From Candidatus Jettenia caeni (GTDB lineage Bacteria; Planctomycetota; Brocadiia; Brocadiales; Brocadiaceae): a stretch of 64,000 nt of DNA. Position 1 is the first letter of the stretch, and every line of letters starts with the position of its first letter. Below, one piece after another: positions 1 through 64,000 of the stretch. The DNA lies in contig BAFH01000003.1 in the NCBI GenBank assembly GCA_000296795.1, positions 930,401-994,400 on the forward strand. Reading direction: 5' to 3'. The position numbers and the translations under genes are program-made. The notes beneath the pieces are model-generated. The model had not been told where the DNA came from. It made no database searches and saw only the letters and a program-made list of their open reading frames with translations.

Positions 1-108
1 GAAAAGGTTAAAGAGATATTCCTGTCCACCGCTACTGACCTGAAGCGTGAGCGATATTTTCAGGGATACGGCCTTGTAGATTTAATGAGGGCTATTCAAT
101 CTGTATAA
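1..108 (+). CDS. C-terminal end of a subtilisin-like (S8) protease, partial
   Basis: An open frame enters from the left edge and stops at TAA 106-108, giving 35 residues. The segment GYGLVDLMRAIQSV resembles the last helix of peptidase S8 domains, where G-x-G-x-V/L-D-x-x-x-A-V/I follows the catalytic serine region. No catalytic residue lies inside the window, so the family rests on this short C-terminal match alone. A good ribosome-binding site (aagggagg) follows directly and serves the next gene 15 bp downstream, so the two are probably co-transcribed. Confidence 0.5.
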   Translation, partial: EKVKEIFLSTATDLKRERYFQGYGLVDLMRAIQSV

Positions 109-123
109 TGAAGGGAGGATAGT

Positions 124-1461
124 ATGCAAGACTTGAAAGGTTTTCCTTATTTTGAAGTGGAATTTAGCAAGAGGGGTGAGGTGCATGATCAGAATCAGGT
201 GAAAGAATTGATAGATTTTCTCGCACAAAGCGGTACCTCTGATCTGTTCGTCATCTCGCATGGATGGAATAATGATATGTGCGATGCCCGCAATCTTTAT
301 ACGCGGTTCTTCGGCTGTATGCGCCATGTGATAAATTCGGGGATAATGGCCGGTATCGACGCGCGTAAGTTTGCCATTATGGCTGTACTCTGGCCCTCAA
401 AGAAATTTGCTGAGAAAGACCTCATTCCAAGCGGCGCTGCAGGCGCTGAATCGCCGATAACCAACGATCTCCTCAGGCAAGAGCTTGAAGAAATGAAGGG
501 TGTATTTGATGATCCCCAGGCAGATGCGGTTCTCGATAAGGCAAAGCTGTTGGTGCCAAAACTTGAAGATAGCCCGAAAGCCCGGAAAGAGTTTACTGAT
601 TTGTTGCGTTCAATACTGCCGAAAGAAACCTCTGTAGATATTGACGCATCGAGTGATTTTTTTAAGCTTCCCGGCGATGAGGTCATCAACCGCCTGAGTA
701 AGCCTGTACCGATCGTGGAGTCAAAACCGATATCAAGCGGCAGGGCCGCAGCAGGCGGGAGCGGTTCATCTGTAAGCATGGGAGGCGCGGCTGGACTCAT
801 ACAGTTCTTTAGCGGAATTAAATCGGGTGTGCTTAACTTGCTCAACTACTTGACGTACTATGAGATGAAGGAGCGATCAGGTATCGTTGGCAGTACGGGA
901 GTAAATCAGGTGCTCAGAAAAATCCTTGCTCAGAATCCGGATATTAAGACTCACTTAATCGGTCATAGTTTTGGTGGCCGCCTGGTCACTGCTGCCGCTG
1001 CCGGGTCTGAAGGTCAATTGCCTGTTAAGGTGAGTACGATGACACTCTTGCAGGCGGCCTTTTCGCATTATGGTTTCTCGGAGCATTATGACGGAGTGAA
1101 TGATGGATTCTTCCGCAGGGTGATAATAAACAAAACGGTAACAGGACCGATCGTGATCAGTTGTACCCGAAATGATAAGGCTGTTGGGAAGATGTATCCG
1201 CTTGCTTCATTAATTGCAGGGCAGATTGCAGCAGCGCTTGGCGACAAGAATGATAAGTACGGTGGCATTGGCCGTAACGGCGCCCAGAAAACGCCCGAAG
1301 CCAGTGAAGGTATCCTCCTTAATCTTAACAGCCAGGATTCTTATCAGTTCCAGCCGGGTAAACTGTATAATCTGAATTCCGATGCGGTCATCAAAGACCA
1401 TTCTGATATATGCCATAACGAAATTGCATACGCGATATTTAACGCGGTTGCAAAGACGTAG
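124..1461 (+). CDS. Alpha/beta hydrolase (lipase/esterase-like), substrate unknown
   Basis: The 445-residue protein has no signal peptide. An N-terminal segment around residues 43-50 (ISHGWNN) looks like the oxyanion-side strand of alpha/beta hydrolases. The nucleophile elbow GHSFGG lies at residues 280-285, predicting Ser282 as the catalytic serine. A histidine near the C-terminus (HSDICHNEIA) could complete the triad. Between these lies a long insertion with a Ser/Gly-rich linker around residues 205-225. The start follows a strong ribosome-binding site at 111-118. It follows a subtilase end closely, suggesting an operon of a protease and a hydrolase. The fold is well supported; the substrate cannot be read from sequence. 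Confidence 0.65.
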   Translation: MQDLKGFPYFEVEFSKRGEVHDQNQVKELIDFLAQSGTSDLFVISHGWNNDMCDARNLYTRFFGCMRHVINSGIMAGIDARKFAIMAVLWPSKKFAEKDLIPSGAAGAESPITNDLLRQELEEMKGVFDDPQADAVLDKAKLLVPKLEDSPKARKEFTDLLRSILPKETSVDIDASSDFFKLPGDEVINRLSKPVPIVESKPISSGRAAAGGSGSSVSMGGAAGLIQFFSGIKSGVLNLLNYLTYYEMKERSGIVGSTGVNQVLRKILAQNPDIKTHLIGHSFGGRLVTAAAAGSEGQLPVKVSTMTLLQAAFSHYGFSEHYDGVNDGFFRRVIINKTVTGPIVISCTRNDKAVGKMYPLASLIAGQIAAALGDKNDKYGGIGRNGAQKTPEASEGILLNLNSQDSYQFQPGKLYNLNSDAVIKDHSDICHNEIAYAIFNAVAKT

Positions 1462-1708
1462 CACGGTTTAAAACAGAAGACTACAGGGAAATAGTTACGG
1501 ACGTATCATCTTTGTATGAGGTATCTTTGTGTTCCGCATTTTATCAGGAGAATCAATCACATAGGGTTGGGTCTCACAATTCCCTGTTTAGGGATCTTAA
1601 AGTTATGATGGTAGAGAATCGATCATAAAGCAGTGGGCAGCCGAAGGCAACCGTTAACCTCATCGGCTGTTGGGGCGGCGATATGCCACAGGATACAAGA
1701 TGTCCGCA

Positions 1709-3214
1709 CTAACGGCGGTGGGATTCATTAAGGATGCCTCCCAGCACGCCGCGCAGGATTTTCCGGCCGATCTGGCTGCCAACAGCTCGCGCAGTTTGCT
1801 TTGCCATAGTCTCAATCATCCCCTGACGACGCTTGGTACCCCACAACCATTCTCTCAGCCTGACGCCAATGTCGCTACTTTTTTCAGTTTGCGGGGTGGA
1901 AGGGCCGGGGGGTGCGGCATCAGGCGCTGAAGCGGTCACGCCTTGCGTTTTACGGGCGAGAATTTCGTGCGCCGATTCCCGATTGATTGCATTGTCATAC
2001 TTAGCTCCAACAGGACTGCGAGAACGCACTACAGCACGCTCTTCCGGCGTAATCGCTCCCATGCGGCAGCGCGGAGGGCAGATGAGAGTGCGTTGTACCG
2101 GCATTGGAATGCCTTTCTCCTGCAGAGTCGAGACCAGCGCCTCACCAGTGCCAAGTTGTGAGATTACCTTGGCTACATCTATGCCTGGGTTCTCCACGAA
2201 GGTCTCAGCCGCCGTGCGTACCGCTTTCTGGTCCCGCGGAGTGAAGGCGCGTAATGCGTGCTGAATGCGGTTACCGAGCTGGCCAAGGATGTCGCCGGGT
2301 ACATCGTCGGGGAACTGCGAGCAGAAGTACACTCCTACGCCTTTGGAACGGATGATGCGCACAACCTGCTCAACTCGTTGTTTCAGCGCCGGCGGTGCAT
2401 CGTCGAATAATAGGTGCGCCTCGTCGAACATAAACACCAGCCTGGGTTTGTCAAGGTCGCCAACTTCCGGCAGGTTTTCAAATAGCTCCGACAGCAACCA
2501 CAGCAGGAAGCTTGAATACAGGCGTGGCTTCAGGATTAAGTGATCAGCGACGAGGATGTTGATCATGCCGCGGCCATTAAGGTCAGTACGCATGAGGTCG
2601 GTGAGTTCCAGCGCCGGTTCGCCGAAGAAACAGTCACCGCCGTCCTGTTCCAGGCGTAAAAGGGCGCGCTGGATTGCGCCGACTGAAGGCATACTGATGA
2701 ATCCGTAATTGGCAGATATCTGTTTTCGGTTTTCGGCCAGGAAGCTGAGCAAAGCACGCAGATCGTCAAGGTCGAGCAGTAGCCAGCCATAGTCATCGGC
2801 CAGCCTGAAGGCTATATCGAGCACGCCGGATTGGGTATTGTTGAGCTCCAGCATACGGCTGAGCAGGGTAGGGCCGATCTCGGATACAGTGGCGCGCACC
2901 GGATGGCCGTATTTGCCATAGAGATCCCAGAATACCACCGGGTTAGGTTCGTCAACGTAGCCTTCGACACCGATCTGCTGTACGCGTTGCATGATCTTAT
3001 CGTTCAAAGTACCGGCAACAGCGAGGCCGGCGATATCGCTTTTCACATCAGCGAGGAACACTGGCACTCCCAGACGCGAAAAGCCTTCCGCTATCACCAT
3101 CAGTGACACCGACTTGCCGGTACCGGTAGCACCGGTCACTAAGCCATGACGGTTGCCGTATTTAACAAGCAAGTGAATGGGCTGCTCACCCTTACCGATA
3201 AGTATTTGGTCCAT
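1709..3214 (-). CDS. HerA-like NTPase of the DUF853 family
   Basis: This 501-residue protein is a P-loop NTPase. Walker A GATGTGKS is at residues 28-35 and a Walker B/DEAH-like segment (LVFMFDEAHLLFDD) lies around residue 260. Overall order and length match the DUF853/YjgR family, HerA/FtsK-type ATPases predicted to act as hexameric motors on DNA or protein. No HerA N-terminal HAS barrel is obvious and no NurA nuclease gene is adjacent, so a role in end resection is not supported. The Pro/Gln-rich stretch near residues 415-430 looks like a linker. The start at 3214 is preceded by AGAGGAG. It converges with the hydrolase gene upstream in the window. Confidence 0.85.
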   Translation of the reverse strand: MDQILIGKGEQPIHLLVKYGNRHGLVTGATGTGKSVSLMVIAEGFSRLGVPVFLADVKSDIAGLAVAGTLNDKIMQRVQQIGVEGYVDEPNPVVFWDLYGKYGHPVRATVSEIGPTLLSRMLELNNTQSGVLDIAFRLADDYGWLLLDLDDLRALLSFLAENRKQISANYGFISMPSVGAIQRALLRLEQDGGDCFFGEPALELTDLMRTDLNGRGMINILVADHLILKPRLYSSFLLWLLSELFENLPEVGDLDKPRLVFMFDEAHLLFDDAPPALKQRVEQVVRIIRSKGVGVYFCSQFPDDVPGDILGQLGNRIQHALRAFTPRDQKAVRTAAETFVENPGIDVAKVISQLGTGEALVSTLQEKGIPMPVQRTLICPPRCRMGAITPEERAVVRSRSPVGAKYDNAINRESAHEILARKTQGVTASAPDAAPPGPSTPQTEKSSDIGVRLREWLWGTKRRQGMIETMAKQTARAVGSQIGRKILRGVLGGILNESHRR

Positions 3215-3295
3215 GTTCGATCTCCTCTTTGAGGATAGTAATTAAGATAATTAAAGTATTATATCAGAAATTATACAAAAATTGTGGTCAGGTAC

Positions 3296-3853
3296 TTACT
3301 TTATCTCTTCAATGTCTGAACACATTTTTGCCTGATCCGCAGAATAGGGACAGGCAGAAGAACAGTTCTGTGGCTGAAGCCAGCACTGTCCATCATGTTT
3401 GCATTGGCATATCTTCAATCCGTTCCGTTTGAGCTGGTTAGGCCAGGACGTAAAAAATGGCAACAGGGCATTACTCGTCGATGCAAACGCCTTTTGGGCA
3501 TCCTGAATACTTTGTACTTTCTCCAGATCCTCTGCGCCTGCAAAGATATGCTGCATCATATGATGGCCAGCGCCTTTTGATTCGGTTTGCATGGCTTGCC
3601 GGGCTGCATCTGTTAATTTTTGGGCTAAATCTGTAATGCCATGCAAATCTTTCTTTACTAAATGATGATAAACTTCCTGATACGTTGCGATGATCGATTG
3701 AAGATGAACAACGGTCTTTTTCCCGATGGTAATTACAGCTTCATGAGAGTGATCGTGGCCTTCATGGGCAGAAATAGTATGATCGTACATGAAAAAACAA
3801 TAAAAAAACAATAGGGTTGTCATGTATTTTTTGAAATAACTATTTTTAAACAT
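3296..3853 (-). CDS. Secreted DUF3347-like protein with His- and Cys-rich metal-binding features
   Basis: The 185-residue protein has an N-terminal signal or anchor segment (residues 10-29), then HEGHDHSHE, a likely metal-binding motif. The body is helical and the C-terminus carries the ending typical of DUF3347: a cysteine, tryptophan and WLQ, then more cysteines (CQCKHDGQCWLQ and CSSACPYS). DUF3347 proteins commonly accompany heavy-metal efflux and uptake systems and act outside the inner membrane. It is the last gene of the nickel transport cluster on the same strand, separated from the outer-membrane gene by a 75-bp palindromic repeat. A periplasmic nickel/cobalt-binding role is inference from motif and context. 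Confidence 0.6.
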   Translation of the reverse strand: MFKNSYFKKYMTTLLFFYCFFMYDHTISAHEGHDHSHEAVITIGKKTVVHLQSIIATYQEVYHHLVKKDLHGITDLAQKLTDAARQAMQTESKGAGHHMMQHIFAGAEDLEKVQSIQDAQKAFASTSNALLPFFTSWPNQLKRNGLKICQCKHDGQCWLQPQNCSSACPYSADQAKMCSDIEEIK

Positions 3854-3894
3854 CGTTGCCTCCTTCTCATGTAATGTATAGGAATTTAAATTCT

Positions 3895-3969
3895 GTAGGG
3901 CAACCCTTCAGGGTTGCTATCCCGGCGTATATATTCTGGTGGGGGAGCAAGGCTAAAGCCTTGCCCTAC
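3895..3969. repeat. Palindromic intergenic repeat, family A, copy 1
   Basis: The element starts GTAGGGCAACCCTTCAGGG and ends with GCAAGGCTAAAGCCTTGCCC plus TAC. Each end is itself a hairpin, and GTAGGGCAA at the left matches TTGCCCTAC at the right as an inverted repeat. Two further copies are at 57378-57563 and 63409-63460. It lies in the gap between two genes of the nickel cluster. Confidence 0.8.
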
Positions 3970-3996
3970 ATTTTACCTAATTGCCGAAGGTTGGAT

Positions 3997-5016
3997 TTAA
4001 AAAGATATTGAACAGGTAACTATTGCCCTGTATTCTTCCAGACCCTCAGCGCCTTGTTGATCGGATTCGTTATTCAGGTCTTTCCATGTTGGCAGCTTGA
4101 TAAGCACTCCAACACTGACGTATTTGCTAAACGTTGCCCTTAAACCCGGTGAAAAATAAAGGATTGTTCCACCCGTGTCATCCTCTTTTTCTCTGTCTTC
4201 GTTCTCATCTTTCGTCAGATGAAGCATGTTCGATTCTGCAATAATATCGAGTCGGGAGAGAAATCCGTTCTCTTTCTCGTAAATTTCATAACCGCCTGCT
4301 ACGTTAAAGCGGATTTCGTTGCCTGGTTTGCCATCATTATGCTCGGTAAAGGTAGTAAGCGATGTATCCCCGGTAAGGGTAAATTGAGGAAAGATCATCT
4401 TCGATGCGGCAAAGCCGAAATTAAAGCTGGGGGCGCCAAATCCAGGTTGCATGCCCATATCAAAAGTATTTCCTTTATCATTACGATTAGAGGTAGTGCC
4501 ACTCGGTACGGTAAAGCCTGCAAGTAATGACATCTTGATATCGTCTGTACTGTATTCTTCACCATAAGAGTCTTCCGGCCCGTAGCTATATAAACCGCGG
4601 ATACCATCTCTTTCGCCAATTTTAAAGCCATACTGAACAATAAATCCCAAATCTCCCAAACCGCTCGACATGCCCAGGTTGTCCTGATCCTTTATGGCTA
4701 CTGGTAGTGTGGCATAAACACTTAAAGCATCAGTAAAACCATAACCAACAAGGGTATTGAAAAACGTAAAGGTATCAATGTTTTCCGGTTCCGCATGGTC
4801 CCTGTGTTCGAATGGTACGTATTCAAACTTTTCGAATAGTAAAAAATTTCCTTTACCCAGAGCTAACGGAGAAGCCGTTTCAATAGGCGCTCCAGGCCCA
4901 AACGCCGTAGAAACCCCGCCATGATGGGCAAAACTACTCTGTAAATGTATTATAAAGATAAAAATGAAAAAAATAAAACATACAAAATAACGATGGTGTC
5001 TTTTTCCTGCTAACAT
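3997..5016 (-). CDS. Outer-membrane beta-barrel transporter-like protein (phenol MetA-pathway type)
   Basis: The 339-residue product has a hydrophobic signal sequence (about residues 8-30, ending SSFA), then HHGG and a series of alternating polar/hydrophobic strands ending in a C-terminal phenylalanine, as expected for an outer-membrane beta barrel. It resembles the family annotated as MetA-pathway-of-phenol-degradation/transporter, often found beside metal or hydrophobic-solute systems. It lies between nikO (140 bp upstream) and the DUF3347 gene on the same strand, so an outer-membrane port for nickel is an attractive inference. The sequence alone does not show substrate specificity. Confidence 0.6.
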   Translation of the reverse strand: MLAGKRHHRYFVCFIFFIFIFIIHLQSSFAHHGGVSTAFGPGAPIETASPLALGKGNFLLFEKFEYVPFEHRDHAEPENIDTFTFFNTLVGYGFTDALSVYATLPVAIKDQDNLGMSSGLGDLGFIVQYGFKIGERDGIRGLYSYGPEDSYGEEYSTDDIKMSLLAGFTVPSGTTSNRNDKGNTFDMGMQPGFGAPSFNFGFAASKMIFPQFTLTGDTSLTTFTEHNDGKPGNEIRFNVAGGYEIYEKENGFLSRLDIIAESNMLHLTKDENEDREKEDDTGGTILYFSPGLRATFSKYVSVGVLIKLPTWKDLNNESDQQGAEGLEEYRAIVTCSISF

Positions 5017-5155
5017 TCTATCTCCATATCTTTAAATTAGGTAATGATAATTATCAAAATCTTCTCTTTTCCAATGGCATCTGAGAAAAATACACAAGAC
5101 ACATAGGTAACATATTTATAATATTCGTGCTACTAACATCAAAAAAAATATTTAT

Positions 5156-5878
5156 TTATCTCCTTATTGCCTCCATTCCATATTGTTTTAATGCATATTC
5201 ATCATGAACTAATTCATTGGTAGGTTTGTCTGCCACGATTTTTCCTTTGTCCATGAGAACGCATCGTTGTGTAACTTCCAGAATTAAATGTAAATCATGA
5301 GAAGCCACCATAATGGCTATTGGTAAACCTTTGAGATAGGTAATTAATCTGCGCCGGTTCTTGTGATCAAGATCGTTTGCCGGCTCATCAAGGATCAACA
5401 ATTGCGGTTCCATAGCCATTGCAGCGGCTAAAGCAACACCCCGTTTCTGCCCGCCGGATAAATGATGCGGAGGCCGAAGGCTTACTTCCTTCAATTCAAA
5501 ATATGCCAACCATTTTTCTACCGTCTCGTGGGTTTTTTGTTTTGACCAACCTAAATTTCTCGGACCAAAGGCAATTTCTTCCCAGACGGAAGAACAGAAG
5601 AGCTGATCGTTTACCTGTTGAAACGTCAGTGCTACGTGACGTCTGACTTCATTAATGTTCTTATGCTCAGCAAGAGTGCGGTCTAGCACTTCCACATATC
5701 CTGAATTGGGTTTTAGCAAACCATTCAGATGCCAGAAGAAAGTAGTTTTGCCAGCCCCGCTTGGTCCGATTACTCCCACTTTCTCATGCTGATGAACGGA
5801 TAATGACAGATCAGATAGCGCCAGCCCTCCATCTTGATATCTGAAAGATAAATTCCTGGCACGGATAACACAGGACAT
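5156..5878 (-). CDS. nikO: Energy-coupling-factor ATPase of a nickel/cobalt transporter
   Basis: This is a 240-residue ABC ATPase of the CbiO/NikO class. It carries Walker A (GPSGAGKTT), a Q-loop (LTFQQVNDQLF), the signature LSGGQKRG, Walker B (LLILDEPANDLD) and an H-loop histidine (VASHD). It powers uptake with NikQ and NikM at the inner membrane. The start ATG at 5878 follows GGAG and overlaps the end of the permease gene by 68 bp, a long overlap that implies translational coupling. The neighbouring NikR gene and NikL-type subunit favour nickel over cobalt. Confidence 0.88.
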   Translation of the reverse strand: MSCVIRARNLSFRYQDGGLALSDLSLSVHQHEKVGVIGPSGAGKTTFFWHLNGLLKPNSGYVEVLDRTLAEHKNINEVRRHVALTFQQVNDQLFCSSVWEEIAFGPRNLGWSKQKTHETVEKWLAYFELKEVSLRPPHHLSGGQKRGVALAAAMAMEPQLLILDEPANDLDHKNRRRLITYLKGLPIAIMVASHDLHLILEVTQRCVLMDKGKIVADKPTNELVHDEYALKQYGMEAIRR

Positions 5879-6548
5879 AGCAAATTACTCCAAACCATAC
5901 AATACACATAAGAATAAAGAGAAAAGACAAACTACCATAAGGAACTGCAACGGTATCTTCAGCAAGGGAAGGTAACATACCGCTAAACCCGCGGGATTGC
6001 ATGGCTCGTTCGACGTTTTCAGCCTGTTCAAAACTTGCTAATAGCAAACAGCCGATTCCTTCCGCAATATTGCGCAATTGTAAAGGATGTATACCCTTTT
6101 TTGCCCCACGGGATGCTTGTGCGGCAAGCATCATCTTTAACCGTTCTGATAAGATTGGTAAAAACCGCGCAGTAAATGCTACTATATGTATCAAAACAGA
6201 CGGTACCTTTAACTTTTCAAAGGTTAACAAGATTCGTTCGAAACCAACCCAGCTAATCCAGGTGACGACCCACAACCACATAGACAACATCTTCGTTATC
6301 AAGACAGGGGCAAGAGAACGTCCCTCCTCTGTCCAAAGTAAAGTTACACCCGTTAGCAGGAAAAAAATCAATACACCCTTACAATGCCATGCGGTGATAA
6401 ACGTTTTTCTTACCACGAACGCAGCTAATACATTAATACTCACGAGACAAATGAGAAGATAAAAGAGATTATTGAGCAACCCAAGTCCTGTGAGAATTAG
6501 TAAAATAAGTATTGTGCCAAGCCGTGTTGAAGGAGGAGATATATCCAT
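5811..6548 (-). CDS. nikQ: Energy-coupling-factor transmembrane subunit of a nickel/cobalt transporter
   Basis: The 245-residue membrane protein has about five or six hydrophobic segments and the CbiQ/NikQ coupling helix region (ASRGAKKGIHPLQL and ERAMQSRGFSG). These are the two Ala-Arg-Gly-type motifs that contact the ATPase. It forms the T component bridging NikO and the NikM substrate-binding subunit. It begins 8 bp after the NikL-like gene and overlaps nikO, so the genes form one transcription unit. Confidence 0.85.
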   Translation of the reverse strand: MDISPPSTRLGTILILLILTGLGLLNNLFYLLICLVSINVLAAFVVRKTFITAWHCKGVLIFFLLTGVTLLWTEEGRSLAPVLITKMLSMWLWVVTWISWVGFERILLTFEKLKVPSVLIHIVAFTARFLPILSERLKMMLAAQASRGAKKGIHPLQLRNIAEGIGCLLLASFEQAENVERAMQSRGFSGMLPSLAEDTVAVPYGSLSFLFILMCIVWFGVICYVLCYPCQEFIFQISRWRAGAI

Positions 6549-6556
6549 TGCAGTTT

Positions 6557-6976
6557 TCAGGTTTTGGATTTTAGATTTAACAGATGTCTTATAATAAGAC
6601 CGCCTCCGGCAAGGACGACAATTCCTATTGTAATGCGAATACCGAAATAATCAAAGAAACCTTTTGTTGTTTCATGGAAAACTTCTTGCCATGCAATTCG
6701 TGTAAGGTGCCCACCTGGTGCCTCGACAATAACAAATTCAGGTTCTCCCTTTATGTCTTTTGGTAACGTCCACATCCCTTTTTCATTCAATATATCTCTG
6801 GCAAGTATGATACCATTCTCATCCACAACAGTAACCACAGCGCCAGAGGCCGGGGAATGATCGCTGAAATTGGCATGTAACTTTCCTCCTTCGGAAGATA
6901 CATAAAGTCCGTGGGCGTTTGCCACGGAAGGCAGTAAAAAAAGGAGGGAAGAAATACAGAAAAGAACGATCTTCAT
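6557..6976 (-). CDS. NikL-like accessory subunit of the nickel transporter
   Basis: This 139-residue protein has a signal peptide (ending VANAHG), a small periplasmic beta domain of the carboxypeptidase-regulatory/NikL type (residues 22-95), and one C-terminal transmembrane helix (about residues 112-133). Small proteins of this type (NikL or NikN) replace or assist CbiN in ECF nickel transporters. Its start overlaps the nikM stop by 4 bp and its stop precedes nikQ by 8 bp. His22 just after the predicted cleavage site could bind metal, as the exposed N-terminal histidine does in NikM-type subunits; that is inference. Confidence 0.7.
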   Translation of the reverse strand: MKIVLFCISSLLFLLPSVANAHGLYVSSEGGKLHANFSDHSPASGAVVTVVDENGIILARDILNEKGMWTLPKDIKGEPEFVIVEAPGGHLTRIAWQEVFHETTKGFFDYFGIRITIGIVVLAGGGLIIRHLLNLKSKT

Positions 6977-7581
6977 ATGACAATTCCCAGTAATGATGGT
7001 TTAACTTTTTGGAGAAAAAATACTAGCCAAAAACTGATAGCGCCTTCTACGATAGCGATGGGAATATGACCCAGAAAGACTAGTTTGGCGAGAGGCATAA
7101 GCGCCGTATGAGTCGTGGATAGCGCTACATAGAGTAAAATAGCCGAAATCAGGATAGTTCCTCCTCCGATAAGTGATCCTATCCATGGACGTTTTTTAGG
7201 GGAAGATTGTTTTATCCAATGACGTCCAAGCATTCCCATTATGGCGCCAGGCAATGCCATAATGGAAATATTGATTCCCAAAACTGTCAGGCCACCAAAG
7301 CCGATTAACAATGCCTGGAGTAAAAGACCTACTGTTACTATGGTTAAAGCGCCCCAACCAAGTAGCAGCCCGGCCATGCCACTGAGCACAAGATGCATAC
7401 TGAATGGCCCGACAGGTATATGGATTGTTGAACCAGCAAAAAAAGCAGCCGCAACTACCCCGTAAGCGCCTACCTGATCAGCTCGCAAACGGCGAACAGA
7501 TATTACCAACGCGGGTAAGGCTATTGCCCAGCCTATTCCAACAACATATGGGGAGAGAATCCCGTCACTGATATGCATCAA
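6973..7581 (-). CDS. nikM: Substrate-specific subunit of the nickel ECF transporter
   Basis: This 202-residue integral membrane protein is of the CbiM/NikM family. It starts MMHISDGILS; the conserved N-terminal Met-His-(Ile)-x-Asp-Gly places His near the N-terminus, where it coordinates Ni(II)/Co(II). Several hydrophobic helices follow. It is first in a nikM-nikL-nikQ-nikO operon. Candidate NikR half-sites are at 7597-7623, immediately upstream. No cobalamin riboswitch was seen in the 35-bp leader or the preceding gap, which with NikR next door favours nickel control. Confidence 0.88.
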   Translation of the reverse strand: MMHISDGILSPYVVGIGWAIALPALVISVRRLRADQVGAYGVVAAAFFAGSTIHIPVGPFSMHLVLSGMAGLLLGWGALTIVTVGLLLQALLIGFGGLTVLGINISIMALPGAIMGMLGRHWIKQSSPKKRPWIGSLIGGGTILISAILLYVALSTTHTALMPLAKLVFLGHIPIAIVEGAISFWLVFFLQKVKPSLLGIVI

Positions 7582-7596
7582 AAACCTCCTCCAATG

Positions 7597-7623
7597 GTAA
7601 TACAGTTATTATTTTAGTGTTAC
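7597..7623. promoter_or_regulatory. Candidate NikR operator half-sites upstream of nikM
   Basis: GTAATAC (7597-7603) and GTGTTAC (7617-7623) are separated by 13 bp. Each matches half of the GTGTTAC-N13-GTAACAC type site known for some NikR proteins, but here the halves are in the reverse order. The site lies 15-42 bp upstream of the nikM start, where repressor binding would block transcription. Confidence 0.45.
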
Positions 7624-7636
7624 TGCTATAAAAAAT

Positions 7637-7675
7637 AAGTCCCCTGCCTTTTGCCTCGCAAAAGGTGGGGGACTT
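7637..7675 (-). terminator. Rho-independent terminator of nikR
   Basis: AAGTCCCC pairs with GGGGACTT, and the inner CCTTTTGC pairs with GCAAAAGG around a 3-base loop. On the minus strand the hairpin is followed by a T-rich run (plus-strand 7628-7636 ATAAAAAAT). It lies 8 bp beyond the nikR stop and separates nikR from the nikM operon. Confidence 0.85.
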
Positions 7676-7683
7676 ACTCCTGT

Positions 7684-8100
7684 TTACAGTATTTCTTTTC
7701 CTGTTGTTGTCATCGCAAACCCGCCGTGTTTTACCCCTTTTGCAGATTTTAACTTCCCGTACAATTCGTCTATTGCTTTCGGTTTGCCTTTTACCACAAT
7801 GATCTCTAAACAGTTATCATGGTCCAAATGGATATGCTGGGTAGAGAGGATGATGTCATGGTAATCATGCTGGATATCGATAAGGAAATTCGTTAATTCC
7901 CTTTTATGATGATTATAGACAAGGGTAATTGATCCGGTAACCTCTTTCCCTTCCTGCCACTCTTTTTTAACCAGGTCATCTCTAATCAGGTCTCGTATGG
8001 CCTCTGAACGGTTCGTGTATTTTTTCTCTTTTATACACTCATCAAACCTTTGCAGCAATTCCTTTTCGAGAGAGACTCCAAATCTTACTAAACTTGACAT
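7684..8100 (-). CDS. nikR: Nickel-responsive ribbon-helix-helix regulator NikR
   Basis: This is a 138-residue NikR. An N-terminal ribbon-helix-helix domain (residues 1-48) carries the DNA-contact strand VRFGVSL, giving Arg-Gly-Ser as exposed contacts. The C-terminal ACT-like domain contains the nickel ligands in HIHLDHDNCLEIIVV (His, His and Cys) plus an upstream His in the tetramer interface region (HHKREL). The start is placed at 8100 rather than the upstream in-frame ATG at 8112, because an AGGA motif sits 5-8 bp before it and the length then fits the family. It represses nickel uptake when nickel is abundant. A 12/14 match to a non-enteric NikR operator lies just upstream. Confidence 0.93.
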   Translation of the reverse strand: MSSLVRFGVSLEKELLQRFDECIKEKKYTNRSEAIRDLIRDDLVKKEWQEGKEVTGSITLVYNHHKRELTNFLIDIQHDYHDIILSTQHIHLDHDNCLEIIVVKGKPKAIDELYGKLKSAKGVKHGGFAMTTTGKEIL

Positions 8101-8120
8101 AGTATTCCTCATTATTATTG

Positions 8121-8147
8121 ATGCTACGGTTTTTAATATTGTAACAC
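8121..8147. promoter_or_regulatory. Candidate NikR operator upstream of nikR (autoregulation)
   Basis: ATGCTAC (8121-8127), 13 bp, then GTAACAC (8141-8147) matches the inverted repeat GTGTTAC-N13-GTAACAC at 12 of 14 positions. It is 21-47 bp upstream of the nikR start. The Arg-Gly-Ser contact strand of this NikR is the type reported for this operator class in Geobacter. Confidence 0.55.
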
Positions 8148-8247
8148 TGATAGTAGTAATGTCAATGGGTTTCTCATATTTTCGATAAGCCCTCAGGTAA
8201 CCTTTTTCGGTACGGCAAGTGCAGGTATTGTAATTTTAGGATAATTA

Positions 8248-8387
8248 TAGTATCAAATAGATGAAACCGGACGGAATATAATGAAACCAAATACAATGAG
8301 TCATGATTTGATTGTGCCATTACGGACAAACGAGTTTGTCCGTGCCACCCTATCAGAAATACGTTCGGTTTCATATCTTGAGTACTA
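8248..8387 (+). mobile_element. MITE-like element, family B, copy 1 (TA target duplication)
   Basis: The 140-bp element starts TAGTATCAAATAGATGAAAC and its complementary right end reads TAGTACTCAAGATATGAAAC; about 21 of 28 terminal positions agree. A TA dinucleotide flanks both sides (8246-8247 and 8388-8389). The core holds GGACAAACGAGTTTGTCC, a near-perfect palindrome. It contains no ORF. An inverted-orientation copy is at 38164-38304. TA duplication and TAGTA ends fit non-autonomous IS630/Tc1-mariner derivatives. Confidence 0.8.
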
Positions 8388-8560
8388 TATGTAACGGATA
8401 TATTGTATTTTCTTACAAACTGTTAATGGTTTGGTGCATCCTCATCCAGTGTATTTGGTATAGCCTATTGCAACGTCTATTTTAATTTGCGGAAATTATA
8501 GCTGATGTTATAAAATAGCAAAGATCTGTTAAAAGCTTTATTGAAAAATTATTAGAGGTC

Positions 8561-8637
8561 ATCCCAAAACCTTAATTTAGTATGGAGAATCATGTGAAGA
8601 TAAAGAGAGGTTTCCATACAGAAACAGGTTTTGGGAT
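8561..8637. repeat. Imperfect long inverted repeat
   Basis: ATCCCAAAACCT (8561-8572) pairs with AGGTTTTGGGAT (8626-8637), and an inner TATGGA (8581-8586) pairs with TCCATA (8613-8618). No ORF lies inside. A related fragment, TTATCCCAAACCTGTTTTTG, occurs at 38093-38112 beside the second family-B MITE, suggesting the two elements travel or accumulate together. Confidence 0.6.
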
Positions 8638-8660
8638 AGCTTCTCGTGAGAGGTAACACA

Positions 8661-8706
8661 TCACATTGTGTGACAGCACACTTCTGTGGCAAGATACACT
8701 TTTACC
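8661..8706. promoter_or_regulatory. 46-bp motif shared with 55191-55237, function unknown
   Basis: The stretch reads as two loosely repeated units of the form CAC-TT-TGTG-CA followed by ATACACTTTTACC. A near-identical segment occurs at 55191-55237. This copy ends 42 bp upstream of the lipoprotein gene, as an operator or promoter would, but the other copy is about 400 bp from its nearest gene. It may instead be an insertion-sequence end, since some IS families carry tandem binding repeats at their termini. Confidence 0.4.
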
Positions 8707-8748
8707 ATTTTCATAATTTATTATTTTTTCCTTGAGGAGGAAATATGA

Positions 8749-9423
8749 ATGCCAAAGCTGTTATTGCATATAGTAGCTGGAATACTTAGTATTCTTTTCT
8801 TTGAGGGCTGCATGGGTACTCCCCGCGTTACGGATCCAAAAGAAACGGCAGTAGAACAGTTGCTTTTGAGTACCGCTGCCGACCGGGCTTTGATGGGAAT
8901 AAGTTTAAAAAAACTGGAGGGAAAGAAGGTATTTGTTGAAGAGCGGAGTCTCGAAGGCGCTGACAATGTATACCTAAAATACAAGGAGGTATTTCTTGAA
9001 ACGCAGGATTTTGAACATGCAGAAAAGGCATACGTGATTGGCCTGGTATCGATCTTGTTGGGGAAGCACGGTGCGTTGATTGTTGAAGACAAAAAGGATG
9101 CCGGGGTAATCGCCGCAATCACTACGGGCGCATTGTCTATCGATCGCGCCGACTCCTTTGTGGGTGTGCCGTCATTTACCCTACCAATCCCTCTTGCCGG
9201 AAATCTTGGGACCCCGGAAATAGCCTTCTATAAAGCTGTCAAGCAGTCAGGCATTGCTAAATTTGCCATCAATATCTATGATAAGTTTACCGGTGAGCAA
9301 TTGCTTGCCGTTGGACCTATCAGCGGTTTTGCATACCTTAATTTTCGAAAGGTGCTCTTCTTTTTTTCTTTTCACACGACGGACATCCCGGAAAAGAAAA
9401 AGTGGTGGTATACTCAACCATAG
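8749..9423 (+). CDS. Predicted lipoprotein, DUF6655-like
   Basis: The 224-residue protein has a hydrophobic N-terminus ending FFEGCMG, a plausible lipobox-type cysteine at residue 22. The rest is soluble, with a Gly/Ala-rich central segment (residues 122-150) and a basic, aromatic C-terminus. It is similar to uncharacterised periplasmic lipoproteins of the DUF6655 type, for which no activity is established. The start was chosen for the GAGGAGG ribosome-binding site 9 bp upstream; an ATG four bases earlier opens only a short frame. It stands alone, downstream of a repeat-rich gap. Confidence 0.6.
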   Translation: MPKLLLHIVAGILSILFFEGCMGTPRVTDPKETAVEQLLLSTAADRALMGISLKKLEGKKVFVEERSLEGADNVYLKYKEVFLETQDFEHAEKAYVIGLVSILLGKHGALIVEDKKDAGVIAAITTGALSIDRADSFVGVPSFTLPIPLAGNLGTPEIAFYKAVKQSGIAKFAINIYDKFTGEQLLAVGPISGFAYLNFRKVLFFFSFHTTDIPEKKKWWYTQP

Positions 9424-9529
9424 AATCTGTTGTATGATACGAATTTTTTCTCTTGTATTCTCTGTATTTTTCAGAGCAGCATGTATTTTTCTATTTCTCC
9501 CTTTATGAGTTCGTGGTAGTATTATCCGT

Positions 9530-10336
9530 ATGGAAGATACAATAGGAACAGATTTTATAAAATTTCTTGGCACCGCTGGCGCAAGAATTGTAGTAGCCAA
9601 ACAATTACGCGCTTCGGGCGGGATGTGGTATTCCTTGCTCGGTGTGAATGTTTTGGTTGATCCTGGTCCGGGATGTTTAGTCAGGTGTGTTTCCAGTAAG
9701 CCAAAGATGGACCCTATGAGATTAGACGTTATAATCCTGACGCATAGACACCTCGATCATGCTGCTGATGTAAATGTAATGATTGAGGCAATGACTGAAG
9801 GCGGATTTAAAAAACGTGGTATCCTTTACGCACCGGAAGATGCATTAACAGAGGACCCCGTGGTGTTTCAGTATGTAAGGAGCTATATATCACATATAGA
9901 AATTGTGAAAGAGGGAGGGCGTTACCAATTATCTGATACGGTTTCTTTCGAGACGCCAATAAAACACCATCATCCAAGCGAGACATACGGCATTAATTTT
10001 TCTACTCCAAAGTATACGATCTCACTGATCGTAGATACCTGTTATTTTCCGGAATTATTGAAATATTATAAAGGGGACATCTTGATTGTTAATGTAGTTC
10101 GCTATACGGTAGATAAAGATACGAAGAAATGGCTTTACCATTTGAGCATAAGAGACGTGAAGGAGATAGTAACAGCCCTGAAGCCTAAAGTAACGATATT
10201 AAATCACTTTGGTATGACTATGGTCAAGGCGCAACCCCATATAGTTGCAGAGCAGTTGGCAAAGGAAACAGGGTTAAGAATTATCGCTGCTGGAGATGGA
10301 ATGAGATTTAACTTAGCAGATATTGAAAGCTGGTAG
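9530..10336 (+). CDS. Metallo-beta-lactamase-fold hydrolase
   Basis: This 268-residue MBL-fold protein carries the metal-binding motif THRHLDHA (around residues 71-78; His-x-His-x-Asp-His), a histidine cluster KHHHPSE near residue 146, the Asp of VDTCYF near residue 166 and a terminal HFG (around residue 225). These are the usual ligands for two metals. The order fits ribonuclease Z-like/UlaG-like hydrolases rather than true lactamases. There is no signal peptide, so it acts in the cytoplasm. The substrate cannot be assigned. It converges with tatA, 8 bp away. Confidence 0.75.
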   Translation: MEDTIGTDFIKFLGTAGARIVVAKQLRASGGMWYSLLGVNVLVDPGPGCLVRCVSSKPKMDPMRLDVIILTHRHLDHAADVNVMIEAMTEGGFKKRGILYAPEDALTEDPVVFQYVRSYISHIEIVKEGGRYQLSDTVSFETPIKHHHPSETYGINFSTPKYTISLIVDTCYFPELLKYYKGDILIVNVVRYTVDKDTKKWLYHLSIRDVKEIVTALKPKVTILNHFGMTMVKAQPHIVAEQLAKETGLRIIAAGDGMRFNLADIESW

Positions 10337-10344
10337 GGTACATT

Positions 10345-10554
10345 TTAACTTATCTTAAGTTTTGTAATAGTGTCAATATCGTCTTTTATTTCTTTAACTT
10401 CTTTGATTTCCTCTTCGACGCCTTTAAAACCCTGTTTGAGATTAGCAAAACTTTTCCCCAGTGATCTCATCGTACCGGGTAGTCTTTTGCCAAATATAAT
10501 AAAAGTAATGACGCCAATCACGATCCATTCCCAACCACCGGGCATAGAAATCAT
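10345..10554 (-). CDS. tatA: Sec-independent (twin-arginine) translocase component TatA/E
   Basis: The 69-residue protein has an N-terminal hydrophobic helix (WEWIVIGVITFIIFGK), the conserved FGxxxLP hinge seen here as FGKRLPG, an amphipathic helix (LGKSFANLKQGFKG) and an acidic/basic coiled tail. This is the full TatA layout. It would form the pore of the Tat system that exports folded cofactor-loaded proteins. The nearby tatC is not in the window. The start at 10554 is preceded by AGGAGG (plus-strand CCTCCT, 10561-10566), the strongest site on this strand nearby. It lies 17 bp after the prenyl synthase gene and may share its promoter. Confidence 0.9.
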   Translation of the reverse strand: MISMPGGWEWIVIGVITFIIFGKRLPGTMRSLGKSFANLKQGFKGVEEEIKEVKEIKDDIDTITKLKIS

Positions 10555-10571
10555 TATAATCCTCCTGTCTT

Positions 10572-11543
10572 TTATTTCCTTCGGGTAACGATATAATCTG
10601 CCAATTCTAAGAGAGCGGTTTTATATTTTGAATCCGGAAGCGGAGCAATTTCTTCCTGTGCCTGCTTTACGATATTTTTTGCAGTGCTGAAGGCATATTC
10701 AACGGCATCATGTTCTGTTAACAATTCAAGAATAGCAGCCTTTGTCTCTTTCACATCGTTTTGGAATATCAGTTCTCGCGTTGTCTTGAGCTTGTTTTTT
10801 GGTAGCTGATTCACGAGATGTATGAGAGGTAACGTAAGTTTACCCTTCTGTATATCCGTGTTTAACGATTTACCAACTTCGTCCTCAGTGCCCATCATAT
10901 CAAGGCAGTCATCAACAATCTGAAAAGCAATACCGATCTTTAAACCATAATTGGATAACATATCTAATACCTTGCGGTTAGCTCCGGCAAATGCAGCTCC
11001 CAGGCGGCAACTTGCAGCACAAAGGGAGGCTGTTTTTCTCTCGATAATATCGAAATAATCATTTTCACTCAGTTCAATATCATAACGCCTTTGAAGTTGA
11101 ATTATTTCTCCTTCACTCATGATATTAACGGTTTGAGAAAGCAGAAGGGTCGCAATTTGAGAATCAAGGGCAGAAAGTATAGTAAAGCCTCTGGAAAACA
11201 GATAATCCCCAAACAAGATAGATATCTCTCTTCCCCATTTCGAGTTTACACTTTCAACATGTCTTCTCATAGATGCTTCATCAATAATATCATCATGAAC
11301 AAGGGTTGCAGTATGAACCATTTCTACTACGACTGCAAGGTCAATATGCTGAGGCAATATATCACCGGCGCATTTCCCCGACAATAATACCAAAGCGGGC
11401 CGCAACCTTTTTCCCTTATATTTACTGATATGAGAGATAAGATCAGCTAATGAATTGCTCTCGGGTTTTAATTCTTTATAAAATCGATTTTCAACCTCTT
11501 CCATATCGGCTTTGATTGAGTCGAAGATACCCACTGTTTCCAC
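10572..11543 (-). CDS. ispB: Polyprenyl (trans-isoprenyl) diphosphate synthase
   Basis: A 323-residue all-helical prenyl synthase with both Asp-rich motifs: DDIIDE around residue 80 and DDCLD around residue 212, which bind Mg-diphosphate of the allylic substrate and of IPP. It also has GKRLRP near the N-terminus. Family members elongate FPP/GGPP to long-chain diphosphates for quinone side chains; menaquinone is expected in anammox bacteria, so a HepT/IspB role is likely, though chain length is not readable here. A clear sigma70-type promoter lies about 50 bp upstream. tatA follows directly. Confidence 0.87.
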   Translation of the reverse strand: METVGIFDSIKADMEEVENRFYKELKPESNSLADLISHISKYKGKRLRPALVLLSGKCAGDILPQHIDLAVVVEMVHTATLVHDDIIDEASMRRHVESVNSKWGREISILFGDYLFSRGFTILSALDSQIATLLLSQTVNIMSEGEIIQLQRRYDIELSENDYFDIIERKTASLCAASCRLGAAFAGANRKVLDMLSNYGLKIGIAFQIVDDCLDMMGTEDEVGKSLNTDIQKGKLTLPLIHLVNQLPKNKLKTTRELIFQNDVKETKAAILELLTEHDAVEYAFSTAKNIVKQAQEEIAPLPDSKYKTALLELADYIVTRRK

Positions 11544-11591
11544 AATTAACGATCTCCTTCTTTGTAATATTGGTAAAGATAATAAGGGCTT

Positions 11592-11620
11592 ATATTATCA
11601 AGCGATAGAGAAAAAGTCAA
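11592..11620 (-). promoter_or_regulatory. Sigma70-type promoter for the prenyl synthase gene
   Basis: On the minus strand TTGACT (11620-11615) is followed by exactly 17 bp and TAATAT (11597-11592). It lies about 50 bp upstream of the start codon at 11543 and would also drive tatA. Confidence 0.65.
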
Positions 11621-11634
11621 ACTTCTTTTCGATA

Positions 11635-12729
11635 TTAATGTATTTGCGTCTTAAGTAATTTACAAACAGCATCAAAGACATCTTCTGAAGTGATGGAATT
11701 AATACAGGTAATATGATTACACGTCCTTTTTTCACAAGGGCGACAGGGGATGTCTTTCTTTACAATTACAGCGTTTTTGCCATAAGGGGCGTAAATAACG
11801 GGGTCTTTGGGGCCAAAAATCGCAACGGTAGGGATCCCTATGCATGAAGCAATATGGGTGGGACCGGTATCACTGCCGATAAAAAGATTCGCATAGCGGA
11901 GTAATGCAATTAATTGCTTCGCCGATGATGTCTTGCATGCAGCAGTAGCCTTATAATGCATGAGAGAGATAATTTCCTCTACCATTTTGTATTCAAGCGG
12001 GCCCCAGGTAAAAATGACTGAATAATTAAGTTCCTGTATTAGCCGGTCTGCAAGAAGGGCATAATTTTTAGGTTGCCATCGTTTATATTCACCAAATATG
12101 CTTGTTCCCGGGTGAATTATTGTAACAGATTTTTGATTATGATAATTGTGGTGAATAAAATCCTGAATATAGAGGCGGTCAGTATCCGGAATTGAGAATA
12201 CAGGCCTTTGATAACTCGCCTTTATACGTAAGCCCTGTAAAAGGTTGAGATATTTATCAATCCTGTGCATCTGTTTCTGTTGCGGTGTAATCCGTAAATT
12301 CGTGAAAATAAAGTTAAATTCTTTGCAATATCCTTGAGAAAAACCAATTCTTGTTCTTGCGCTGCTCAGATAGGTTAATAATCCACTTTTAAAATTGCCA
12401 TGAAAATCCAATGCGATATCATAGTTCTTTTTTCTTAATTTTTTAAAAAACATCCGCATTTCTGAGATGGTTTTAACATATTTCTGAGGGTGTTTAAGAG
12501 CGGTTTGCCATTGTTTCCTGGGGAAGACAATAACTTCATCTACCTCCGGGATACATTCAATGAGGTCTTTTAGTTTATCCTCTACCAGCCATGCAATATG
12601 GGCGGAAGGGAACGTTATTCTCAGGTTCTTTACTGCAGGTATAACGTGGATAATATCGCCCATTGCTCCCAGGCGAACAACCAGGATATTTTCTGGATTG
12701 TTGAGTTGTTTTTCCATTGATGTGTACAT
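11635..12729 (-). CDS. Lipopolysaccharide heptosyltransferase (glycosyltransferase family 9)
   Basis: This 364-residue GT9 enzyme has a GT-B fold. The N-terminal half begins with NILVVRLGAMGDIIHVIPA, the acceptor-side motif of WaaC/WaaF. The C-terminal half has the nucleotide-sugar site, with FIGSDTGPTHIA (around residue 278) and a GPKDP loop. It adds heptose to the inner core of LPS at the cytoplasmic side of the inner membrane. A second in-frame ATG lies four codons in. The gene is divergent from a Kdo-kinase-like gene, a sensible partner in core oligosaccharide assembly. Confidence 0.82.
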   Translation of the reverse strand: MYTSMEKQLNNPENILVVRLGAMGDIIHVIPAVKNLRITFPSAHIAWLVEDKLKDLIECIPEVDEVIVFPRKQWQTALKHPQKYVKTISEMRMFFKKLRKKNYDIALDFHGNFKSGLLTYLSSARTRIGFSQGYCKEFNFIFTNLRITPQQKQMHRIDKYLNLLQGLRIKASYQRPVFSIPDTDRLYIQDFIHHNYHNQKSVTIIHPGTSIFGEYKRWQPKNYALLADRLIQELNYSVIFTWGPLEYKMVEEIISLMHYKATAACKTSSAKQLIALLRYANLFIGSDTGPTHIASCIGIPTVAIFGPKDPVIYAPYGKNAVIVKKDIPCRPCEKRTCNHITCINSITSEDVFDAVCKLLKTQIH

Positions 12730-12898
12730 GAAAAGATTTTCTGCGAAAGATTTAGGTTAATGCTATAATAATCCTTATAAAAAATCTTTTCAATAGCAAT
12801 CCAGTTCCAATTAAGTTTGTATTCATTTATATCCTTGTATATAATATCCGCAATAAAAAGCAAGGGTTGCAAAGAAAGGTACATAACAGATTATCATT

Positions 12899-13942
12899 AT
12901 GCTACAGAAGCAAAAGATACCGGCATCTTTTTCAATAATCAGGAGGGGCGGTACAACCATATTGGTAAAAGCGGGGTACAAAGAGACCATACTGAACATG
13001 ATCTTCGATACAAAACCTGTGCATGAGAGATATGCAGGTACACCGAACATAAAATCCGGAAGGGGAAGTTATGTATCAGTCCCTGTTACGGGAAATAGTG
13101 GAGAAAGACTTATTATCAGGGATTATCGGCACGGTGGTTTATTTGGCAAACTTCTTGGGGGTATTTTTTGCAATAAATCCAGACCTTTCAACGAATTCTC
13201 TCTGCATGAATACGCTTCTCAAAAGGGTGTACTATCTGCTGAAGTGATTGCTGTAACCAAGAGAAGAGTATGGGGTTTATTTTATAAGGCAAATTTTATA
13301 ACGAAGGAAATATCCGGCGCAGTCGATATTGCTCAATTTCTTAAAGAATCCTCCTTGTTATATATCCGGAAGTCCAAAAAATCCATAATTTCTGCCCTTG
13401 CGAGATCAATACGGAATATGCATGATGCAGGTATATATCACGCAGATTTGCATATAAAAAACATACTTTTGAAAAATGATTCTCATGATGAGTTTACTGT
13501 GTATATCATAGATTTAGATAAATCGGTTATTTTCCCCACATTCCCTATCAATGAAAGAATTAAAAATTTATTACGTCTCGATCGCTCTCTGGAGAAAATA
13601 CGTTGGATTACTGATAAAGATGCGGAGAAAAACAGGAATAATTCTTTTTCTAAGCCTCATTCGGCAGGGGGAATAGATAACATGAAACAGGGATTTTCAG
13701 ACAAAAGGTATCCATGCAATGCATTGATATCCCAGGATGTAGCAGGCGAGGAAATAAAAGCGGTATCGTTAGGCCAAAAAATAAAATTAATTTCTAAAAC
13801 AGATAGAGTTCGGTTTTTAAAAATGTATCTGCGGTATAGTAATACCCCTGATAGAGATTGGAAAGCATATATTCGTCAATATCAGTCTCATCATTCTCTC
13901 CATAAATTATGGTGGCAGATTTTGGGTCTTTCAGGAAAGTAA
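12899..13942 (+). CDS. Lipopolysaccharide core kinase (Kdo/WaaP family)
   Basis: The 347-residue protein has a protein-kinase-like fold. The catalytic loop is HADLHIKNILL near residue 181 (His-x-Asp-Leu-x4-Asn) and the metal-binding IDLDK replaces the usual DFD/DFG (around residue 204). An N-terminal lobe with a glycine-containing strand precedes it. The KdkA/WaaP/InaA group phosphorylates Kdo or heptose of LPS. Residues 225-290 form a basic low-complexity insert. It lies back to back with a heptosyltransferase gene, which supports an LPS-core role. The start has no strong ribosome-binding site, so a different start is possible. Its 3' end precedes plsY by 11 bp. Confidence 0.68.
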   Translation: MLQKQKIPASFSIIRRGGTTILVKAGYKETILNMIFDTKPVHERYAGTPNIKSGRGSYVSVPVTGNSGERLIIRDYRHGGLFGKLLGGIFCNKSRPFNEFSLHEYASQKGVLSAEVIAVTKRRVWGLFYKANFITKEISGAVDIAQFLKESSLLYIRKSKKSIISALARSIRNMHDAGIYHADLHIKNILLKNDSHDEFTVYIIDLDKSVIFPTFPINERIKNLLRLDRSLEKIRWITDKDAEKNRNNSFSKPHSAGGIDNMKQGFSDKRYPCNALISQDVAGEEIKAVSLGQKIKLISKTDRVRFLKMYLRYSNTPDRDWKAYIRQYQSHHSLHKLWWQILGLSGK

Positions 13943-13953
13943 AGGTCATCGTG

Positions 13954-14589
13954 ATGATACAAAATATTCTTAGTCCAATTATTTCATATCTTATTGGTAG
14001 TATTCCCTTCGGATTTTTAATCACAAAGATGGTAAAAGGTGTTGATATCCGGCAATTCGGTAGCGGAAATCCGGGAGCAACGAATGTTGGAAGGGTATTA
14101 GGTAAGCCTTATGGTATATTAGTGTTTATCCTGGATATGTTAAAGGGTTTCCTGCCTGTTTTTCTTTTTGACCGATTATTTTCCGGATATGGACACAATC
14201 TGACGTTAATATTGTGTGGTATGGGTGTAATCTGTGGTCATACGTTTCCTGTCTTCCTTAATTTTAAGGGGGGAAAGGCTGCTGCAACCAGTTGCGGGGT
14301 ATTTTTGTGGTTGGCGCCTTTACCACTTATTATTTCGGCTGCGGCATGGTTATTGATAATCACCATTTCCCGTTACATATCTCTGGGATCTATGCTTAGC
14401 TCAATAGTATTAGTTGTATGTATAATACTGTTTGGTAAAGATCCCTTTGGTCAGGGGCTTTATCTGACGTTATTCTCAATATTCATTTCCATACTTCTTA
14501 TTGTAAGGCATAAGTCAAATATTGAAAGATTATTGCGTGGTACCGAGAGTAAAATTGGCGGGAAAATTAAATCTCATGATTTAGGTTGA
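13954..14589 (+). CDS. plsY: Glycerol-3-phosphate acyltransferase (acyl-phosphate dependent)
   Basis: This 211-residue membrane protein has the three PlsY motifs: SIPFGFL with GSGNPGATN (residues 14-50), HTFPVFLNFKGGKAAAT (around residue 108), and a C-terminal motif before LLRGTE. It makes lysophosphatidic acid from acyl-phosphate and glycerol-3-phosphate at the inner membrane. I place the start at 13954; the frame extends back to 13909 but would overlap the kinase gene, and the family length fits 211 residues. In anammox cells this would feed glycerolipid synthesis. Confidence 0.9.
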   Translation: MIQNILSPIISYLIGSIPFGFLITKMVKGVDIRQFGSGNPGATNVGRVLGKPYGILVFILDMLKGFLPVFLFDRLFSGYGHNLTLILCGMGVICGHTFPVFLNFKGGKAAATSCGVFLWLAPLPLIISAAAWLLIITISRYISLGSMLSSIVLVVCIILFGKDPFGQGLYLTLFSIFISILLIVRHKSNIERLLRGTESKIGGKIKSHDLG

Positions 14590-14641
14590 AGGGTAATCAT
14601 ATTTTTCCCTTAATGGCTCATTATGAAATATCCAAAGGAAT

Positions 14642-14670
14642 TTGACACCTGTCATGCATTATGATATTAT
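14642..14670 (+). promoter_or_regulatory. Sigma70-type promoter for hemC
   Basis: TTGACA (14642-14647), 17 bp, TATTAT (14665-14670). It lies about 65 bp before the hemC start, giving a short leader. Confidence 0.75.
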
Positions 14671-14735
14671 AAGCACTTTATTTAAATAAATTTACAATCA
14701 TTACTATATTTCATGAAAGATGGAGAGAACTAGCA

Positions 14736-15689
14736 TTGGCAAAGGAAAAACAAATTGTCGTTGGTTCCAGAGGTAGTAAACTCGCTCTAATCCAGACAAA
14801 TTGGGTTATATCTGAACTAAAACGATTGAATCCTGAATTTGAGTTTCAAATTGAGAAGATAACTACAAAGGGCGACAAGATTACAGATGCTCCCTTATCG
14901 CGTTTAGGTGGAGTTGGTTTATTTACGAAGGAATTGGAAGTAGCCCTCATTGAAAAAAAAATCGATATCGCCGTTCATAGCGCCAAAGATGTACCGACAG
15001 AGATCCACGGGGAATTAACTGTGGGTGCAACACCCAAGCGTAAGGATCCTCATGATGTCCTTATCAGTAATAATAATGCTACCCTGAAAGAATTGCCTAA
15101 AAATGCACGTATTGGTACCAGCAGTCTCCGCAGAAGGGCGCAGTTGCTTGCTTTTAGACCAGATCTCAGGGTACTGGACCTGCGCGGTAATCTGGATACC
15201 CGGCTTAAAAAACTCGAAACAGATACTATGGAAGCCATTATTTTAGCCCATGCAGGATTGATCAGGATGGGTTATTCGGGTCAAATCAGCCAAATACCTT
15301 TCGATATCATGTTGCCGGCCGTGGGTCAGGGCTCACTTTATATAGAAATCCGTAAACACGATAATCGTATTGAGAAAGTTGTTTCTGGCATCAATGATCC
15401 TGAGACAAGAATTGCCGTAGAAGCAGAGCGGGCATTGATGGCAAGGCTTGAAGGTGGATGCCAGGTTCCTATCGGGGCACATGCACAGGTGCAGGGGAAT
15501 GAGGTATATCTTGAAGCGATTATTTGCTCGGTGGATGGTATAACTGCCGTAAGAGATAATCACCGTGGTCCTGCGAATCAGGCAGTAAAGATAGGGAATG
15601 AACTTGCTCAAAGGATGTTAGAAAATGGTGGGATGAAGATTTTGAATGAGATTCGGCAGGAATTTCAGAAAAATATAAACCATATATAA
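14736..15689 (+). CDS. hemC: Porphobilinogen deaminase (hydroxymethylbilane synthase)
   Basis: This 317-residue HemC begins with VVGSRGSKLALIQTN and has the conserved substrate-binding arginines in GTSSLRRRAQ and LRGNLDTRL. The cofactor-anchoring cysteine is in GGCQVPIGAHA (around residue 246). It polymerises four porphobilinogens to hydroxymethylbilane, the precursor of uroporphyrinogen III, siroheme and all hemes. Translation starts at a TTG (14736) with GGAGAG upstream. It is monocistronic, with its own promoter and a hairpin terminator. Its product feeds the siroheme-dependent heme route suggested by the genes at 40.9-42.8 kb. Confidence 0.95.
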   Translation: MAKEKQIVVGSRGSKLALIQTNWVISELKRLNPEFEFQIEKITTKGDKITDAPLSRLGGVGLFTKELEVALIEKKIDIAVHSAKDVPTEIHGELTVGATPKRKDPHDVLISNNNATLKELPKNARIGTSSLRRRAQLLAFRPDLRVLDLRGNLDTRLKKLETDTMEAIILAHAGLIRMGYSGQISQIPFDIMLPAVGQGSLYIEIRKHDNRIEKVVSGINDPETRIAVEAERALMARLEGGCQVPIGAHAQVQGNEVYLEAIICSVDGITAVRDNHRGPANQAVKIGNELAQRMLENGGMKILNEIRQEFQKNINHI

Positions 15690-15735
15690 AAGAGTATCGA
15701 TTTTACATTTTTCTTTCTGTGAGAAAGAAGAAGAG

Positions 15736-15770
15736 AGCCTATGATGACACTACTATCATAGGCTTTTTTT
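15736..15770 (+). terminator. Rho-independent terminator after hemC
   Basis: AGCCTATGAT pairs perfectly with ATCATAGGCT around a 9-base loop, followed by a run of T (from the last stem base, 15764-15770). It lies 47 bp after the hemC stop. Confidence 0.92.
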
Positions 15771-15871
15771 GTTTATAAATGTACTGTAAACCTTTGGAAG
15801 AAGCACGGTTTCTAAAGATTATTTCCTGAATCTACACCTGAGAAGTATTCTAAAATTATAGGAGAAAAAAT

Positions 15872-16912
15872 TTGATTCACTTCATTTCGGAACAAAAATA
15901 TTTTGGTAATACCCTCTTAGATTACCTCATAAGCATAGGTATTATTATCGTATTAGTGCTTACTATCAGGGTTCTAAAAGGTATTATTCAGAAGCGATTA
16001 AAGGCATGGATTGAAAACACAAAAATCATCATTGATGATGTTATTATCTCAGGGATTGAAAAATTCATTATTCCCTTACTTTATTTTTGTGCTTTTTACT
16101 TTGGATTAACCTATTTAGACCTGAGTACATCAGTAGCAAAAATCTTTCATTCTGCTCTTGTTATAATTGTTGCTTTCTTTATCATTCGATTTACTGTTGT
16201 GATTACCCACTATGTCTTTAAATATTATTGGGAGAAGAGGGTTGGCGATAAAGAAAGTATGAGAAACTTGAGGGGGATATCGACTATTGTAACTATTGTA
16301 GTTTGGGGACTCGGCCTTCTTTTCCTTCTCGATAATCTTGATTTCAGGATTTCAGCAATTATAACGGGACTTGGCATTGGTGGTGTTGCTGTAGCTTTTG
16401 CAGCACAAGCGGTATTAAGTGATTTTTTTGGTTACTTTGTGATATTTTTTGACCGTCCTTTCCAGGTTGGTGATTTTATCATTGTTGATGATAAAATGGG
16501 AATTGTTGAAAACATCGGTGTAAAAACAACAAGAATCACAAGCGTAGCTGGTGAGCAAATCGTTTTTCCCAACTCCCGCCTTACAAGTTCCCGTATCCAT
16601 AACTATAAGCAGATGGAAAGGAGGCGGGTCCTTTTTACGATTGGTGTAACATATCAAACACCTCTCCAAAAATTAAAAGAAATGCCCGGTATTATAAAAA
16701 ATATTATTGAGAATATTGACGATGCCGTATTTGGCCGCGCACATTTTCAATCATATGAAAACTCTAGCATGATTTTTGAGATAGTTTATTACATTACTGG
16801 ATCTGACTTTAATAAGTATATGGATATCCAGCAAAGGATTAATTTTCGTATTTATGAGGAGTTCGAGGCCCGGGGAATTGAAAGGCCTACCCTACTTAAA
16901 CTTCATTCCTGA
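15872..16912 (+). CDS. mscS: Small-conductance mechanosensitive channel (MscS family)
   Basis: The 346-residue protein has four or five transmembrane segments in its first 175 residues. The MscS pore helix follows (ITGLGIGGVAVAFAAQAVL, glycine/alanine-packed), then the beta domain (FDRPFQVGDFIIV, VVFPNSRL-like) and the cytoplasmic vestibule domain. It opens under membrane tension to release solutes. The start is TTG at 15872 with AGGAG 8 bp upstream. It is longer than the smallest MscS because of extra N-terminal helices. It is monocistronic and not linked in function to its neighbours. Confidence 0.88.
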   Translation: MIHFISEQKYFGNTLLDYLISIGIIIVLVLTIRVLKGIIQKRLKAWIENTKIIIDDVIISGIEKFIIPLLYFCAFYFGLTYLDLSTSVAKIFHSALVIIVAFFIIRFTVVITHYVFKYYWEKRVGDKESMRNLRGISTIVTIVVWGLGLLFLLDNLDFRISAIITGLGIGGVAVAFAAQAVLSDFFGYFVIFFDRPFQVGDFIIVDDKMGIVENIGVKTTRITSVAGEQIVFPNSRLTSSRIHNYKQMERRRVLFTIGVTYQTPLQKLKEMPGIIKNIIENIDDAVFGRAHFQSYENSSMIFEIVYYITGSDFNKYMDIQQRINFRIYEEFEARGIERPTLLKLHS

Positions 16913-17017
16913 TAAAGAAAGTAAGTAATTGAAAAGGTCGTTTTTGTAACAAAAATAGTTATTTTGGTGAAACTGTTTATGGTAGGATTATCTCATACCA
17001 TAATAGGAGATGTTTAT

Positions 17018-17257
17018 ATGACTACTACAACAGTAAAAAAGACTATTTCTCTTCCGGCAAAACTGGCAAAAGAGGTAGAAATGATAGCTGAAGAGGAAGG
17101 GAAGACATTAAGTGCAGTAATTCAAGATGCTTTGAGGATTACAAGGAAGGAAAGATTAAAAAAGGAATTTTATGAAATTCAGGGCTATTGGAGTCGCAGG
17201 GCAAAAGAAAACGGTATTCTCACCGAGAAAGAACTTGAGAAATATCTTAAAAAGTGA
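17018..17257 (+). CDS. Ribbon-helix-helix antitoxin of a PIN toxin pair
   Basis: This 79-residue protein begins MTTTTVKKTISLPAKLAKEV, a classic ribbon-helix-helix strand and helix, followed by LSAVIQDALRI and a basic/acidic C-terminus expected to wrap the toxin. The start at 17018 was chosen because AGGAG lies 8 bp before it; the frame runs back to 16964 without a better site. The next gene begins with GTG overlapping this stop by 4 bp, the usual toxin-antitoxin coupling. Confidence 0.78.
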   Translation: MTTTTVKKTISLPAKLAKEVEMIAEEEGKTLSAVIQDALRITRKERLKKEFYEIQGYWSRRAKENGILTEKELEKYLKK

Positions 17258-17649
17258 AAATTGTATTTGACTTAAATATCTTCATCTCTGCTTTTGTTAT
17301 CCATGGCAGTAAAGCAGAAAAGGCCATCTTGCGAGTAATTGAAGGCAATGATACGCTCTTAATTTCGAAGGAAATCATCAAGGAGATTTTAGAAGTACTT
17401 TCCACGAAATTTCAGCGTGACAGAGAAGCTATTAGCCATGTAGCAGTTTATCTATCTGATATTGCACAAGAGGTAAAACCATCGAAGAGAATTCGTGTTT
17501 TCAAAGATGATCCCGATAACAGAATCCTTGAGTGCGCTTTCTATGGAAAGGCCGATACCATAGTGACGGGTGATAAAGAAATGTTAGAATTAAAAGAATA
17601 CAAAGGGATAAAGGTTATAAGCTTAAAGGAATATTTGAGCTTAAAGTAA
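17254..17649 (+). CDS. PIN-domain toxin (COG1569-type, VapC-like)
   Basis: The 131-residue protein is a PIN ribonuclease. The first acidic residue is in FDLNIFISA (Asp6), the second acid is Glu41/44 (KEIIKEILEVL), and the third set is in DDPDNRILECA with VTGDKEM following. These line up with the four-acid Mg site of PIN domains. It belongs to the COG1569 branch of putative toxins with PIN domains rather than the shorter classical VapC. GTG start at 17254 overlaps the antitoxin stop. Confidence 0.8.
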   Translation: MKIVFDLNIFISAFVIHGSKAEKAILRVIEGNDTLLISKEIIKEILEVLSTKFQRDREAISHVAVYLSDIAQEVKPSKRIRVFKDDPDNRILECAFYGKADTIVTGDKEMLELKEYKGIKVISLKEYLSLK

Positions 17650-17803
17650 CCAATAATTCAGGGATGATCTCAGGGAACACCACACTATTAATTTTGGAAA
17701 TTCTTATTCTTCTTTTGAGCAATATATGCTGTAATGGAGAAAAGATGAACAGTGCAACGGCAAAACAATGACCTATGGTGTATCTATGTACGGAGGAACA
17801 TAA

Positions 17804-17938
17804 ATGAGTTCAACGGTGTTTCGCTACAATCGGTATAGATTTTTATTTCTCCCAAGAGAAGAGCGAAGGATGCATGTGCATGTATGGTCTTCTGATAGGG
17901 AGGCAAAAATATGGTTGGAGCCCAAGATCAAGTTATGA
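17804..17938 (+). pseudogene. DUF4160 gene, 5' half (broken)
   Basis: Translation of 44 codons gives an N-terminus with FLFLPREE then HVHVWSSDREAKIWLEPKIK, the core of the small DUF4160 family (which normally has a P-P-H-V-H-V segment). The stop TGA at 17936-17938 comes immediately before a 90-bp palindromic element, and the missing C-terminal helices of DUF4160 resume at about 18090. A good ribosome-binding site (CGGAGG) precedes ATG 17804. DUF4160 genes typically sit before DUF2442 genes, as here. Confidence 0.75.
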
Positions 17939-18028
17939 GTAGGGTGGATTAAGCGATAGCGAATCCACCTTTTCTGTAAATATTGTTGGTGGATTCGGCG
18001 TAAAAACCAACGCCTTAATCCACCCTAC
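17939..18028. repeat. 90-bp palindromic element (family C) inserted in the DUF4160 gene
   Basis: GTAGGGTGGATTAAGCG (17939-17955) is inverted at the other end as CGCCTTAATCCACCCTAC (18011-18028). An inner GAATCCACC/GGTGGATTC pair extends the fold into a cruciform. It has no ORF and no clear target duplication. It starts the base after the DUF4160 stop codon. Confidence 0.85.
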
Positions 18029-18089
18029 CGCGAACCCGCTTAAATAAAATGAAAATTCCTATATAATTAAATTATCAGTAAATAAAGGA

Positions 18090-18182
18090 TTGAAACAGAA
18101 CGAAATCAGTGAATTACTTAACATAACAAAGGAACGAATTCATGAAATCAAAGAAAGTTGGAGAAAGCACTTCTCACGTTGA
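18090..18182 (+). pseudogene. DUF4160 gene, 3' end fragment
   Basis: A 30-codon stretch encodes KQNEISELLNITKERIHEIK followed by ESWRKHF and a stop at 18180-18182. This is the helix-loop-helix ending typical of DUF4160, with a W-x3-F finish. It continues the gene interrupted at 17938. It overlaps the start of the downstream DUF2442 gene by 41 bp, as intact pairs often do. Confidence 0.65.
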
Positions 18183-18405
18183 AGTAACCAACATATCAAA
18201 TCATGGGATATGGTTGTATGTCAAAGGTACTGAGTATTTTTTACCATTCGAAGATTTTCCGTGGTTTAAGGAAGCAAAGATAGGTGAGATATTAGAAGTA
18301 GAGCTTTTCCATGATAACCACCTGAGATGGGAGAAACTCGATATAGACCTTGAAATAGAATCATTGGTAGACCCTGACAAATATCCTCTCGTATATCACA
18401 ACTAA
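18142..18405 (+). CDS. DUF2442 protein
   Basis: This 87-residue protein has the DUF2442 signature: an N-terminal strand, GIWLYVKGTEYFLPFEDFPWFKEA, and a terminal HLRWEKLDIDLEIESL. Residues F-x-x-F-P-W-F and W-x-x-L-D-x-D-L are the conserved positions. DUF2442 commonly pairs with DUF4160 and is suspected to be the second half of a toxin-antitoxin-like unit, but no activity is established. Its partner here is broken, so this copy is probably a survivor of a decayed pair. Confidence 0.75.
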   Translation: MKSKKVGESTSHVEVTNISNHGIWLYVKGTEYFLPFEDFPWFKEAKIGEILEVELFHDNHLRWEKLDIDLEIESLVDPDKYPLVYHN

Positions 18406-18545
18406 AGATTCAGAATATTTGCCACAAGATTCACTAACAAAAGTACCACATCACTGAACGTGGAATCAACTACTTGAGATGTTTGGCATAAGAAAAAATA
18501 GATTCGTGCTTATCCTGCTGCGCAAATCCGTGTCCGTATTCCTTT

Positions 18546-18938
18546 CTATTTGTCAGAATGATATCCTGTGTAGTTCCCCTTCTTGTCATAAAATCTGGTC
18601 TTCCCTGACTTATCGGTGGTTGAATATCCGGTATAAGAACTATTCCTGTCATAATATTTTGTGGTAGATCTGTTTGGGTCGGTGATGGAGTATCCTGTAT
18701 AATTTTCCTTACTATTGTAGTATTTCGTTTTACTATCCTCTGAGTGGGAGTGGCCCGTATAGTTGCTATTTCGGTCGTAATATTTTGTAGTTGAGTCGTC
18801 CGGTCTCTTTTTAGAATACCCAGTGTAGTTACTATCCCTGTCGAAGTGTCGTTTTATGGAGGAATCGCCAAAGACTACGCTTGAGAAAATACAACATATA
18901 CCGCAGGCGAGTATTAAATTCTTAAAGATAGTGTTCAT
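18546..18938 (-). CDS. Small secreted protein of five tandem tyrosine-rich repeats
   Basis: The 130-residue protein has a signal peptide (residues 1-24, ending VVFG), then five repeats of 20-24 residues. Each is built on a core like YYDRNSNYTGYS (variants HFDRDSNYTGYS, YYNSKENYTGYS, YYDRNSSYTGYS, FYDKKGNYTGYH), separated by linkers such as STTDKSGKTR. The aromatic-Asp-Lys/Arg-x-Asn-Tyr-Thr-Gly pattern resembles short RHS/YD-like or cell-wall-binding repeats, but I do not recognise a named family. It is probably a beta-rich periplasmic or surface protein. A ribosome-binding site (AAAAGGAGAAA) precedes ATG 18938. Confidence 0.7.
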   Translation of the reverse strand: MNTIFKNLILACGICCIFSSVVFGDSSIKRHFDRDSNYTGYSKKRPDDSTTKYYDRNSNYTGHSHSEDSKTKYYNSKENYTGYSITDPNRSTTKYYDRNSSYTGYSTTDKSGKTRFYDKKGNYTGYHSDK

Positions 18939-18971
18939 GGTTTTTCTCCTTTTATTTAATCATTTTTATGG

Positions 18972-19151
18972 TTAAGGAAGACAGGAATTCAGGCATTTTC
19001 CTGTCTTTCCTGCTCTCTTTAGATATAAGGAATTGCCGTATTTTACAGTCTTCAATTTTAAAAGATTTGCACCTTTTAATCCATTTGTATTCCTGGCAAG
19101 AGCCCACCTAATGTAGTAATCCAATTTCCCAATACCTTTTCCCTGAAGCAT
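18972..19151 (-). CDS. Small ORF (59 aa) directly after the nuclease-like gene, unknown
   Basis: ATG at 19151 opens 59 codons reading MLQGKGIGKLDYYIRWALAR and onward to LKLKTVKYGNSLYLKRAG. It begins 4 bp after the stop of the PD-(D/E)xK-like gene on the same strand, so translational coupling is likely. The sequence is basic with a compact hydrophobic pattern and no membrane segment. Its final codons overlap a hairpin (AGACAGGAA/TTTCCTGTCT). It may be the displaced C-terminus of a larger protein. No family recognised. Confidence 0.4.
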   Translation of the reverse strand: MLQGKGIGKLDYYIRWALARNTNGLKGANLLKLKTVKYGNSLYLKRAGKTGKCLNSCLP

Positions 19152-19155
19152 TTTA

Positions 19156-19545
19156 TCAAAGCAGCTTATCTAGCGGCACCCAACCAGTCGGATGGGGAAA
19201 TTGGCTTTTGTTGAAACCTTCTGCGGCAGGTGGATACCCTTTTCGTGCAATAAAGTCAGTTTGATAGACATTTAGTAAAAATAGAGCGTCCTTTGGAGAG
19301 AGTACCCAAACATTTTTCTCATCAACTATATAGATCACCATTATATCTACTACCTCGACTTGCCTTCTTTTCAGCCATATGCCATTCCTCGATGCCAGCC
19401 CCTTCACCTCTACTCGCACTTCCCGGCCGGACTTGTATGCCAGCAAATCGCCATATTTGTAGTTGCGGGGACGGCGTATCACTTTATAGCCACGTGCTTC
19501 GATTTGTTCCTCTACTCTGGAAAGGGCTACTTCCTCTGCACCCAT
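19156..19545 (-). CDS. Putative PD-(D/E)xK-fold nuclease-like protein
   Basis: The 129-residue protein begins with a helix containing VEEQIEARGYKV, then YGDLLAYKSGREVRVEVKG (Asp30 ... Glu-x-Lys 42-44), the active-site layout of restriction-endonuclease-like nucleases. This resembles DUF3883/NO VEIN C-terminal nuclease-like domains. The remaining half (VVDIMVIYIVDEKNVWVLSP) fits the following strands. It may act in defence or be the nuclease part of a decayed system. The start at 19545 has GGGAG 6 bp upstream. It sits in a run of minus-strand genes with no recognised partners. Confidence 0.55.
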   Translation of the reverse strand: MGAEEVALSRVEEQIEARGYKVIRRPRNYKYGDLLAYKSGREVRVEVKGLASRNGIWLKRRQVEVVDIMVIYIVDEKNVWVLSPKDALFLLNVYQTDFIARKGYPPAAEGFNKSQFPHPTGWVPLDKLL

Positions 19546-19607
19546 AAGGTACTCCCTTCTAAAATTCCAACTATCTACTTTTTTGATGTTTTATGTTCGC
19601 TACGGTT

Positions 19608-20135
19608 CTATAGATGGCCATACGCCCACAACACCTTATCAATTTTTCGTGGTGTCCAAAAAGATGTTCGAAACCATTCATTGTTCTCAGTAGACTTTCT
19701 TCTCATGATATTAATAAGCATAATGCCATTTGGGGGGCTAATACTAAAGGATTTACCATGAGGTTTCTTGCTTTCATTAATTCTTTTAGCTAATTCCTTT
19801 AATTGTGGCTGTTCAAATAATCCATTGACATTTGCTAATGCCAATATCAGAAATTCATCGACCGTGCCAAAATATTCTGGGTACATGAGTGTCAGAAGGC
19901 CAGAAGCGCCTGCAATACCAAGCCCTTTAATGGATTTTGCAAGCTTAAGCCCTTTTCTAACATCATTCTTATCAAAAGAAAGCAGGCGTTCCTTGATTTG
20001 ATATAAATCAGCTAAACTATTTTTCTCCAAACTATTCCGAGTCGTAGCAAGCCGATTCGGTACTGTATATTTCCATGGAAAGTATTTATCGTATAGGAAA
20101 GAGTACCATTCTTCCGGAATAAAATTGTGAATCAT
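19608..20135 (-). CDS. Uncharacterised protein with helix-hairpin-helix-like core, N-terminus probably truncated
   Basis: The 175-residue frame contains EEWYSFLYDKYFPWKYTVPN near the start and IKGLGIAGASGLLTLMYPE followed by YFGTVDEF (residues 69-95). The latter resembles the HhH-GPD pattern of DNA glycosylases (glycine-rich hairpin, then P...F...VD). The reading frame continues upstream to about 20198 (SSTVARLDPLDLT) without an ATG, so the gene has probably lost its beginning. The block SSTVARLD looks like coding sequence. Confidence in the fold is moderate; function unknown. A partner with a similar 'F-K-x8-P-x-x-F-x-x-x-D' motif follows at 20323-20835. Confidence 0.45.
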   Translation of the reverse strand: MIHNFIPEEWYSFLYDKYFPWKYTVPNRLATTRNSLEKNSLADLYQIKERLLSFDKNDVRKGLKLAKSIKGLGIAGASGLLTLMYPEYFGTVDEFLILALANVNGLFEQPQLKELAKRINESKKPHGKSFSISPPNGIMLINIMRRKSTENNEWFRTSFWTPRKIDKVLWAYGHL

Positions 20136-20322
20136 CGTGAGATCTAGTGGGTCGAGCCTGGCAACCGTACTGCTCTTGATGTATGATGCTTATCTAAAGC
20201 GCAACTCAACTTGATTCAGATTTACTATGCCACAAAGAGTTAATGTTACTTATTAGCTAATCTCCTTTAACCTTACCTAACTTTTAAATTGGACTTTCCA
20301 TTACATATTTATTTCAGATTAA

Positions 20323-20835
20323 TTACAAAGTTATATGTTTATAACCTATCATACACAATTCTAATATTTTTGTTTCAAAAGGGTAATCAGGATGCAAAGA
20401 TATCGCATTATATTTTTTAATCACATCAGTAAGGATTTTGATGGCATTCTCTTTCTCATTAAACTCTTGCCAAGCTAATTTTAACTTTCTCCATAGATCC
20501 TCATAATTGAATACATTTGTCGCCTCATTGTCTATTATTAAAAAGACACGTGGTAAGAGAAAATGCCCAAGTTTACTAGCAAATACAGGTGATTTAGTAT
20601 TCTTAATATCACGCATTAATCGAAATAATTCTTTAATATCTTCCCATGAAACGTCTCTAATAGTGGGTTCTCGATTATTGTTGATATGTATTTGCTTATA
20701 AATCTCATTAATTCTTAAAAGCCTCTCTGACCCTCTTTCAAAAATTTCTTTCTTGGTATTTGGTGGTCTTTGTGAACGTATTGCCTTCCATTCCCATAAT
20801 TTGTCAACCGTTTCCTTCCACCAAGATAAATTCAA
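20323..20835 (-). CDS. Uncharacterised 170-aa protein with motif related to the neighbouring HhH-like protein
   Basis: A TTG start at 20835 follows AAAGGAG 8-9 bp upstream. The centre reads SPVFASKLGHFLLPRVFLII followed by DNEAT, which matches in form the P-x-x-F-x-x-x-D segment of the gene at 19608-20135, suggesting shared ancestry or fold. The N-terminus is rich in Trp and basic residues. No catalytic motif was recognised. It is preceded, 15 bp upstream, by a 36-codon ORF with its own ribosome-binding site, so the two look co-transcribed. Confidence 0.45.
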   Translation of the reverse strand: MNLSWWKETVDKLWEWKAIRSQRPPNTKKEIFERGSERLLRINEIYKQIHINNNREPTIRDVSWEDIKELFRLMRDIKNTKSPVFASKLGHFLLPRVFLIIDNEATNVFNYEDLWRKLKLAWQEFNEKENAIKILTDVIKKYNAISLHPDYPFETKILELCMIGYKHITL

Positions 20836-20850
20836 TTCTTTAGGTCTCCT

Positions 20851-20961
20851 TTAATATAAACTGGAATAGAAAGAGTTAAGGAAGTCTTTATCCCAATTTG
20901 CGTTTTTTGAAAGCCACCAATTAATTCCTCTTTGAAGCAAATTTATATCCACTATTTGCAT
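20851..20961 (-). CDS. Small ORF (36 aa) preceding the 170-aa gene
   Basis: ATG at 20961 (AAGGAGAGAATAAA upstream) opens 36 codons: MQIVDINLLQRGINWWLSKN then a short aromatic tail SFYSSLY. Its TAA lies within the ribosome-binding region of the next gene. It could be a leader peptide coupling translation, or the remains of a longer gene. No family match recognised. Confidence 0.4.
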   Translation of the reverse strand: MQIVDINLLQRGINWWLSKNANWDKDFLNSFYSSLY

Positions 20962-21032
20962 TTTATTCTCTCCTTAAATTAAAATTATGCCTACAAAAAC
21001 TATAATTTGTTCCAATTTGAAATTTACTAAAT

Positions 21033-21902
21033 CTATGTCCATAATGCCTTTTTTGTTTCTGCTATTAAGTCTTTTAGTTTTCTTGAAGAATCTTCTAACG
21101 CTTTTTTAATCTCATATAACTCTGATATGTCTTCATTTAACCTCAATTTTATTGTATTAAAAAAATCATCATCAATATTTTTTGTGGTCCGCAATTTTTC
21201 TTTTATCTTTTCGAGTATTTTCAGCCTGTGCTCAGACGCAGGGACCCTTTCAAACTGACCATCAAGTATATTAATAGCAGTCTTAAAATCTTCTATAAGG
21301 CAATTCAAACCAGCCATAACACTGCTATCAAGAAAGCTTATATTGCCTTCGATTTCGTCGCAATAATCATCTATAATAGACGAGTTATCATCACTATCGT
21401 AAATTTCTTCACAATGGTGCATACTTCGTATAAAACTATGATCGCTTATTTTACCCAATGCTTGGGCAGTAGAAATTAGTACCAACAAAGATATAAAAGT
21501 TTCTCTACCAGCATTGAGCATAAATCTAACAAAATTTAGATGTCGCATGAAGTCAAGTGGATATAAAGAAACCGCTCCTTTCCCTTTAACCTTTTTGCGT
21601 TCTTTTGGCATGGGTAGTTGGTCTCTTTGAATGTATTGCTTGATAGTGGTTGGCTTTAACAGCCACCCCTTTTTATTTATTTCGTTTTGTATATCTTCAT
21701 TAAATAGCCCTCTCTGCCCTTTGTATTTCTCCTCAATTGCATTAAGTTCCTCTGTAGAAAAACCCAGTGCAGCATTTTTGCCTACTGCTAATTTATATAT
21801 ATCTAATTCTGTTAAACTATTAATTAACATTGCTCTATCACGTGAATCTACTTTTGGTATAACATCAAGTGTTAATTTTGTTGTTCTTTTTTGTTTTTCC
21901 AT
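21033..21902 (-). CDS. Predicted MerR-like DNA-binding protein with long helical C-terminus
   Basis: The 289-residue protein holds a winged-helix segment around residues 77-115 (KKGWLLKPTTIKQYIQRDQL then a basic wing and YPLDFMRHLNFVRFML), like the MerR/excisionase type. Residues 190-280 are heptad-patterned with many Glu/Lys and likely coiled coil. It has no signal peptide or membrane segment. A GAGG motif precedes ATG 21902. It is oriented with the surrounding uncharacterised genes and may be their regulator or a phage-derived protein. Function unknown. Confidence 0.5.
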   Translation of the reverse strand: MEKQKRTTKLTLDVIPKVDSRDRAMLINSLTELDIYKLAVGKNAALGFSTEELNAIEEKYKGQRGLFNEDIQNEINKKGWLLKPTTIKQYIQRDQLPMPKERKKVKGKGAVSLYPLDFMRHLNFVRFMLNAGRETFISLLVLISTAQALGKISDHSFIRSMHHCEEIYDSDDNSSIIDDYCDEIEGNISFLDSSVMAGLNCLIEDFKTAINILDGQFERVPASEHRLKILEKIKEKLRTTKNIDDDFFNTIKLRLNEDISELYEIKKALEDSSRKLKDLIAETKKALWT

Positions 21903-21991
21903 AAAAACCTCAATTTACAAATAAAATATTTATTCAAATTTTTTACCTTCTAAAAAACATTCATTTACCAATACAAAGAAGGCTATACTTC

Positions 21992-22324
21992 TTATAACAC
22001 ATCTGTGAAATACTCAGTAATCTGTCTGCTCTGAATTTTATCTGGAATTTCTTGTTTGCTTTCACAAGGTTCATTTAATTCTTTAAACATTAAATATGTT
22101 CCTAAACCAGAATTAAAACATATGTTAAGAATTTTAGGAATAATCTCATCCATACTTAAATTTTCCCAATCATTTCTTATTTTCGAACTTCCAACAACCT
22201 CTAAAAATAATTCTCCTATTTTAAGTAAACACTCCTGACAAATTCTTATTCCTCCTAATGGAACTGAAGTAATTGAAGATCTTTCTTTACACCTGTAGCA
22301 TTCACCATAATAAGTAAATTCCAT
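21992..22324 (-). CDS. Small zinc-ribbon protein
   Basis: The 110-residue protein starts MEFTYYGECYRCKERSS and continues with IRICQECLLKIGE. The two CxxC pairs (Cys9/12 and Cys32/35) make a zinc ribbon like that of ClpX or related adaptors. The C-terminal half is helical with no recognised domain. AAAGGAAAG precedes the ATG. It lies 43 bp downstream of a DUF4258-like gene on the same strand and 90 bp upstream of the MerR-like gene. Confidence 0.55.
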   Translation of the reverse strand: MEFTYYGECYRCKERSSITSVPLGGIRICQECLLKIGELFLEVVGSSKIRNDWENLSMDEIIPKILNICFNSGLGTYLMFKELNEPCESKQEIPDKIQSRQITEYFTDVL

Positions 22325-22367
22325 TAAATCTTTCCTTTCATGCTAAAATTTTAAAAAGCTTTCTACA

Positions 22368-22649
22368 TTAATGCTTGTAGTGTTTTTTTTTATCTCTTTT
22401 CAATCTATAAGCAGTAAGCAGCATAGAACCGCTTCCATCTAGTATTATCTTTGTACCTGTAAACTTTTCAATTTTATTGGCTATTTTTCTCAATATCTGA
22501 GTATATGCCTGAGTGGTTCTTCGGTCTAAAATGCCTTGTTGGCTTTTTTTTATGTATTTTATTGGGACTGTCTCTTCAATAATTTTGATCACTGTTGTGT
22601 CAAGGCCTCTTTGTTGAATCCGTTTGTAAGCATAATTCTTGATTTTCAT
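22368..22649 (-). CDS. DUF4258-like small protein, possible toxin
   Basis: The start at 22649 has AAAGGAG upstream, giving 93 residues: a helix ending RIQQRGLDTTVIKIIEETV and then a beta-rich half (GILDRRTT, KIILDGSGSMLLTAYRLKRD). The His/Arg-rich N-terminal helix plus strand order resembles DUF4258, a RelE-like fold seen in toxin-antitoxin loci, but the conserved His is not evident. The strongly basic C-terminus (KRDKKKHYKH) would suit RNA binding. No antitoxin is adjacent. Family assignment is tentative. Confidence 0.4.
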   Translation of the reverse strand: MKIKNYAYKRIQQRGLDTTVIKIIEETVPIKYIKKSQQGILDRRTTQAYTQILRKIANKIEKFTGTKIILDGSGSMLLTAYRLKRDKKKHYKH

Positions 22650-22664
22650 TGTGACTCCTTTCAA

Positions 22665-23039
22665 AAGCCTACAATAATATACATAGTATAATTTTTATTA
22701 TTCTAAGGATATTATATTATATTACGTTGTATATATAAATCAAGCAAAAATCCCAATTTTATTTTTAATTTTATTTAAATGCCAGTGCTAGAATATGTTA
22801 AAAATAAATTATTAAATTAATTTGTAAAAAGTGTATATTTCCAAAATTCCATATTTTTTATTTGAATCACAGATTGGACTAATCTACATAAGGCAGAAAG
22901 GCATTAACTGTTCATTTTGAATTTACTTTTAAATGATGTATTTCGAATTTTGGGTTTCTGGTTTGAAATGATAAAACGAGAAAGAAACTCTAAAATAGTG
23001 TCTTAGTTGCTCTGTATGAGGAAACAAAAAGACTTTTCT
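22665..23039. other. AT-rich stretch without recognisable genes
   Basis: Very AT-rich sequence with no convincing ORF. A degraded transposase tail begins at its right edge. Confidence 0.6.
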
Positions 23040-23040
23040 T

Positions 23041-23418
23041 TACGACTTATTCAGGTTAAGGAATATATGGATACATGTAAAGACGAAACTCCTTTCGCAA
23101 TACCGGAGAAACCCTTTCTTGCATTTCAAAACAAAAGGTATAGGGATAAAGGAATATAGAGAATTTGTGGAGGCAGGTATAAAGAAAGAAAATAACTCCT
23201 TTGAAGAAGTAGAATCTGGTATAATTCCTGGCAGTGAAAAATTTAAGACAACGACTAAGAAATCTAATGAGAAGAACATAGAAATTGAAAGATACTTTAA
23301 AATAAATGGGTCAACTGTAAGTAAGGCGTTAAAGAGGGTAGAGACTGAAATAAAAAGAGATGTAAATTTTCAAAAAGAGGTTGAATCATTAAAGGAAAAT
23401 TTGGTTATTAAATATTGA
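23041..23418 (+). pseudogene. Remnant of a Y1-type (IS200/REP-associated) transposase C-terminus
   Basis: An open frame from about 23041 to the stop at 23418 encodes YREFVEAGIKKENN, then GIIPGSEKF and a DnaA-like HTH tail (RYFKINGSTVSKALKRVETE). This order (Y-R-x-F-V, G-S-E-x-F, terminal HTH) is the C-terminal extension of many Y1 transposases. There is no HUH motif or catalytic tyrosine region left and no start codon context, so it is debris. Confidence 0.55.
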
Positions 23419-23446
23419 CCCATGGCTCTTGAAAGGAGATAAAATA

Positions 23447-23701
23447 ATGACAACTATAGATTGGAGAAAGTACATACATTCGAATCCAGAAGTTTTGCTG
23501 GGAAAGCCTGTTGTTAGAGGAACGCGACTGTCAGTGGAATTTATTTTGGGACTTTTTGCCGAGGGATGGACAGAACTACAGGTCATTGAAAACTATCCAA
23601 CGCTAACAAGAGAACATATACGTGCCGTTTTTGTTTTTGCGACCGAATGTATGCGTGAAGAATCTTTCTGTGCGATTCCTACAGAAATACGAATAACGTA
23701 A
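23447..23701 (+). CDS. DUF433 antitoxin-like protein without its partner
   Basis: This 84-residue protein begins MTTIDWRKYIHSNPEVLLGK and contains PVVRGTRLSVEFILGLFAEG and TLTREHIRAVF, the hallmark DUF433 winged-helix sequence. The start at 23447 follows AAAGGAG. DUF433 proteins are usually antitoxins translated just ahead of a DUF5615 PIN-like toxin; here the next plus-strand frame has no such gene, so it appears orphaned. The next VapBC pair lies on the opposite strand. Confidence 0.85.
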   Translation: MTTIDWRKYIHSNPEVLLGKPVVRGTRLSVEFILGLFAEGWTELQVIENYPTLTREHIRAVFVFATECMREESFCAIPTEIRIT

Positions 23702-23754
23702 ACGGGTCAGCATATGTTTATCGGGTTATTTACCCACACGAAAATTGAGTTGGC

Positions 23755-24162
23755 TTAAAGCAATAGTAGTGAACCTTTATCCTTTGCCGTATCATAATAG
23801 GTTTTGTCTGCAGTTACCATAGTTCCTTTATTCTTTATAGCTACAGCATGGTATATGGTATCGTAAAAGGTAACTCCTCTACATTCTCTCATCAATGAAA
23901 ATGCAATGTTGGCAACGTCTTTTGTAATTTTTACTTCCTTAAATTTATATTCAAGCAGAATTTCCAGTATCTTTTCAGCATCTTTTGGCCTTTTTATACC
24001 CAAAACGTTGCCAACCTCGTAAAGCCAAAGAGATGGAACGATAAACTCGTGCTCTTGTTCTACCCATCCCTTGAGAAGCATCGTTGCGGTATCGCGGTTG
24101 CTTTCTTTATCTTCCAGCACCCATTTTAGGATTACAGAGGCATCTGGCACAAGTATTTTCAC
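23755..24162 (-). CDS. vapC: VapC-type PIN ribonuclease toxin
   Basis: This 135-residue PIN domain has all four acidic positions: PDASVILKW (Asp7), WLYEVGNVL (Glu49), FYDTIYHAVA (Asp100) and TADKTYYDTA (Asp118). VapC toxins cleave tRNA or rRNA with Mg. It overlaps the antitoxin gene by 4 bp and reads with it. It ends 54 bp from the orphan DUF433 gene, tail to tail. Confidence 0.87.
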   Translation of the reverse strand: MKILVPDASVILKWVLEDKESNRDTATMLLKGWVEQEHEFIVPSLWLYEVGNVLGIKRPKDAEKILEILLEYKFKEVKITKDVANIAFSLMRECRGVTFYDTIYHAVAIKNKGTMVTADKTYYDTAKDKGSLLLL

Positions 24163-24398
24163 GTTTTACGATTCCTGTCCTGCTTCAAAAGCTTAACTAT
24201 TTCTTTTTGTGAAACCTTTGGACCTTTAGATTTTAATAATGCAAGCTTTTCTGTAACCGTTTTTCGCCTTATTCTGAGTAGTTCCTTCCGTAATGCCTCA
24301 TTAATTATCTTACTTTTCTGTCCCGCTGGCACTAATTCGTCGAGCTCTTTACGAATATCCTCTTCTACAAAAAAATTCAATTTTTTTAGTAAGCCCAT
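24159..24398 (-). CDS. vapB: VapB-type antitoxin
   Basis: The 79-residue partner of VapC begins MGLLKKLNFFVEEDIRKELD, an MNT-like ribbon followed by ELVPAGQKSKIINEALRKEL helices, which is a ribbon-helix-helix/AbrB-scale DNA-binding fold. The basic C-terminus (KQDRNRKT) would cover the toxin active site. It begins upstream and is coupled by a 4-bp overlap to vapC. An inverted promoter operator is expected upstream but not pinned here. Confidence 0.75.
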   Translation of the reverse strand: MGLLKKLNFFVEEDIRKELDELVPAGQKSKIINEALRKELLRIRRKTVTEKLALLKSKGPKVSQKEIVKLLKQDRNRKT

Positions 24399-24637
24399 CT
24401 ATTACCTCCACATAAGATGTATAATTTATACTTATATAGTATATGTACAAATTAGTAATGTCAAGGGGCAGTCTGGAGAAATACAACATAAATAAATCAA
24501 AAAGTATAGTCAAAAAAATATATTTTTTGAAAAGTTTTTGTAGAATCCCTTGATTTTAAGCCCGATTCTGACACTTAAATCTGACATTCAAGAGGTTTTC
24601 ACGGGTATTGAGAGATGTTGATTAATTTTTGAAATTG

Positions 24638-26352
24638 GTAGCTATTCAGCGAAAATATTTCAAAATTTGTTTGACAGGGAATTTGGGATAAAGAGGCATT
24701 GGGAATAGATTGTGGTATATAAGGCCTGTAAAGGCGGTTAACACAGTCTATGTGAGGCGATAGCAAAGCTATGGATGGACTGATGTCAGCAAGAGAAATT
24801 CGTGCCTTTGTCGTGCCTTATAGCGTCAAAAAAATGGATGAAAAAGCCTGTGATATAATAGCTGCAGGAGATAAATGAGTGGCTCATTATACAGGTGGAT
24901 TCATTGACGATAGACAATAGAGACATAGAGGTAACGCTCCAAAAAGTAGAGAAGCTTCTTTCTGAAGAGAAAGGGCTCTCGCCAGCCATGAGGTCCATGG
25001 TAGAGTATTGGTATTACTGATAACGCTGCTGGTTGGTCGTTTAAATCGTAACAGTCGCAACAGCAGTAAGCCGCCCTCAAGCGATCCGAACCGACGGAGA
25101 GAAAGTAAGGCGAAAGGTGAGAGGAAGGCGGGAGGACAAAAGGGTCGTGAGGGGGTGACGCTGGAAAGGGTTGAGAACCCTGATAAAGTGGAAGTGATAA
25201 AAGTAGACCGGAGGAAGTTGCCGCGTGGGGAATATAAGGAGGTGGGTTATGAAGCGCGTCAGGTGTTTGATATGAAGATTTCAAGGGAGGTAACAGAGTA
25301 TCGTGCAGAGATAGTTGAGGACACGAACGGGAACCGATTTGTTGCGCCCTTTCCTGAAGGAGTAACAAAGGCGGCACAGTATGGGGCGGATTTGAAGGCG
25401 CATGCAGTATATATGTCACAGTATCAATTGATACCCTATAAAAGAATCCAGGAGTATTTTGAAGAGCAGATGGCGATACCGGTGAGTTAAGGTTTCCTTT
25501 ACAACTTTAATCAGGAAGCCTACGAATACCTGGGAACTTTCGAGGTGAAAAGCAAGGCAGAACTGGCCAAGTCAGATGTGTTGCATGTGGATGAAACGAG
25601 TATTAACAAGAATGGGGACAGATATTGGTTGCATAGCGCATCCAATAGCAGGTGGACATACTTTTTCCCTCATCAAAAGCGTGGGACAGAGGCGATGGAT
25701 AGTATAGGGATATTGCCCCAATTTCTGGGGATTCTTTGTCATGACCTTTGAAGTCGTATTACACATATCCCTGTACGCACGTGCTCTGTAATGCGCACCA
25801 CATGAGAGAATTAGAGGGGGTGTGGGAAGAGGACAATAAGCAGAAATGGACGAAAGAGATGAAAGCCTTGCTTGAAGAGATAAATCGTGTAACAAACGAT
25901 GCCGGGGGAGTGTTGGGAGCTGGTGAGTCTGAAAAATACCGGCAAAGATACCGGGCAATATTGCAAAACGCAGAAGCAGAAAGCCCTCCCCCTGATGAAA
26001 CAAACCGTAAGGGGAAAAGGGGGCGGCTGAGAAGGACAAAAGCCAGGAATCTTCTGGAACGATTACGAGAGTATGAGGATGATGTCCTGAGGTTTATGGA
26101 CAATAAAAACGTTTCCTTCACGAATAATTTGGCTGAAAACGATATCCGGATGACAAAGGTTCAGCAGAAAATATCGGGCTGTTTCCGTTCATTGGAGGGA
26201 GCCAGGATGTTCTGCCGTATTCGCAGTTATCTCTCGACCTGTCGAAAACAAGAGGTAAATTTAAGTCAGGCATTAAGGATGCTGTTTCACGGCGAATTGC
26301 CCGATTTTGTTCGCTCATAGCGATTGTGACCGAAAATACGCTGAATAGTTAC
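24638..26352 (+). mobile_element. IS66-family insertion sequence, 1,715 bp, decayed
   Basis: Left end GTAGCTATTCAGCG (24638-24651) matches the inverse of the right end CGCTGAATAGTTAC (26339-26352) at 13 of 14 positions. The 8-bp target TGAAATTG is duplicated exactly at 24630-24637 and 26353-26360, the size typical of IS66. Inside is one broken transposase gene. It inserted 6 bp beyond the stop codon of the pyruvate carboxylase gene. Confidence 0.93.
24904..26320 (+). pseudogene. IS66 transposase, broken by two frameshifts and a nonsense codon
   Basis: Reading starts at TTG 24904 (MTIDNRDIEVTLQKVEKLLS). A missing base near 25005 shifts the frame into LLVGRLNRNSRNSSKPPSSD. An in-frame TAA follows at 25488-25490, after which GFLYNFNQEAYEYL and KSDVLHVDETSINKNGDRYW (catalytic Asp) continue in the same frame. 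A further base is lost near 25750, and the last part carries CNAHHMRELEGVWEED and NNLAENDIRM (catalytic Glu). The full set of IS66 TnpC domains is present in order but cannot be made as one protein. Confidence 0.88.
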
Positions 26353-26365
26353 TGAAATTGTATGA

Positions 26366-29300
26366 TTACTTATAAACGATCAGCAGGTCTCTTGCCTCAA
26401 CACAGTCTCTTTTCTTAACCAACACCTGTCCAATCTCACCATCGTGTTCAGCGTAAACGGTTGCTTCCATTTTCATGGCCTCCATGATGAGAAGCGGGTC
26501 ATTTTTAGCAACTTTATCACCGGCTGCCACTTTTATCGTGACAATCATGCCTGGCATGGGAGCACCGACGTGTTTGGTGTTTCCTTCTTCTGTCTGGGGA
26601 CGTTTGGTTACTGAAGCTGCCGCTTTTCGATTGGCAATAACTACTTCACGCGGTTGACCATTAAGCTCAAAGAAGACGGTACAATTTCCTTCTACATTTG
26701 ACGGGCTTATGGCTACCAGTTTGAAAATCAGGGTCTTTCCTTCCTCGATGTCAATAGCAACCTCTTCATTCATGGGCAGACCATAGAAAAATACATCCGT
26801 GGGAATGACAGACACGTCATCGTATTTCTTTCTGTGCTCAGCGTACTGAATGAAGACATCCGGATACATCAGATAGGACATGAGTTCTTCGTTGGTGATG
26901 GGCCTGGAGATCCGGCCCTCAACTTCTTCTTTAATCTCGTCAAGATTGACAGGCGGCAGATTAGCGCCGGGTCTTTCCGTAAAAGCAGGCGCCCCGCGCA
27001 AAATTCTGTATTGTACCTCTTTTGGGAAGCCTCCGGTTGGCTGACCGAGACGACCTTCAAAAAATTCTACCACAGAGGTGGGGAAAGAAATTTCCCTGTT
27101 ATTTTTAACGATATCCTGGGCATTGAGGTCATTTGTCACCAGAAAAAGTGTCAGATCTCCAACAACCTTCGAGGATGGAGTAACTTTCACAATATCTCCA
27201 AAAAGCTGGTTGACATCCGCATAAACATCAGTGATTTCATGCCACCGGTGCGCCAACCCCATCGAGTGTGCCTGCTGGAAAAGATTGGTAAACTGGCCAC
27301 CGGGTATCTCATGGTGGTACACCTCGGCAGTGCTTGATTTTTGAATAGATTCAAATGGCGCATAATACTCCCTGACCACTTCCCAATAGTCCGAGAGCAA
27401 TCCCAGTGCCTTGAAGTCCATACCCGTGTCACGTTCATGAAAACGCATCATTTCCACCAGGGTATTCAGATTGGGTTGAGATGTCAGGCCGGCAAGAGGC
27501 CCCATTGCGACGTCAACAATATCTACACCGGCTTCTGCAGCCTTGATAAGGGTGGCAATCTGACCACCTGATGTATCATGAGTATGAAGATGTATGGGGA
27601 TCTTTAGCTCGGACTTCAGGGCACGAACAAGTTCATAGGCAGCATAAGGCTTCAAGAGGCCAGCCATATCTTTAATTGCAAGGATATGGGCGCCATGTCC
27701 TTCCAGCTCTTTTGCCATTTTTACGTAATAGTCGAGCGTGTATTTTGTCCGTTTTGGGTCCAGAATATCCCCGGTATAACATAGAGCAGCTTCACAGAGG
27801 GCGTTGGTTTCTTCCAGAACGGCATCCATCGCTATTTTCATGTTCGTAACCCAGTTCAGCGAGTCGAAGACACGGAATATGTCCATACCGCTTTCCGCAG
27901 CCTGTTTGATAAATGCCTTAACGACATTATCGGGGTAGTTGGTATAACCAACACCATTCGAGGCCCTGAGCAGCATCTGGAAGAGTATATTGGGCGCTAG
28001 TCTGCGCATGAAGCGCAGGCGTTCCCAGGGACACTCCGAGAGGAATCTCATGGCAGTGTCAAAGGTTGCTCCACCCCACATTTCAAGAGAGAAGAAATCA
28101 GCATGGTTTCTCGAGTAGGCCTCAGTTATATTCAGCATATCTACTGTCCTCATACGGGTAGCCAGTAAAGACTGATGTGCATCGCGGAAGGTTGTATCCG
28201 TCAGCAATAATTTTTTCTCCCTGAGGATGTGCTGTGCAAATTTTTTCGGTCCCATTTCCAGAAGAAGGTCACGACCGCCTTTCGGTCTGGGGTTTTTACG
28301 ATCAACAGCCGGAACCGGCGCTTTACGGCGGCATACAGACTTCGGTATTTCCTTAATAAGAGTATGGCCGTTGACCAGCATATCCCCCACAAAACGCATG
28401 ATGAGGGTAGCGCGGTCCCTGCGGCGCGGAAAGTGAAAGAGGCTCGGATTTTCGTCAATGAAGCGCGTGGTGCATTTACCTGCCAGGAAATCTTTATGGT
28501 TAACCAGATTAATGAGAAACGGAATATTGGTTTTCACCCCACGAATCCGGAACTCATCCAATGCCCTGTCCATACGATGTGCTGTTTCTTCAAAACAGGT
28601 TCCAAACGCTGTAACTTTCACCAGCATAGAATCATAGTAAGGAGTTACGAGGGCGCCGGAGAAGGCAGTTCCGGCGTCAAGACGGATGCCCATGCCACCG
28701 GCAGAACGGTAATGCTGGATACGTCCGTAATCGGGAACAAACCCATTGGAGGGGTCCTCTGTGGTAATCCGGCACTGGAAGGCAATGCTATTGATATGAA
28801 TTGCCTCCTGGTTCGGTATGCGGATTTCTGGTGAATTGAGGGGAAACCCTTCACTGATTAAGATTTGTCTCTTCACCAGATCAAAACCGGTGATAGTTTC
28901 GGTGACGGTATGTTCGACCTGAATTCTGGGATTTATTTCGATGAAATAATACTTATTGGTTTCTGTATCAAGAAGAAATTCTACGGTACCGGCGTTATCA
29001 TAACTCACAGATTTACATATTTTTACGGCTGCATCACAGATGTTCTGTCTGATGTTTTTATCGAGATTCTGTGCCGGGGCGATCTCAACAACCTTCTGGT
29101 GGCGTCTTTGCAGGGAGCAGTCGCGCTCAAACAGGTGCACAATATTATGGTACTTGTCGCCAAGGATCTGTACCTCAATATGGCGCGCTTTTTCGACGTA
29201 TTTTTCTACGAAACACTCATCAGAGCCAAAGGCTGTCAGGGATTCACGCTGTGCTTCGTTCAGACGATGGCTCAGCTCTAACTCACCGCGAACCACGCGC

Positions 29301-29818
29301 ATACCGCGACCTCCACCCCCGTGGGCAGCCTTGATGATAACCGGATATCCCAGTTTATTGCAAAGGGACTTAGCCTCATCCAGACTTTTTATGGGATGGT
29401 TACATCCGGAAAGTATGGGAACCTGGGCTTTCTCAGCAATTATTCTGGCCGAGGTTTTATCTCCAAGCATGCTAAGAATTTCCGGGCGGGGACCGATGAA
29501 GGCAATACCTGCCTTTTCACAGGCACGGGCAAAGTTGGCATTTTCAGAGAGAAACCCATAGCCCGGATGTATGGCATCAACTTCCTTCTCTTTAGCCATT
29601 TGAATAATTCCTTCTATATCCAAGTAAGCTCTGACAGGCTCTTTGCCCTTACCAATCTGATACGCTTCATCAGCTTTAAATCTATGAAGCGCAAAGCGGT
29701 CTTCGTGGGAATATATTGCTACAGTTCTAATACCAAGTTCATGCGCTGCCCGGCAGACCCGTATCGCTATCTCACTACGGTTGGCAACGAGAAGCTTTTT
29801 AAATTTCCTGATTTCCAT
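26366..29818 (-). CDS. pyc: Pyruvate carboxylase
   Basis: The 1,150-residue protein is a complete single-chain pyruvate carboxylase. It has a biotin carboxylase domain (about 1-455; GGGGRGMRVV ATP loop, ERDCSLQRRHQK), and a carboxyltransferase TIM barrel (about 530-1000; DTTFRDAHQSLLATRMRTVD). The C-terminal biotinyl domain has EAMKME (Lys around residue 1,116). It makes oxaloacetate from pyruvate and bicarbonate with ATP, feeding the TCA branch and gluconeogenesis. In an autotroph that fixes CO2 by the Wood-Ljungdahl route this anaplerotic step is expected. It is monocistronic, with an IS66 element just after its end. Confidence 0.96.
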   Translation of the reverse strand: MEIRKFKKLLVANRSEIAIRVCRAAHELGIRTVAIYSHEDRFALHRFKADEAYQIGKGKEPVRAYLDIEGIIQMAKEKEVDAIHPGYGFLSENANFARACEKAGIAFIGPRPEILSMLGDKTSARIIAEKAQVPILSGCNHPIKSLDEAKSLCNKLGYPVIIKAAHGGGGRGMRVVRGELELSHRLNEAQRESLTAFGSDECFVEKYVEKARHIEVQILGDKYHNIVHLFERDCSLQRRHQKVVEIAPAQNLDKNIRQNICDAAVKICKSVSYDNAGTVEFLLDTETNKYYFIEINPRIQVEHTVTETITGFDLVKRQILISEGFPLNSPEIRIPNQEAIHINSIAFQCRITTEDPSNGFVPDYGRIQHYRSAGGMGIRLDAGTAFSGALVTPYYDSMLVKVTAFGTCFEETAHRMDRALDEFRIRGVKTNIPFLINLVNHKDFLAGKCTTRFIDENPSLFHFPRRRDRATLIMRFVGDMLVNGHTLIKEIPKSVCRRKAPVPAVDRKNPRPKGGRDLLLEMGPKKFAQHILREKKLLLTDTTFRDAHQSLLATRMRTVDMLNITEAYSRNHADFFSLEMWGGATFDTAMRFLSECPWERLRFMRRLAPNILFQMLLRASNGVGYTNYPDNVVKAFIKQAAESGMDIFRVFDSLNWVTNMKIAMDAVLEETNALCEAALCYTGDILDPKRTKYTLDYYVKMAKELEGHGAHILAIKDMAGLLKPYAAYELVRALKSELKIPIHLHTHDTSGGQIATLIKAAEAGVDIVDVAMGPLAGLTSQPNLNTLVEMMRFHERDTGMDFKALGLLSDYWEVVREYYAPFESIQKSSTAEVYHHEIPGGQFTNLFQQAHSMGLAHRWHEITDVYADVNQLFGDIVKVTPSSKVVGDLTLFLVTNDLNAQDIVKNNREISFPTSVVEFFEGRLGQPTGGFPKEVQYRILRGAPAFTERPGANLPPVNLDEIKEEVEGRISRPITNEELMSYLMYPDVFIQYAEHRKKYDDVSVIPTDVFFYGLPMNEEVAIDIEEGKTLIFKLVAISPSNVEGNCTVFFELNGQPREVVIANRKAAASVTKRPQTEEGNTKHVGAPMPGMIVTIKVAAGDKVAKNDPLLIMEAMKMEATVYAEHDGEIGQVLVKKRDCVEARDLLIVYK

Positions 29819-30256
29819 AAAAAACCTTTACATATAATTTACCGAAAAATTCATCGTATTTTGAAGATATCATGCGAGAACAATCTCTTTAAAATTGATA
29901 TATTATATACTATTAATTATTGTATGCAATAGTCTTGAGGATTGTATAATTGTATCTTTGCACATTCTTATCCACATTTTTTCAGTGCTATAGTTGTGGA
30001 GCAACCGGCATGAAGTAATGGATTATTGTTATGGAAATCACCATTACTCCAATACTTCATATTAACTTCAGTCTCATGATAGAAGTAGGAATGCGGGTCA
30101 TTGCGAGGGTATTGTCCGAAGCAATCTCATAAACCATCATAGATGTCCTTCTACCCTGCATTCATTCCATGAATTAATTCTGTTTTGGTATATTGCCGGA
30201 TTGTGGCGCATTAAAGGCAAGCTCAGACTTGCGTTTGCCGTCCAAGCTGGCTAAAT
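29819..30256. other. Intergenic region upstream of pyc, with weak promoter and repeat debris
   Basis: No gene was seen. Minus-strand TATAAT (29907-29902) has a poor -35 (TTGCAT) 16 bp away and may serve pyc. At 30095-30130 there is a degenerate 'GCGGGTCATTGCGAGG ... GAAGCAATCTCA' stretch, a form of short dispersed repeat. Confidence 0.4.
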
Positions 30257-30372
30257 ATGCTGAAAGCGTTGAGTTGTTACCGGTTGATTGATCCGGGAGA
30301 TGAATTTCGTTTTCATCAGGAGTGGTATGTGCACAGCGCTACGGGTGAACTGATGGAGGGAGATTATTCGCT
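30257..30372 (+). pseudogene. Transposase fragment abutting the leuB end
   Basis: The frame reads LKALSCYRLIDPGDEFRFHQ then EWYVHSATGEL, which resembles the segment 'CYRLIDPGSEWRLHREWF' found in IS1634/IS4-like transposases. It lacks upstream and downstream domains. The frame runs on into the leuB 3' end, on the opposite strand, without a stop between. It shows a former insertion here; assignment is by motif only. Confidence 0.4.
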
Positions 30373-31494
30373 TTACTTCCCCTCCACCTTGCTTATATAC
30401 TCCGCTACCTTGATTCCCATTCCAGAAGTTGAAAGTATTTTATCTTTTAGCGTGTTAGCAGAGGCAATATCACCGGTCCGATATCCATCCTCCAGCACCG
30501 ACATAATAGCATGTTCAATAGCGTTTGATTCTTTACTGAGTCCGAAAGCGTATTTGAGCATCATTGCCCCTGATAAGATTTGCGCCAGCGGATTGGCCTT
30601 GCCTTGTCCTGCAATATCCGGCGCAGAGCCATGAATAGGCTCAAAAAGCCCAAAGCCTGTTTCTGAAAGGCTGGCGCTGGGAAGCATGCCAATGGACCCG
30701 GTAATGGCCGATGCCAGATCTGACAGGATGTCGCCAAACATATTTTCGGTGACAATAACATCAAATTGTTTCGGGTTTGTAGCGAGTTGCATGGCTGCAT
30801 TGTCGACATACATATGATTCAACTGGATCATCGGATATTTTTTTTGAACGTAATCAATAACCACTTTCCGCCATAGTTTTGAGCTTTCAAGAACGTTTGC
30901 CTTATCAACAGAGGTTAACTTTTTACCGCGTTTCATAGCTGCTTCACAGGCTACTTTGGCAATCCTTTCAATCTCCGGTACTGAGTAAATCATGTAATCG
31001 ACAGCGTATTCTCCCTGAACGGTCCCTTCCTTCAGGGCAAGCGATGTGACCTTATTTCTGCCGAAATAAACCCCGCCCGTCAACTCCCGCACAATCAGGA
31101 TGTCCAGTCCTCCCTTCAACCGTTCTGATTTCAGAGACGCGGCATCTGCTAATGGGCCAAAAATTACGGCAGGACGCAAGTTTGCAAAAAGGCCGTAAAT
31201 GGACCTCAGGGGCAGTAATGCCCCGCGCTCGGGGGTCAATTCCGCTGGCAACGTTTCCCATTTCGGCCCGCCTACCGCACCAAAATATATAGCATCGGCA
31301 CTATCACAGACCTTTCTTGTTTCATCAGGGAGTGGGTGACCATAGGCATCGTAGGCGCATCCGCCTACTAATGCCTCTTTATATTCAAAGGTATGGCCGT
31401 ATTTCTTTGCTACGGCGTCAAGCACTTTCAGCCCTTCCTTCATTATTTCTGGTCCAATCCCATCTCCTGCCAATACAGCAATGCATTTTTTCAT
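30373..31494 (-). CDS. leuB: 3-isopropylmalate dehydrogenase
   Basis: The 373-residue enzyme begins [20 protein letters not shown] and has the isopropylmalate-binding arginines in [12 protein letters not shown], the [11 protein letters not shown] loop, and the cofactor segment [12 protein letters not shown] with [16 protein letters not shown]. It oxidatively decarboxylates 3-isopropylmalate to 2-oxoisocaproate in leucine biosynthesis. The first methionine gives the family-typical length. It stands alone here, not in a leuABCD operon, and divergent from surE. Confidence 0.95.
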
Positions 31495-31616
31495 GTAATA
31501 ATCTCCCTCTATCCGCGCTTTTCGATTGTTGTGATAGCTTAAAACTTCTCAAAGCTTATAGTTTAAATACTGTATTTTACCTTTATTTTTAAGAAAATCT
31601 ACTTCCATTATTTTTG

Positions 31617-31644
31617 TTGACAATATTGTATTACTGGGTAAATT
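31617..31644 (+). promoter_or_regulatory. Sigma70-type promoter for surE
   Basis: TTGACA (31617-31622), 16 bp, TAAATT (31639-31644). The surE start is about 95 bp downstream. The -35 is perfect; the -10 matches four of six. Confidence 0.5.
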
Positions 31645-31739
31645 GTTTCTAGTACCAGTAAAAAAGAATAGTACAACAATTATTGATGAATAACCCATTG
31701 TTCCGCCCTATTGGGCAGATATGAATATTGAGGTAAATT

Positions 31740-32531
31740 ATGAAGATATTATTGACGAACGATGATGGCATTTATGCGCCAGGTATTGCCGCCTTAAAAC
31801 GGAGTATTCAGGATCTGGGGCAAGTAACCGTGGTAGCGCCTGATATTGAACAGAGCGGTGTAGGGCATTCGATTACCTTCGGCCATCCTTTACGCATTCG
31901 TGAGGTGCATTTAAATAATGAGTTTATTGGTTATGGTGTGAATGGTTCGCCAGCTGATTGTGTGAAATTGGCTATTTTTGAAATTATGAGAGGAGGGCCG
32001 GACATTGTTATATCAGGGCTTAATATGGGAGCCAATGTGGGTATTCATATCCTCTACTCAGGAACAGTTGCTGCGGCTGTGGAGGCGGCTATTATGGGAT
32101 TTCCTTCTATTGCTGTCTCCTTTGATATTTCTGAGCGGTATGATGATGTTAACGATGCGTCAAAAGTAGCGAGAAATGTCATAGAAAGCATTACCAGGCA
32201 TAAACTACAGAAAGGATCGCTGCTCAACGTGAATATTCCTTCTTGTCCATCCAGTCAAATGAAAGGAGTTAAGATAACACGGCAGTTTGCTCATGATTTC
32301 AGGGAGACCTTTGAAAAACGCAAAGACCCGAACGGGAAGGATTATTACTGGTTAATAGGTACTAATAAATCCATTCACCACGAGGAGGGAACGGATATCA
32401 GCGCCGTTAATGAAGGTTATATCTCCGTTACACCTCTTCGTTACGATTTGACTGATCAATATCTTTACAAGAAAATTGAGGATTGGGATTGGGGAAGTAC
32501 TCCTTACGAACGGGATAATAAAAAATCTTGA
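31740..32531 (+). CDS. surE: 5'/3'-nucleotidase SurE
   Basis: This 263-residue protein begins ILLTNDDGIYAPGIAALKR, with the Asp-Asp metal site, and has the SurE motifs GVGHSIT, YGVNGSPADCVKL and SGLNMGANVGIHILYSGTVA. It dephosphorylates nucleoside monophosphates and polyphosphate in the cytoplasm, usually as a stress or stationary-phase enzyme. It is divergent from leuB and followed by tRNA-Phe; the tRNA promoter overlaps its stop codon. Confidence 0.93.
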   Translation: MKILLTNDDGIYAPGIAALKRSIQDLGQVTVVAPDIEQSGVGHSITFGHPLRIREVHLNNEFIGYGVNGSPADCVKLAIFEIMRGGPDIVISGLNMGANVGIHILYSGTVAAAVEAAIMGFPSIAVSFDISERYDDVNDASKVARNVIESITRHKLQKGSLLNVNIPSCPSSQMKGVKITRQFAHDFRETFEKRKDPNGKDYYWLIGTNKSIHHEEGTDISAVNEGYISVTPLRYDLTDQYLYKKIEDWDWGSTPYERDNKKS

Positions 32532-32556
32532 CTTATCTCTACCTCATTTCTATAAT
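32528..32556 (+). promoter_or_regulatory. Sigma70 promoter of tRNA-Phe
   Basis: TTGACT (32528-32533), 17 bp, TATAAT (32551-32556). The -35 overlaps the surE stop codon. The mature tRNA begins 53 bp after the -10. Confidence 0.8.
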
Positions 32557-32609
32557 AATAAACAATGTATTTCTTATGCAGAGATATTTTTTGCAGAGAG
32601 AATAAAAAA

Positions 32610-32685
32610 GGGCAGATAGCTCAGTTGGTAGAGCACAGGACTGAAAATCCTGGTGTCGGCGGTTCGATCCCGCCTCTGCCCACCA
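32610..32685 (+). tRNA. tRNA-Phe (GAA), CCA encoded
   Basis: The acceptor stem GGGCAGA (32610-32616) pairs with TCTGCCC (32675-32681), then A and encoded CCA (32683-32685). The D arm is GCTC-AGTTGGTA-GAGC, the anticodon arm CAGGA-CTGAAAA-TCCTG with anticodon GAA, and the T arm GGCGG-TTCGATC-CCGCC. Total 76 nt, a standard phenylalanine tRNA with its own promoter. Confidence 0.97.
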
Positions 32686-32869
32686 CTTATTGAGAATGGT
32701 AGTTTAACATAATCAACTCAAAATTTTGTGCTACTTCACCTATAAGATAATTATTCAATGTAGTTTACTCCCGCCTTTTTATCATTTCCTGTTTGATGAT
32801 CCATTTTTACTCGAAACTTATTACCCATGATATCTTAGAATATTTTGTTTTTTTATCGGTATTTATATT

Positions 32870-33697
32870 ATGAAGAATTTACAAAATTTAGATATTCAAT
32901 CTTTAGAAGAGCATGCAAAGGTTATCCGAAGACATGTGATAAGGATGATAGCAAAGGCCGGTTCCGGCCATCCCGGTAGTTCATTATCAACAGTAGATTT
33001 ACTGGTTGCGCTTTTTTATAAGAAATTAAGACATAACCCGCAATTACCCACTTGGCCGGACAGGGATAGGTTTATTTTGTCGAAAGGCCATGGCTGTCCG
33101 GCGCTGTATGCCACCCTTGCCGAACAGGGTTATTTTAGTGTCGATAACCTTGATACCTTGCGGCAGTTTGGCAGTATTCTGCAAGGGCATCCCTGCATGA
33201 AAACAACGCCGGGAATTGAGATATCCGGCGGGTCGTTAGGGCAGGGGCTTTCCGTTGGTTTGGGGATCGCCCTGGCTGCAAAGCTGGATAAAAAGGATTT
33301 CCGTACTTATGTTATGTTAGGTGATGGGGAAATTGAGGAGGGACAGGTATGGGAAGCAGCAATGGCAGCAAGTCATTATAAAATAGACAACCTATGCGCA
33401 ATCATAGATCAAAACGGATTGCAGATTGATGGGTTTATCCATGAGATTATGTCCTCACACCCTATCCCTGAAAAATGGCGCGGTTTTGGCTGGCATGTGA
33501 TAGAAATTAACGGGCATGATTACCAGTCTATCTTAGCCGCTTATGATGATGCAGAGAAGATAAAAGGTCAACCTACGGTTATTGTGGCAAAAACAGTTAA
33601 GGGGAAAGGGGTCTCCTTTATGGAAAACCACGTTGATTGGCATGGAAAGGCGCCATCGAGAGAAGAGACCGAACGTGCGCTGGCTGAAATGAGGTAA
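32870..33697 (+). CDS. tktN: Transketolase N-terminal subunit
   Basis: The 275-residue protein is the N-terminal (thiamine diphosphate/pyrimidine) half of a split transketolase. It has GSGHPGSSLSTVDLLVALFY, SKGHGCPALYATLAE, and the Mg-TPP motif GDGEIEEGQVWEA around residue 148. With the C-terminal subunit it shifts two-carbon ketol units in the pentose phosphate pathway. Split transketolases are common in anaerobes. It is followed by a 164-bp gap holding a 40-codon ORF, then the other subunit. Confidence 0.92.
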   Translation: MKNLQNLDIQSLEEHAKVIRRHVIRMIAKAGSGHPGSSLSTVDLLVALFYKKLRHNPQLPTWPDRDRFILSKGHGCPALYATLAEQGYFSVDNLDTLRQFGSILQGHPCMKTTPGIEISGGSLGQGLSVGLGIALAAKLDKKDFRTYVMLGDGEIEEGQVWEAAMAASHYKIDNLCAIIDQNGLQIDGFIHEIMSSHPIPEKWRGFGWHVIEINGHDYQSILAAYDDAEKIKGQPTVIVAKTVKGKGVSFMENHVDWHGKAPSREETERALAEMR

Positions 33698-33751
33698 CAG
33701 TCGGATACTAGTAGTATAGCGTCAAGATAATTTATTATAAGAAGAAATATT

Positions 33752-33874
33752 ATGATAAATTGCTTTGATAGTGTGCTTGTATGGAAGGATGTAAGATACC
33801 GTAAAAGAAGTGAAGTTCATGAATGGGTGTATAAGGAACAATTTAATGATGAAAGAATACAATGGCTGAAATGA
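33752..33874 (+). CDS. Possible small ORF (40 aa) between the transketolase subunits
   Basis: ATG 33752 opens 40 codons (MINCFDSVLVWKDVRYRKRS then EVHEWVYKEQF) and stops at 33874, overlapping the next start by 13 bp. A weak AAGAAG precedes it. The overlap would couple it to the C-terminal subunit. It may be chance; no family recognised. Confidence 0.3.
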   Translation: MINCFDSVLVWKDVRYRKRSEVHEWVYKEQFNDERIQWLK

Positions 33875-34806
33875 TAGCTACGCGTCAGGCATATGGTGAC
33901 GCACTGGTAGAACTGGGCGAAAAGAATAAAGATATTGTAGTACTGGATGCTGATCTTTCAAAATCCACGACCACAGCTAAATTCGGCAAGAAATTTCCTG
34001 ACAGGTTTTTTAATATGGGGGTAGCCGAGGCGAATATGGTGAATACGGCTGCCGGGTTAGCAACCTGCGGGAAAATAGCATTTGTGAGCAGTTTCAGTAT
34101 TTTTGCTACAGGACGGACATGGGAGCAGATCAGAAATACCGTTTGTTATAGCGGATTGAATGTAAAGATCGTTGCCACGCACAGTGGTGTATCTGTGGGA
34201 CCGGATGGGGCATCACATCAGTGTATAGAAGATATATCTTTGATGAAAACAATACCAACCATGACAGTTATTGAACCTTGCGATGCATTCGAAACGAGAA
34301 AATCTATCCTGGCTGCTGTAGATTATAAAGGTCCCGTATATATTCGCCTGGGCAGAGCGGCCGTACCCGTAATTACCAAAAAGGAGGATCCTTACACTAT
34401 TGGAAAAGCAAATATTCTTAGAACGGGTAAAGATGTGGCGATTGTTGCTTGCGGGGCATTGGTTGCCAATGCTCTTACAGCATCTGATATATTATCGAAG
34501 GATGGGATCGAGGCAACGGTTGTTAACATGCATACTATCAAACCCATAGATCAGGATGTTGTTGTGAGTGTTGCAAAACAGGGAAATGCAGTAGTAACTG
34601 CAGAACAGCATGTGCTGGATGGTGGTTTGGGTAGCGCGGTTGCATCCGTATTATCCCGAAATTATCCTGTGCCTGTTGAGATGATTGGTATAGATAATCG
34701 ATTTGGTCAATCTGGCGAACCTGATATCCTCTTTAAGGAATACCATCTCCAGCCGGAGGATATTGTTTTAGCTGCCAGGCGAGCTATAGGGCGTAAGAGA
34801 AAATGA
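33862..34806 (+). CDS. tktC: Transketolase C-terminal subunit
   Basis: The 314-residue protein has the pyrimidine-binding and C-terminal domains of transketolase. It carries VLDADLSKSTTT, the GVAEANMVNTAAGLA glutamate that activates TPP, GPDGASHQCIEDI and the regulatory domain after about residue 190. It partners the subunit encoded just upstream. The 4-bp overlap with ctpA is typical of a shared transcript but not of shared function. Confidence 0.92.
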   Translation: MAEMIATRQAYGDALVELGEKNKDIVVLDADLSKSTTTAKFGKKFPDRFFNMGVAEANMVNTAAGLATCGKIAFVSSFSIFATGRTWEQIRNTVCYSGLNVKIVATHSGVSVGPDGASHQCIEDISLMKTIPTMTVIEPCDAFETRKSILAAVDYKGPVYIRLGRAAVPVITKKEDPYTIGKANILRTGKDVAIVACGALVANALTASDILSKDGIEATVVNMHTIKPIDQDVVVSVAKQGNAVVTAEQHVLDGGLGSAVASVLSRNYPVPVEMIGIDNRFGQSGEPDILFKEYHLQPEDIVLAARRAIGRKRK

Positions 34807-36158
34807 AAACGAGGGTGTATGTTCTTTTATTCTGTATAACGCTTTTGTCAGTCAGAACGGTTTCGTTCGGGCAAGATAAACCTCTTGAAAAGCCTAATGC
34901 AGAAGTTAAAGAAAAAGCTAAAGAGACCCGAGAGGATATTTATGAAGAATTTGAGGAGTTTATTAAAGTCATAAAGGAATTGCAGGATAAATACGTTGAT
35001 GAGATAAATGTTAATACCATTCTTACCAACGCATATCGCGGCATGCTTTCAGGGCTTGATCCCTATAGTCAATATTTTAGTTCTGAAGAATTAGAAGATC
35101 TCAAGATTGAGACAGAGGGTGAATTTGAGGGGCTGGGAATTGAGGTAATTATAAGGGAAGGGCTGTTAACCGTAATTACTCCAATTATTGACTCTCCGGC
35201 TTTTAAAGCCGGAATATTGGTAGGCGACCGGATTATTAAGATCGACGGTGAATTTACCGAAAACATGAGCGTCAGAGATGCCATAAAGAAACTCCGGGGC
35301 AAATTAGGAACAACAATTACCCTGACCGTTGTCCATGAGGGGGATACAGTTCCAGTCGATATTACTATGGAACGCGCAACGATCCATGTAAAAAGCATAC
35401 GCGGCGCCAGAATAGTAGATGATGATTATAAGATTGGCTACCTTGCCGTAACAAATTTTCAGGAAAATACCACAAAGGATATGGACGTAGCCGTTCAGGA
35501 TTTGTTGAAAAAGGGTATGAAAAGTCTGATACTGGATTTGAGATTCAATCCGGGCGGGTTATTGAATATTGCTGTCGATATGGCTGATAAATTCCTGGAG
35601 AGAGGTCTGATTGTTTCTACAAAAGGAAGAGATACGACACAGAATTATACGTACCAGGCACGAAAACAGGGGACATATCCCAAGTTTCCTTTAGTGGTGC
35701 TGGTAAATAACGGAAGCGCAAGCGCATCAGAAATTGTTGCCGGGGCTATTAAGGATCATAAACGGGGTTTACTACTGGGTATTAAAACATTTGGCAAGGG
35801 ATCAGTGCAGAGCCTGATTCCCGTTTGGGATGGTAAAACCGCCTTGAAATTAACGACTGCGCGATATTATACTCCATCAGGGGTTTGTATCCACGAGAAA
35901 GGGATTGAGCCGCATATTAAGGTTCCCCTCAGTTTTGCTGAGACAAAGGCGTTGCATGAACATCTATCCATGATAGATATAGACAGAGATACAAAGACTA
36001 ATGAGGTCAGGGAAAGCGAAGGTAAGGGAAAAGAGCCTGTACCGCAAGGCTCTTCTGTAAAAAAAGAGAAGTCACCCTATAGAGATGTTCAGCTTGAAAG
36101 AGCTATTGATGTTCTGAAAGGTATAGAAGTTTATGCGAAGGGCGCGAATACTCCTTAA
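34803..36158 (+). CDS. ctpA: C-terminal processing protease (S41)
   Basis: The 451-residue protease has a signal peptide (residues 1-23, ending VSFG), an N-terminal helical domain, a PDZ domain (about residues 95-180; FEGLGIEVI, GDRIIKIDG) and the S41 core. Catalytic Ser lies in NNGSASASEIVAGAI and Lys in KTFGKGSVQS. It trims protein C-termini in the periplasm. The last 60 residues (EGKGKEPVPQ) are low-complexity. The start overlaps the transketolase stop by 4 bp. Confidence 0.93.
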   Translation: MKTRVYVLLFCITLLSVRTVSFGQDKPLEKPNAEVKEKAKETREDIYEEFEEFIKVIKELQDKYVDEINVNTILTNAYRGMLSGLDPYSQYFSSEELEDLKIETEGEFEGLGIEVIIREGLLTVITPIIDSPAFKAGILVGDRIIKIDGEFTENMSVRDAIKKLRGKLGTTITLTVVHEGDTVPVDITMERATIHVKSIRGARIVDDDYKIGYLAVTNFQENTTKDMDVAVQDLLKKGMKSLILDLRFNPGGLLNIAVDMADKFLERGLIVSTKGRDTTQNYTYQARKQGTYPKFPLVVLVNNGSASASEIVAGAIKDHKRGLLLGIKTFGKGSVQSLIPVWDGKTALKLTTARYYTPSGVCIHEKGIEPHIKVPLSFAETKALHEHLSMIDIDRDTKTNEVRESEGKGKEPVPQGSSVKKEKSPYRDVQLERAIDVLKGIEVYAKGANTP

Positions 36159-36201
36159 AGGATTTATTGTGTTATTTTTACATTAAGATTATTTTGATAA
36201 G

Positions 36202-36225
36202 GCAGGAGTTATTCCTGCTTTTTTT
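36202..36225 (+). terminator. Hairpin with T-run immediately before the tsaD start
   Basis: GCAGGA (36202-36207), 5-base loop, TCCTGC (36213-36218), then seven T (36219-36225). It would terminate ctpA transcripts or attenuate tsaD. It sits 4 bp before the tsaD ATG and contains the AGGAG that could serve as its ribosome-binding site. Confidence 0.7.
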
Positions 36226-36229
36226 ATGT

Positions 36230-37237
36230 ATGCTAATTCTTGGTATTGAAACATCATGCGATGAGACTTCGGCGTCCATTGTAAAAGATGGAAATGAAAT
36301 ACTGTCAAACATTATTCTATCCCAGGATGTTTTACATCGTCAGTTTGGTGGTGTTGTTCCGGAAATTGCTTGCCGGGCACATTTGGAATCTGTTATCAGT
36401 GTTATTAACAATGCCGTTGTTGATGCGAAGGCGCAGCTTGCTGAAATCGATGCGATTGCTGTTGTTAATACACCTGGTCTTATTGGCGCCTTGCTTATCG
36501 GTGTGACATCTGCCAAAACGTTATGTATGGCGCTGGATATACCTCTCATAGCCATTAATCACCTTCATTCCCATATCTATGCAAATAATCTCGAGCATGG
36601 GGATATACAGTATCCAACAGTAAGTTTGGTAGTTTCCGGAGGGCATACAACCCTTTTTTTATCGGAAAGCGAGACGAAGCATATTCCATTGGGAGGGACA
36701 ATCGATGATGCTGCGGGTGAGGCTTTTGACAAAGTATCAAAAATATTAGGTCTCGGTTACCCCGGAGGACCTGTTATTGATAAGCTTGCAAGGCAAGGAA
36801 ACCGAAGTGCGATTGCATTTCCAAGATCTTATCTTGAAAAGGACTCGCTTGACTTCAGCTTTAGCGGGCTTAAAACTGCAGTATTATATTACTATCGGGG
36901 ACAGGATGCAAACGTTTCTCAATCAAAGCCACTCTCCAATCAGGAGATTGCCGATATTGCGGCAAGTTTTCAGGAGGCAGTCATTGATGTTTTAGTAGAT
37001 AAGACCGTCCAGGCATCACACAGGTATAATGTTCAAGGAATACTGGTGGGTGGCGGTGTGGCAGCAAACTCAAGGTTACGCCAAAGATTAAAAGAAAAAT
37101 CAGAAGAGACAGGTATCCCTGTATATTACCCTTCTGCCAGATTATGTACTGATAATGCTGCCATGGTGGCAGGGCTGGCTTATAAGAAATATTTAGAGGG
37201 AAATAGTGCCGATCTTACTCTTGAAGCTATTCCATAA
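36230..37237 (+). CDS. tsaD: tRNA N6-threonylcarbamoyladenosine synthase subunit TsaD
   Basis: Placed at ATG 36230 (335 residues, MLILGIETSCDETSASIVKD), the usual TsaD beginning. Other motifs are VNTPGLIGALLIGVTSAKTL, the metal-binding histidines in INHLHSHIY, VSGGHTTLF and GGTIDDAAGEAFDK. It transfers threonylcarbamoyl to A37 of ANN-decoding tRNAs with TsaB/E. An alternative TTG start at 36167 has a better-placed AAAGGA but would add an unusual hydrophobic N-terminus. A hairpin with T-tract is directly upstream. Confidence 0.9.
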   Translation: MLILGIETSCDETSASIVKDGNEILSNIILSQDVLHRQFGGVVPEIACRAHLESVISVINNAVVDAKAQLAEIDAIAVVNTPGLIGALLIGVTSAKTLCMALDIPLIAINHLHSHIYANNLEHGDIQYPTVSLVVSGGHTTLFLSESETKHIPLGGTIDDAAGEAFDKVSKILGLGYPGGPVIDKLARQGNRSAIAFPRSYLEKDSLDFSFSGLKTAVLYYYRGQDANVSQSKPLSNQEIADIAASFQEAVIDVLVDKTVQASHRYNVQGILVGGGVAANSRLRQRLKEKSEETGIPVYYPSARLCTDNAAMVAGLAYKKYLEGNSADLTLEAIP

Positions 37238-37285
37238 GATTTAATAGCTTTTCCGTTGTATTGAGAATAATTATGAAAATAAGAT

Positions 37286-38038
37286 ATGGATATTGATGTA
37301 ATAAAAAAGTTATTAGAAAATTATAAGGCTGGAGACGTACCGATACACGATGTCCTTGAAAAAATTAAAGAATTACCTTATAAGGACATTGGTTTTGCGA
37401 AGGTGGATAGCCATCGCAAAATCCGTTGCGGTTTTCCGGAGGTTATTTTTTGTCTGGGTAAGACCCCCGATCAAGTAGTAAGAATTGCAGAACATATCGT
37501 TGCAGGTGGAAATGATATGCTTGCGACCCGCGCTGATAGGGAAATGTATGATGCCGTTTCCCGGGAGTTTCCCGATGCCGTTTATCATGAACAGGCAAAG
37601 GCGATTACGATACAAAAGACACGCCGAAAACCTCACAAAGGAATGATTTTAATTATAACAGCGGGTACTTCTGATATCCCTGTAGCTGAGGAGGCTAAAG
37701 TAACAGCAGAGATTATGGGCAATACGGTGAAGGTTTTGTATGATGTCGGTGTAGCCGGTATTCATCGGTTAATGAAAAGTCATGGAGAACTACTCAAGGC
37801 CAATGTAATTATCGTAGTAGCGGGGATGGAAGGGGCATTGGCAAGTGTAGTGGGAGGGCTGGTAGATTGTCCTGTTATTGGTGTGCCTACCAGTATTGGT
37901 TATGGGGCAAGTTTTTATGGGGTTGCGCCACTCTTGTCTATGTTGAACAGTTGTGCCTCCGGGGTTTCCGTCGTGAATATCGACAACGGTTTTGGAGCTG
38001 CTTATGTTGCCTCTTTGATTAATAGAACAAGGGAATGA
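37286..38038 (+). CDS. larB: Nickel-pincer cofactor biosynthesis protein LarB
   Basis: The 250-residue protein has the LarB/AIR-carboxylase-like core: CGFPEVIFCLGKTPDQVVRI, ITAGTSDIPVAEEAK, GVAGIHRL and GMEGALASVVGGL. LarB carboxylates and hydrolyses nicotinic acid adenine dinucleotide, the first step to the pincer cofactor of lactate racemase and relatives. LarC and LarE are not in the window. It is a second nickel-linked function beside the nik cluster. Gene follows tsaD by 48 bp on the same strand. Confidence 0.9.
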   Translation: MDIDVIKKLLENYKAGDVPIHDVLEKIKELPYKDIGFAKVDSHRKIRCGFPEVIFCLGKTPDQVVRIAEHIVAGGNDMLATRADREMYDAVSREFPDAVYHEQAKAITIQKTRRKPHKGMILIITAGTSDIPVAEEAKVTAEIMGNTVKVLYDVGVAGIHRLMKSHGELLKANVIIVVAGMEGALASVVGGLVDCPVIGVPTSIGYGASFYGVAPLLSMLNSCASGVSVVNIDNGFGAAYVASLINRTRE

Positions 38039-38163
38039 TGGTGTGCCGTAGAGGACGCCAGAGAGTATGAGAAAGCGGACTTATGTTGAGAAGTTATCCC
38101 AAACCTGTTTTTGCATCCAAAACTCCTTGTGAATACTGATATTTCGAATGCTTATCGATGCTA

Positions 38164-38304
38164 TAGTACTCAATAGATAAAACCGAACAGTATTTTAGAT
38201 AGGGTGGCACGGACAAACTTGTTTGTCCGTGATGGTGTAATGAAATCCTGGCTCATTTTGTCTGGTTTCATTATCTGCTGTTCGGTTTAATCTGTTGGAT
38301 ACTA
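38164..38304 (-). mobile_element. MITE-like element, family B, copy 2 (inverted)
   Basis: The 141-bp copy starts TAGTACTCAATAGATAAAAC and ends with the inverted TAGTATCCAACAGATTAAAC; TA flanks it (38162-38163 and 38305-38306). The core CGGACAAACTTGTTTGTCCG matches copy 1 in reverse orientation. A fragment of another repeat (38093-38112) lies beside it. It fills the gap between larB and nnrD. Confidence 0.82.
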
Positions 38305-38328
38305 TAAGTAAGAGGCTGTGATGAGCTT

Positions 38329-39198
38329 ATGTATAAAATAAAAGATATACCGAAAATTTCTTCCAGAAAGCCTGACACCCACAAAGGCGACTACGGGCGA
38401 GTATTGGTGCTTGCGGGTTCAATTGGCATGACTGGCGCAGCATGTCTGTGCAGTACTGCCTCCCTGCGTGCCGGCGCAGGGATTGTTACTCTGGGTATTC
38501 CGGAAAGTCTCTATGGGATTGTAGCATCCCAGTTGACCTGCGTCATGACCCGTCCCTTACCGGAAACGCAGGTAAAAACCTTATCCGATCTCGGCCGTCA
38601 GGATATCCTCGATTTTTCACAACGATTTGATGTAATTGCTATTGGTCCCGGTCTATCCCAATATCCGGAGACAAAAAGATTGGTACTGTGGTTATTACAG
38701 TCTTTAGATATTCCCATTGTATTAGACGCCGATGGTATTAATGCTCTTGCTGATAGCCCAAAAATATTAGATCAAATAAAGAGGCACATTATTCTTACAC
38801 CACATCCCGGAGAAATGGCGCGTCTTGTTGGGGTATCAACGATAGAGGTTCAATCGAGGCGTCTGGAAATATCCCGGATGTTTGTTAAAGGCAGGCGGAA
38901 TGTGACCCTGGTATTAAAAGGATATAGGACTATTGTTATGAATGAAGAACAATTTTATCTGAATGAGACAGGTAACCCCGGAATGGCAACTGCCGGAGTT
39001 GGGGATGTATTGACCGGTATAATTGCCGCCCTTTCAGGACAGCAATACACCCCTTTTAAGGCAGCGCAGTTAGGCGTATATTTGCACGGCCTGGCAGGTG
39101 ATCTTGCGGCACAGGAGGTGGGTCAGATTTCACTGATTGCTACCGATATTCTCGATAGTTTACCCAAGGCGTTTTTAGCCTGTGAAGAAGGTTTGTAA
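38329..39198 (+). CDS. nnrD: ADP-dependent NAD(P)H-hydrate dehydratase
   Basis: The 289-residue protein matches the C-terminal (dehydratase) domain of bifunctional Nnr: HKGDYGRVLVLAGSIGMTGA, GPGLSQYPET, DADGINALADSP, TPHPGEMARL and GNPGMATAGVGDVLTGIIAA. It repairs hydrated NAD(P)H using ADP. The epimerase domain (NnrE) that is often fused is absent, and may be encoded elsewhere. The next gene begins 9 bp after it. Confidence 0.93.
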   Translation: MYKIKDIPKISSRKPDTHKGDYGRVLVLAGSIGMTGAACLCSTASLRAGAGIVTLGIPESLYGIVASQLTCVMTRPLPETQVKTLSDLGRQDILDFSQRFDVIAIGPGLSQYPETKRLVLWLLQSLDIPIVLDADGINALADSPKILDQIKRHIILTPHPGEMARLVGVSTIEVQSRRLEISRMFVKGRRNVTLVLKGYRTIVMNEEQFYLNETGNPGMATAGVGDVLTGIIAALSGQQYTPFKAAQLGVYLHGLAGDLAAQEVGQISLIATDILDSLPKAFLACEEGL

Positions 39199-39207
39199 GG
39201 AAAATAT

Positions 39208-40215
39208 GTGGGTATAAAAATATTCATTATCATGCTGGGATTGGCTCTTAACTCCCTCTGTATAGCAAATAATCTTTATTATGCCCCTCAAGGTACCATT
39301 CAGGGGCAATTGAAAGAGGGGATTCAGTATACGCAACGCTCTTTGGATATGTGTATTCACGATTTTGCTGCAGTGGATATTGAGAAAGAATTGAATGCTG
39401 CAAGGGATCGGGGCGTTCAGGTACGTGTTGTGGTTTTAAAACATACCAGAAATAATTTACAGGACTTCCTGGCAAAGGCGTTGATAGATAAGAGATTCGA
39501 TGTCAGGGTTCTGGATTTGCAATTGAGCGATAAACTTGTACAAGATTTTATTATATTTGATAATAGAATGCTGGCGATAGGTGTATATAATTGGCTTGCC
39601 TATCGGAATAGAATTATTTATAACGATGTGCTATTTTACTACGATCCTGATAAGATTCATGTTTATAAGAATACATTTTATCGGCTGTTTACTGAGGGGG
39701 AGGTCGCTCCTCTCTCAGCAACTCAAAATGAGAGGACGGCAAAAGACTATCCCTCTGTACCTGAAATTGATTCCCGTACTGCTGATGAAAAACAGATTAT
39801 ACCAGAAAATATACCGAATGAAGAGGCTGTGATTGCAGATAAGCCTGAAAGACCTGCAGAGATAACTGACAAGGACTTTATTCATATCTCTTTTGAAGAG
39901 ATGGATAAGCAATTTGGAAGGGAGAGTGCCCTTTCTCGTTCCGAAAGGAATGAATTGTGGAAGAAATACAAGGGGAAATATGTTCAATGGCGTGGAATTG
40001 TATCTTATAAAGGGATGGGAAGGGTAGACTGGAATCGTATTGGGATAAGTCATGACAATGATAAAGATGCAGAAGTGGAAGTCATATTCGATTGGAAGAT
40101 GTTTGAAAAAGTTATGGATATAAGAATAGGACGTACCATTATCTACACAGGCAAGCTGGTCTCCCGCCCTGGAATTAATGCTCCTTATCGGCTGGATGAT
40201 GGAGATATAGAATAA
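39208..40215 (+). CDS. Secreted phospholipase-D-like domain protein with OB-like C-terminus
   Basis: A GTG start at 39208 yields 335 residues. A signal peptide covers 1-20 (LNSLCIA). Residues 23-165 follow the PLD half-domain pattern, including IHDFAAVDIEKELNAARDRG and DFIIFDNRMLAIGVYNW. The HxKxxxxD catalytic motif is absent, with Gln-Asp-Phe in its place, so it is probably non-enzymatic. The middle is low-complexity Glu/Pro-rich; the C-terminus (WRGIVSYKGMGRVDWNRIGI) looks like an OB-fold strand set. Role unknown, periplasmic by signal. Spacing suggests co-transcription with nnrD. Confidence 0.55.
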   Translation: MGIKIFIIMLGLALNSLCIANNLYYAPQGTIQGQLKEGIQYTQRSLDMCIHDFAAVDIEKELNAARDRGVQVRVVVLKHTRNNLQDFLAKALIDKRFDVRVLDLQLSDKLVQDFIIFDNRMLAIGVYNWLAYRNRIIYNDVLFYYDPDKIHVYKNTFYRLFTEGEVAPLSATQNERTAKDYPSVPEIDSRTADEKQIIPENIPNEEAVIADKPERPAEITDKDFIHISFEEMDKQFGRESALSRSERNELWKKYKGKYVQWRGIVSYKGMGRVDWNRIGISHDNDKDAEVEVIFDWKMFEKVMDIRIGRTIIYTGKLVSRPGINAPYRLDDGDIE

Positions 40216-40298
40216 TGGTAAGGATCCATCACAGACATTCTGGTAAATTCCGAAGGAATCAGCAGGAAACCTATAGTGAATGATTGGGGGGATAAGAT

Positions 40299-40637
40299 AT
40301 GAAAAAGATTATAGCGATTGTGCGGGAAGAAAAGTTTGCTGTAATAAAGGATGCCTTGTTAGATATTGGATATCCGGGGATGACGGTTACTGAGGTAAAA
40401 GGTCATGGCAGTCAAAAGGGCATTACCGAGCAATGGCGTGGCAGGACTTTTAAGACTGATTTTGTAAACAAAATACAGATGGAAATGGTGGTTCCCGATA
40501 AGGATGTTAAAGACATCATTAAATGTATCTTAAGGGAGGCCGCAACAGGCAGTATAGGGGATGGAAAAATTTTTATTAGCCCTATCGAAGATGCTATCCG
40601 TATCAGAACCGGTGAGAGGGGAGAAAAGGCTATTTAG
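40299..40637 (+). CDS. PII-type signalling protein with Phe at the uridylylation position
   Basis: The 112-residue protein is a PII (GlnB/GlnK/NifI) member: MKKIIAIVREEKFAVIKDAL, a T-loop RGRTFKTDF (residues 47-55) and the ATP-binding GDGKIFISPIEDAIRIRTGE at the end. Residue 51 is Phe where GlnB has the uridylylated Tyr51, so covalent modification there cannot occur. It should still bind ATP/ADP and 2-oxoglutarate. Its target (ammonium transporter or other) is not adjacent. The preceding gene is the PLD-like one, on the same strand. Confidence 0.9.
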   Translation: MKKIIAIVREEKFAVIKDALLDIGYPGMTVTEVKGHGSQKGITEQWRGRTFKTDFVNKIQMEMVVPDKDVKDIIKCILREAATGSIGDGKIFISPIEDAIRIRTGERGEKAI

Positions 40638-40879
40638 CTAATCAAAAGGAATACACGTACTCATAATGAATTCCATACATTACAACCCTGTTAAGCATGG
40701 CTATATTTGAAGTCTCCTCAAAGGGCTGGCTTTATAGAGCATTTCAGCATGCCATAAAGCAGAGGTTGTATTTAGCAGATCAGGGATTAAAAAAGCCTTC
40801 AGTTATGGGTTATGAATGAGATGGATTTGGAATAAAATCGTATTTTGATGGATCGGTTCGTTTCATTCACCGTTTAACG
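40638..40879. other. Convergent gap with no feature recognised
   Basis: About 240 bp between the PII gene and the convergent AhbB-like gene; no ORF or strong hairpin seen. Confidence 0.5.
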
Positions 40880-41350
40880 TTATATCCTTACCCCAACCTT
40901 TTTAAATTCCTTCTCGCTATAAAGGATCACGTAGTCATTTAAACCTGTCTTTTTTTTGATAGCCTGGATTACAGCTTCGCATTCGGCATCAGTATAACCG
41001 TGGATCATAGTAAAAACGTTATATTCCCAATCGGAATAGATAGGCCGTTCGTAGCAGTGCGTGACCTCTTCAAAATCAGCCATAATCTTGCCCACTTCAT
41101 CAACCTGCTCTTTGGGCACCTTCCATACACACATGGCATTTGCATTAATACCAATCTTACGATGGGCAATGGAAGCTGCAAGCCGTCTTACCTTGCCGGA
41201 TTCCAGAAGTTTTTGAAGTCTTTGTATTACCTCTTCTTCTGACATCCCTAATGCCTGACCAATATCTTTGTATGGGGTCTTGGTGACGGGCAGACCTTCC
41301 TGGATATGTTTAATGAGCTTTACATCAATATCTTCTTTTTTGTTTGTCAT
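40880..41350 (-). CDS. AsnC/Lrp-type siroheme decarboxylase subunit (AhbB/NirDL-like)
   Basis: The 156-residue protein has an AsnC-like winged helix (residues 5-60; IGQALGMSEEEVIQRLQKLL) and the decarboxylase half with FEEVTHCYERPIYSDWEYNV followed by FTMIHGYT. The His-Cys-Tyr-Glu-Arg ... Trp-Tyr-Asn-Phe-Thr-Met-Ile-His signature is typical of AhbB/NirD-L-type proteins. With its partner it removes two carboxylates from siroheme, giving 12,18-didecarboxysiroheme. It is third in an operon with the AhbA-like and SiR-like genes. Confidence 0.85.
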   Translation of the reverse strand: MTNKKEDIDVKLIKHIQEGLPVTKTPYKDIGQALGMSEEEVIQRLQKLLESGKVRRLAASIAHRKIGINANAMCVWKVPKEQVDEVGKIMADFEEVTHCYERPIYSDWEYNVFTMIHGYTDAECEAVIQAIKKKTGLNDYVILYSEKEFKKVGVRI

Positions 41351-41434
41351 AGTTTAAGTTAGCATGGATAATCCGGAAGAGACGATCCTTCGGGTTGCCA
41401 CTTCCTTTTTATTCATGTTATCCTTTAATTAAGA

Positions 41435-41902
41435 TTAATAAATTTTAAAGCGTACGCCGATTTTGAATTTCTTTGTTGTTGGTAGACTTCGGACTGTTAG
41501 TCCCGTCCTGTCCTCAATTTCTTTCAGGAGACAGTGGAGCTCCTCGTCGTTCCTGGCTGACATGGTAAACCACATATTGTAAGGTATATGGGTGTTTCTC
41601 CCTTTCCTGAGGTAATTGTGAGATACGCCACTATATTCATTGATGATCGCACTTACTTCTTCTATGCGGTCTTCCGGAACCTTTATTGCAGCGAGTGTTG
41701 CCTCCCTGCCCATAGCTTGTGTGTTGATAATTGGAGCAAGCCGTCTTACATATCCCTTCTCAATCATGAACTTGACACGTTCAATAATAGTGTCTTCATC
41801 GATATCAAGTTCTTTGCTCAATGCCAGAAATGGTCTTGATACAAGAGGCAGGTTGGATTGTAAACGGTGAAGTATTTTTCTATCGGTATCGCAAAGTATC
41901 AT
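41435..41902 (-). CDS. AsnC/Lrp-type siroheme decarboxylase subunit (AhbA/NirG-like)
   Basis: The 155-residue partner has the same layout: winged helix (residues 1-55; LSKELDIDEDTIIERVKFMI) and a catalytic half with GVSHNYLRKGRNTHIPYNMW then FTMS. The His-Asn-Tyr-Leu-Arg ... Pro-Tyr-Asn-Met-Trp-Phe pattern fits the AhbA/NirG side of the heterodimer. Overlap of 4 bp with the preceding SiR-like gene couples them. Function could be in heme b/c synthesis by the Ahb route or in heme d1 synthesis; the absence of NirF/NirE/NirJ nearby leaves it open. Confidence 0.85.
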   Translation of the reverse strand: MILCDTDRKILHRLQSNLPLVSRPFLALSKELDIDEDTIIERVKFMIEKGYVRRLAPIINTQAMGREATLAAIKVPEDRIEEVSAIINEYSGVSHNYLRKGRNTHIPYNMWFTMSARNDEELHCLLKEIEDRTGLTVRSLPTTKKFKIGVRFKIY

Positions 41903-42780
41903 ATTCTTTTTTTTATTTCCTCAATTCCTTGTTGTTCTATAAGCGTCCTGAATCGGTGCTCAGTTTTATTTGAAAGGATAATATCTGCACAAACATCTAA
42001 AGCCTTTAATGTGGTGGGTTCGTCTGCCTGAGGGAGTAAATCTATGGCAAATTTGGGGTGTCTTCCGACTTTTCCACCGATCATTACCCGATACTCTTTT
42101 TCTTCTGCTTTTATTGAGCCTGTAGGGCATACTTTAGCGCAAAGGCCACAGTGTACACATTTTTCTTTGTCAATAGTAACTTGATTATTGGTTACCGTAA
42201 CGGCATTTTCCCGGCAGGTCTCCACACATTTCATACATTCAATACATTTTGAATGTGTATCTACGGAAACAGGTTCTATTGCGTGAACACCGAAGTCCTT
42301 GATCTGTGGCATAGAACAGCTATTTGGGCATCCCGATACAGCGAGCTTCATCGTATGGTGGGGAAGAATTTGTCCATCAACCTTATCGATTAATTTTTCC
42401 GTGAAATGTGATTTCTCCAGCCTGTTCTGGAGTTTATTTGCTAAGATTCTGGAATCTATGATGAGAAACGGACAATTAACCTCTGCGCCCCGGCAAGGTT
42501 TCACCTGATAAAGAACAGGATTTCCATCTTTATCGAAATATTTGGTATACTTCCGGAGGATAGAGAGCTTTTCATTATTTATAGGTAAGGATTGTTTTGT
42601 AACAGCAGGCTGTGGATTCGGTTTACCCATAAATCCTTCTTTTGCGGCGAGAACCTCCGACTCGGTTACTAAATTTTTTCCACGATTACGGGCAATGGCT
42701 TCAACCTTTTCACGAACCATCTTTTGTATAAAGGGAGGTACCTTTTCTAGCAGCATTGATGCAGACTTATCCCACTCCAA
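41899..42780 (-). CDS. Siroheme/Fe-S protein with PCP_red-like N-terminus and two 4Fe-4S clusters
   Basis: The 293-residue protein combines three parts. Residues 1-50 (WDKSASMLLEKVPPFIQKMV, then VTESEVLAAKE) match the PCP_red domain. Residues 65-170 are a half nitrite/sulfite-reductase domain with Cys96/103 and Cys151/155 (CPNSC), the ligands for a 4Fe-4S/siroheme pair. Residues 175-222 hold two 4Fe-4S ferredoxin motifs (Cys179/182/185/189 and Cys208/211/214/218). It resembles small sulfite-reductase-like proteins, but its linkage with AhbA/AhbB-type genes suggests a role in siroheme handling or decarboxylation rather than respiration. ATG 42780 overlaps none; it is first in the operon. Confidence 0.7.
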   Translation of the reverse strand: MEWDKSASMLLEKVPPFIQKMVREKVEAIARNRGKNLVTESEVLAAKEGFMGKPNPQPAVTKQSLPINNEKLSILRKYTKYFDKDGNPVLYQVKPCRGAEVNCPFLIIDSRILANKLQNRLEKSHFTEKLIDKVDGQILPHHTMKLAVSGCPNSCSMPQIKDFGVHAIEPVSVDTHSKCIECMKCVETCRENAVTVTNNQVTIDKEKCVHCGLCAKVCPTGSIKAEEKEYRVMIGGKVGRHPKFAIDLLPQADEPTTLKALDVCADIILSNKTEHRFRTLIEQQGIEEIKKRI

Positions 42781-43131
42781 GAGTAATCTCCTTAAAATAA
42801 AATTGCCACAATAAAAAATTGAGGCAATTTTTAAATCAACGATTTATTTCATAAACTTACTGATCATATCTATAAATACTACAAACTTAAATATTATATT
42901 TGTAAAAAGGATGAATGTCAATTTGAAATTTTTAAGGGAGGTTTTTATTCTCTGTATTCCTAAATATTTTAAATCTTGACATTTAACGGTATGAATCTTA
43001 TATTTTTAAATGTATTAAGAAATATAATTATCTAAAATAAAGATTTTTCTCATGGTGTCATTTTAAGATTATGGATAGATTGCGAATGAAGTTTATTTTT
43101 GATGCCAATAATTTATTACGGAGGTTATAAA
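42781..43131. other. AT-rich divergent intergenic region
   Basis: About 350 bases, no ORF; contains the promoter at 42976-43004 for the rightward genes. Confidence 0.6.
42976..43004 (+). promoter_or_regulatory. Sigma70-type promoter
   Basis: TTGACA (42976-42981), 17 bp, TATATT (42999-43004). The next gene start (43132) is about 120 bp downstream, leaving an AT-rich leader. Confidence 0.6.
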
Positions 43132-43398
43132 ATGGATGATCAGAAATTCCATGAAAAATTGTTAAATTTAATTGAAGAAATTAAAAGATTTCCAGAGATA
43201 AAGCGCGAGAGTTTAGAGATGTTGACAGGTGAACTTGGTAAGAAGTATGAGGATCTCAAGCTTAGTTTAATGGTATTACAGGATTCACTCGATTCGTTGC
43301 GGCTGAACGTACAGTACCTGCTCTTTGATTTAGACATGACGAAAAAGGAGAATACAGCCTTAAGAAAAAAACTGGAAGAACAGGGAAATAATAAGTAA
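43132..43398 (+). CDS. Small coiled-coil protein, unknown
   Basis: The 88-residue protein starts at ATG 43132 (CGGAGG 8 bp upstream). It is almost all charged heptads: DQKFHEKLLNLIEEIKRFPE, then KKYEDLKLSLMVLQDSLDSL, and ends KENTALRKKLEEQ. Predicted to be a parallel coiled coil. No family recognised. It is the first gene of a same-strand set with the nucleotidyltransferase-like and TPM genes. Confidence 0.6.
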   Translation: MDDQKFHEKLLNLIEEIKRFPEIKRESLEMLTGELGKKYEDLKLSLMVLQDSLDSLRLNVQYLLFDLDMTKKENTALRKKLEEQGNNK

Positions 43399-43435
43399 TT
43401 CCTCCCAAATTCCTTATTGAAGATAACATAATAAC

Positions 43436-44191
43436 ATGGAAAGTTTTGTATTATCCAATATGCCCGTAGAAGCACAAAAGGTTATAGAACCTTTCTTCCA
43501 GGATATCTTATCGCATGGTAAAGAGAATATTATTTCGGTATATGTCATTGGAAGCGCTGTAACAAGAGATTTCCATACAAAATATTCTGATATTAATACG
43601 CTCATTGTCGTAAAAGAGATTAAGATTTCATTTTTCGATTTTATTTCGACGTTAGGAAAGCGTTATGGTAAAAAGAAGATACGCGCCCCTTTCGTTATGA
43701 CTTTAGATTATATCAACAGATCATTACAGGAGTTTCCATTAGAATTCCTGGAGATGAAATTGATACATCAACGGGTGTACGGAGATGATGTCTTAAAAGA
43801 TATAAAGATTGAAAAGGCCCATGTTCGACTCGAATGCGAACGGGAATTGAAAGGCAGGTTGCAGAATCTCTGTCAGGGTTATATAAGAGCAATGGGCAAT
43901 AAAACGGTCTTGACAGACTTGTTTGTAGGTTCAGTTTCTGGTTATTTTCCCGTCTTTCATGGGATACTCTTCCTGTATGACCATAAACCGCTTAAAGCAA
44001 AAAGCGACGTTCTTTGCGCTTTAGAAAAGTATCTTGACATCGATACAGGCATCTTCACAAAACTCCTGGAAATGAAGTCAAATAATATCTATCCTCCTGT
44101 TGAAACCCTGAAGGTAATTTTTGAAAATCTGTATCATACATTAGATACTCTTGCGAGAAGGATAGATGAATTTAAAATTGAGCGTGTATAA
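43436..44191 (+). CDS. Nucleotidyltransferase-fold protein with degenerate active site
   Basis: The 251-residue protein has VIGSAVTRDFHTKYSDINTL at residues 37-56, the G-S-x(n)-S-D-x-D region of pol-beta-type nucleotidyltransferases. The third acidic residue is Asn (SDIN in place of SDID), so catalysis is doubtful. The C-terminal half is helical, as in minimal-nucleotidyltransferase/HEPN arrangements, but a HEPN R-x4-H motif was not found. Substrate unknown. It overlaps the next gene by 26 bp. Confidence 0.6.
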   Translation: MESFVLSNMPVEAQKVIEPFFQDILSHGKENIISVYVIGSAVTRDFHTKYSDINTLIVVKEIKISFFDFISTLGKRYGKKKIRAPFVMTLDYINRSLQEFPLEFLEMKLIHQRVYGDDVLKDIKIEKAHVRLECERELKGRLQNLCQGYIRAMGNKTVLTDLFVGSVSGYFPVFHGILFLYDHKPLKAKSDVLCALEKYLDIDTGIFTKLLEMKSNNIYPPVETLKVIFENLYHTLDTLARRIDEFKIERV

Positions 44192-44960
44192 AAGGCGTTT
44201 TTACCTGTATCCGGGATTATTGGTATTTTTCCTGTGTCTTTGTTCAATCGTACAGGCACAGGGATTGCTTCCGGTTCCTAAGAGGTATGTGGAAGATAGG
44301 GCTGGTATCGTGAGCGATACGATAGAGAGGAATCTGAACGGCTATCTTCAGGAATTAGAACAGAAGACAGGCGCACAACTTGTTGTTCTTACGATTCATA
44401 CAACGGGCGATATCCCCATCGAAACTTACGCAATAGAACTTGCAACAAAATGGAAGCTGGGGCAGAAGGGAAAAGATAATGGAGCCCTTGTTGTTATAGC
44501 AAAGGATGACCGTGCTTACAGGATTGAGGTTGGATATGGACTTGAGGGCACATTGCCGGATAGCTTTTGTGGTACGGTTGGAAGGACGTATTTTGTACCT
44601 AATTTCCGGAAGGGAAACTACGGCGAAGGCATATACCAGGGTGTGGTTATTATGGTTCATAAGGTTGCAGAAGAACACGGATTACAGATCACGGGAATGC
44701 CAAATATTGCTGAATTAAGAAAAAAGGCAAGGGGACGTGAAAATCCGCTTTTTTCACTCGTATTTCTGCTTATTCTCTTGCCATTTATTTTGAGTTATTT
44801 CTTTAACAGACGACAAAACTGGTGGGGCGGTCCTCCCATTATCTTTGGTGGCCGGGGAGGATTTGGTTCACACGGATCTGGTGGATTCGGAGGCTTTGGC
44901 AGTTTTGGCGGTGGTGGAGGTGGCTCATTCGGTGGTGGAGGGGCATCAGGACGTTGGTAA
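44166..44960 (+). CDS. TPM-domain (YgcG) membrane protein
   Basis: The 264-residue protein has a signal/anchor, a TPM domain (about residues 40-170; VEDRAGIVSDTIERNLNGYL, IAKDDRAYRIEVGYGLEGTL), one transmembrane helix (SLVFLLILLPFILSYFF) and a Gly/Phe/Ser-rich tail of about 45 residues (FGSFGGGGGGSFGGGG), typical of YgcG proteins. These pair with LemA; a lemA gene follows 115 bp on. ATG 44166 overlaps the previous gene; a GTG at 44184 is possible. Function in envelope maintenance is not established. Confidence 0.85.
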   Translation: MNLKLSVYKRRFYLYPGLLVFFLCLCSIVQAQGLLPVPKRYVEDRAGIVSDTIERNLNGYLQELEQKTGAQLVVLTIHTTGDIPIETYAIELATKWKLGQKGKDNGALVVIAKDDRAYRIEVGYGLEGTLPDSFCGTVGRTYFVPNFRKGNYGEGIYQGVVIMVHKVAEEHGLQITGMPNIAELRKKARGRENPLFSLVFLLILLPFILSYFFNRRQNWWGGPPIIFGGRGGFGSHGSGGFGGFGSFGGGGGGSFGGGGASGRW

Positions 44961-45074
44961 TGGATGGTAATCTAGATTAGAAAACAAGTTTTAACTTTGA
45001 TTTGCTCAGACTTCTACTGCTTTTTAGATTAACGCCTATAGGTAGTAGGAGTAAGGGCAAGCAGAAAGGAAACT

Positions 45075-45638
45075 ATGAGAAAGATATTACCCGTTATCGC
45101 AATTCTGGTATTTTTAGGCGTTATCTTTGGTGTCTGGTATGTCAAGGGATACAACAAGGTCGTTAATCTGCATGAGAATGTTAAAAACGCCTGGTCTCAA
45201 GTTGATACACAGCTTAAGAGACGATACGATCTTATCCCTAACCTCGTAGAGACAGTAAAAGGTTATGCTACCCACGAGAAAGAAATATTTGAGAATCTTG
45301 CTGAGGCAAGAAAAGGTTATTTTACTGCTCCGACAGTAGAAAAAAAAGCTGAGGCTGCAACACAGATTGAAGGATTTCTATCCCGCCTGCTTGCATTTCG
45401 TGAAACATACCCTGATTTGAAGGCAAACGAATCATTTCTTAAGCTGCAGGACACCTTAGAAGGCAGTGAAAATCGCATTTCCGTAGAACGCAAGAGATAC
45501 AATGACGCTGTTAGAGAATTTAATACTTATACAAAGAGCTTCTTCGGTCGCTTCTTTGCTGCTCGCCTTGGAGTACCTGAGGCAAAATATTTTGAAGTCG
45601 CCGAAATTGAGAAAGAGGCGCCAAAGGTAAAATTTTAA
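45075..45638 (+). CDS. lemA: LemA family protein
   Basis: The 187-residue protein has an N-terminal membrane segment (VIAILVFLGVIFGVWYVKG) and the LemA core: LHENVKNAWSQVDTQLKRRY, DLIPNLVETVKGYATHEK and KRYNDAVREFNTYTKSFFG. LemA proteins are helical, membrane-bound and often beside TPM proteins, as here. The role is not established. The pair is probably co-transcribed with the upstream genes. Confidence 0.9.
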   Translation: MRKILPVIAILVFLGVIFGVWYVKGYNKVVNLHENVKNAWSQVDTQLKRRYDLIPNLVETVKGYATHEKEIFENLAEARKGYFTAPTVEKKAEAATQIEGFLSRLLAFRETYPDLKANESFLKLQDTLEGSENRISVERKRYNDAVREFNTYTKSFFGRFFAARLGVPEAKYFEVAEIEKEAPKVKF

Positions 45639-45841
45639 GATCACGCCTTTCAGAAACCTTATATCCTACATACTTGCAACACTCAATGTAAACTGATATT
45701 CGAGTATTTATACAAATACTTATGTTCAGGTACTCATAGTTGAGAAGTACATTGGCACTGGATTTGTAATTACTTAAAATAGTGTAATTCATAAATCATG
45801 ATTTTTTGCAGGAAACGAAGAGGAGGCGTTCAAGGATAGAT

Positions 45842-47155
45842 ATGAGACCAAGATATATTCTTTTTATGTTGGTACTTACCTTTATTTTTATGCAATTAAC
45901 CGCGCCTTCTTTTGCACAAGAGACTACCATTAATGCCATTCCTCTTCCCATAGGTTCAGGGGCAAGGGCCTTGGGGCAGGGAGGCGCCTTTATTGCTGTT
46001 GCCGACGATGCAACAGCCGCTTCATGGAACCCCGGCGCATTGACACAATTAGAAAGGCCGGAGCTTTCTGTCGTGGGCTCTTTTTTATCAACACATCAGG
46101 ATTTTGATCCGGGGGATACTGGTTTCTCATTAGGGGATGAAGATGTGTCCCGTAGTGATTTAAATTACTTCAGCATAGCTTATCCATTCAAAGTCTTTGG
46201 GAAAAATCTGGTTGCTGCCTTAAGCTATCAGCAGAAATTTGATTTCCACATGAAAATAGATTTTGATCAAACGCTTGTAAACCCGCTCGATCAATCAATT
46301 ACGCAACAAGAAATCGATTTCGAGTCAAAAGGCGGAGTAGGCGCGTTGACCCCTGCTGTCTCTATGCTTGTTCTACCGAAATTATCCATAGGCGTAGCTG
46401 TTAATTTCTATACCGATGAATTTTTTGGTAACTTTGCATGGAAAGAAAAAACACAAGTAATAGTAGCAAATCCAGAATCCATAGATACAATTGATGCTAA
46501 TTCAACATTTAAAAACTTTCAGGCGGTCAATGTGACAACAGGTTTGCTCCTGGATATATGGGAGAAAGAAGATAAACGTCTTACCTTTGGCGCCGTTTAC
46601 CATACCCCATACAGAGCGACGGTAGATCGCGTTACTGATAATGTATTTATTATTTCTTCGGAAAGATTTTCAGATCACAGGAGGGAATCTTTTACGGTGG
46701 ATTATCCCATGTCTGCCGGCGCTGGTTTTGGCTTCCGTTATAACGATGCCCTGTTATTTTCCATGGATATGACGTGGACCGATTGGTCAGAGTTTGAACA
46801 AAAGAATGAAGATACGGAAGAGAAATCTCGTCCTTTGGGTGGTGTATCTACAGACAGGGAAATTGATGATACCTATGCTGTAAGATTCGGTACTGAGTAT
46901 CTCATATTCAGACAAAAGATAATTATTCCAATCCGTGGAGGAGCTTTTTACGACCCGCGTCCATCATTAGATGATCTCATTGACATATACGGCTTTAGTA
47001 TAGGAAGTGGTATTACATTCAAAAGATTGAGTATTGACGGTGCATACCAGTTCAGATGGGCAAGTGATGCTGACGGTGAGGATTTTGGTTTGACAGATAC
47101 CCATTTCGATATTACAGAACACCTCTTCCTGGCGTCCATTATTGTTTATTTTTAA
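45842..47155 (+). CDS. Outer-membrane protein, OmpP1/FadL or PorV-like
   Basis: The 437-residue product starts at 45842 (AAGGATAG upstream). It has a signal peptide (ends PSFAQ), then the FadL-like N-terminus GSGARALGQGGAFIAVADDA then TAASWNPG, and barrel strands ending VYF. Similar proteins take up hydrophobic compounds or serve as PorV-like partners. No substrate is indicated. It is followed by a PKD-domain gene on the same strand. Confidence 0.8.
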   Translation: MRPRYILFMLVLTFIFMQLTAPSFAQETTINAIPLPIGSGARALGQGGAFIAVADDATAASWNPGALTQLERPELSVVGSFLSTHQDFDPGDTGFSLGDEDVSRSDLNYFSIAYPFKVFGKNLVAALSYQQKFDFHMKIDFDQTLVNPLDQSITQQEIDFESKGGVGALTPAVSMLVLPKLSIGVAVNFYTDEFFGNFAWKEKTQVIVANPESIDTIDANSTFKNFQAVNVTTGLLLDIWEKEDKRLTFGAVYHTPYRATVDRVTDNVFIISSERFSDHRRESFTVDYPMSAGAGFGFRYNDALLFSMDMTWTDWSEFEQKNEDTEEKSRPLGGVSTDREIDDTYAVRFGTEYLIFRQKIIIPIRGGAFYDPRPSLDDLIDIYGFSIGSGITFKRLSIDGAYQFRWASDADGEDFGLTDTHFDITEHLFLASIIVYF

Positions 47156-47220
47156 TGAGAATGACCTGAGTCATAAACCCGGCTTTCCTGTAAATAAATT
47201 TTGGGAGGGAGAAATTAACT

Positions 47221-48168
47221 ATGAGAAACAAATATTTTTGTTCTTTGTTGGCGACGGTCTTATTTTTATTGGGTGGTATATCGGGTATAAACCTGAATAC
47301 CTATGGTAATTCAATTATCAAAAATATACAACCAGTAGCTAATGCCGCGGTAGGTGCGTTGGTAAAGGTTGATGATATTGTAACTCTTAATGGCATTGGA
47401 AGTACTGACGGGGATAGTGATTTTCTTATGTATACCTGGACACTTTCCTCTTTTCCAGAGGGGAGTCTATCGGTAATAGCAAATCCAAAGGCTGCGATAA
47501 CTACCTTTATTCCAGATAAAGCCGGGACTTATGAAGTAACGTTGATTGTAAACGATGGCCATGTGAACAGCAACCCCAGTATAATTAAGGTAAAAGTAGT
47601 AACGCCACAGGAAGAGGTGATACTCCTTGTAAAGAGTCTCCAAAGTCAGATTATAACCTTTAATCCGGAAGTATTTAAAATTCCTACCATGCAGAAAGAA
47701 TTCTTAAATGAATTTGATATCATAATAAAAAATATTGAAATAGGTGATTATAAGAATGCCTTAAATAAGTTAGAAAATAACATCTTACCTAAAATAGATG
47801 GTTGTAAAGTATTTGGGTTACCAGACGAGAATGATTGGATTATTGATTGTGAAGTGCAGAAATCAGTATATGAAGCTACTGAAGAATTAAATGATAAAAT
47901 TTTATACATAGTCTGGGCACCGGGAGGTATAACAGGATTTGTATATATGTCTGGGACAAAAACAGGCATTTATAAGGCAAAAGTTACTATAACGAAAGGC
48001 ACGTTTACTGGCCGCTATGATGAGACAAACTCAAGTGGTAAATACGAATTAACATCATTACCGCCCAATACATACAGCCTCAAGGCAACAGCCCCTGGTC
48101 GCAACGTAAAATATGGAACTGCAACGGTATATTCCGGTAAATACACAATTCTAAATTTTTCTTTATAA
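47221..48168 (+). CDS. Secreted PKD-like/carboxypeptidase-regulatory domain protein
   Basis: The 315-residue protein has a signal sequence (residues 5-28), a PKD/Ig-like domain (about 37-130: DDIVTLNGIGSTDGDSDFLM, PDKAGTYEVTLIVNDGH), a helical linker (140-200) and a C-terminal beta-sandwich (about 235-315: GTFTGRYDETNSSGKYELTS, LPPNTYSLKATAPG) like CarboxypepD_reg. Such domains are surface or cell-envelope adhesins or scaffolds. GGGAGGG precedes the start. Terminator follows at 48303-48340. Confidence 0.65.
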   Translation: MRNKYFCSLLATVLFLLGGISGINLNTYGNSIIKNIQPVANAAVGALVKVDDIVTLNGIGSTDGDSDFLMYTWTLSSFPEGSLSVIANPKAAITTFIPDKAGTYEVTLIVNDGHVNSNPSIIKVKVVTPQEEVILLVKSLQSQIITFNPEVFKIPTMQKEFLNEFDIIIKNIEIGDYKNALNKLENNILPKIDGCKVFGLPDENDWIIDCEVQKSVYEATEELNDKILYIVWAPGGITGFVYMSGTKTGIYKAKVTITKGTFTGRYDETNSSGKYELTSLPPNTYSLKATAPGRNVKYGTATVYSGKYTILNFSL

Positions 48169-48302
48169 AAAAATAACTGAGTCCTGGTGTAAATCTTACA
48201 TGAAATAACGTGAATTTGCGGAGAGATGTGCCGATAGTGGTTTAATTTTGCATAACATAGTAAAGATACCCATTACAATTATGGTTGACCCTTGCAATAA
48301 AT

Positions 48303-48340
48303 AAAAAAGCCCATGATGGTAAACATCATGGGCTTTTTTT
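48303..48340. terminator. Bidirectional rho-independent terminator
   Basis: GCCCATGATG (48309-48318) pairs with CATCATGGGC (48324-48333) around GTAAA. It is flanked by A6 on the left and T7 on the right, so it can end both the PKD gene (+) and the HAO-like operon (-). Confidence 0.92.
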
Positions 48341-48372
48341 AACTAAGGTAACGTAAAACTTTTATAAAACCA

Positions 48373-49986
48373 CTATTTCATAGCAGCTTTTTCGATACCA
48401 GCCTCTCTTCGTAAACGGGCAGCCTCTGCCTGTATTTTGGTAAACTCCATCATCATAGGTGCTTGACCCCACCACCAGGAAACGTCCTGCTGGGCGTGTG
48501 CTGTTCCCTTGTAACCCTGCAGTTTGTACCAGAACCATAACCTGTTGTACATATTCTCGATGGTGGATGGATTATCTTGTTGTTGTAAGAACATACCATA
48601 AACACCGAGAATAGGACCAACTACAGGGAACTTACCTTTCAGAGTCTTAAAGGCATTGTAAACAGGCTCGCCAAGGAATGCCGGACTGAGCATCTTTTCA
48701 ATTCCATCGCTCAATGGGTATGGGTCCCTTTTTGAAGCATCGGGATATAAGACCCCATCAGCAATTAAGTCTTCGACTACCTTCTGTGCCTGATCTGCTA
48801 AAGTATGTGCCTGGAACATAAATTGATCTAATGATTTTAAATAGGTATCAGCAAACCGGTCGCTATGGCACTTTGCACAGACTTCTAACCAATACGATCT
48901 CTTCGCAATATTTTCTTCTGAATAGATATCGATTTTATCACCGATGATCTTAATTCCATATGGGTAATCTTTCAAGGAAGAGGTATATTCTATATTCTTT
49001 GGCGGTATTGTACCCATACGCCAGATACCTTTCATGACCGGGTTATGAATAAACCGTCCATGTTTCTCATACATATGGCAGTACTGGCATGTTGGAGTGC
49101 GATAATCCTTGCCAGGCCTTACTTCAGATAACGGTCTGGTAAAATCGAAGTGTTCTTCTTCCTGATGGTAAATTACACCATGCTTTGATTCACCATAAGA
49201 TTCTGCATCCGGATGGTCCGGACCCATGTGGCAGGTGATACAGGCTTCCGGCTGTCTGCCTTCAGCAGCGCTGAACTTATGCCTGGTATGACATACGTCA
49301 CATTTTTCTGCGCCGGAGTGGCACATATCACAACCATGCTGTCCGTAGAGGTAACCCCTTCGTGCAGCCTCTGCATACCATGGTACAATGGTGTTTGCTT
49401 CCCATGATTGAACGTGGTTAGGACGGCCTACTTCCCGTTCTCTCACGAAATCATCAAACTGTTTTCTATGACATTCTCCGCATACTTCTCCTGTTGGCAT
49501 TCTGATTTGTTTCTTTTTTGTATCGGCATGGCAATCAAAACAGTGAACCTCATCTAAAATCCTGCCTGTGTTCTTCTCGATTTCTGCTGTTCTGCTGGAA
49601 AGATAGGGGGTACTTTTAGGATTTTTATGTCCCGATTCTCTCCAATCTCTCACGACACCAGGTGTTGCCTCCTCATGGCATGTTACACACAAGTCTCTTC
49701 TTTCTTTTTCAATAAAGATAGCGTGATCAAAATTTTCCATTGGTACATAGTGCCTGTTAGGTTGCCAGTACATATCCAGCATCTGTGGCTTGAAATAGTC
49801 CTTAAACGGACCAGAGCCTTCGTTCATGCCAACATTATCTTTATACGTGGCCCTATACCAATCGGGCAGTCCTTCATATAAATCTGGTGGTGTGTCCTTC
49901 TTGGGGGGAGTCTGGTCAGCAGCCCACGCCAGAGAAGTAAACGCCAATGTTGCAGACAAACATATGCCTAACCCTAATTTTTTCAT
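48373..49986 (-). CDS. Octaheme cytochrome c of the hydroxylamine oxidoreductase family
   Basis: The 537-residue product has a signal peptide (ends LAWAA) and eight CxxCH motifs, first cysteines at residues 100, 149, 169, 219, 229, 249, 300 and 370. This is the HAO spacing, with heme 4 (the P460 position) at CDMCH. The catalytic Asp-His pair is kept as GPDH (residues 255-258). Near the C-terminus the P460-tyrosine region appears as DVSWWWG (501-507), so the cross-linking Tyr may be missing; that needs an alignment. Anammox bacteria have about ten HAO paralogues; those without the Tyr are thought to reduce nitrite. It follows a diheme cytochrome gene by 33 bp, like the kustc0457/0458 pair of Kuenenia. 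Confidence 0.92.
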   Translation of the reverse strand: MKKLGLGICLSATLAFTSLAWAADQTPPKKDTPPDLYEGLPDWYRATYKDNVGMNEGSGPFKDYFKPQMLDMYWQPNRHYVPMENFDHAIFIEKERRDLCVTCHEEATPGVVRDWRESGHKNPKSTPYLSSRTAEIEKNTGRILDEVHCFDCHADTKKKQIRMPTGEVCGECHRKQFDDFVREREVGRPNHVQSWEANTIVPWYAEAARRGYLYGQHGCDMCHSGAEKCDVCHTRHKFSAAEGRQPEACITCHMGPDHPDAESYGESKHGVIYHQEEEHFDFTRPLSEVRPGKDYRTPTCQYCHMYEKHGRFIHNPVMKGIWRMGTIPPKNIEYTSSLKDYPYGIKIIGDKIDIYSEENIAKRSYWLEVCAKCHSDRFADTYLKSLDQFMFQAHTLADQAQKVVEDLIADGVLYPDASKRDPYPLSDGIEKMLSPAFLGEPVYNAFKTLKGKFPVVGPILGVYGMFLQQQDNPSTIENMYNRLWFWYKLQGYKGTAHAQQDVSWWWGQAPMMMEFTKIQAEAARLRREAGIEKAAMK

Positions 49987-50019
49987 CTCTTTACCTCCCT
50001 ATGATCAACATATTAAATG

Positions 50020-50817
50020 TTATTTACATTCTTTATTTTTATGATTTTCCTCTGGTTTTACGAGTGACATTACGTAGTGGGTTAAATACCACCTTTGTTC
50101 GTCTGTAAGCTCCTTGGCAAAAGATGGCATAGGAGTGCCATTCAATCCGGTAGTAAATCTGAGATATATATCTGTGGATGAATTTCCACCCTTGAATTTT
50201 CCCGTAGTAAAATCAAAAGGTTTTATGGGAAATCCAAAATCATCCTCTTGTTCTGCTGCGCTGGGGCCATCACCACGCCCTTCAACACCATGACACTTCC
50301 AGCATTCTAACTTTTCCTCATAAATCTTTTTTCCCTCTGCAATAGTCCTTTCTGTCGGCCTTACCTCTAATCCGACATTCACAGGTGCATCTGGTTGTCT
50401 GAATTCAAATGCCTCTGAGAAACTCTTTAAAACCGGAATTACTGAGGCACGCTCTTCTTCAGATAAAATATCCCAGGGGATCATCGTCGAATTCGGTACT
50501 CCAAAGGAAATCGTTCTATAGATATCATTATCTGTAGGGAGTGAACCGCTGGGGGTTGTTCTAAATTTATAAGCTCCTCGGGTAAAATCACGTGGTTTTG
50601 GAAGCATGGATCTTGCCAAAGGTCCATCCCCATGCCCTTCTTCACCGTGACAGGCGCTACAATATTTCTTGTAGGTATTTTTACCCAATTCTGTGACCTC
50701 TGTTGGTATAGTAACTGCTTTAGCAGTAGTCGGTGCAATATTTAGCGCCAGCGCTATACTTGCCACTGCCGTAGTGCTCCATAAGCCAACCTTATCCAAT
50801 AAAACCTTAGGTCTCAT
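50020..50817 (-). CDS. Diheme class I-type cytochrome c
   Basis: The 265-residue protein has an N-terminal signal/anchor (WSTTAVASIALALNIAPTTA) and two cytochrome c domains, each with CxxCH (CSACHGEEGHGDG and CWKCHGVEGRGDG) and a later Met-containing segment (PNSTMIPW; LNGTPMPSF). It is likely the electron partner of the octaheme protein encoded next on the same strand. Both hemes are probably His/Met-ligated. The C-terminus ends in a Lys-rich tail (NHKNKECK). Confidence 0.9.
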   Translation of the reverse strand: MRPKVLLDKVGLWSTTAVASIALALNIAPTTAKAVTIPTEVTELGKNTYKKYCSACHGEEGHGDGPLARSMLPKPRDFTRGAYKFRTTPSGSLPTDNDIYRTISFGVPNSTMIPWDILSEEERASVIPVLKSFSEAFEFRQPDAPVNVGLEVRPTERTIAEGKKIYEEKLECWKCHGVEGRGDGPSAAEQEDDFGFPIKPFDFTTGKFKGGNSSTDIYLRFTTGLNGTPMPSFAKELTDEQRWYLTHYVMSLVKPEENHKNKECK

Positions 50818-50902
50818 ATCTGCCCTCCTCCTTTCGATTGCATTTTACAAACCTAACTATAAATGTAACTATTTTTAACTATTACAACTCTTTACCACAT
50901 TT

Positions 50903-51640
50903 CTAATCCTGAGAATACATCAACTCTATGTTTGTAATTTCTTTGGGTTTAACCGTTACCTCCTTCTCTAGATTTCCTAACTCCTCATGCCACACTCTTA
51001 ATTTGTATATTCCGGGGGGGATGTCACAAATCTCAAAATATCCATGTTTATCTGTTATATCAAAATAGGGATTATCCAGGATGATAATCCATGCATACGA
51101 ACTCCTGTGAATATCACAAGATAATTTAATAACCTCGGAATGATCAAATCTCTTTGATATTCTCTGCTTATACGTTGTGCCAAGATTAAAGGGTTGGTTT
51201 TTAACCGATCGGGTATGTACCGTATGGAGTTCTTCATCCCCGTTTAAGATGTCTACGGTAGTTCCTTCTAAAATCGCAGTTACACGAGGGATGAAGGTAT
51301 TTTTCTGTTGATCTATAATCGGATGAATAGCTGGTATTTCTTTCTTCTTACCTTCTGTAATATCGGTAATTGAGATAACCGCATTTTTGAGGCCGCTATT
51401 GACCTTGTTTACGACAAGTTTTTCAGAAACAGTTTTGGAGACATCAGGTAGTTCCCAGCCACCTTGCAGGTTTAATGATTGCGCTGCCAAATCACCCTCA
51501 TATTTCACATTTCCCTCAATGGTGCCACCATCTACAACTTCTGTTTCGGTATAACTCTTACCGGCTACTATATCTTTTGAAGATATAATATTCCAACTTA
51601 AGAGTCCAAGTAAAACGCTAAAAGAAAGTAATTGTCTCAT
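50903..51640 (-). CDS. Secreted cupredoxin-like protein with carboxypeptidase-regulatory C-terminus
   Basis: The 245-residue protein has an N-terminal hydrophobic segment (LSFSVLLGLLSWNII), a cupredoxin-like middle (EELHTVHTRSVKNQPFNLGT; KLSCDIHRSS) with His, Cys and His in the usual order, and a C-terminal beta domain (DKHGYFEICDIPPGIYKLRV then WHEELG). The usual 'CxxHxxM' is CDIHRSSYAW, so the axial Met is absent and the copper site may be altered. It is upstream of the diheme/HAO-like genes by 85 bp, same strand. Membership in this redox operon is inferred from spacing. Confidence 0.65.
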   Translation of the reverse strand: MRQLLSFSVLLGLLSWNIISSKDIVAGKSYTETEVVDGGTIEGNVKYEGDLAAQSLNLQGGWELPDVSKTVSEKLVVNKVNSGLKNAVISITDITEGKKKEIPAIHPIIDQQKNTFIPRVTAILEGTTVDILNGDEELHTVHTRSVKNQPFNLGTTYKQRISKRFDHSEVIKLSCDIHRSSYAWIIILDNPYFDITDKHGYFEICDIPPGIYKLRVWHEELGNLEKEVTVKPKEITNIELMYSQD

Positions 51641-51853
51641 GAAACTTTGTATGCTTTTAAATACATAAATAATAATAATCCTTAGAAAGAAAACAAAAGA
51701 CGTTCCACTTGGTAATAAAAACTAAAAAAACGTAAAATATCTTCTAAGTAGTAAATTTCAGTGCCACTTAAATATTAATAAATATGTGCTTTATTATCAT
51801 GAGATTATAGATAAGAAATTTCATGGATGAAATGGTGTTTTCATAATATAATT

Positions 51854-53986
51854 TTATTTACCAAAAAGTAAGATTCGAAGATCCCGTTGTAATGGACTAT
51901 CTGTTACGGTAAAGGTTCCTTTATCGATATTTTTTCCGTCAGCAAAGATAAGATAGCTATACTTTCCGTAGCGCGGAATCTTTAAGCCTAAGGTATCAAT
52001 CGTAGCAGAATTGAAAGTGAGGAACAAGGCAATACCTTTTTTTCTGTTTTGGGGGTTTCTCAAGGTTACCAGAAGTGCGTTACCTTTATTATTAAAGGTT
52101 GTACTGTTTACGGTAAAAGCATTTTCTTCAAGCAAGAAATTTTCTGGCAAATCTCCTAAAAGCATCTTTGTTAGCTTATTCTCGGATAACCCTCCCAAAA
52201 TGAACAAACTTTTTTGAGTTATTTCTGTTTCTGTGACTTCTGTATCCGCTTTTACCATTCCTTCGTTATCTGCTATCGATTCTGCTAGTTTTTTATAAGC
52301 CTTCTGCGAAGCGCTTTCACCACCTGTTGGGTATACAATAACCTTCTCATAATCTCCCAGTACTAAATCTATGGTGGGAGGAATTTCTCCAGGATGTAAA
52401 CGCCGGAATACGTCATGCTGAGGGTCTATAGCAATATATTTAGGTTGAGATTTTGTTTGTATGGAAAAGGTATTCGATGTTTCTTTTAGTTCTACAGTTG
52501 TAGAAAAATTTCCATCTTCCAATTCCAGAATGACCGGTATGGAGAGGCGGTATGGTGTATCTTTTTGCAAGATCTCTGCCTTTACCAACCAGCCGTCACT
52601 AACCTTCTCTACCTCTGTTTTACCCAATTCAATAAAAGGCGCTCCTTTCCGGTTGACCCATTGTTCAAAAAACCAGGACAGATCTGTCTTGCCGATATCT
52701 TCAAACGTATGCTGGATATCTTTCCAACTGGCCTGCTGCCAGATCTTGTTTTTATAAAAATTCCTCAAGGCTGTATAAAACAACTCGTCACCGACCATGC
52801 GTCTTAACATATGGAATACCATTGCTGTCTTTCCGTATCCGACAGACTGGGTTATCGGGTCTATTCTACCGGTAAATTTTGATAACGGGAGATCATTCTG
52901 TTCGGTTACATAATTGGTGTATTTTCTGCAAATATCCTTGCGATATTCCGTCGCTGAATTACTATCCTTGAGTTCTTTATAATAATAATCTGCCATATAG
53001 GTAGTCAGTCCCTCACACCAGTTTCCTTGTGACTCATCTACAAAGACAGAGTTGCCCCACCAGTTATGCAGAATCTCGTGACCAAGCGAAGTATCTACAA
53101 TAAAGGGTAATTTTACAACGGTACTGCCCAGGAGAGTAAACGATGGCATACCATATCCGGTTTGAAAAAAATTTTCGACGATAGCAAACTTTCTATATGG
53201 GTAATTTCCCAAAAGTTTTTGATACATATCCAGATAGCGTATGGTAGCATCCAGGTATGTTTTTGCTAAATCTTGCTCTTCAGGGAAGAAAAAGGCATAA
53301 ATATCGATGCCGTTATGGCTTATACTCGTTACCTGATATTTTCCTGCTACAAGATCGCATCCCTCGGATACGTTTTTTTCTTCCCATGTTGTATACGTCT
53401 TATGGTCATCTGATGTTTTGCTTATCAGCGTGCCCTGGGTTATCGCCTCATATCCTATAGGGGTAATGATCGTTATCTTAAAGGTTGCCAGAGAAGAAGG
53501 TATATCAGGATACCAGATGCACGCAGGACTCAGATAAACCCCTCTCTCGCTGATAGTACCCGTTGTCTCGCCGACATCTTCCTCTTCCAGTGAAACAGGT
53601 GTTGCAGTGAGAGACCCCTCATACACAATGTCTAAAGTTAATTCATTACGTTCCCTTAAGTCGGATGGTATGGATATCTCCAGGCATTGCGGCCCTTTAT
53701 CAGGCGTATTTCTTATATGAAAATCTAATGTTCTCTTTGAAGTACTGACTGATAAGATTTGGAATGACCGATTCATAAAACACAAAACCTTCTCATCATG
53801 TTCATAAGGTATACTCATATGATCGATGGCCTTTAGCTTGTGATCTTTCAAAAAGAGCTCGATTTCTATGGTATGGTTCACAATCTTGCTTTTATGGATT
53901 GCTTCTGCATTTACCGGGAGCATGGTTATGGGTATCGTAAAATAAACAAAAAGCAATATATTTTTCGCCGATCTTAGATTAAACAT
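51854..53986 (-). CDS. M1 family metallopeptidase
   Basis: This 710-residue secreted protein (signal near residues 8-26) has an N-terminal beta domain, the thermolysin-like catalytic motif HEILHNWWGN around residue 301, ENFFQTGYGMP upstream in place of the usual G-x-M-E-N exopeptidase motif, and EGLTTYMADYY downstream with the third zinc ligand Glu. The C-terminal half has further beta and alpha parts. Aminopeptidase activity is expected; the altered GxMEN loop makes specificity uncertain. No operon partner. Confidence 0.83.
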   Translation of the reverse strand: MFNLRSAKNILLFVYFTIPITMLPVNAEAIHKSKIVNHTIEIELFLKDHKLKAIDHMSIPYEHDEKVLCFMNRSFQILSVSTSKRTLDFHIRNTPDKGPQCLEISIPSDLRERNELTLDIVYEGSLTATPVSLEEEDVGETTGTISERGVYLSPACIWYPDIPSSLATFKITIITPIGYEAITQGTLISKTSDDHKTYTTWEEKNVSEGCDLVAGKYQVTSISHNGIDIYAFFFPEEQDLAKTYLDATIRYLDMYQKLLGNYPYRKFAIVENFFQTGYGMPSFTLLGSTVVKLPFIVDTSLGHEILHNWWGNSVFVDESQGNWCEGLTTYMADYYYKELKDSNSATEYRKDICRKYTNYVTEQNDLPLSKFTGRIDPITQSVGYGKTAMVFHMLRRMVGDELFYTALRNFYKNKIWQQASWKDIQHTFEDIGKTDLSWFFEQWVNRKGAPFIELGKTEVEKVSDGWLVKAEILQKDTPYRLSIPVILELEDGNFSTTVELKETSNTFSIQTKSQPKYIAIDPQHDVFRRLHPGEIPPTIDLVLGDYEKVIVYPTGGESASQKAYKKLAESIADNEGMVKADTEVTETEITQKSLFILGGLSENKLTKMLLGDLPENFLLEENAFTVNSTTFNNKGNALLVTLRNPQNRKKGIALFLTFNSATIDTLGLKIPRYGKYSYLIFADGKNIDKGTFTVTDSPLQRDLRILLFGK

Positions 53987-54246
53987 GTTATAAACCTCTT
54001 TTTTTCAATGTGAAAGAATTTCGTAAAATTTCACCTAGATTCTGCAACGGGACACAGATGATCACAGATAAATATGGATTTTTTAGCCGTGGAGAGAAGC
54101 ACTGTTCATTACCTATTGAGTGAGTTACTTACACTACCTGCATCATGAGTTTCTTTGTACTTATCTGTGTTTATCTGTGTCCAACTGCAATTGTTAGGTC
54201 TCATATTTTCCCTCAAATCCTTACCGATCCTGTATAATAGTTAATA

Positions 54247-54969
54247 TTATTCATACTTTATTAATATCACAGAAATATTATCCATTCCGCCTTTATTGTT
54301 TGCCTCTTTTATCAGACTATCTACCGCCGTGTTGAGATTATCTCTATACTGGTAAATTATTGATTCTAATTCTTTCCCTGAGAGCATATCGGTGAGACCG
54401 TCCGAACAAGCGAGAAGCATATCTTCTGCTTTTAGTTTTATCTGTTTTAATTCCGGAACTATTGTCTCTGACTCACCTACAGCCTGCGTAAGTATGTGCA
54501 GTTTTTGTAAAGGAAGATACTCTCGCTGTATTATTTCATCTTCCATAAGATAATTTTCAAATGTATGGTCTTTGGTAATCTGCTTTATTTCTTCTCTGAA
54601 AAAATATACCCTGCTGTCGCCCACATGGCAAATATACGTGCTACTATCTTTAATCAACATCTGTATAAGGGTTGTCCCCATACCCATAAGGTTTATATCT
54701 GTCATTGATTTTGCTCTTATGGTATTGTGTGCTTTCAAAAGGGATTCGGTCAAGAGTTTTAAAACTTCTCCTTCACTTTTCACCTTGTTCAAATTTTTTT
54801 TGAGATAAGTATAAGATTCTTTAACAGCCAGATTGCTTGCTACTTCACCTGCCTGGTGTCCTCCCAATCCATCGGCGAGGAGAAAAATACCCATACATAT
54901 ATCAATAAGAATGCTATCTTCGTTATGTGTCCTCTGTTTACCAACATCTGTTTTGTATGCTACTTTCAT
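54247..54969 (-). CDS. PP2C-type protein phosphatase (Stp1-like)
   Basis: The 240-residue cytoplasmic protein follows the PPM layout: RTHNEDS, LLADGLGGHQAGEVAS, HVGDSRVYFFR, KDHTFENYLMEDEI, LLACSDGLTDMLSG and GGMDNISVILIKYE. The Asp residues bind two metal ions. It would remove phosphate from Ser/Thr of proteins, normally reversing a Hanks-type kinase that is not in the window. The start at 54969 has no strong ribosome-binding site. Confidence 0.9.
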   Translation of the reverse strand: MKVAYKTDVGKQRTHNEDSILIDICMGIFLLADGLGGHQAGEVASNLAVKESYTYLKKNLNKVKSEGEVLKLLTESLLKAHNTIRAKSMTDINLMGMGTTLIQMLIKDSSTYICHVGDSRVYFFREEIKQITKDHTFENYLMEDEIIQREYLPLQKLHILTQAVGESETIVPELKQIKLKAEDMLLACSDGLTDMLSGKELESIIYQYRDNLNTAVDSLIKEANNKGGMDNISVILIKYE

Positions 54970-55190
54970 GCGAGTAATTTTCCTCTGTTTGCTTTTTAAA
55001 AATCCATTGCCGATTATATCGCTTATTTATCTCTTTTTCTATGACTTATTATAGTTACTCAAGATAAGGCTGGATTGCTCTGGTGTTCTTAAGAAAGGAG
55101 GAGGGAGTCCATTTCTTTCTGCCTTCCATAATCTTAACAAGATACCTAATATAATTATCCTCGAATGGATTATTGGTGACATGTAGTATG

Positions 55191-55237
55191 TCTCACTTTT
55201 GTATCAGCACACTTTTGTGCCATGTTACACTTTAACC
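55191..55237. repeat. Second copy of the motif at 8661-8706
   Basis: TCAC-TTTTGTATCAGCACACTTTTGTGCCA-GTTACACTTTAACC aligns with the 8661-8706 segment with one 1-base gap and about 75-80 percent identity by eye. It is about 400 bp upstream of the next gene, so it is unlikely to be that gene's core promoter. Confidence 0.5.
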
Positions 55238-55466
55238 TTCTTCGCATAAAAAATGTAATCATGTTTTTTACTGCCATAAATCATCTTTTTTTAAATCTTC
55301 CTCTTATAAGCTCTAAAGCTAATTTTATCAATATATTATCATGAATAATTCTTTCCATCAAACCGCATGAGTAGCGAGAGAATCTAATTATAGTTTTGCA
55401 GGATAAATTCTTACGGTATGTTTTTTGACCTGACGTAAAATAACTGTTACTTTCTGTTGTGGTCTC

Positions 55467-55558
55467 GTAGAGATACACGATGTTGCAATGGTACAAACGC
55501 AGGATTTTGGAGACGCAAGATTTTGCGATTGTACAGACGTAAGATGTTGTGTCTCTAC
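55467..55558. repeat. Palindromic element bounded by GTAGAGA/TCTCTAC
   Basis: Starts GTAGAGATACACGATGTTGC and ends GATGTTGTGTCTCTAC. The arms are partly repeated internally as GACGCAAGATTTTGCG, itself a palindrome. No ORF. Confidence 0.6.
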
Positions 55559-55632
55559 CTAATCCCGGAGGGCTGTCATGATTATAGAAAAAGCAGCTTT
55601 GTTTAAAACGTGTAAGTGAAAGGAGAGATAAA

Positions 55633-57357
55633 ATGCTGAGGAGGGAAAAGGTACTATCCGTAATAAGTATAATAAGTATTGTAGGGTTTTTTGGGAGTAT
55701 GCCTGTAGGAGCACAACCTGGTCACAACACTGCCCTTGCACGGCTTGAAAGGTTATCTGATCGGGGAAAATTTTTAAAACAACGTCTGGGAAAAAAGGTC
55801 AACTATCTTTCCACCGGGAGTAAGATGATTGTAAATTTCGGGGAACAATGGGGTAGTATTAAGCCCATTTTAGAGAGAGCTGTAGAGCGGGGTGGATTCT
55901 TAAAGGAAGGAGGTATGGACACCAACGTTGATAAATCCCTGGCTCCTTTAGCTCCTTTTACCGGAAATAACCCATTTGCGAAATCGGACTTCTTCTCACG
56001 TTTTGCAGGATCGACACAGAATGAAACCAGTGTGGGTTGGTGGGGGAATAATGCCGTATGCGGTTTTAACGATACCGGATCCTTCGCGGCCACATTTCTT
56101 CCGCTTTTTGATCCAACACTTCCTCCCAGTCCAAGCCCCAGCAGTAGTTTTAGTTTCGCCGGATGGTCTAGATCCAGTAAAGCAGGAGCGGCCTTTACGG
56201 ATAAAGGAATACTTGTGGCCGACCCTATTCCTGATGATATTGATGCCCGCGATTTGCTGGGAGACCCCGTTGTAAGGGCTACGAGCAGCTCTACATTCTA
56301 TTACGCAAGTATTGCTCAGGACATTGTTGCCGATGAAGTTGTAGGTGATGGCATTTCTGTCTCCAAATCTACGAATGGAGGATTTTCATGGGGAGGCTCT
56401 GTTATGGCATCGGTTGTGAATGGCGGGGATTTCCTTGATAAACCATGGATGGCTGTTAAACCAGGATCATCTGATAGTATTTATGTTACCTACACTAAGT
56501 TTGACTTTGGTGTTACATCAGATATAACAAGGATAGAATTGGTAAAATCGGCTGATGGGGGAGTGACCTGGTCACAACCGGTAAAAATTGTAGAAGGCTC
56601 AGAGAGAATCCTGGTAACCAACTCACAGATAGCCGTTGGACCAACAGGAGAAATTTATGTAGCATGGGAAGAGTTTGATGAGTCTGAAGAGCGCAGTATT
56701 AAGATTCGTAAGTCTATTGATGATGGAAAGACCTTTCGTACCAAAGTCGAAGTTTCTTCTGTCATTCCTGTGGGAGATTCTTTTTTACTTCAAGGAAGTT
56801 TCCGAGCCAATTTTGATCTTCAGGGTCTTGCTGTTGATACTTCCGGTACAGCTACCAATGGCAATGTTTACATCGTTTGGCATGACGGTCGAAACCTTGC
56901 GCAAAGTGATTTCTTTGCTTTCGATGGGCAGTACCATTTTGCGGATATCCTTTTTAGCAAATCTACAGATGGAGGGAGTACCTGGTCAGTTCCCGTCAGG
57001 ATAAACAACGATCCCATTACAAGGAAAGCTGATCAGTTTATGCCTGCCATTGCTGTGGATAAAACCGGTAAGATAGGTATTCTCTATTACGACCGTAAAT
57101 ATAATTTACGCAATTTTTTAATAGACGTTACCATAGCTACCTCCAAAAACGCAGGAGCAACATGGACAAATAGTAAAGTAACAAAGAAGAGTTTTGCTCC
57201 GATTCCTGGTGTAAATGATTTCTTTGTTGATGAGGACTATATGGGAGATTATATTGCTATTGCACAAGATGCCTCAAAGACGAATAATGGGTTTATCGGG
57301 GCATGGGGTGATAATTCTCTGGGCGATGCCAATATCGGTGTTGCTAAAATAAAATAA
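55633..57357 (+). CDS. Secreted BNR/Asp-box (sialidase-like) beta-propeller protein
   Basis: The 574-residue protein starts MLRREKVLSV with a signal peptide (ends GAQ). It has at least five Asp-box motifs of the type S-x-D-G-G-x-T-W: STNGGFSW, SADGGVTW, SIDDGKTF, STDGGSTW and SKNAGATW, the mark of a six-bladed sialidase-type propeller. Catalytic arginine/tyrosine residues of a true sialidase were not located, so glycan-binding or structural use is as likely. A weak AGGAGAG precedes the start. Confidence 0.75.
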   Translation: MLRREKVLSVISIISIVGFFGSMPVGAQPGHNTALARLERLSDRGKFLKQRLGKKVNYLSTGSKMIVNFGEQWGSIKPILERAVERGGFLKEGGMDTNVDKSLAPLAPFTGNNPFAKSDFFSRFAGSTQNETSVGWWGNNAVCGFNDTGSFAATFLPLFDPTLPPSPSPSSSFSFAGWSRSSKAGAAFTDKGILVADPIPDDIDARDLLGDPVVRATSSSTFYYASIAQDIVADEVVGDGISVSKSTNGGFSWGGSVMASVVNGGDFLDKPWMAVKPGSSDSIYVTYTKFDFGVTSDITRIELVKSADGGVTWSQPVKIVEGSERILVTNSQIAVGPTGEIYVAWEEFDESEERSIKIRKSIDDGKTFRTKVEVSSVIPVGDSFLLQGSFRANFDLQGLAVDTSGTATNGNVYIVWHDGRNLAQSDFFAFDGQYHFADILFSKSTDGGSTWSVPVRINNDPITRKADQFMPAIAVDKTGKIGILYYDRKYNLRNFLIDVTIATSKNAGATWTNSKVTKKSFAPIPGVNDFFVDEDYMGDYIAIAQDASKTNNGFIGAWGDNSLGDANIGVAKIK

Positions 57358-57377
57358 CGTATAGGAATTTTCATTCT

Positions 57378-57563
57378 GTGGGGCAACCCTTTAGAGCTTG
57401 TGCAAAAAGTCCCAAGCGGGGTCATATACAGTATTGAACTAAATGAGAAAATACCATATAGTGTATTGTGACTGAAAATAGTCATACTTTTTGCATAGAC
57501 TCTTTAGGGTTGCCATCCCCGTGCAAATTCACGCAGGGGAGCAAGGCTAAAGCCTTGCCCTAC
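57378..57563. repeat. Family A repeat, copy 2, interrupted by a nested element
   Basis: The outer element reads GTGGGGCAACCCTTTAG ... TTTAGGGTTGCCATCCCC ... GCAAGGCTAAAGCCTTGCCC, TAC, as in copy 1. A 107-bp element (57395-57501) is inserted in the first hairpin. The outer element's right end overlaps the DUF1828 stop codon. Confidence 0.85.
57395..57501. mobile_element. 107-bp MITE-like element nested in the family A repeat
   Basis: Terminal inverted repeats AGCTTGTGCAAAAAGT (57395-57410) and ACTTTTTGCATAGACT (57486-57501) match at 13 of 16. CTTTAG is duplicated exactly on each side (57389-57394 and 57502-57507). Removing it restores an intact hairpin of the host repeat. Confidence 0.85.
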
Positions 57564-57910
57564 GTTCTTAATACTAAGCTGAAGGTCTCATGTTCCAGAA
57601 GACAATCTCCATGAAGCTTTACCCCAAATCCGTTCAGGATATTATACAGTTCATTTTTTCGACGTTCGGTATTAAACTCAAGACCGCTTATTTCCAGATC
57701 CCGGATTATATAACCGTCATCGGTAAGGAGCAAACCGGAAGGCGTTGCCTTTATATATATCTGCAAATAATCATTATGCCTATCAACGAAAGGAGTCGTA
57801 AGTTCACAGAACTCTCCAACCTTTTTCACTTTTACCTTTTCTTTAAGCCAGTGCGCATAGGTTTCGACAAGTTGATGGCAATCCAAAACATTTATATGAG
57901 AATCATTCAT
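57560..57910 (-). CDS. DUF1828 protein, C-terminally short
   Basis: The 116-residue protein matches DUF1828: GEFCELTTPFVDRHNDYLQI then IKATPSGLLLTDDGY and ISGLEFNTERRKNEL. DUF1828 is normally followed by a DUF1829 domain; here the frame ends at a TAG lying inside the right end of the family A repeat. The domain itself is nearly whole. Associated with phage or defence neighbourhoods in other genomes, but no activity is established. It converges with the Asp-box gene. Confidence 0.7.
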   Translation of the reverse strand: MNDSHINVLDCHQLVETYAHWLKEKVKVKKVGEFCELTTPFVDRHNDYLQIYIKATPSGLLLTDDGYIIRDLEISGLEFNTERRKNELYNILNGFGVKLHGDCLLEHETFSLVLRT

Positions 57911-57974
57911 TATTATTGTAACAATCTCAATCTATTGCGTCTAATTCTTTATCTATGCGATTGATTCATTGATT

Positions 57975-58047
57975 GTAGGGGCGAAGCATTTTTGTGACAC
58001 AATTCTGAAATTATTCATCTTAGTAGAGAAAAATGCTTCGCCCCTAC
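57975..58047. repeat. REP palindrome R1 (73 bp)
   Basis: GTAGGGGCGAAGCATTTTT at the left and AAAAATGCTTCGCCCCTAC at the right form perfect arms. It follows the tail sequence at the end of the SLOG gene. Confidence 0.92.
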
Positions 58048-58076
58048 GTGTTGTCGTCATAATCCCATCCTATGCA

Positions 58077-58661
58077 TTATTTGATGTCATAGTTAAAGGA
58101 TGAAATAGTTTTTCCTGTGTGTGAAATGTCTGTAATGAGTTTTTCAATATTACCCCCTTGTGCAGCGTAGGCGACAAATATTTCATCCGCCAGTTCTGCC
58201 ATGAGGCGATTTCTTTGGTTGGCAGTTTCCACAGTAACCCGTTTCACATTCTCGTTAAATGGAGAAATGAGCAGGAGTCTGTTTTTGTTTAAGGCTTCCT
58301 CCAGTTCAGGTTCAAGTCTTTTCTTAAGGCCTCTTGCTAGTACAAGTATAATGGGCTGGTTACCTTTGAGCAGGTAGTGCAAAACGTCTTTTTCTATTTT
58401 AGAATGAAAGCCCGATATGACACAGACGCCTTTTTCCCTTTGTTCAACTGCCCAGTCATATGATTTAAGGATGATATTCGCCGGGCATTTGCGGGAACAT
58501 AAGAAGGCAATTTTGAAATGTTCGAGTATTTGTTTATTGCCTATATAGTGTAAATTGTTTTGAGGTAGGGGCGAAGCATTTTTTGTTATGGAATTCCGGC
58601 ATAATTCATTCGGTGGAAAAAATGCTTCGCCCCTACGGTTATGATCATGGTTTGTTGCCAT
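58077..58661 (-). CDS. SLOG/DprA-like Rossmann protein with a REP-derived N-terminus
   Basis: The 194-residue frame begins MATNHDHN, then RRGEAFFPPNELCRNSITKN plus ASPL, encoded entirely by REP palindrome R2 (58565-58636). From LHYIGNKQILEHFKIAFLCS onward it matches DprA/SLOG-like Rossmann proteins: SGFHSKIEKDVLHYLLKGNQ and PIILVLARGLKKRL. There is no usable start between the REP and this core. The C-terminal FNYDIK followed by stop, then sequence encoding CIGWDYDD, resembles the tail of its neighbours. Likely a defence or DNA-processing gene whose beginning was replaced. Confidence 0.6.
   Translation of the reverse strand: MATNHDHNRRGEAFFPPNELCRNSITKNASPLPQNNLHYIGNKQILEHFKIAFLCSRKCPANIILKSYDWAVEQREKGVCVISGFHSKIEKDVLHYLLKGNQPIILVLARGLKKRLEPELEEALNKNRLLLISPFNENVKRVTVETANQRNRLMAELADEIFVAYAAQGGNIEKLITDISHTGKTISSFNYDIK
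58565..58636. repeat. REP palindrome R2 (72 bp), in frame with the SLOG gene
   Basis: GTAGGGGCGAAGCATTTTTT and its inverse. Translated on the minus strand as part of the SLOG N-terminus. 72 bp is a multiple of three. Confidence 0.92.
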
Positions 58662-59400
58662 AATCCTGTCCCATGCGGTATTTAAAGTCGTAATTGATTA
58701 TAAAATCCAATTCCTCATTGGTAAAATTGCATCTCTTTTTTACTTCGTGTTTCAATTCTGCTTCAGATACCTGAGATCTATCAGGGTTATTCATATCATA
58801 TGCCCACATGAGTGGATTGTACATAATATACTGTCGAATGGTATTTAATGAATGTTCGTTTCGGATGATGTGTTCGTAATAGTTGCGTTGCCAGAGCGTG
58901 ACGCCAGGGGTATTGTTTGATTGGTTGATTTTTCGCGTGGAAACAGATTTGAAATTTTGCATAATTGACCCCAAAGAACCGGAGAATGTTCCATGTGGTG
59001 ATTGCATTGTTGGGTGTAGGGGCGAAGCATTTTCCGTGACAAGACCTGAGTACGATTTCATGGGTGAGGAAAATGCTTCGCCCCTACCATTGGCGTTATT
59101 TCCACAATTGCGTTCCGTAATAATTATAATCCCATGGATATGATTTGGCATAACAACGCATGTATCCAATCGGATGTGTGTAAAATATTTCGGTATGTTA
59201 TTCCAACACGTATAAATCATAGCGCCAAATTTATTCAATTGCATGATTTCACCAGAAATTTTCCCCAGGAGGCATTTTCTGTTTTCTGTGCACATGGTCA
59301 CAAAATACGCACCTGGCCTTGTATAATCGTATCCCTTCAGTCGTATTGAACGGCGATGGTGTTTTTCCGGGTCGTAATTTGCATTTCTGTTTTGTTGCAT
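58645..59400 (-). CDS. REP-associated tyrosine transposase (RAYT) with an in-frame REP inside
   Basis: The 251-residue protein has the RAYT signature: RSIRLKGYDYTRPGAYFVTM at the start, the HUH-like VVMPNHIHGIIIITE and NTIRQYIMYNPLMWAYD with the probable catalytic Tyr. Between the HUH motif and GSIMQNFKSVSTRKINQ lies GRGEAFSSPMKSYSGLVTEN plus ASPL, 24 codons encoded by REP R3 (59016-59087). The C-terminal FTNEELDFIINYDFKYRMGQ matches the end of a methylase fragment next door. RAYTs move REP/BIME elements of their own genome. The upstream REP R4 lies 68 bp before the start. Confidence 0.85.
   Translation of the reverse strand: MQQNRNANYDPEKHHRRSIRLKGYDYTRPGAYFVTMCTENRKCLLGKISGEIMQLNKFGAMIYTCWNNIPKYFTHIRLDTCVVMPNHIHGIIIITERNCGNNANGRGEAFSSPMKSYSGLVTENASPLHPTMQSPHGTFSGSLGSIMQNFKSVSTRKINQSNNTPGVTLWQRNYYEHIIRNEHSLNTIRQYIMYNPLMWAYDMNNPDRSQVSEAELKHEVKKRCNFTNEELDFIINYDFKYRMGQDYGNKP
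59016..59087. repeat. REP palindrome R3 (72 bp), in frame inside the RAYT gene
   Basis: GTAGGGGCGAAGCATTTTCC and the inverse AAAATGCTTCGCCCCTAC. It sits between two conserved parts of the transposase and adds exactly 24 codons without a stop. Confidence 0.95.
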
Positions 59401-59467
59401 GGTTGTTTTATTATATGGTTATTTACGATTACCTTGGTTGTTGATTGTTGGTTGTTAATTGTTGATT

Positions 59468-59541
59468 GTAGGGGCGAAGCATTTTTTATGAACAAGATTC
59501 TGACATTATTCATTCGGTGTGAAAAAATGCTTCGCCCCTAC
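59468..59541. repeat. REP palindrome R4 (74 bp)
   Basis: Same arms as R1-R3. It lies between the methylase C-terminal fragment and the RAYT start. Confidence 0.92.
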
Positions 59542-59552
59542 GTTGTTACGTT

Positions 59553-59753
59553 TTATGGTTCATTATCGTCATAATCCCGTCCCATGCGGTATTTGATGTC
59601 GTAGGTGATGATGAAATCCAATTCCTCATCGGTGAAACCGTAATGCTGGGCTAACACCTTGTCGATTTCGTCTATGATGGGTTTGGATTTTTTTAAATAA
59701 AACTCATCGTATTCAACCTTTCCAGAAGTTTTATAGTTATAAATTCGTCTTAC
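59553..59753 (-). pseudogene. C-terminal fragment of an adenine-specific DNA methylase
   Basis: The stretch encodes SVRRIYNYKTSGKVEYDEFY then KPIIDEIDKVLAQHYGFTDE and ELDFIITYDIKYRMG. The last block is typical of Eco57I-type or N6 DNA methyltransferases. All upstream catalytic domains are missing; the sequence is cut by the left inverted repeat of the IS4-type element (59754). The frame continues to 59873 only through the IS end, which is not native coding. Confidence 0.7.
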
Positions 59754-61163
59754 TGATTTACACATAAGTTGCGCAGAAATAGGATAAATTTGTTCAAGAG
59801 TAGCCAAATACCAGGAAATTAAGGACCGTATGGCTGAAAAAGCCTGAAAAATAAGGGTTGAGAACAGTCCCAACGTATGGCATTCTTTATGAAAGAATAG
59901 TTCAAGTATTTTTCATAAGGAGAAGCCACCATGAAGAAACCATTCTCAATCCCTTTGCTTTCACAGATGCTGTTTCACCGTACCCCTAAATCCGTTCAGG
60001 AAAAACTTATTGCTGTTTATCTGTGGACACTAATGACTTATTGGGGTCATTTCAGTATCAGCTTAGTTGCCCAATATCTCAAACGACATAAAGCACAAGT
60101 ATCCAGACACATGAAGAACAATCTATTCTTAGATAATCTCTCTCAGAAAATGCTTCCCAAAGAACTCTCCGGAAGAATTGGGAAAAAGGCACATCTGATT
60201 ATCGATTCTACAATGAAGGCCAAAAGAGGGAAAAAGCTCTGCAATCTTCAGAAGTTCAAGACTTCCCGTGGATTCATTATTGGCCACTGTTTTGTCTTTG
60301 CCCTGCTTATCTGTGAAGACAATTCATCATGGATTATAGCCGTAAAACCCTATCTTACCAAAGCATTTTGTAGAAGAACCAACCAAGAGTTTAAGACCCA
60401 AAACCAATTAGCCGTAGAGATCTTACAGGAGGTCTCTCTTCCGTTAGAAACCCATGTCATCGTGGTTGCCGACTCTGCCTTTGTAGCGCACTTTATCGTA
60501 TCAGAAATTACCACTCATCCCCAATGGTCATTTGTCAGTTCTTTAGACTCCAATCGAAAGATTACCATCAAGGGATACACCCGGCATACTGCTGATTTTA
60601 AGAAAGAATACTTACCAGCCCTTAAAAAAATATCCATTTCTTGTAATGGACGAAAAAATACTTTAAAAGTTATGTCAATCAGCGCTGAAGTATCAAAGGT
60701 TGGCCCTGCCACCGTAGTGCTCTCTCAGCGTGATCGTCAAACCCTTGCCCTTATAGGTGTTGGTAAAAGACTTTCTCTCAGAGCAATCTGTTATGCCTAT
60801 CTCTTGCGATGGAGAATAGAGATTCTCTTTAAGGAACTCAAACAGTATCTGCATTTTGGCTCGTATCATTGCAGAGATTTTGAAGCTTATATGAACCATA
60901 TTCTTTTGGTGATTCTGGCATATAACATTCTGAAGTCTCTGTATCCAAAATTTTCAATTGCTGAAGCGAAAAAACAGGTAAGTCAGTCTTCCCAAGCAGT
61001 ATTTTTGTACGAACTGAAGCATGACTTAACAAAATTTCACGGCAATAGAATCGTTAAGAACAAGATTTTTCAGGCTCTCTCAGCCATGACTGCCATCTTT
61101 CCCTTATCTATGGCTGGTTAGCACGATTTTTGTCTAGTTTATGCGCAACTTATGTGTAAATCA
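59754..61163 (+). mobile_element. IS4-type insertion sequence, about 1.41 kb
   Basis: Perfect 22-bp inverted repeats TGATTTACACATAAGTTGCG plus CA (59754-59775) and the inverse (61142-61163) bound one intact transposase gene. No direct target duplication is visible (left flank ...CGTCTTAC, right flank ACGTCGTCC...), consistent with a deletion adjacent to the element. Confidence 0.88.
59931..61121 (+). CDS. IS4-family transposase, intact
   Basis: The 396-residue transposase has a DDE fold with catalytic Asp in HLIIDSTMKAKRG, second Asp in VVADSAFVA, and the YREK block YLLRWRIEILFKELKQYL (Y-2-R-3-E-6-K), which holds the last Glu. A basic N-terminus with HTH-like QYLKRHKAQVSRHM binds the ends. 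AAGGAG precedes the ATG. It has no frameshift, so the element may still be active. Confidence 0.92.
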   Translation: MKKPFSIPLLSQMLFHRTPKSVQEKLIAVYLWTLMTYWGHFSISLVAQYLKRHKAQVSRHMKNNLFLDNLSQKMLPKELSGRIGKKAHLIIDSTMKAKRGKKLCNLQKFKTSRGFIIGHCFVFALLICEDNSSWIIAVKPYLTKAFCRRTNQEFKTQNQLAVEILQEVSLPLETHVIVVADSAFVAHFIVSEITTHPQWSFVSSLDSNRKITIKGYTRHTADFKKEYLPALKKISISCNGRKNTLKVMSISAEVSKVGPATVVLSQRDRQTLALIGVGKRLSLRAICYAYLLRWRIEILFKELKQYLHFGSYHCRDFEAYMNHILLVILAYNILKSLYPKFSIAEAKKQVSQSSQAVFLYELKHDLTKFHGNRIVKNKIFQALSAMTAIFPLSMAG

Positions 61164-63029
61164 ACGTCGTCCAGAAATTCATCAAGCATATTTGCTTCTT
61201 GAGTGCCTATCGGGAGCGGTAGGTTATTTTCTAACGCATAAACATAAATATAATTACGCAAAATATGGCGGCTTAATGATATCAGAAAAGAATAACCACT
61301 GCTTTCTAGCCTTTTGAAGAGATTTGTCCTGCAAAAGCCCATGAGCCGTCTGCCTGCATGAGATAGATTATCCTGTATAACTGTTTCTTCTTTCGCTGGT
61401 TTAAGAGTGGTCTTTTTATCAAGATAATTGCCCAGGCCATATCTGGGAAGATTTAAACTGTTAATGGCATCTACGACGGTATCTGAATATAATTTCGCAT
61501 ATTGGTCTTTAGGATCGTTGGGATTAAAATCGTATTCAACCTTTTTCGGTATCCTATCGGGGAAATACGAGCGACTACCATCTGAAAACTGGAGATATTT
61601 TCTGCCATTGACGGGGTCTGTTTCTGCATAATTTTGTTTAATAAAACTTCTTGGCCGTCTTACCATGTATAACCGCATCAGTTCACGCCAATCATCTGCA
61701 TAAGAGCTTTTTTCGAATGCGGGTAATGTTGTTGCAGAATACTGATATTTAGCCATAAATTGAACCCTGCCGCCGATACTTTTAATAAATCTCTCCGGGC
61801 TTATACCTAAATCTTTATCCTCGGGAATAAAAAGGCGAAGTTGATTGGATAAATCAAGGTACGTTTTATTATATGGTGTAGCCGAAAGCATAATAACTTT
61901 GCTCTCGTTAATCTGGATGTATTCCTGAATAGCCCTGTATCGTTTACCTTCCCTGTTTCTTAAATTATGGCTTTCGTCAATGATGATTAACCGGTATCTT
62001 CTTAGTTTTGGTAGAACTGACTGGACTTGCGTGATAGGCAAAACCTTTGCCCGTAACTGGTATGTATGTGCATAATCCTTCCACATATGTGTCAGATTTT
62101 TCGGGCAGATGATGAGCGTTTCAAGGAAAAAGTCTTCCTCAAAAATCTTTGCTAAAGCTGTTGCTGTAAGGGTTTTCCCAAATCCAACAACATCACCAAT
62201 CAAAACACCGTCTCTCTTATTCAAGTAATGTGCAGCTATTGAAACTGCCTTTTGCTGAAAGCTATGTAATTTCTCCTGCAAAATCTTTGGAATTTTAAAT
62301 TCTGTTAAACCAGCACGGGCTTCGCGGGATAAATGATAAGCAATTTTGAGATAGATTATGATAAGGTGAGACCAATCTGTCAGCAGCCCAGCTATTATCA
62401 ATTATTTCTGTTAATTCTTTGGATATATCTATGCACCATCTATCATTCCACCTGTCTTCAAACCATTTTGTTAGCTTTAATGCTGCATCCTGTTCCAAAA
62501 CGTCAATGTTTAATTCACCCTGATGAAGCAGACCGGCAAGGGTTAAATTACTACTGCCAAGGTAACCAATAATGGGGCTTATCTTATCGTCTCTAAATAA
62601 CAGATATAATTTGGCATGTAATGGGTGTCTCAAAAAAAGTTTAACAATAACCTTTTTGTCTTTTATCTGTTGAGATAACTTTCTTAAACCAATCTCGTCT
62701 TCCTCGGTCGGGATGCCAATGGTTAATTGATCCTTAAACTCTTGTGCTAATTGCTTTCTTACGGCTGATGCTGTTTGATTGTCGATAATACCCTGTTCGG
62801 TTTTATAGAAATATTCCCGTATAATCTCAAGAGGAGGTTTTTGCATACCTATGAGCAGCCTGCAGCAATTACCTTCATTGTCTTTTAGATTATCTATCCC
62901 GGCAGCAACCTCTTTCCATCCTCTTAAGTTGAAATAACCAACGCAAAAGTCTGCCCTGTGGGATACCTCCAGGGTATTTTGTAATCCCTGAACTAAATGA
63001 TTTTCAATGTTATCAAATATTTTTGGCAT
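61160..63029 (-). pseudogene. PLD-nuclease/SNF2-type helicase gene, frameshifted and cut by the IS
   Basis: The N-terminal 223 codons encode a phospholipase D-like domain (VKLFLRHPLHAKLYLLFRD, HxK motif; YLGSSNLTLAGLL), then WAADRLVSPYH. A single extra base near 62357 shifts the frame to IYLKIAYHLSREARAGLTEF, followed by the SNF2 ATPase: GDVVGFGKTLTATALAKIF (Walker A), IIIDESHNLRN (DESH) and LSATPYN. The helicase C-terminal half is lost: the frame runs into the IS end at 61163 and stops at 61139-61141. The family (PLD-DEAD helicases linked with DNA methylases) belongs to defence or restriction neighbourhoods. It is disabled here. Confidence 0.82.
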
Positions 63030-63151
63030 GGTTTGTTATTATCTGATTTTAGATTATCCGAATCTCCAAGCTTTTGTATTTATCGGAAAAAAGCTTATGT
63101 TATCCGGCGAGCGTATTATGCTACGAACCTTTTTATATTTCAAGAATTTTA

Positions 63152-63180
63152 TTGACAATTACTAGTTCTTACTGTATAAA
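63152..63180 (+). promoter_or_regulatory. Near-consensus sigma70 promoter with a long untranslated stretch
   Basis: TTGACA (63152-63157), 17 bp, TATAAA (63175-63180). The next gene on this strand begins 358 bp downstream. A short RNA or a long leader is possible. Confidence 0.65.
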
Positions 63181-63408
63181 TTAACTTTAATTGATGTACT
63201 ATAGAAGATTATATTTGTCGTATTATAAGGGCTTCGTTCATCTGTATCTTTCATGGTTCGAATGGACAAAGCCTTTTTCATTTCCTAAGCCCAGGGAATT
63301 ATCCATCTTACCCTTTTAGACCTTCCAACTATTTAGCCACGAATGGACACGAATTTACACGAATTGAGAACCAGATCTATGTATAGCCGGCGCCAGAAAT
63401 AAGTTGGC

Positions 63409-63460
63409 GTAGGGCAAGGCTTTTAGCTTTGCCAGGGGCAACCCTAAAGGGTCGCCCTAC
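63409..63460. repeat. Family A repeat, compact copy 3 (52 bp)
   Basis: Starts GTAGGGCAAGGCTTTTAGCT and ends CCTAAAGGGTCGCCCTAC. It holds the two terminal hairpins of family A without the central part, in opposite order to copies 1 and 2. Confidence 0.75.
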
Positions 63461-63538
63461 AAAGAAATGGCTGAATTATTACGTAAATTATTCAAATATT
63501 TTATTTTAAAAACCTATTTTAAGGAAGGAGGATTATGT

Positions 63539-63808
63539 ATGAACGCATTTTTTGTATGTCCCAAGTGCGGTAATGATAGAGAATTTAATATCTTTACCAG
63601 CAGTTTTCAGGCTATCAAACAGTCGCCTGAACTTGGGAAACGTGTGGATGAGAGTGATGTTTTGCCTAGTTTACGGCAAAACGATACCCACATTGAGTGT
63701 AAATGTTGCTTTCAGAGAATTGAATATGACAGCGCAGCAACGATTGGTAAGAGATATATTCAGATGACTCAAAAACTTTTAAAAGCAAAACATATCCCTG
63801 CCAGGTAG
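63539..63808 (+). CDS. Small zinc-ribbon protein
   Basis: The 89-residue protein begins MNAFFVCPKCGNDREFNIFT; with HIECKCCFQRIEYDSA later, the two CxxC pairs (Cys7/10 and a Cys-x-Cys-Cys group near residue 52) form a probable zinc ribbon. The start at 63539 follows AAGGAAGGAGG. The C-terminal helix is basic. No family named. It is the last complete gene in the window. Confidence 0.7.
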   Translation: MNAFFVCPKCGNDREFNIFTSSFQAIKQSPELGKRVDESDVLPSLRQNDTHIECKCCFQRIEYDSAATIGKRYIQMTQKLLKAKHIPAR

Positions 63809-64000
63809 GGCATCTCACTTTCAATTCCTGAAGAAGACCATACAGCAAGCTTGAAAAGGTTTTAAAACCTTTTCAAGAACTCTATGGCTGCAAAAAGACA
63901 GAATTTTTGTAATGTGATTTATTCAACCGTGTGGTACTGATTACCTCTGGTGTATTTCTACAGACCCTTCCTCGTTTAATTTCCCGGAAACATTGATTGT

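What the first reader, a model, noticed from the sequence alone, without database searches (positions are those of the whole stretch)
48373..51640. HAO-like octaheme protein with diheme and cupredoxin partners; P460 tyrosine may be missing
The HAO-like protein has all eight hemes and the Asp-His pair but reads DVSWWWG in the C-terminal region where the cross-linking Tyr is expected. The adjacent diheme gene makes a kustc0457/0458-like pair. A cupredoxin-like gene with a lost axial Met (CDIHRSSYAW) is 85 bp upstream in the same direction, a less usual third member. If the Tyr is absent this is probably a nitrite reductase to NO rather than an oxidase.
Basis: partly seen in the sequence, partly recalled or inferred. 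Interest (0 to 1): 0.6.

Follow-up and report, generated by a model that had tools for sequence, protein, structure and literature searches.

The report
Anammox nitrite reductase with odd cupredoxin
These three neighbouring genes of an ammonium-oxidising (anammox) bacterium encode a known nitrite-reducing haem enzyme, its known electron-carrying partner, and a third, little-studied copper-type protein that in this bacterial family lacks the usual fourth copper-holding residue, which makes it a testable candidate for the enzyme's unknown electron donor.

Summary
The octahaem and dihaem proteins are full-length counterparts of the two chains of PDB 6h5l (kustc0458/kustc0457, "HAOr" and its partner). 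The cross-linking Tyr is absent: all 31 HAOr-type rows aligned read Trp there, while seven of eight other paralogue rows carry Tyr in or beside that column. The pair is known; in print it is an NO-forming nitrite reductase whose physiological weight is disputed.

The third gene is not unusual. It sits upstream of the pair in 26 of 27 HAOr-bearing genomes of the window's family, and kustc0456 is already called a type-1 blue-copper cupredoxin. New here: 29 of 29 HAOr-linked copies of this family lack the axial Met (Ser 12, Ala 9, Thr 6, gap 2) but keep both His and the Cys; 52 of 52 other homologues keep Met. The loss maps to the family's stem; its sister copy, also HAOr-linked, in another family of the order still has Met. 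Best reading: an amicyanin-type cupredoxin with an open or three-coordinate copper site, probably redox partner of HAOr. Copper, fold and partnership are inferred; both structure predictions failed.

The parts
48373..49986 (-). HAOr: octahaem HAO-like protein without the cross-linking Tyr (kustc0458/HAO2 orthologue)
   Evidence: 1110.7 bits to PDB 6h5l_A over residues 20-535; eight CxxCH
48466..48486 (-). codons of DVSWWWG (residues 501-507): column of the P460 Tyr, occupied by Trp
   Evidence: alignment of 45 HAO-like rows; HMMER pairing with N. europaea HAO puts W506 opposite a Tyr of it, but in a weak second domain (-2.6 bits)
49213..49218 (-). codons of the catalytic-type Asp257-His258 pair
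   Evidence: aligned with the Asp-His of HAO
50020..50817 (-). DH: dihaem cytochrome c partner (kustc0457 orthologue)
   Evidence: 448.8 bits to 6h5l_B; two Cytochrom_C stretches
50903..51640 (-). CUP: exported cupredoxin-like protein with a C-terminal carboxypeptidase-regulatory-like domain (position of kustc0456)
   Evidence: family profile matches 5fc9, NirK and amicyanin; C-terminal domain by Pfam, below cut-off; signal-peptide-like N terminus (read from the sequence, no predictor run)
51224..51226 (-). codon of His139, first equatorial copper-ligand column
   Evidence: 81 of 81 family members have His; aligned with the His of amicyanin's HNVH
51098..51118 (-). ligand loop: Cys175, His178 and Ser181 (axial Met column)
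   Evidence: Cys and His 81 of 81; Met 0 of 29 in HAOr-linked copies of the family, 52 of 52 in the others
48303..48339 (-). terminator-like hairpin (16 pairs, T tail) after HAOr, end of the gene set
   Evidence: scan, (5 sites found, 3.5 expected in shuffles, so the scan alone is weak; this is the longest stem)
51854..53986 (-). M1-type peptidase, next gene upstream in the same direction; neighbour, role unclear
   Evidence: Pfam; beside CUP in 20 of the 22 loci with enough DNA: 20 of 21, absent in L125

Best explanation
The three genes form one functional unit around HAOr, the reductive octahaem protein of anammox bacteria. HAOr lacks the Tyr cross-link, so its active-site haem is tuned to reduce rather than oxidise; with its dihaem subunit it reduces nitrite to NO, which feeds hydrazine synthesis. 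The third protein, CUP, is an exported cupredoxin of the amicyanin ligand-loop type (Cys-X2-His-X2-Met), followed by a small C-terminal beta domain. In the window's family its axial Met was lost once while Cys and both His stayed invariant, which predicts a three-coordinate or water/open type-1 copper of high potential. Most likely it hands single electrons to the dihaem subunit of HAOr, at a potential close to the nitrite/NO couple. Shown: gene identity, gene order, missing Tyr, ligand pattern, single loss on the tree. Inferred: copper binding, high potential, electron transfer to HAOr, the reaction itself.
For: HAOr and DH match the two chains of one crystal structure. The Tyr column holds Trp in 31 of 31 HAOr-type rows. 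CUP-DH-HAOr order in 26 of 27 HAOr-bearing genomes of the family, the 27th split between two contigs, with spacings of 76-94 and 30-43 nt in the 15 loci measured, and also in the one genome of family f5 (L106). Ligand tally of 81 distinct homologues: His, Cys, His 81 of 81; Met 0 of 29 against 52 of 52. Tree: the 28 HAOr-linked rows kept form one branch (SH-aLRT 100), sister to the f5 copy upstream of DH (97). Residue pairing with amicyanin and with 5fc9, whose printed row also lacks Met. In print kustc0456 and kustc0457 both fell under hydrazine, and the donor of anammox nitrite reductases is called unknown.
Against: CUP itself matches no cupredoxin model or structure, nor does the profile of HAOr-linked copies alone; cupredoxin membership rests on the Met-bearing relatives. 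Both AlphaFold runs failed (mean pLDDT 43.4 and 42.5). Family f4 (Scalindua-type) has HAOr-DH pairs without CUP beside them, so CUP is not needed for the pair as such. CUP, DH and HAOr are all acidic, with no charge complementarity. CUP evolves faster than its partners (55-74% against 80-90% and 83-91% identity outside the genus). HAOr's role as a nitrite reductase is disputed. A promoter-like site lies between CUP and DH, but such sites occur at chance frequency here.
Confidence: 0.55

Rival explanations
1. CUP is not a plain electron carrier: its open copper site binds NO or nitrite directly, oxidising, buffering or sensing NO made by HAOr, as the purple cupredoxin of Nitrosopumilus maritimus can oxidise NO.
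For: The best cupredoxin match of the family profile is 5fc9, whose row lacks Met at the same place; that it is Nmar1307 is recalled. A passage read says Nmar_1307 is capable of oxidising NO to nitrite. The axial residue is small (Ser/Ala/Thr) in 27 of 29, which would leave room for an outside ligand.
Against: No structure or spectrum; a Tyr next to the lost Met (27 of 29) could fill the site; in the two Kuenenia-type copies the loop is one residue shorter and Tyr may stand in the Met position.
Confidence: 0.15
2. CUP has lost copper and serves as a structural, anchoring or assembly factor for HAOr-DH.
For: Axial Met and the N-terminal CG cysteine (0 of 28 rows with sequence there, against 38 of 52 in the others) are gone; the stem branch is long (0.82); C-terminal regulatory-like domain.
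Against: The three equatorial ligands are invariant in 29 of 29 copies although identity to the window protein falls to 55%, not expected of a dead site.
Confidence: 0.2
3. HAOr-DH is not chiefly a nitrite reductase; NO is made by NirK, HOX or the NIR/HAO fusion, and HAOr-DH-CUP does another reduction.
For: HAOr fractions without discernible activity in Kuenenia CSTR1; a NirK-like gene and a NIR/HAO-type fusion in this genome.
Against: HAOr abundance tracked NO formation, r = 0.99, in another strain; strong down-regulation of both genes when NO replaces nitrite.
Confidence: 0.25
4. A P460-type oxidase (hydroxylamine or hydrazine oxidation).
For: Octahaem family membership, eight haems.
Against: No Tyr at the cross-link column; the orthologue 6h5l is reported to lack the cross-link (recalled); the NCBIfam HDH model scores 127 against a cut-off of 900.
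Confidence: 0.02

Closest known systems
KsHAOr/KsDH complex of Kuenenia stuttgartiensis (kustc0458/kustc0457, HAO2; PDB 6h5l)
   Same: Full-length match of both proteins, same Trp-rich motif in the 6h5l row
   Different: Nothing of note; orthologue in Jettenia
[quoted passage not shown]
   Same: Gene linked to kustc0457/0458; presumably the orthologue
Amicyanin
   Same: Family-profile match and the same Cys-X2-His-X2-(Met) loop and HNVH motif
   Different: No Met in CUP; extra N-terminal stretch and C-terminal domain
5fc9 blue type-1 copper domain protein (recalled as Nmar1307, purple cupredoxin with an open site)
   Same: Best cupredoxin match of the family profile, also without Met at that place
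   Different: 95-residue single domain; Arg in the printed row instead of Ser/Ala/Thr
NIR/HAO fusion, encapsulin cargo (PMC6934571, passages)
   Same: Tyr-less HAO domain related to HAOr, with copper domains
   Different: Multicopper-oxidase domains fused in one chain, no separate CUP

Membership tests
HAOr (reductive octahaem HAO of anammox) | eight CxxCH haem motifs | tested here: met
HAOr (reductive octahaem HAO of anammox) | orthology to kustc0458 | tested here: met
   1110.7 bits to 6h5l_A, next best 177.8
HAOr (reductive octahaem HAO of anammox) | no Tyr at the P460 cross-link position | tested here: met
   Trp in that column; by HMMER pairing also Trp (weak)
HAOr (reductive octahaem HAO of anammox) | nitrite to NO activity, alpha6beta6 complex, no 460-nm band | not testable with these tools
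   needs protein
P460 HAO / hydrazine dehydrogenase (oxidative) | cross-linking Tyr | tested here: not met
KsDH-type dihaem partner | two haem-binding cytochrome c stretches and orthology to kustc0457 | tested here: met
Type-1 (blue) cupredoxin | two His and one Cys ligand in the right spacing | tested here: met
Type-1 (blue) cupredoxin | axial Met | tested here: not met
   Met is not universal among type-1 sites (recalled: laccases, stellacyanin), so this makes it an atypical type-1 site, not a canonical blue one
Type-1 (blue) cupredoxin | sequence-profile match to solved cupredoxins | tested here: inconclusive
   family profile yes; window protein alone and HAOr-linked profile no
Type-1 (blue) cupredoxin | cupredoxin beta-sandwich fold | tested here: inconclusive
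   predictions failed
Type-1 (blue) cupredoxin | bound copper with a thiolate charge-transfer band | not testable with these tools
   needs protein
NIR/HAO fusion (encapsulin cargo) | copper domains and HAO in one chain | tested here: not met
   three separate ORFs

The most novel reading that the evidence does not exclude
CUP is an open-site type-1 copper protein that works on nitrogen oxides itself: it binds or oxidises NO (or gates nitrite) at the exit of HAOr, linking the NO-forming reductase with nitrite oxidation. Met-bearing relatives of CUP sit in the nitrite-oxidoreductase cluster (directly after nxrA, and before a cytochrome-bd-like gene), and in family f5 the HAOr unit directly adjoins such a module, so one copper-protein family may carry electrons between nitrite oxidation and nitrite reduction.
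Probability: 0.12. Interest if true: 0.7.

Novelty: new variant of a known kind. Interest (0 to 1): 0.42.

Why it matters
A 2025 paper states that the physiological electron donor of anammox nitrite reductases is unknown (passage). A conserved, exported, copper-type protein encoded directly with the enzyme, whose site was altered once at the root of the family, is a concrete candidate that can be expressed and tested. It would also give a natural set of type-1 copper sites with Ser, Ala or Thr in the axial place.

Tried and rejected
AlphaFold of CUP, full length (A1) and cropped (A3), gave mean pLDDT 43.4 and 42.5; no fold search was run on such models. Charge complementarity between CUP and its partners: none. 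Promoter scan: 12 sites against 12.6 expected, no information. Considered and rejected: CUP as the tubule protein NXR-T (that is a monohaem cytochrome, kustd1705; passages). Considered: that the axial Met is merely misaligned; rejected because the Cys-X2-His spacing is the same in all 81 rows but L106:3725 (one residue more), and only the two Kuenenia-type rows have a shorter stretch after the His. The pattern listing mistook an N-terminal C-x-H for the ligand loop in many rows; one search replaced it by alignment columns. Rows dropped: 26 of 108 homologous stretches were contained in longer ones and left out, leaving 82; two of these are stretches of one ORF with the same name (L114), so tallied 81. 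In one search, rows under 190 aa outside four kept loci were left out (79 in the tree; one HAOr-linked row, L009, among those left out). One search's match list was cut by the tool, so counts of paralogues are lower bounds. In one search the frame of L041 gave no row.

Genome G031 (one contig, 4,406,153 bases, Kuenenia-type) has no HAOr, CUP or M1-peptidase orthologue at the thresholds used; the flank just after HAOr is there, but upstream of it lie transposase-like and other unrelated ORFs, without any N. Its size is close to that of strain MBR1 (4,406,132), for which print lists a kustc0458 counterpart (passages). I could not resolve this contradiction.
Full report
What is there. Three genes on the - strand, in transcription order CUP (50903-51640), DH (50020-50817) and HAOr (48373-49986), with gaps of 85 and 33 nt, ending in a terminator-like hairpin at 48339-48303. 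The genome is a Jettenia: the best named relative of HAOr is Candidatus Jettenia ecosi at 98%. The genome held as G000 has 4.09 Mb in four contigs; that it is strain KSU-1 is only a guess. 'The family' below means the group coded f1 by the genome tool, to which named Jettenia, Brocadia, Kuenenia and Loosdrechtia loci belong by their matches (Brocadiaceae in the titles of several).

HAOr and DH. The octahaem protein matches 6h5l_A with 1110.7 bits over residues 20-535, the dihaem protein 6h5l_B with 448.8 bits. That 6h5l is the KsHAOr-KsDH complex of Dietl and others (2019) is recalled; I could not read that paper, nor Ferousi and others (2021). I aligned 45 HAO-like rows: the window, 11 frames of this genome found by its Pfam search (one of these is the window gene again), 20 named relatives, and 13 further rows (other genomes' HAOr, fusion proteins, and one repeat of an own-genome gene). 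31 rows are HAOr-type (84-100% identity to the window within the family, 57-61% outside it) and read D[VIL][SM]WWWGQ; the four fusion rows and the two rows of the kuste4574-type gene read DISWW[LWY]G or DLSWWWG; of the remaining eight, seven carry a Tyr in or beside that column (FTYIS, ATYGK, PIYGY, QTYGN, ATYSD twice, YTYLY) and one (L038) has a gap. So no Tyr stands in the window's column. Passages of PMC12758564 say that HAOr and HAO3 are reductive forms without it. This part is already known.

Function in print. Passages read: HAOr abundance correlates with NO formation in fractions of Kuenenia MBR1, r = 0.99, and the physiological donor is unknown (PMC12485887). HAOr fractions of strain CSTR1 showed no discernible activity (PMC11897245). 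kustc0457 and kustc0458 fell 39- and 28-fold by Table 1 when NO replaced nitrite (PMC6423088). This genome has a NirK-like gene at C4:1051607-1052512, 232 bits against a cut-off of 296; Jettenia caeni is reported to encode NirK. So HAOr may be one of several NO sources.

The third gene is a fixed part. Of 33 genomes of the family searched, 27 have a HAOr at 84% identity or more; in 26 of these CUP lies 0.9-1.0 kb upstream on the same contig and strand, and in the last, G041, the HAOr match starts 542 bases from its contig's start and CUP is on another contig. I made this count by hand from the two listings. In the named loci, 21 of 23 reach past DH and all 21 carry CUP. In family f5 (one genome) the order is CUP-DH-HAOr-CUP, then a cytochrome-bd-like gene and cytochromes (L106). 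In family f4 (Scalindua-type by inference) 15 genomes have a HAOr of about 60% identity, and none of the listed CUP matches lies within 5 kb of it (hand count; the CUP list was cut); four loci read with flanking DNA (L112, L118, L120, L124) show none. [quoted passage not shown] A search for kustc0455/0456/0459 found that one paper; searches for anammox with cupredoxin or blue copper (15 of 167 papers listed) and for HAOr with cupredoxin listed none whose title or opening abstract deals with this protein's copper site. The library holds open-licence papers only, and Kartal 2013 was not seen.

What is new: the ligand pattern. I gathered homologues of CUP from all loci held at that time and tallied alignment columns for 81 distinct ones. 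The His of the HN/HT motif, the Cys and the His of the CxxH loop are present in 81 of 81. The axial Met is present in 52 of 52 homologues outside the HAOr-linked group of the family and in 0 of 29 inside it: Ser 12, Ala 9, Thr 6, gap 2. The gaps are the two Kuenenia-type rows (CDIHKEYAW), where Tyr could stand in the Met place. A second Cys (in a CG motif of the N-terminal part) is found in 38 of 52 others and in none of the 28 group members with sequence there. Tyr follows the lost Met in 27 of 29. On a tree of 79 rows the 28 group members form one branch with SH-aLRT 100; the f5 copy upstream of DH, which has Met, is their sister with 97 (quick method, no bootstrap; the trait's own column was not left out). 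So the unit seems older than the loss, and the loss happened once on the stem of the family, followed by variation of that residue while the equatorial ligands stayed fixed.

Is it a cupredoxin? By itself the window protein matches only carboxypeptidase-regulatory-like models, below cut-off, and no relevant structure. A profile of the group alone finds no cupredoxin. A profile of the family of 30 sequences does: 5fc9 at 2e-7, NirK 9cck at 7.6e-7 and amicyanin entries near 1e-4; cropped to the domain (14 of the 30 sequences), 3.1e-7, 1.5e-6 and 3e-4, with His, Cys and His paired to amicyanin's. Pfam Copper-bind is hit by 9 of 30 members and Cupredoxin_1 by 3; the window protein hits neither. 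In the printed alignment 5fc9 has Arg where the family has Met. From memory, 5fc9 is Nmar1307, a purple cupredoxin with water at an open site and a potential of about +0.35 V, and amicyanin with Ala for its Met still binds copper; from a passage read, Nmar_1307 can oxidise NO to nitrite (PMC6790972).

Most likely working. CUP is exported, holds copper in a Cys-His-His plane, and passes electrons to DH-HAOr. Losing Met should raise the potential toward the nitrite/NO couple (about +0.38 V, recalled). A source of high-potential electrons is the nitrite oxidoreductase (nitrite/nitrate +420 mV in PMC8387239, passage). Two Met-bearing relatives of CUP lie in this genome's NXR cluster: one directly after nxrA (L107:7098-7820; nxrA identified with 2404.7 bits to 7b04_B) and one before a cytochrome-bd-like gene (L108:6345-7112). 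This fits a copper-protein family moving electrons between nitrite oxidation and nitrite reduction, but no step of it was tested. Against: all three proteins are acidic, family f4 manages without a neighbouring CUP, and the fold could not be predicted.

Verdict. Known enzyme, known pair, known third gene; a new and clean observation on the third gene's copper site. Interest moderate, because it turns the unknown electron donor into a testable candidate.

Noticed in passing
L107:7098-7820 and L108:6345-7112 (own genome, NXR cluster): Two Met-bearing relatives of CUP: one directly after nxrA, one before a cytochrome-bd-subunit-I-like gene followed by three cytochrome c genes.
   Followed up: partly
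L106:3725-14348 (family f5, genome G061): HAOr unit with a CUP copy on each side, directly followed by a cytochrome-bd-like gene, further cytochromes and a third CUP copy.
   Followed up: partly
L160:6893-9400 (own genome C4): 836-aa fusion of multicopper-oxidase domains with a Tyr-less octahaem HAO domain (DISWWLG); the known encapsulin cargo type.
   Followed up: partly
L172 (genome G031, C1:4212500-4232400): A one-contig Kuenenia-type genome without HAOr, CUP and the M1 peptidase; transposase-like ORFs stand upstream of the conserved downstream flank, at odds with print if this is strain MBR1.
   Followed up: partly
window 51854-53986: M1-type peptidase gene upstream of CUP in the same direction, kept in 20 of 22 loci with enough DNA.
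   Followed up: no
L009:3983-4740: CUP of Brocadia carolinensis is split over two overlapping frames: frameshift, assembly error or decaying gene.
   Followed up: no
CUP family alignment, N-terminal part: Many relatives of CUP carry a CG(H) motif in the N-terminal part that the HAOr-linked copies of the family lack; possibly a second metal site.
   Followed up: no
window 47221-48168: Convergent + strand gene with PKD and carboxypeptidase-regulatory-like domains just beyond the terminator.
   Followed up: no

What the first reader, a model, noticed from the sequence alone, without database searches (positions are those of the whole stretch)
59016..59087. A REP palindrome sits in frame inside its own RAYT transposase gene
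The 72-bp REP (arms GTAGGGGCGAAGCATTTT and inverse) interrupts the RAYT between the HUH motif and the GSIMQNFKS segment and adds 24 codons with no stop. Two REPs in non-coding positions are 73 and 74 bp; the two read as protein are 72 bp. Mobile palindromes that insert in frame within genes are known from Rickettsia (RPE), but a RAYT carrying its own REP as protein sequence is, to my knowledge, not described. It could tune the enzyme or reflect selection for tolerated insertion.
Basis: partly seen in the sequence, partly recalled or inferred. Interest (0 to 1): 0.75.

Follow-up and report, generated by a model that had tools for sequence, protein, structure and literature searches.

The report
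Transposase gene carrying its own REP
A bacterial REP-associated transposase gene is read straight through a copy of the short palindrome it is thought to act on; this is real, but it is a described habit of this transposase subclass, here shown to be old, kept in frame, co-evolving with the flanking palindromes and once flipped in place.

Summary
In detail: window 59016-59087 is a 72-bp REP doublet (18-bp perfect arms), identical in its arms to three flanking copies, read in frame as residues 105-129 of the RAYT at 58645-59400(-). The novelty claim is wrong. Quentin et al. [quoted passage not shown] this gene fits that subclass. In 110 related genes from many phyla, 96 carry a GTAGGGGC-type core in the same loop, against 5.5% in the rest of the genes. 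The loop is predicted disordered, catalytic and GTAG-guide residues are intact, and dN/dS is 0.19-0.28, so the gene is probably translated through and working. Details I did not find described: seven RAYTs in one clade carry an internal element of exactly 72 bp with compensatory stem changes; in two of them flanking REPs share the internal copy's arm variant; arms show 0/30 differences where the rest of the gene differs by 16-29%; and the spacer is inverted in place between close relatives. Why the internal copy is kept is open.

The parts
58645..59400 (-). RAYT / TnpAREP gene, 251 aa, Y1 HUH transposase, subclass 2.4-like
   Evidence: fold matches IS200/IS605-type transposases and E. coli RAYT 4er8; dN/dS 0.19-0.28
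59016..59087 (-). internal REP doublet, 72 bp, translated as residues 105-129 (RGEAF SSPMKSYSGLVTE NASPL)
59016..59033 (+). arm of the internal REP, GTAGGGGCGAAGCATTTT; perfect pairing continues two bases inwards (20 bp in all)
59070..59087 (-). opposite arm of the internal REP, exact inverse
59034..59069 (.). 36-nt spacer of the internal REP; inverted in window and L035 relative to L036 and L037
59134..59145 (-). HuH motif NHIH, residues 86-89
   Evidence: invariant columns N86, H87, H89
58861..58893 (-). WQ....EH..R segment, residues 170-180, same spacing as the GTAG-guide contacts of E. coli TnpAREP (W94, Q95, E100, H101, R104)
   Evidence: residues of E. coli from PMC6006769, comparison by spacing
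58828..58830 (-). catalytic Tyr191 in YIMYNP
   Evidence: invariant column Y191
58648..58761 (-). C-terminal tail (about residues 214-251), also found at the end of neighbouring ORF 59553-59873
57975..58047 (.). flanking REP doublet 1, 73 bp, non-coding
58565..58636 (.). flanking REP doublet 2, 72 bp, downstream of the RAYT, in the N-terminal part of the DprA-like ORF
59468..59541 (.). flanking REP doublet 4, 74 bp, upstream of the RAYT, non-coding
58077..58661 (-). DprA-like ORF that starts inside the RAYT 3' end and reads through doublet 2

Best explanation
This is a REPtron: a tyrosine (Y1, HUH) REP-associated transposase of subclass 2.4 with its cognate REP doublets on both sides and one more doublet inside the gene, in the loop between the HuH strand and the following helix. 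Shown by computation: the gene is under purifying selection with the internal copy in frame; the copy codes for a predicted disordered loop; it is inherited with the gene; its arms stay paired, and in some relatives carry the same arm variant as the flanking REPs. Inferred: the mRNA is translated straight through; the loop tolerates any peptide the palindrome encodes; and the internal copy persists because the enzyme and ordinary hairpin or recombination processes act on it as DNA (copying or conversion with the adjacent REPs, spacer inversion, occasional replacement), with selection keeping only in-frame versions. The evidence does not point to a function of the encoded peptide.
For: Site specificity: exact GTAGGGGC/GCCCCTAC occurs 145 times in 11.3 kb of loop DNA against 4 times in 50.6 kb of the rest of 110 homologous genes; 96/110 loops have it within 1 mismatch, control 5.5%. 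DNA-level structure: loop folding z-score median -4.0 against codon shuffles, control -0.2; perfect inverted arms of 9 nt or more in 85% of loops, against 3.5% in shuffles and 6.4% in the rest of the gene. Not a peptide motif: the GTAG arm is used in both stop-free phases (52 and 27 exact cases) and never in the TAG-stop phase. Cognate: 33/110 loops share 14-mers with their own flanks, against 3 and 7 for the N and C parts; in multi-RAYT genomes 22/41 loops share 13-mers with their own flanks, against 10/106 pairings with other RAYT loci of the same genome. Inheritance and maintenance: seven RAYTs in one clade (SH-aLRT 96) all have exactly 72 bp, with changes on both sides at stem pairs 9, 16, 17, 18 and 20; in L070 and L106 the flanking REPs carry the same arm variant as the internal copy. 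Arms differ 0/30 while the rest of the gene differs 16-29%. Protein: dN/dS 0.19-0.28; residues 100-135 pLDDT below 50, core mostly above 90; fold matches 4er8 and IS608.
Against: No expression, proteomic or transposition data. G024, in the same clade, has flanking REPs of the window's family but a different, single-copy REP in its loop, so cognate matching is not absolute. Many loops (77/110) show no 14-mer match to the flanks held here, partly because flanks are short or REPs diverged. Some cyanobacterial relatives (L103, L105, L127) have flanking REPs but an empty loop, so the internal copy is dispensable. Frame groups cluster strongly on the tree, so independent events are far fewer than 96. 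The step 'conversion with flanking REPs' is inferred from pattern only.
Confidence: 0.65

Rival explanations
1. The internal REP is kept by selection as a working nucleic-acid element: a hairpin in the gene's DNA or mRNA that the RAYT binds, giving autoregulation or marking its own gene as substrate, so that enzyme and cognate REP travel together in horizontal transfer.
For: Presence in most loops across phyla; identical arms where the rest of the gene has diverged; paired changes in the stem and the same arm variant in flanking REPs of two relatives; after replacement (G024) the new occupant is again a GTAG double-foot hairpin.
Against: Empty loops exist in RAYTs that still have flanking REPs; homogenisation with flanking copies would give the same conservation without selection; no functional data.
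Confidence: 0.25
2. Neutral tolerance only: REPs insert all over the genome, and in these genes only hits in one tolerant loop survive.
For: Loop predicted disordered; REPs in other genes are known (PMC3733652); occupants vary and turn over (G024 replacement); empties exist.
Against: Occupants match the gene's own flanking REPs more often than those of other RAYT loci in the same genome; none of the other dispersed copies examined in own genome and G024 lies in a convincing gene, apart from the DprA-like N terminus, so random hitting does not readily explain near-universal occupancy of one loop.
Confidence: 0.2
3. The encoded peptide (RGEAF...NASPL and equivalents) has a protein function such as DNA contact or tuning of the enzyme.
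For: RGEAF/NASPL ends are conserved in the four closest genes.
Against: Different reading phases and unrelated peptides fill the same loop in homologues; inverting the spacer gives an unrelated 13-residue sequence yet the gene stays under purifying selection; loop predicted disordered.
Confidence: 0.05
4. The gene is a pseudogene or the frame is chance.
For: Most other RAYT-like matches in the own genome are fragments.
Against: dN/dS 0.19-0.28 across four species, all catalytic residues invariant, internal element exactly 72 bp in seven relatives.
Confidence: 0.02

Closest known systems
TnpAREP/RAYT subclass 2.4 of Quentin et al. 2018 (Bertels group 4), PMC6006769
   Same: HUH NHIH and WQ motifs, YIxxNP-type Y motif, variable insertion between the HuH strand and the next helix, GTAG-footed and double-foot REPs flanking the gene, REP inserted in frame inside the gene
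   Different: This member has an extra C-terminal helical tail of about 36 aa shared with a neighbouring ORF; YIMYNP rather than YIxNNP; the internal element is a 72-bp doublet with a 36-nt spacer that has inverted within the clade
Intragenic GTAG/CGTC REPs of Di Nocera et al. 2013 (PMC3733652)
   Same: REP singles or dimers read as 20-30 amino acids inside ORFs
   Different: Those reported in the text lie mainly in replication, repair and other genes; here the host gene is the REP's own putative transposase
Rickettsia RPE palindromes in ORFs
   Same: Palindromic repeat translated in frame within a functional gene (as summarised in PMC3733652)
   Different: RPEs occur in many genes and have no known dedicated transposase; here a cognate enzyme hosts the element
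REPINs (Bertels and Rainey 2011, PMC3116915; recalled, only the abstract seen here)
   Same: Two REPs in inverse orientation forming one hairpin unit associated with a RAYT
   Different: Here only 10 intact doublets of this type in a 4.1-Mb genome, and one lies in the RAYT itself

Membership tests
TnpAREP subclass 2.4 | HuH motif NH[IFV]H and W followed by Q | tested here: met
   NHIH at residues 86-89; W170 invariant, Q171 nearly invariant
TnpAREP subclass 2.4 | Y motif YIxNNP | tested here: inconclusive
   Window has YIMYNP: class 2 Y---NP signature met, fourth position differs; homologues here give YIxxNP
TnpAREP subclass 2.4 | Variable-length insertion between beta3 and alphaC | tested here: met
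   Disordered segment 100-135 between strand 87-94 and helix 143-162; insertion length varies from 9 to 294 nt among homologues
TnpAREP subclass 2.4 | Flanking long or double-foot GTAG REPs | tested here: met
   Three flanking doublets with GTAG...CTAC ends
TnpAREP subclass 2.4 | REP inserted in frame inside the gene between HuH and Y motifs | tested here: met
   59016-59087
TnpAREP subclass 2.4 | 8-aa insertion at the end of alphaB | not tested
   Needs the authors' structural alignment
TnpAREP subclass 2.4 | No C-terminal extension after the core (reported as usual, not stated as a criterion) | tested here: not met
   Two extra helices 213-224 and 228-243, homologous to the end of a neighbouring ORF; a secondary, apparently acquired difference
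TnpAREP subclass 2.4 | Position in the authors' family tree or HMM | not testable with these tools
   Their profiles are not held; supplementary files could not be opened
RAYT (functional) | Cleaves or mobilises cognate REP single strands | not testable with these tools
   Catalytic residues intact only
Rickettsia-type RPE | CGTC-tagged palindrome in many ORFs without a dedicated transposase | tested here: not met
   Element is GTAG-tagged and RAYT-associated

The most novel reading that the evidence does not exclude
The internal REP is a selected cis element that physically links each RAYT gene to its cognate palindrome (autoregulatory hairpin or self-substrate), and its invertible spacer switches the enzyme's loop between two stop-free peptides.
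Probability: 0.15. Interest if true: 0.65.

Novelty: new member of a known kind. Interest (0 to 1): 0.35.

Why it matters
Subclass 2.4 genes hold enzyme and putative substrate in one reading frame, which gives a natural record of RAYT-REP co-evolution: the internal copy can be dated with the gene and compared with the flanking copies. The paired stem changes, the shared arm variants in flanking REPs, the in-place inversion and the replacement in a sister species make the question of whether RAYTs rewrite nearby REPs directly testable. For annotation, it warns that the loop peptides of these transposases are translated DNA repeats, not protein motifs.

Tried and rejected
Length modulo 3 as a mark of coding copies: rejected, since 72 bp is the usual dispersed length in G024 and G030. 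A block private to this genome: rejected. Peptide-motif explanation: rejected on reading phase and sequence variety. Chance: rejected by three controls. A first 12-mer flank test was noisy (31 of 110 N parts matched) and was repeated with 14-mers. In the 13-mer body counts an artefact of N padding inflated the 'body' column; the correction still leaves many bodies with a single short match, so only the loop comparison is used. A short scan for GTAGGGGCGA hairpins in the own genome gave one unrelated double-foot REP. A PDB sequence search found nothing, but the fold search did. Presence/absence counts on the tree (10 changes) overstate losses, because some loops scored 'none' hold GTAGAGAC-type REPs.

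Full report
Observation. The sequence at 59016-59087 is as described: GTAGGGGCGAAGCATTTT, a 36-nt spacer, and the exact inverse arm, 72 bp in all, inside ORF 58645-59400 on the minus strand. The arm occurs eight times in the window without mismatch, as four inverted pairs, against a shuffle expectation of 0.09. The ORF is a Y1 (HUH) REP-associated transposase: NCBIfam REP_Tyr_transpos E 5e-18 (below its curated cut-off), Pfam Y1_Tnp above cut-off, and a predicted fold matching IS200/IS605-type transposases and the E. coli RAYT-REP complex 4er8.

Known or not. Intragenic REPs were catalogued in 2013 (PMC3733652). Quentin et al. [quoted passage not shown] The window gene matches that description. 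A search for later papers on the subclass returned only that paper and one on REP recognition.

Generality. 110 homologous genes with a well-defined loop were extracted from genomes of the same phylum and from a many-phyla collection. 96 loops contain GTAGGGGC or its inverse within one mismatch, 85 in both orientations; same-length stretches of the same genes give 5.5% and 0%. Exact cores are 145 in 11.3 kb of loops and 4 in 50.6 kb of the rest. Loop DNA folds far better than codon-shuffled versions (median z -4.0; control -0.2), and 85% have perfect inverted arms of at least 9 nt (controls 3.5% and 6.4%). The GTAG arm is read in both stop-free phases and never in the TAG phase, so the repeat is kept as DNA, not as a peptide. 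The counts are not independent: reading phase follows the protein tree.

Cognate relation. 33 of 110 loops share a 14-mer with their own flanks, against 3 for the N part and 7 for the C part of the gene. In genomes with several RAYTs, 22 of 41 loops share a 13-mer with their own flanks, against 10 of 106 pairings with other RAYT loci of the same genome. One exception in the window's own clade: in G024 the flanking REPs are of the GCATTTT family, but the loop holds GTAGGGGCGGGTTTAACCCCCGCCCCTAC, a single copy in that genome. This reads as a replacement.

Age and maintenance. A supported clade (SH-aLRT 96) joins the window gene with three from the same family (82, 75 and 62% identity) and with genes from two Chloroflexota MAGs (L070, L106) and the cyanobacterium Elainella (L066). 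All seven carry an internal element of exactly 72 bp in the same phase, and the stem changes on both sides at pairs 9, 16, 17, 18 and 20. In L070 the two flanking REPs carry the same arm variant (GGGGCAAAGC) as the internal copy, and in L106 the flanking copy shares GCTTCCC with the internal one. In the four close genes the arms differ at 0 of 30 sites while the rest of the gene differs at 16-29%. The gene outside the element has dN/dS 0.19-0.28. So a constrained protein gene has carried this hairpin for a long time, with its arms held in pairing (L106, the most divergent, has three mismatched pairs).

Inversion. The internal spacer of the window and L035 aligns with that of L036 only after reversal (29/36 inverted, 20-21/36 direct); the more distant L037 pairs directly with L036 (26/36) and with the window and L035 in reverse (26 and 25), while the window and L035 agree directly (32/36). 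The internal copies of window, L035 and L036 share CC...GG inner ends that the flanking copies lack. With L037 as outgroup, the simplest reading is one in-place inversion between the perfect arms on the branch to the window and L035. It changed 13 residues and kept the frame, because 72 is a multiple of 3 and both orientations are stop-free (one search shows the opposite strand open too).

Protein consequence. AlphaFold gives pLDDT below 50 for residues 100-135, which include the REP-coded 105-129, between the HuH strand and helix 143-162; most of the core is above 90. The residues corresponding by spacing to the E. coli GTAG-guide contacts (W, Q, E, H, R) are present.

Length rule. In the window the two non-coding copies are 73 and 74 bp and the two in ORFs 72 bp, as reported. 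But in G024 15 of 19 copies are 72 bp, and about 37 of 49 in G030 by my count of the coordinates; 17 dispersed G024 copies were examined and none lies in a convincing gene. The contrast is not a sign of selection on coding copies in general. The constancy of 72 bp in seven internal copies is compatible with frame selection, but those copies share ancestry.

Mechanism. Most likely the internal copy is a tolerated but cis-maintained passenger: the enzyme and hairpin-prone replication or recombination act on it as on the neighbouring REPs, and only in-frame versions survive. A working nucleic-acid role (autoregulation, cognate linkage) is not excluded. Empty loops beside intact flanking REPs in cyanobacteria (L103, L105, L127) show that it is not required.

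Noticed in passing
58648-58761 (-), 59553-59873 (-), 58050-58120 (-): The RAYT's C-terminal tail (FTNEELDFIINYDFKYRMG...) recurs at the end of the upstream ORF (FTDEELDFIITYDIKYRMGRDYDDNEP) and as a remnant beside doublet 1; each tail is followed by a REP doublet, so the repeated unit is tail plus REP, and the RAYT seems to have acquired a neighbour's C terminus.
   Followed up: partly
58565-58636 and 58077-58661 (-): A DprA-like ORF starts inside the RAYT 3' end and reads through a REP at its N terminus; the same arrangement is kept in a relative (L165 3280-3351), so it may be a second translated REP.
   Followed up: partly
L166 (G024:C1:129945-135589): RAYT of the window's clade with a different, single-copy double-foot REP in its loop while its flanks keep the GCATTTT family: a natural replacement.
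   Followed up: partly
L196 8537-8608 (G017:C16:56536-56607): An intergenic copy of the internal-type element (CC...GG inner ends), 84% identical to window 59001-59087 including about 15 nt next to it, hinting that the internal copy can be copied out of the gene.
   Followed up: partly
L155-L161 (G030): One genome holds seven RAYT loci, most with a distinct REP in the loop (RGEAF, VGATGPVAPT, VETHGRASL, VGAIHELPL, DTVHRVPT, VGATRRVAPT types).
   Followed up: partly
loops of L098, L110, L129, L132, L133, L143: Some loops hold tandemly repeated segments, several of them REP-derived, up to 294 nt, suggesting local slippage or repeated insertion.
   Followed up: no
59931-61121 (+) and 61139-62401 (-): IS701-like transposase next to an SNF2-like helicase with weak DpdE/DISARM DrmD matches: possibly a defence gene disrupted near the REPtron.
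   Followed up: no
G000:C3:300279, C3:847900, C4:18906, C4:91209: Four 74-bp TTTGC-type doublets in the own genome are identical including the spacer (two in each orientation), possibly recent copies or parts of larger repeats.
   Followed up: no
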